From positions 1 through 11,577 of the forward strand of contig JAQULX010000050.1 of NCBI GenBank assembly GCA_028718465.1: a stretch of DNA of 11,577 bases, written 5' to 3'. Below the pieces are notes generated by a model. The model worked only from the letters and a program-made list of their open reading frames with translations. It was not told where the DNA came from and did no database searches. Of the stretch, positions 1-11,577 are shown piece after piece; the first letter of the stretch is position 1, and each line of letters starts with the position of its first letter. Made by a program: the position numbers and the translations under genes. The stretch comes from Dehalococcoidales bacterium (GTDB lineage: Bacteria > Chloroflexota > Dehalococcoidia > Dehalococcoidales > UBA3254).

Positions 1-125
1 GCTAATGATTGGGATAAATTGGCGACCCTGACACCCAGACCTCCGGCCTGAGAATATACATCCGGACCTTCAAAAGACAAGATCACAAAAATCGTATTAT
101 CTGCTGTAATACTGTTTCTTACCAT
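1..125 (-). CDS. Glycosyltransferase / glycogen synthase-like protein, N-terminal fragment (cut by window edge)
   Basis: Only the first 41 codons are present; the rest lies beyond base 1. The ATG at 125-123 is preceded by GGAG at 136-133 with 7 bases of spacing. After about 11 residues comes a hydrophobic beta strand (IFVILSFEG), then PDVYSQAGGLGVRVANLSQ. The AGGLG-x-RV-x-LS pattern is the nucleotide-sugar donor loop found at the N-terminus of GT5 starch/glycogen synthases (usual form KTGGLGDV) and of related GT4 enzymes. By family, the product would transfer a sugar from a nucleotide-sugar donor in the cytoplasm; the acceptor cannot be told from this fragment. It starts 35 bases after the sigma factor stop on the same strand with no clear terminator between, so co-transcription is likely. 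The reading of the fold is fairly firm because of the motif; the exact enzyme is not determined. Confidence 0.75.
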   Translation of the reverse strand, partial: MVRNSITADNTIFVILSFEGPDVYSQAGGLGVRVANLSQSL

Positions 126-160
126 TCATACTCTCCATAATCAATGTTCAACGGCCGTGA

Positions 161-1585
161 CTACAAATAGTCTCTAAGCTTGACGCTGTTGCTGGGGTGA
201 CGGAGGGTGCTTAAAGCCTTGCATTCAATCTGCCGAACGCGTTCGCGAGTAACCCCCAGTTCCGAACTAACCTCCTCCAGAGTGCGGCTGTATCCGTCAT
301 CCAGGCCGAAGCGGAGTTCGAGTACTCTTCTTTCGCGGGTGGGGAGGGAATCGAGAGTGTCTCTAAGCTGTTCACGAAGCATTACTTCAGCCAGTTGCTC
401 CTCGGGGCGGGGAATGGACTGGTCTTCAATGCAATCGCTGAGCTGGTCGTCCTCTTCTCCGATAGGAGTCTCTAATGAAATAGGTTCGCGAGAAATGGCG
501 GCCAGGAGCCATTCGACTTTTTCAGTAGTGATATTGGTTTCTCCTGCCAGTTCTTTGTTGGTGGGTTTGCGACCGTACTGCTGGGAAAACCTTTGCCGGG
601 CCTGGGCCAATTTCCGGATAGTGTCCACTACATGCACGGGTAATCTTACAGTCCGCGAATGATCGGCTATAGCGCGGCTGATGGCCTGTCGTATCCACCA
701 GGTGGCGTAGGTGCTGAATTTAAAATTTCTTCGGTGATCGAATTTCTTGACCGTGCGTATCAGTCCGAAGTTACCCTCCTGGATCAAATCCGGAAGAGAT
801 AGCCCTCTGCCAGTGTATTTCTTGGCGACACTAACTACCAGGCGAAGATTAGCGACTATCAGATGTTCGCCTGCTTCCCTGGCCCTGTCTTTGATTTGCT
901 GGAAATAACAAGCTATTTGCGGTTCCTGATCAACCAGATTTCTCCGGAACTCGATTGATTTAGCCTGCCTGATAAAAGCATGTAAAGAAGTGCTCTTCCC
1001 GACTTCACCAATCAATGGCCAGCAGATAAGCTGGATATCCAGTGACAACTGGACAAGCGCTCTCGAGGTTTGTTCAGGATTCACGCCTGTAATGCCGGAT
1101 ATGGCGTTGACCAACTGAGGATCGATATAACCGTCGATATTGTGGATTAATTTGGGATTGCCGGCCCGGCTCACTATCGTTTCACTGTCAGGAATTTCAA
1201 AATGTCGGCACAGAGCTTCAAAAAGGGTGCTTTGCCGACAAAAACCATCCAGCAGCGCCAAAAAAGTATCAACGGCAGACGGCTCACGGTCCAACATGTG
1301 AGCCACTTCCTGCTCTATATGAGAAAGATATTTCTCCTGTTCGATAATACTTCCCAGCCTTTTCTCCTCTGGTCCGGTGAGCATCGGCGTTCGCCGTGTT
1401 TCAGATAAATAGAGATGTACCAGATTCTCCGAGGTATCTATTTCATCCGGCAAGCGGGCTGCTTCTTCTGCCCAACGCGTTTCAGGTTCGCTGTTATCGG
1501 AGTCCTTACGGAAGACCATTTCCACCGGTTCATCTTCTGCATATGCTGTTTTCACTCCAGGGCTTTTTTTCGTTGATGTTTTCAC
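161..1585 (-). CDS. RNA polymerase sigma factor, sigma-70 family (RpoD/SigA-like, group 1 or 2)
   Basis: A 474-residue sigma-70 protein that would direct RNA polymerase to promoters. Region 1.2 is at about 52-85 (NLVHLYLSETRRTPMLT). A poorly conserved insert of roughly 150 residues (86-235) separates it from region 2 at 236-320, which carries DLIQEGNFGL and the promoter-melting and -10 recognition segment YATWWIRQAISRAIA. Region 3 is at 321-395. Region 4 is at 399-470, with the helix-turn-helix VTRERVRQIE and the RpoD-type end LRHPSNSVKLRDYL. The -10 recognition helix keeps the WW pair and the Gln equivalent to E. coli Q437, but has Ser where E. coli has T440. Region 1.1 is absent or very short. 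The start is GTG at 1585-1583: an in-frame TGA lies three codons upstream, and AGGGG sits about 10 bases before it. The nearby ATG at 1595 is in another frame. Whether this is the housekeeping sigma or a group 2 paralogue cannot be settled from one window. Confidence 0.95.
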   Translation of the reverse strand: MKTSTKKSPGVKTAYAEDEPVEMVFRKDSDNSEPETRWAEEAARLPDEIDTSENLVHLYLSETRRTPMLTGPEEKRLGSIIEQEKYLSHIEQEVAHMLDREPSAVDTFLALLDGFCRQSTLFEALCRHFEIPDSETIVSRAGNPKLIHNIDGYIDPQLVNAISGITGVNPEQTSRALVQLSLDIQLICWPLIGEVGKSTSLHAFIRQAKSIEFRRNLVDQEPQIACYFQQIKDRAREAGEHLIVANLRLVVSVAKKYTGRGLSLPDLIQEGNFGLIRTVKKFDHRRNFKFSTYATWWIRQAISRAIADHSRTVRLPVHVVDTIRKLAQARQRFSQQYGRKPTNKELAGETNITTEKVEWLLAAISREPISLETPIGEEDDQLSDCIEDQSIPRPEEQLAEVMLREQLRDTLDSLPTRERRVLELRFGLDDGYSRTLEEVSSELGVTRERVRQIECKALSTLRHPSNSVKLRDYL

Positions 1586-1645
1586 TACTCTTCATCCCCT
1601 TTGTTTTATATTTGGTAATGATGGAATTCCGCTGTGATATAAAAG

Positions 1646-1721
1646 TAGTGCCCAAGACTCAGAAGAACTCCTTCTCAACCCGTTCCCCTCATCCCCACAT
1701 CGCTTCTCTGCTTGGGCACTA
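1646..1721 (-). promoter_or_regulatory. 11-bp inverted repeat with G-rich loop in the sigma gene leader
   Basis: TAGTGCCCAAG (1646-1656) is perfectly complementary to CTTGGGCACTA (1711-1721), enclosing 54 bases. Read on the minus strand, as the sigma transcript would be, the inner part partly extends the stem (CAGA/TCTG), and the loop holds clustered G runs (GGGG, GGGG, GGG, GG) and an AAGGAG. The 3' arm is followed by CTTTTAT. It ends about 60 bases upstream of the GTG start. It could be a structured 5' leader, an attenuator or a small RNA; the sequence alone does not decide. Confidence 0.5.
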
Positions 1722-2026
1722 ACACTAATTCTATAATTATGGGTCCTGGATGTAATCCGCCAGTATGCGGAATTTACTGTACGTATGCCACGATCAATAA
1801 ACGGAGACTATCCCATGAATTTTAGGGATTTTAATGGAACTCAATAAGTTCTTTTCGCAGCCTGTACTAGGTATATCCCCCTAATTTGAAGTTCTTCAGT
1901 ATTACTTAAATATATCAATCGTCAAAAATATACCGATAATGACAGGAACAGGTATTCGACAAAGCCTGTTAGTTGTGGTATATAAGAAAAAAGAGACTGT
2001 TTCAGGATGGATATTTTTAAGGGTGA
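1722..2026. other. Divergent intergenic region between sigma factor and response regulator genes
   Basis: No convincing gene was found. The right end holds a promoter candidate for the response regulator, listed separately. Minor palindromes are present: GAACT-N5-AGTTC near 1840, and TCCGC-N6-GCGGA at 1756-1771. GGTATAT occurs at 1870-1876 and 1977-1983, and inverted at 1928-1934. On the minus strand, -10-like hexamers CATAAT and TATAGA occur near 1730-1741, but no matching -35 element was seen, so the sigma gene promoter stays unassigned. Confidence 0.5.
1956..1986 (+). promoter_or_regulatory. Candidate sigma-70 promoter for the response regulator
   Basis: TCGACA (1956-1961, 5 of 6 to TTGACA) lies 17 bases before TATATA (1979-1984). 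TATAAG (1981-1986) is an alternative -10 with a 19-base spacer. Transcription would begin near 1991, giving a leader of about 36 bases. Confidence 0.45.
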
Positions 2027-2713
2027 ATGATGGAAGAAAAAATTAAGGTATTGGTTGCGGATGACCATCCTGCATTTCGTGAGGGACTTTGCCGACTGTT
2101 AAAGGATGAAAACGACCTGGAAGTAGTCGCTATGCCGGAGGATGGGGAGGAGGCGGTAGAATCAGCCAAAAAGCTTCAGCCGGATGTGGCTATTATCGAT
2201 ATTTCTATGCCTAAACTCAACGGCATCGAGGCGGCCAAACAGATCAGGGTCGCTTCGCCTTTAACTGCGATTCTTATGGTCAGTGCCTACAGCTATCCTT
2301 CATATGTATTGGCCGCTCTTCGCGCCGGCGCGGCGGGATATTTATTAAAGAACGCTCCTCTGCATGAGCTTATCAGCGCCGTCCGTCTGGTCCATTCAGG
2401 GGAAGGCGTTTTCGATCTCAAAGCTACAGGCAAGATATTACGGCGCCTGGCCACTGATAAAGTGGAGAAGCGGAAAGACCTGGAAGAGTTGCATCCCCGG
2501 GAGCTGCAGGTACTCAATCTGGCGGCTAAGGGAGTGGGTAATAAAGAGATAGCCAACCAGTTGGGTATAAGCGAACGCACAGTCCAGACTCATCTGGTCA
2601 ACATATTCAGGAAGCTGCGCGTCAGTTCCCGTACCGAGGCCGTTTTGCATGCGCTTAAAGAAGGATGGTTGACGCTGGACGATCTGCCCAATAAAGATGA
2701 GACTGCCGGCTAA
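2027..2713 (+). CDS. NarL/FixJ-family response regulator with LuxR-type DNA-binding domain
   Basis: A two-component transcription factor of 228 residues, normal length for the family. The receiver domain (about 6-122) has the acidic pair D12/D13, the phospho-acceptor D58 in IIDISMP, the switch residue S86 and the conserved K108 in YLLKNAP. A linker leads to a LuxR/GerE helix-turn-helix at 153-215 (ELHPRELQVLNLAAKG, then NKEIANQLGISERTVQTHL). All phosphorylation residues are intact, so it should be switched by a kinase. Two ATGs stand in tandem (2027 and 2030). GGG at 2021-2023 is better spaced for the second, so the protein may lack the first Met. The gene converges on a HisKA_3 kinase of the type that normally partners NarL-class regulators. 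That pairing is inferred from proximity. The 124 bases between the two stops show no clear U-tailed terminator. Confidence 0.95.
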   Translation: MMEEKIKVLVADDHPAFREGLCRLLKDENDLEVVAMPEDGEEAVESAKKLQPDVAIIDISMPKLNGIEAAKQIRVASPLTAILMVSAYSYPSYVLAALRAGAAGYLLKNAPLHELISAVRLVHSGEGVFDLKATGKILRRLATDKVEKRKDLEELHPRELQVLNLAAKGVGNKEIANQLGISERTVQTHLVNIFRKLRVSSRTEAVLHALKEGWLTLDDLPNKDETAG

Positions 2714-2837
2714 ACCTGCCCTGATCACCCGGCGTTTCTCTTTGCGGCGCAGGCCGGTATTCAGTAAGGGTCGTCATCCGGGATGCCGGCTCTCATATCG
2801 CAGTGCGGAGCACGTTTTGTCGGAATGGGTTTTGGGT

Positions 2838-4790
2838 TTAATTTAGAAAAGGTAGTCTGATGTTTATTATAGTACCCTTTTGAGGCTCGCTGCGAATGGT
2901 GAAATAGCCTCCATGCAGGCGAGCCCTTTCTTCCATTCCAATAAGCCCCAGCTTTCCCTGAACTGCCAGTTCGCTTAGTCTCTCCGGTAATTTGAAGCCC
3001 TGTCCGTTATCACTGATCGTCAGCTTGACATAATTATTACGGTAAGATAAATGGATATCGACATTCTTAGCCAGGCTGTATTTTGTTATATTATTCAGGG
3101 CTTCCTGGGTTATCCGGAAAATGGTTATTTCCATATCCGAGGAGAGGAGCTTTTCTTTACCGCTGACTTTCAGACCGGCGCTGATACCTTTCTGCGAAAG
3201 GTCGTCGGTCAGGGTCTCCAGAGCCGCAGTAAGGCCCAGATAGTCCAGCACACCGGGCCTTAAATCGTAGCTGAACCGGCGTACCTCCTCGATAACTCCA
3301 TTGATTTTTTCTCTCAGATAGGCGAGGTCTTGCAGCGTGCTTTGCGGGTCCTGCTCTTTTGATTGAATAATCGCCTCTGTAGCCAGACATAAGGCTGCCA
3401 GAGACTGTACCGTTTCTTCATGCAGCTCCTGGGCTATCCGTTTTCGTTCTTCTTCCTGGGCTCTGGTAATCTGCATGATATAATAATCCATATTCTCTCT
3501 CAGTCGCCTGGATTCTGTTATATCATTCCATGTCTGGAGATAATATTTGGGTTCATCATCGTCTATCAGTATTGTCGATGTCTCAACCCAGAAATAATCG
3601 CCGTTCTTCTTCCGGAAACGTTTTTCCTGCTTGCCTTTCCTGTTACACAGGTCTTTCAGGAAAGATTCCTTGATCCTTCTGGTATCCTGAGTCCACCATG
3701 GATAGGGCGCTTTGAGTCCGATTGTTTTATCAGCGGAAAATCCGGTTAATTTTTCAAAGGCGGGGTTAATATAGGCAATTGATGTATCAGGGTTAATGAC
3801 AAATATCGGGTTTGGAGAATGCTGCAGTAAGCGGGCATTGAATTTTTCACTTTTCTTTAATTCCCTTTCTGCGTTTTTCCGCTCGGTAATATCAAAAGCT
3901 GCCCCGATAACCCCGGTAATTTGCTCGGATGAATCTCTTAAGGCTTCGATTGCGGATTGGAATATCCGTCCCTGCCATTCAAAATCAAATGTCTGAGGAA
4001 AGCCTTCAAGAGCGCTGACATGGGCTTTTAAAAAAGCATCAGGGTTTCTGAGGCTAAAATATTCAGCCACACCAATGCCCGCGCAGCCGGCCGGGTTATT
4101 GCCTTGTACAGAGATGCCGGCTCCTGAAATTGAGGTCAATTGAAAGTTTGTGTTGGTGGTCCATAATATATAGGGCGTCTGTTCCAGTATCAAGCTTAAT
4201 TGGGTCTTGCTTTTCTTGAGGTCCTCTTCCATTTTCTTACGTTCGGTAATATTACGCACCAGCCAGAGAAAACCAATTGTCTCATTCTGAAAATTACATT
4301 GACGCGAGATACTGAGAGAGGCGTAAAACGGCTCGCTGTCCTGCGGATGCAAAAATAACTCGAATTGTTGCGATCCTTCAAACCAGTTTAGCTGTAGTCC
4401 GAAGTCATGTTGTTTTATATCGGGTATTAGAGTGGTGATAGGCTTACCGATTAGACTGCTTTGCGTTGTGGCAAGCAGTGTCAGAATGGTCTGGTTGGCT
4501 TCCTTAATGATTCCATTGGTATCGGTTACCAGGTATCCGTCAGGCGCAAAATTAAAGAACTCCCAGTAATGCTGATAGCCGATCTCGAGGGTCTGGTATG
4601 CGAAAAGCAGTTCGCTAACACGGCGTTTTAGAGCGACATCACTGGATTTTAATTCCTCTACGATCTCAACGAGTTTCTGGACGGTGAGGTGAAGTTGCTC
4701 ACGAAGCCCCAGAGGATCGCTTTCAGGGTGTTGCAGAGTTGATAATTGTTGTATTAAAGTCTCGAATTTCCGCTCGAGATTCCTTTCCAT
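2838..4790 (-). CDS. Three-PAS sensor histidine kinase (NarX/LiaS-type HisKA_3)
   Basis: A 650-residue kinase without predicted membrane spans, so probably a cytoplasmic sensor. A charged helical N-terminus (1-65) precedes three PAS/PAC units at about 72-182, 192-303 and 312-427, each ending in the PAC signature (NITERKKMEE, DITERKNAER, DITESRRLRE). The HisKA_3 H-box is EEERKRIAQELHEETVQSL with the phospho-acceptor H457; the residue after His is Glu where many relatives have Asp. The HATPase_c domain has an N-box (TQEALNNITKY, 561-571), a G1 box DNGQGF (594-599) and a G2 box GLIGMEERARLHGG (615-628). It looks catalytically complete. No haem, flavin or FeS ligand pattern was recognised in the PAS domains, so the signal is unknown. 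The ATG at 4790 has only a weak AGG upstream. Its likely partner is the converging NarL-type regulator, by inference. Confidence 0.95.
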   Translation of the reverse strand: MERNLERKFETLIQQLSTLQHPESDPLGLREQLHLTVQKLVEIVEELKSSDVALKRRVSELLFAYQTLEIGYQHYWEFFNFAPDGYLVTDTNGIIKEANQTILTLLATTQSSLIGKPITTLIPDIKQHDFGLQLNWFEGSQQFELFLHPQDSEPFYASLSISRQCNFQNETIGFLWLVRNITERKKMEEDLKKSKTQLSLILEQTPYILWTTNTNFQLTSISGAGISVQGNNPAGCAGIGVAEYFSLRNPDAFLKAHVSALEGFPQTFDFEWQGRIFQSAIEALRDSSEQITGVIGAAFDITERKNAERELKKSEKFNARLLQHSPNPIFVINPDTSIAYINPAFEKLTGFSADKTIGLKAPYPWWTQDTRRIKESFLKDLCNRKGKQEKRFRKKNGDYFWVETSTILIDDDEPKYYLQTWNDITESRRLRENMDYYIMQITRAQEEERKRIAQELHEETVQSLAALCLATEAIIQSKEQDPQSTLQDLAYLREKINGVIEEVRRFSYDLRPGVLDYLGLTAALETLTDDLSQKGISAGLKVSGKEKLLSSDMEITIFRITQEALNNITKYSLAKNVDIHLSYRNNYVKLTISDNGQGFKLPERLSELAVQGKLGLIGMEERARLHGGYFTIRSEPQKGTIINIRLPFLN

Positions 4791-4854
4791 TTTTTAGCCT
4801 TTGGTTTTATCTCTTGAGACCGGTGAATGTTTTTCGTTCTGAAATGTTCTGGCG

Positions 4855-4884
4855 GCTATGGGGGAGCTTCAGAGTATACGTCAA
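4855..4884 (-). promoter_or_regulatory. Weak promoter candidate for the histidine kinase
   Basis: TTGACG (4884-4879, 5 of 6) is followed after 18 bases by CATAGC (4860-4855), a poor -10 (3 of 6). A good -35 with a weak -10 next to a palindrome would fit an activator-dependent promoter, but the evidence is thin. Confidence 0.25.
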
Positions 4885-4907
4885 GCAACAACTTTACATA
4901 TTGTTGC
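4885..4907. promoter_or_regulatory. Palindromic operator candidate upstream of the kinase gene
   Basis: GCAACAA (4885-4891) and TTGTTGC (4901-4907) are perfect 7-bp inverted arms around 9 bases. The palindrome abuts the TTGACG -35 candidate of the kinase on its upstream side, where activators usually bind. It could also form a hairpin, but no U-run follows. Confidence 0.4.
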
Positions 4908-4938
4908 ATTATATTTTCGTTTATTAAAGTATGATTAA

Positions 4939-4954
4939 CTATAATATTACAGGT
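4939..4954 (+). repeat. Duplicated promoter-like segment, left copy
   Basis: CTATAATATTACAGGT here matches CTATAAATATTACAGGT at 5274-5290 with a single-base gap. Both contain a -10-like hexamer (TATAAT here, TATAAA there). The right copy lies just before the universal stress protein gene; the left copy has no obvious -35 and no gene close downstream. Confidence 0.5.
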
Positions 4955-5251
4955 ATATTATACTCATGAATCAATACGTATAAGTGCCTATTGGGGACAG
5001 CAAAAATGCTTAGTGGCGGTCTGGCTGTTAACAGTTACAAGTTGAAGCAATTAATAACTACCCCCCAATATATAACGTTTTTGAGGTTGGTCTGGTTAGG
5101 TGAGTTATTCACTCTTAATGACAATCGGTATTCTATTGAGATATTGACGGGTTATGCCAGGGTTCATCTTTTTATATATTATACATGAAAGTCCTGGGGT
5201 CTTTTAAGTCTACAATGTTTCAGAAAAAATGAAAAAGCTCTTAGGACAGTA

Positions 5252-5280
5252 TTGTTTTACTCATTCATTAGTGCTATAAA
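5252..5280 (+). promoter_or_regulatory. Candidate promoter of the universal stress protein gene
   Basis: TTGTTT (5252-5257, half-matching -35) lies 17 bases before TATAAA (5275-5280), which has an extended -10 TG at 5272-5273. Predicted transcription start is near 5287, followed by the strong ribosome site GAGGAG (5298-5303), 7 bases before the ATG. Confidence 0.5.
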
Positions 5281-5310
5281 TATTACAGGTTAATTACGAG
5301 GAGAAAGCAC

Positions 5311-6207
5311 ATGTGGGATAAAATTATCGTTCCTATGGATGGTTCCACAACAGCCGAGGTGGCGTTACCCTATGCTATCGAATTTGCCGCTAGAAGCGGT
5401 GCGGAGCTTGTTTTGCTGTTTGTCAAAGAGCCGAATGATTATCGGTCTGATCATATTATCAATGCGTATCTGACGACTCTGGCGCAAAGGACCAAGGAAG
5501 AAGTCCAGCAATATTCGAAAGAGACCGGAGTAAATGAAATCAAGACCAGGGGGGAAATTTTAACCGGCAATCCGGCAGATGAAATACTGGCTTTCGCGGA
5601 AAAAAACCCCAATAGCAAAATCCTGATGGCGACTCACGGCCAGTCCGGTATCGGTACGCGCTGGGCTTTAGGCAGTGTGGCAGATAAAGTAGCCAGGGCT
5701 ACTACTGTGCCGATTACCCTTATCAGGGCTAAACGCGACCGGGCTGCAATACGTCCGAAGGGCATGCTGAAATCGATCCTGGCTCCTGTTGATGGATCGA
5801 AGCTGGCAGAGGCTACTCTACCGTATGTCAGGGATATGGCCCTTCAATCACAAGCCGAAGTGGTGTTCTTGCAGGTCCTGGAGAAGAAACTGGTAACCCA
5901 CAAAATGATTGAGGTCCCTGTTCCCGAAGAAACACGCCAGGCGGCGAAAGAATACCTGGAAAGGCTGGTTAATGATTTTAAAAAAGCCGGCGTATCAGCC
6001 AGATATGAAATAGAGGAAACCAGGGGAGATGTGGCAGGAGAGATTGTCGAATACACGGAAAAGAAAAAAGTCGATTTAGTGATTATGGCTACCCATGGTT
6101 TTACCGGCCTCCGGCGCTGGGTTATGGGAAGCGTTACCAGCAAAGTTATCCGGGAAGGCAATTCCCCGATTATGCTGGTGAGGCCTACAGGCGGATATAA
6201 AGATTAA
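5311..6207 (+). CDS. Tandem-domain universal stress protein (UspA family)
   Basis: A 298-residue protein of two UspA domains, at about 1-140 and 151-292, each opening with the nucleotide-fold start (IIVPMDGS and ILAPVDGS). The ATP-loop is MATHG-x10-GS in domain 1 (107-122) and MATHG-x9-GS in domain 2 (259-274). The family consensus for ATP-binding members is G-2x-G-9x-G(S/T). Domain 2 has the right spacing, domain 1 has one extra residue, and both have Ala at the first Gly. Nucleotide binding is therefore plausible, mostly in domain 2. Tandem Usps are cytoplasmic stress-survival proteins, often induced by oxygen, energy or redox signals. GAGGAG with 7-base spacing makes the ATG secure. The gene is monocistronic, ends in a strong terminator, and lies beside a two-component pair, so control by that pair is a reasonable but untested idea. 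Confidence 0.95.
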   Translation: MWDKIIVPMDGSTTAEVALPYAIEFAARSGAELVLLFVKEPNDYRSDHIINAYLTTLAQRTKEEVQQYSKETGVNEIKTRGEILTGNPADEILAFAEKNPNSKILMATHGQSGIGTRWALGSVADKVARATTVPITLIRAKRDRAAIRPKGMLKSILAPVDGSKLAEATLPYVRDMALQSQAEVVFLQVLEKKLVTHKMIEVPVPEETRQAAKEYLERLVNDFKKAGVSARYEIEETRGDVAGEIVEYTEKKKVDLVIMATHGFTGLRRWVMGSVTSKVIREGNSPIMLVRPTGGYKD

Positions 6208-6226
6208 AAACTGATTTACATTATCA

Positions 6227-6257
6227 CAAAGGCGGGCTATGTTCCCGCCTTTGTTTA
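6227..6257 (+). terminator. Intrinsic terminator of the universal stress protein gene
   Basis: CAAAGGCGGG (6227-6236) pairs perfectly with CCCGCCTTTG (6244-6253) around a 7-base loop, and the T-rich 3' side runs on (TTTGTTTATT). It lies 20 bases after the stop. The converging enoyl-CoA hydratase gene may use it too, but the minus-strand side has no clear T-run. Confidence 0.9.
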
Positions 6258-6282
6258 TTGCTTTAAAGATATAATCAAGAGA

Positions 6283-7050
6283 CTATCTGGCGCGATAATA
6301 GGGTTTCCGTTTTTCGGTAAATGCCCGAAGCCCTTCATAAAAGTCCTCGGTGCCTTTGAGATATGTCTCCAGGGCGTCTTCGAGTTCAAGGCCTTCATCG
6401 AAGGTGATCTGGGTTCCCTTGATCATGGCTTCCTTTGCAGCGCGGACTGCCAGGGGAGCCGCATTGCACATCACCTGTGCCCATTCTTTAGCCGTTGAGG
6501 AGAGCTTGTTTTTAGGAACAACACGGTTGATCAGTCCCATGCGGTATGCCTCTTTGGCATCAATTTTTTTGCCTGTTAGTAGAAGTTCCGCAGCCTGGCA
6601 CCAGGAAATCTGACGCGGTAATCTCTGGGTGCCTCCCCAGGCGGGTATCAGGCCAAGGGTAACTTCAGGAGAACCGAACGCGGCATTGTCCGCAGCGATG
6701 CGGATATCACAGGAAAGTACAATTTCCAGGCCTCCGCCCAGGGCGAGTCCGTTGATAGCGGCCACTAAAGGTTTTGTAATATCCAGGCCCCGCATCAGCG
6801 TGGGAGGCAGCGGCTGAGCCCGGTCCTGGTAGTGGTTCATGGATAGCGTACTCCGGATATCAATGCCTGAACAAAAAGCTTCTTCACCAGCCCCCGTAAT
6901 GATTCCGGCCCAGATATTGGGATCATCCCTGAAATCTATCAAGGCTTCATGGAACTCCTGCAAGGTGGGGATATCCAGCGCGTTCATTACATGCGGGCGG
7001 TTCAGGACGAAGATAGCTATATTACCCTCTTTACTATAGTCAATACCCAT
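6283..7050 (-). CDS. Enoyl-CoA hydratase/isomerase (crotonase) family protein
   Basis: A 255-residue crotonase-fold protein, full length for the family. The N-terminal strand and LNRP motif (VLNRPHVMNAL) are present. The oxyanion-hole segments are AFCSGIDI (58-65, G62) and ALGGGLEI (103-110). Both acid/base residues of true enoyl-CoA hydratases are kept: E109 in GGGLE and E129 in SPEVTLGLIPAWGGTQRLPR. By family it acts on an acyl-CoA thioester in the cytoplasm, most simply adding water to a 2-enoyl-CoA in fatty-acid or aromatic/amino-acid breakdown. The exact substrate cannot be read, and no other beta-oxidation gene is in the window. The ATG is preceded by GGGAGGG with a short 4-base spacer. 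It is transcribed from its own near-consensus promoter, divergent to the metal exporter. Confidence 0.93.
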   Translation of the reverse strand: MGIDYSKEGNIAIFVLNRPHVMNALDIPTLQEFHEALIDFRDDPNIWAGIITGAGEEAFCSGIDIRSTLSMNHYQDRAQPLPPTLMRGLDITKPLVAAINGLALGGGLEIVLSCDIRIAADNAAFGSPEVTLGLIPAWGGTQRLPRQISWCQAAELLLTGKKIDAKEAYRMGLINRVVPKNKLSSTAKEWAQVMCNAAPLAVRAAKEAMIKGTQITFDEGLELEDALETYLKGTEDFYEGLRAFTEKRKPYYRAR

Positions 7051-7123
7051 AAAACCCTCCCATCCGGAAAAATGCGGAAATTGCCATACTGATCGAGGCG
7101 ACCAGAAGTGCTAATTTCATGAT

Positions 7124-7152
7124 ATTTTAGCAGTCGATAAACCGAGCGTCAA
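7124..7152 (-). promoter_or_regulatory. Sigma-70 promoter of the enoyl-CoA hydratase gene
   Basis: TTGACG (7152-7147) and TAAAAT (7129-7124) each match the consensus at 5 of 6 positions and are exactly 17 bases apart. The start of transcription would be near 7117, giving a leader of about 67 bases. This is the best sigma-70 promoter in the window. Confidence 0.7.
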
Positions 7153-7170
7153 GAAAAAGGGGTGTTTAGG

Positions 7171-7203
7171 GAACCTGTATCAAGTTACAGGGACAGCAGG
7201 TTC
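7171..7203. promoter_or_regulatory. Compound inverted repeat upstream of the enoyl-CoA hydratase promoter
   Basis: Two nested palindromes share one arm: GAACCTG (7171-7177) with CAGGTTC (7197-7203), and CCTGTA (7174-7179) with TACAGG (7186-7191). The outer stem can be extended to TTAG/CTAA with a two-base bulge. Relative to the predicted start near 7117 it covers about -55 to -87, a typical activator position. A repressor site or a hairpin are alternatives. Confidence 0.4.
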
Positions 7204-7426
7204 TAATTAGTCAAAGTGTCAGCGGTTATATAAATTCGGTCAGATGGAATTCAGACAAAGCCGTCTCGAGCCGCTATAAGAAGCACAAGGGCTGATTCAT
7301 TTAAAAGATTTCATTCAATACCACTTTACAGCCACTTATTGTAAAATACCCATATTGGGCACACGAGGAACGGTAATAATATCAAATTGCTAATATCATC
7401 CAATCCAAGACCGGCGAATTCAATAT

Positions 7427-8353
7427 ATGAATAAACTAAAGAAAAACATTTTTACTCCAACGGGCGCTGCCAAGCTTTCGCTAGCTGTGGTAGTCAGCTT
7501 GATCATTCTGAAGGTAATCGTTTCTATTATTTCCAACAGCATCAGTATTACTGCGCAGGCGGCAGATAGCCTTCTGGACCTTTTCTCTATCGGAATTGCC
7601 TATTTTGCGGTCAGGATGTCAGTGGCTCCGGCCGATGAAAAACATCCATTCGGGCATGGCAAACTGGAAGGCCTGTCAGCCCTGGTCCAGGCAATCATGG
7701 TACTGGGCGCTGGTGCCTATATTATCTTTTCAGCCATCCAGCGGATTATAAATAACACTCCTATCGAGCCTGATGGAGGTATAGCTGTGATGGTGATTTC
7801 TATCGTGGCCAGCTTCCTTTTATCCCGGCATTTACTCCGGGTAGCAAAAACCTCTGGTTCTATGGCCATTGAAGCATCAGCCCGCAATATTCGCGCAGAT
7901 GTTTTTTCTGCGGCCGGGGTTCTTGCCGGGCTGGTGCTGGTACGTCTAACCAACCTGGTGGTGCTGGACCCGATTATAGCTCTGATTATGGCTGGTTTCG
8001 TCCTTAAAGCGGGCTATGAAGTAATTAAAGGGGCTTTCTCCGAACTCATCGATACGGCCTTACCGCCGGAAGAACAGGATATCATTAGAAAATGTATTCA
8101 GGAACATAATACCCAGCTGGTGGATTTTCATGCCATGCGCAGCCGGAAGGCTGGAAACGAGCGCTTCATAGACCTGCACCTGGTAATGCCGCGAAACTTG
8201 AGTGTAGAAAAGTCCCATCGAATGTGCGATCACCTGGAGAAAGATATTAAAGAGAAAGTTTCAAATGCCAGTATTGAAATTCATGTCGAGCCTTGCCGGG
8301 GCAAAGATTGTATTCACTGTCTGATAAAGGTTTGCGATATACGTCAGCATTAA
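7427..8353 (+). CDS. Cation diffusion facilitator (CDF) family metal exporter
   Basis: A 308-residue inner-membrane metal/proton antiporter. It has about six hydrophobic segments (near 16-38, 44-64, 85-103, 116-135, 158-174 and 178-195) and a cytoplasmic dimerisation domain from about 207. Site A in TM2 is intact (ADSLLDLF, D47 and D51). TM5 carries N154-x3-D158 (NIRADVFSAAGVL), where zinc transporters such as YiiP have His-x3-Asp. The family motif HPFGHGKLE (73-81) is present. The C-terminus adds C290-x4-C295-x2-C298-x4-C303 beyond the usual domain, a likely extra metal site. Substrate is not assigned: divalent Mn, Fe, Zn, Co or Cd are all possible. The ATG at 7427 is the only start available, since an in-frame TAA lies at 7391 with no start codon between. 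The ribosome site is weak. Confidence 0.93.
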   Translation: MNKLKKNIFTPTGAAKLSLAVVVSLIILKVIVSIISNSISITAQAADSLLDLFSIGIAYFAVRMSVAPADEKHPFGHGKLEGLSALVQAIMVLGAGAYIIFSAIQRIINNTPIEPDGGIAVMVISIVASFLLSRHLLRVAKTSGSMAIEASARNIRADVFSAAGVLAGLVLVRLTNLVVLDPIIALIMAGFVLKAGYEVIKGAFSELIDTALPPEEQDIIRKCIQEHNTQLVDFHAMRSRKAGNERFIDLHLVMPRNLSVEKSHRMCDHLEKDIKEKVSNASIEIHVEPCRGKDCIHCLIKVCDIRQH

Positions 8354-8535
8354 AAATCTGAATCCATAAGATGAAGTCAATAAAGAACTGTCTCACAATA
8401 GTGAATAATTCAAAGACCTGAACCAGGAAATATGGCTGCTACCTTTAACTATTTTTGGAAGATACTTTGCTGCTGCACCGTTTCGAAAGAAGCGGGGCAT
8501 AATCGTAATTTCTCTTGCATTAAAAAAAGTTCAAC

Positions 8536-8563
8536 TGTAACATTTTTACAGGTATTTCGTTAA
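8536..8563 (+). promoter_or_regulatory. ECF-type promoter of the ECF sigma gene (autoregulation candidate)
   Basis: TGTAAC (8536-8541), 16 bases, CGTTAA (8558-8563). A -35 with an AAC core and a -10 starting CGT at 16-base spacing are characteristic of ECF sigma promoters. The same two hexamers and spacing recur at 11229-11256 (minus) and 11493-11520 (plus). Transcription would begin near 8570, leaving a very short leader with AGGA before the TTG start. Confidence 0.8.
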
Positions 8564-8581
8564 ACGTAACAGGAAACAAGA

Positions 8582-9154
8582 TTGCTGAACTCAGACAATA
8601 ACGATTCGAGCTTGAACCAGCAAGTAGAATTGATCGTTGATCGTGCTGCAGGTGGCGATACGGAGGCTTTCGGGAGGCTTTATGATATTTATGCTGACCG
8701 GATTTATCGCCATATCTACTACAGGACGAGCAATGCCGATGATGCACGGGATTTAACGCAGGAAGTGTTCATGAAAGCCTGGCAAGTGCTACCTAAATAT
8801 AAACGCACCAAGACGCCTTTTTTAGGCTGGCTTTTCACTATCAGCCATAACCGGGTAATCGATTATTACCGGACCAAAAAGGACCATGTTTACCTTAACA
8901 GTGAAATAGACTGGGGAAATCAGGCTAGTAATCCTGAAAATTTAATGGAATCAGCTTTTGCTCAACAAGAGGTTAGAAAAGCCATATTACAATTACCTGA
9001 AGATCAGCAGCAGGTAATATTAATGAGTTTCATAGAAGGATTTGAATACCCGGAAATCGCAGCGGCGTTGAATAAAACTGAAGGCAATATCCGGGTGATG
9101 GTACACCGGGGATTAAAAAAAATGCGCCAAATCCTCGGCGAAGCAGAGGCTTAA
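8582..9154 (+). CDS. ECF (group 4) RNA polymerase sigma factor
   Basis: A 190-residue sigma factor with only regions 2 and 4. Region 2 spans about 16-100: AAGGDTEAFGRLYDIYADRI, then DDARDLTQEVFMKAW (core-polymerase binding) and the -10 recognition segment PFLGWLFTISHNRVIDYYR. Region 4 spans about 128-186: LPEDQQQVILMSFIEGFEYPEIAAAL, then the helix-turn-helix KTEGNIRVMVHRGLKKMR that reads the -35. It has no C-terminal extension, so control is probably by an anti-sigma factor; the adjacent membrane protein is the obvious candidate. The start is TTG at 8582, with AGGA (8571-8574) 7 bases upstream and a family-typical short N-terminus. Its own promoter carries the TGTAAC-N16-CGTTAA motif, which suggests positive autoregulation. 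Only one base separates it from the next gene. Confidence 0.95.
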   Translation: MLNSDNNDSSLNQQVELIVDRAAGGDTEAFGRLYDIYADRIYRHIYYRTSNADDARDLTQEVFMKAWQVLPKYKRTKTPFLGWLFTISHNRVIDYYRTKKDHVYLNSEIDWGNQASNPENLMESAFAQQEVRKAILQLPEDQQQVILMSFIEGFEYPEIAAALNKTEGNIRVMVHRGLKKMRQILGEAEA

Positions 9155-9155
9155 T

Positions 9156-10538
9156 TTGGAAAAAATTGAAGTCATCTTAACTGAATGTGTAAAGGAGATA
9201 AGAACCGGTAAGTCTACCCTGACGGAATGCCTGGAGCGTTACCCTTCCCAACGTCAGGTACTGGAGCCTTTGCTGAGAATTGCGCTTAACATCCAGGAAC
9301 CTCCGGCATTCAACCTCGATCCAGCATATAAACATTCAGCTAAGGCTCAGTTACTTCAACAAATAAGAGCCAGGAAACCAGTGAAATCCAGATCCTGGAT
9401 AGACATATTTAGTTTCGGTCTGCCTCGTCAACTGGTTTGGGCAAGGGTGGCGGTAATGGCGGTGATTGGCGTGATTATTATTTCCCTGATGGGAGGCAGC
9501 ACTGCTTATGCTGCACAAAGCAGCCTTCCGGGGGAAGTCCTGTACCCTGTGAAAAAAGGAACGGAAGAAGTCAGATTATGGGCGGCAGGAGATAATGCTG
9601 ATAAAGCCGAACTGAACATGGCATTTGCCCGGGTCCGCCTTGACGAACTAAACCGGCTGGCCTCCAGAAATTCCAGTCAAACCGAACTGGCGGTTCAGGG
9701 GTACCGAAACAACTTACGGGCGGCTGAGAGTAATCTACAGAGCATCACAAATGCCGCTACCCGGGTTAATATGCTGGAAAGATTCTCGCAAAAACTTGGG
9801 GACCAGATATCTTATTGTGATCTTTTAGTTGAAGCTACTTATGGTGAAAACTTGTCTATTCGACAAGCTACAGATCTGGCCGTTACGCAACAAATCGATA
9901 CCTTCACCAATCTGGCCCAACAGGATAACTTGCTAGCTGCACAGGCTAACCTGGATATGATGCAGAACCGGTTGCAACGAGCGCAGGCTAAAGCTATTGA
10001 ACAGCAATATCAAATAATGCAATCTGTATTGTTCCAGTACCAACAATTTAGTGAATTGGGACAACGGATGCTTCAAAATACGCATAACACTCAAAATCAG
10101 ACTGCCGAAATTGACAACCTAACCGCTACCAGACTTCAGAGTTATCTGGAAACACTGAGTACCATTTCTCAACAGGTACCACAAGGTTACCAGAGTGAAG
10201 TAGAAGCCAGCCAGGCTATGACTATTCAATATCATAACCAGGCTCGTTATGGACACCAGACCCGGGGTGAATCTGAAGGAGAGCCCGGCCAGACACAGGG
10301 TTATGGTCCCGGCCCTGGGCCTAACCTCACACCTTCTAATGATGGCAGCAATACAACCCCCGAACCAACTTCATCAGCTATATACCCGACTCCGTCTCCA
10401 GGTAATGGAGAAGGATCTGGTGGCAGTGGAGGAAGCGGACCCGGACCTGGCTCCAGTGGAGGCACAGGGACAGGAGGAGATCCAAACTCTAACTCTGACA
10501 ATATTTCTGGATCTACTGACGGCAGTGGCAAACACTAG
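9156..10538 (+). CDS. Single-pass membrane protein with DUF5667-like segment; probable anti-sigma factor or sensor of the ECF sigma
   Basis: A 460-residue protein whose TTG start lies one base after the ECF stop, with AGAGG at 9145-9149 inside the sigma gene, so the two are translationally coupled. The cytoplasmic part (1-92) has a helical segment with CVKEIRTGKSTLTECLERYP, a pattern I associate with N-terminal domains of membrane proteins beside ECF genes in Chloroflexota. One transmembrane helix (about 96-118) follows. Outside lies a segment opening SSLPGEVLYPVKKGTEEVRL (122-141), which resembles DUF5667, then a long Gln-rich helical region (about 145-345). A Gly/Pro/Ser/Thr-rich tail (about 365-460) could span or bind the cell envelope. 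The zinc anti-sigma motif H-x3-C-x2-C is absent. The anti-sigma role rests on gene order and topology; a structural envelope protein controlled by the sigma is the alternative. Confidence 0.8.
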   Translation: MEKIEVILTECVKEIRTGKSTLTECLERYPSQRQVLEPLLRIALNIQEPPAFNLDPAYKHSAKAQLLQQIRARKPVKSRSWIDIFSFGLPRQLVWARVAVMAVIGVIIISLMGGSTAYAAQSSLPGEVLYPVKKGTEEVRLWAAGDNADKAELNMAFARVRLDELNRLASRNSSQTELAVQGYRNNLRAAESNLQSITNAATRVNMLERFSQKLGDQISYCDLLVEATYGENLSIRQATDLAVTQQIDTFTNLAQQDNLLAAQANLDMMQNRLQRAQAKAIEQQYQIMQSVLFQYQQFSELGQRMLQNTHNTQNQTAEIDNLTATRLQSYLETLSTISQQVPQGYQSEVEASQAMTIQYHNQARYGHQTRGESEGEPGQTQGYGPGPGPNLTPSNDGSNTTPEPTSSAIYPTPSPGNGEGSGGSGGSGPGPGSSGGTGTGGDPNSNSDNISGSTDGSGKH

Positions 10539-10643
10539 CGGATAAGGAAAAATAGTCCGTGCATGTCTATTTCGTCTTTTCATTCAGCAGTTTCTATATA
10601 TTTGTCTGTCTATCACGCGGTATTCCAGCATTACTTCCGAGCT

Positions 10644-10673
10644 GTTTACGAGGTAAACCGTCTTTTTATTTTT
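10644..10673 (+). terminator. Possible terminator of the ECF/DUF5667-like operon
   Basis: GTTTAC (10644-10649) pairs with GTAAAC (10653-10658) over a 3-base loop, followed by CGTCTTTTTATTTTT. The stem is short and AT-rich, so this is a weak call despite the good T-run. Confidence 0.4.
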
Positions 10674-10774
10674 ACAGGTTGGAAATGCTGTTATAAAGAG
10701 GAAGCCGCTTAATTAAGCTTCGAAAAAATCAGGGGAATATTTCAAGTTTTAGAAGTGCTAATAAGAGGACAGGT

Positions 10775-10807
10775 AAAAAGATGAGGGAGTCATTTGACTC
10801 CCTCATC
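10775..10807 (-). terminator. Strong intrinsic terminator of the small secreted protein gene
   Basis: GATGAGGGAGTC (10780-10791) and GACTCCCTCATC (10796-10807) form a perfect 12-bp stem with a 4-base loop. On the minus strand the stem is followed directly by TTTTT (10779-10775). It lies about 125 bases after the minus-strand stop. The plus-strand side (GTTCTGTTCT) is a poorer tail but could give some bidirectional function. Confidence 0.85.
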
Positions 10808-10930
10808 GTTCTGTTCTATGGTGAACATCAGGCTTTTCCTTCCTGGTAACGGCCTCAATAATTAACCTGAAACCACCTCTGGTTTATCCCGAGAAGATAC
10901 GTTTCCTCGTTTTTAACTCTGCGTCTGCTA

Positions 10931-11185
10931 TTAGTCCGTTACGACGTTATTCCGGTATTTTCCGTAATCCCCGGGGCCACCATTACCGTATTTATATTCG
11001 TCTCCAACGGGAACACAATCCAGGTTTTGGCAATTATCGCCAGTGCCATCCTGAAGCTGGAGTTTGTCCTGAGCCTGTGTCTGATCGCAGTCACCGTTCG
11101 CGGCGAAGGCAGTTCCAGCCAGAGCGACTACGAGTATAGCAGTTAACACCATGGCTAAACCTAAAATCTTAACTATTTTTCTCAC
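10931..11185 (-). CDS. Small secreted protein of unknown function, ECF-controlled
   Basis: An 84-residue protein I do not recognise. It starts with a classical Sec signal peptide: positive MRKIVK, a hydrophobic core of about 18 residues, and a signal peptidase I site AFA-AN after residue 28. The mature part is about 56 residues, acidic and rich in Gln, Asp and Gly, with three cysteines (C33, C52, C57) and a Tyr/Gly-rich end (YKYGNGGPGDYGKYR). There is no lipobox, so it should be exported free rather than lipid-anchored. GTG at 11185 is the start, with GGAGG at 11197-11193 and 7-base spacing. The gene has its own ECF-type promoter about 44 bases upstream and its own terminator. An odd number of cysteines would leave one free or allow an intermolecular disulfide. 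No function is proposed beyond being a likely output of the ECF system. Confidence 0.85.
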   Translation of the reverse strand: MRKIVKILGLAMVLTAILVVALAGTAFAANGDCDQTQAQDKLQLQDGTGDNCQNLDCVPVGDEYKYGNGGPGDYGKYRNNVVTD

Positions 11186-11228
11186 TAAAATTCCTCCACA
11201 ATATTATTTTACCGTTACCTTAGTATGA

Positions 11229-11256
11229 TTAACGAATGAAGTGAGAAATTGTTACA
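11229..11256 (-). promoter_or_regulatory. ECF-type promoter of the small secreted protein gene
   Basis: On the minus strand TGTAAC (11256-11251), 16 bases, CGTTAA (11234-11229): identical hexamers and spacing to the ECF gene's own promoter. Predicted start near 11221, a leader of about 36 bases, then GGAGG and the GTG start. Confidence 0.8.
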
Positions 11257-11492
11257 AAATATTTTATTATAAAAATTTTTATAGATCAGTTAAAAGTCAG
11301 TACTTGAGATTGAAACTTGAAAAAGAAAATACCATGAATTTCTCTTAAGTAGAAAAGAAGATTACTACATCGACAATTCAGATTTACTAAGTAATCGGAG
11401 AAGAATGACTAAAGTACTATGTAAATTGCATACCCTGCTTTTTAAGGCCAGATTAGCTATAAGCCACGAGAAAATATGTGATAGAAGGCTGT

Positions 11493-11520
11493 TGTAACAA
11501 AAAAGAAAAAACTTCGTTAA
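11493..11520 (+). promoter_or_regulatory. Third ECF-type promoter, driving the gene at the right edge
   Basis: TGTAAC (11493-11498), a 16-base A-rich spacer, CGTTAA (11515-11520). It lies 41 bases before an ATG with a very good ribosome site, the expected layout for a target gene. Confidence 0.78.
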
Positions 11521-11561
11521 GCTTTGGTGAAACAAGAAAAAAATAAACCAAGGAGGACAAC

Positions 11562-11577
11562 ATGAAACGTATAAAAA
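11562..11577 (+). CDS. Start of an ECF-controlled gene, cut by window edge
   Basis: Only five codons are visible (MKRIK). The ATG at 11562 follows AAGGAGG (11550-11556) by 5 bases, the strongest ribosome site in the window. The Lys/Arg start resembles the MRKIVK opening of the secreted protein on the other side of the control region, so another exported protein is possible but cannot be shown. Confidence 0.65.

Follow-up and report, generated by a model that had tools for sequence, protein, structure and literature searches.

Predicted promoters and a probable DUF5667 anti-sigma factor at the locus of an ECF sigma factor from a Dehalococcoidales bacterium

The stretch of DNA analysed here (the window) comprises 11,577 nt of contig JAQULX010000050.1 of a Dehalococcoidales bacterium (assembly GCA_028718465.1). 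It carries the gene of an ECF sigma factor, the gene of a membrane protein with a DUF5667 domain, which begins 1 nt past the ECF stop codon, and a gene for a small secreted protein on the opposite strand. A further gene at the right edge is represented by just 16 bases before the contig ends. Three copies of a promoter-like element accompany these genes:

8536..8563, plus strand: predicted autoregulatory promoter of the ECF gene (-35 TGTAAC at 8536-8541, -10 CGTTAA at 8558-8563), with the same element at 28 of 29 orthologues
8582..9154, plus strand: ECF sigma factor gene (190 aa, TTG start)
9156..10538, plus strand: gene of the DUF5667 anti-sigma-like membrane protein (460 aa), named so after its operon and topology, not after a family match
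9426..9515, plus strand: codons 91-120 of the DUF5667 gene, a single hydrophobic segment ending in AYA↓AQ (from hydropathy and alignment)
10931..11185, minus strand: small secreted protein gene (84 aa, GTG start, signal-peptide-like N-terminus)
11229..11256, minus strand: predicted target promoter of the small secreted protein gene, with an equivalent promoter-gene pair in L001 and L002
11493..11520, plus strand: predicted target promoter of the right-edge gene, 41 nt before its ATG, a distance shared by many target genes in relatives
11562..11577, plus strand: right-edge gene, first codons ATG AAA CGT ATA AAA, with AAGGAGG at 11550-11556

The 190-aa ECF protein contains the Pfam domains Sigma70_r2 (residues 33-100) and Sigma70_r4_2 (129-181), separated by about 28 residues, and gave no Pfam match to a Sigma70 r3 domain. 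It exceeds the cut-off of the NCBIfam superfamily sigma70-ECF and, with 140.3 bits against a cut-off of 206.45, is not assigned to the BldN-family ECFs (TIGR02952). Among named genomes, the closest relatives belong to Chloroflexota, namely L001 (Chloroflexi bacterium, 71% for the sigma protein) and L002 (Dehalococcoidia bacterium, 69%). No Pfam family matched the small secreted protein.

The DUF5667 protein, which did not feature in the finding of the preliminary description of the window, consists of a cytoplasmic N-terminal domain (residues 1-90), one membrane helix, the DUF5667 domain and a Gly/Ser/Pro-rich tail. A relative of this protein is encoded downstream of the sigma gene in most loci of the comparison set. 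In the conserved N-terminal domain, the cysteines C11 and C25 are invariant in the alignment. The helix ends on its outer side in AYA↓AQ (codons 117-119, positions 9504-9512), a signal-peptidase-like AXA site whose A119 is invariant in 31 sequences, and cleavage by signal peptidase at this point is plausible. Searched by sequence, the N-terminal domain had no match among the anti-sigma families of Pfam or among solved structures. When 31 members were compared with Pfam, DUF5667 was the only family matched in more than three, which does not place them in a class I anti-sigma family; according to PMC7406223, class I anti-sigma domains are associated with 72% of Chloroflexi ECFs. Judged from its position, its topology and the conserved N-terminal domain, the DUF5667 protein is most likely an anti-sigma factor.

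The preliminary description had reported TGTAAC-N16-CGTTAA three times in the window and no fourth copy. Both statements proved correct: hexamers and 16-base spacer are exact at 8536-8563 (plus), 11229-11256 (minus) and 11493-11520 (plus), and the next-best site, the one further site within two mismatches (4924-4951, minus), has two. In a first-order Markov sequence as long as the window, 0.0007 exact copies of the motif are expected. For up to two mismatches the chance mean is 0.76, and four or more matches occurred in 1 of 200 shuffles. Since the motif had been picked after the fact, all gapped pairs of 6 + 6 bases with a spacer of 14-19 that were seen at least three times were counted as well. 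The window yielded 10 overlapping versions, all of one motif, in which 15 fixed bases are common to the three sites (TGTAACA-N13-TTCGTTAA). Some three-fold gapped pair also arose in 5 of 40 Markov sequences, with at most three versions each, so the window sites taken alone are suggestive and the comparative data have to decide. A repeat that arose by chance or from the AT-rich composition of the window, the reading to which these five sequences lend some weight, is contradicted by the 15 shared bases and by cross-species conservation at 28 of 29 orthologues, leaving it a negligible probability.

Each site had also been described as lying upstream of a start codon with a ribosome site. This is accurate for the small secreted protein gene (GTG start at 11185, 43 nt past the -10, GGAGG upstream) and the right-edge gene (ATG start at 11562, 41 nt past the -10, AAGGAGG upstream). 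It is weak for the ECF gene, whose TTG start at 8582, 18 nt past the -10, is preceded only by a weak AGGAAA.

For the comparison, a profile of the sigma factor was run against 393 genomes from the class to which the genome of L002 belongs (23 matches in 22 genomes, E ≤ 1e-60). Searches of the family and order around one match added five genomes with six matches, and one further search contributed none. The resulting set has 29 loci, including the window and leaving out one of two matches in genome G004 (C102). The orthologous ECF proteins in the set are 43-100% identical. Within 80 nt before the ECF gene, [TC]GTAAC-N16/17-CGT is present at 28 of the 29 loci and the strict form TGTAAC-N16/17-CGTT at 26, compared to an expectation of 0.00007 per gene from mononucleotide shuffles. 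The spacers between the boxes are unconserved across the 29 genes. Among the 29 loci the promoter is absent from L190 alone, which forms a long branch in the tree. The omitted match C102 also has an upstream element, TGTAAC-N16-CGTTGA.

PMC8103513 gives as original defining features of ECFs an AAC motif in the -35 and a CGT motif in the -10 box, autoregulation and a co-transcribed anti-sigma factor. By sequence, the AAC and CGT motifs are both present in the promoters of the window and of the orthologues. The comparison supports the autoregulation proposed earlier for this ECF gene: the promoter is conserved at the orthologues, and its strict form was found before none of 21 paralogous ECF genes. 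These 21 are the genes with locus DNA among 27 matches, two of them with less than 60 nt upstream. One paralogous gene (L090) has the loose form, and a second sigma factor might for that reason share the motif.

The promoters could be real and yet serve chiefly a different sigma factor encoded in the same genome, with the adjacent ECF gene as one more target. The gene at L090 and the presence of 1-4 ECF-like genes in each of 14 relative genomes (E ≤ 1e-12) would fit such an arrangement. We consider it improbable, given the absence of the strict motif from all 21 paralogous genes and the distribution of the motif in 22 genomes, where outside the ECF locus both forms examined occur at or below the control level.

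This distribution was determined at two scales. Up to 3 kb from the 29 ECF genes, TGTAAC-N16-CGTTA occurs at 25 sites in 154 kb with the sigma promoter excluded, two of them in the window, and the reversed pattern does not occur in the same range. At a distance of 3-10 kb, one site was found in 162 kb (reversed, 0). A scan of spacers from 12 to 21 gave 25 sites at 16, one at 17 and zero at the other lengths. At least one exact target site is present in 18 of the 29 loci and a near form in L001, L145, L151 and L188; seven loci, some on short contigs, have no target-like site (L138, L149, L152, L153, L185, L187 and L190).

The genome-wide scan covered 22 relative genomes (about 39 Mb), with the reversed pattern as control. 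An earlier pattern with spacers of 14-18 had given 5 matches against 5 control matches in G002, the genome of L002, and zero in six other genomes. As its spacing was too permissive and its last bases too restrictive, it was split into two forms. CGTTWA gave 23 matches, 16 of them at the sigma promoter, 2 close by and 5 elsewhere (reversed, 10), and CGTTAT gave 25, of which 19 lie near the sigma gene and 6 elsewhere (reversed, 6). As both forms are at or below control outside the locus, there is no sign of targets elsewhere in the 22 relatives for these two forms. The local regulon claimed in the preliminary description is supported by this enrichment over the genome-wide background: for the tested forms, restriction of the predicted regulon to its own locus holds in the relatives.

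Sigma and target promoters differ slightly, as seen in two hand-copied lists of 24 sites each, all with spacer 16 and without the spacer-17 rows and several later loci. Sigma promoters read TGTAACAttt...TtCGTTaA; targets read TGTAACAAa...CGTTAt. At the last base of the -10, 19 of the 24 sigma promoters have A and 20 of the 24 targets have T. At the 14 loci for which a start was picked, the sigma start codon lies 12-23 nt past the -10. Target starts lie 27-64 nt past it, save three at 8-13 nt. The two targets of the window (43 and 41 nt) have the spacing of the target class but the ending CGTTAA.

In Bacillus subtilis, sigmaX and sigmaW promoters have a -35 of the type TGTAAC or TGAAAC and a -10 of the type CGnn. 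The promoters described here resemble them in the type of -35 and in a -10 that starts with CG, but differ in having CGTTA(A/T) as -10 and a fixed spacer of 16. The sigma factor of the window did not prove to be an orthologue of sigmaX or sigmaW by any test run.

TGTAAC and GTTA are also imperfect inverted half-sites, and the element could instead be the operator of a dimeric transcription factor. TGTAAC...GTTAnn does look like an inverted repeat, and a few sites (L186, L187) also match on the opposite strand if one mismatch is allowed. In the 48 listed sites, however, the palindromic right half CGTTAC occurs once, CGTTAA, CGTTTA and CGTTAT being far commoner, and the C of CGTT is fixed in all 48. 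In addition, the spacer is 16, rarely 17, and the listed sites lie upstream of start codons in promoter orientation. An operator is therefore very improbable, slightly more so than reading by another sigma factor.

Of 29 predicted target proteins, 28 begin with a strongly hydrophobic, signal-peptide-like segment, with starts chosen by hand, nine of the 29 starts intragenic, and the right-edge gene of the window and one distant L190 site uncounted. The remaining one is a second complete anti-sigma-like protein in L186. The targets comprise small secreted proteins (in the window, L001, L002 (twice), L136 and L150), DUF5667 proteins without the N-terminal domain and other exported proteins. Six DUF5667 targets are separate genes. 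Pfam confirmed the domain in all four that were scanned (L134, L136, L141 and L147), and those of L139 and L145 are about 53% identical to the anti-sigma-like protein of their own locus. The target promoter of L145 has one mismatch.

In eight of 27 loci (L135, L137, L140, L142, L146, L148, L186 and L189), a target promoter lies within the downstream DUF5667 reading frame. All eight are followed by AGGAGG and an in-frame ATG directly 5' of the membrane helix. From these positions an exported protein without the cytoplasmic domain is predicted, with the helix as signal peptide. The unbiased test of this arrangement is synonymous codon shuffling of all 27 downstream ORFs, which include L149 (overlapping frame) and L147 (cut by the contig end). 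By this test 0.053 of the 27 ORFs are expected to carry the promoter, with at most 2 in 2000 rounds; for promoter, AGGAGG and ATG together, the expectation is 0.0065 of the 27 ORFs. A ninth candidate, in L188, has one mismatch.

The eight genes share 48 invariant degenerate residue columns, 10 of which are also codon-invariant. Of these 10, four (V, T, K and R) fall in the promoter and two (both R) in AGGAGG. A mere conserved peptide was considered as an explanation of the in-gene sites and is disfavoured: residues between the boxes vary, and GTA ACA AAA and CGT are kept in 8 of 8, a constancy that partly reflects how the loci were selected, with the AAA codon, the third base of ACA and AGG AGG unselected. 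In the 393 genomes of the class, the promoter followed by AGGAGG has 12 matches in 10 genomes, 12 of 12 beside an orthologous sigma gene (six intragenic, three before separate DUF5667 genes and three before divergent genes in G035), and the reversed pattern has 0. No such intragenic promoter can be seen in the window.

On the sigma tree, the intragenic arrangement needs four changes, at least two of them forced by well-supported branches. It is therefore either ancient and was lost in places, or had more than one origin. Within a clade, separate DUF5667 targets resemble the anti-sigma-like proteins, a sign that the in-gene and the separate form may have been exchanged for one another. The window, L001 and L002 form one clade (100/99) that lacks the intragenic arrangement and has small secreted proteins instead.

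Taken together, we are confident that the three sites are promoters of the sigma factor encoded at 8582-9154, which would drive its own operon and the two genes that flank the right-hand intergenic region, with the DUF5667 protein most likely acting as anti-sigma factor. In the proposed circuit, the sigma factor would establish a positive feedback loop by transcribing the operon of sigma factor and DUF5667 membrane protein, as well as the right-edge gene and the gene of the small secreted protein. The DUF5667 protein would hold the sigma factor at the membrane by its N-terminal domain, and its outer DUF5667 domain may sense an envelope signal. The membrane protein would then be lost, possibly through a signal-peptidase cut at AYA↓AQ followed by intramembrane proteolysis as in RsiV and RsiP. 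Freed sigma factor would amplify its operon and switch on the adjoining exported-protein genes, with few or no others.

The basic circuit follows the textbook, and what is new lies in the regulon confined to the locus and in the intragenic promoter. Compared to the classical autoregulated ECF/anti-sigma operons, as presented in PMC8103513, the predicted regulon is found at the locus only (22 relatives, two forms), the partner carries DUF5667 and no recognised anti-sigma domain, and relatives have a target promoter inside the partner gene. RsiV and RsiP of Bacillus, partners of sigmaV and sigmaP, are cleaved at signal-peptidase sites of this kind according to PMC8844934, and the DUF5667 protein shares with them a single-pass topology and a signal-peptidase-like site at the outer helix end. 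Unlike in RsiV and RsiP, cleavage is here a prediction, Pfam gave no DUF4179 match for the window protein, and an ASD-less exported version is predicted in relatives.

Within the part of the literature covered, judged from listings and the beginnings of abstracts, we found no paper on this ECF system or on an in-gene promoter of this type, and DUF5667 was not named there. The analysis thus provides a promoter, a target set and a candidate partner for a Chloroflexota ECF system without description in the literature searched, and it gives DUF5667, a domain whose name records an unknown function, a place as the outer portion of a probable anti-sigma protein.

More tentatively, the locus may be a self-contained module with a sigma factor that serves only its own surroundings. 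In many relatives, the in-gene promoter would yield an exported sensor without the sigma-binding part, which might act as a decoy or scavenger that shuts the response down, or might itself be a protective effector. Some lineages would use a separate DUF5667 gene for this, and the lineage of the window small secreted proteins with a conserved leader and a variable mature part. We regard this extended reading as possible, but doubtful. The intragenic promoter would be an unusual route to a sensor-only product, predicted to be controlled by the very sigma factor that is held in check by the full protein.

The N-terminal, putatively sigma-binding domain of the anti-sigma-like membrane protein (window 9156-10538, +) features cysteines at codons 11 and 25, which are invariant across 31 aligned homologues of this domain and possibly act as a redox or metal switch. 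In the relatives' loci L137, L140, L142 and L185, which carry an orthologous ECF sigma gene, the domain was also found repeated on its own as a separate ORF of ~60-100 aa that lies downstream of the sigma gene and ahead of the anti-sigma-like one. When one of these ORFs was subjected to a Pfam scan, no match was obtained. The anti-sigma-like gene of L137 encodes DUF4382 in place of the outer DUF5667 domain; despite this swap, the N-terminal domain, the internal target promoter and the AGGAGG-ATG are all kept.

The small secreted proteins (window 10931-11185, -, and P0241-P0247) share a leader that is strongly conserved around KILGLAMVLTAILVVALAGTAFAA, while their mature parts are variable. CVPN and PGPHG-like motifs occur in several of these mature parts.

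Elsewhere in the window, an RpoD-like sigma factor is encoded at 161-1585 (-) and scores under the NCBIfam RpoD equivalog cut-offs. The region 2027-4790 comprises a NarL/LuxR-type response regulator gene (+), convergent with that of a PAS-containing histidine kinase (-).
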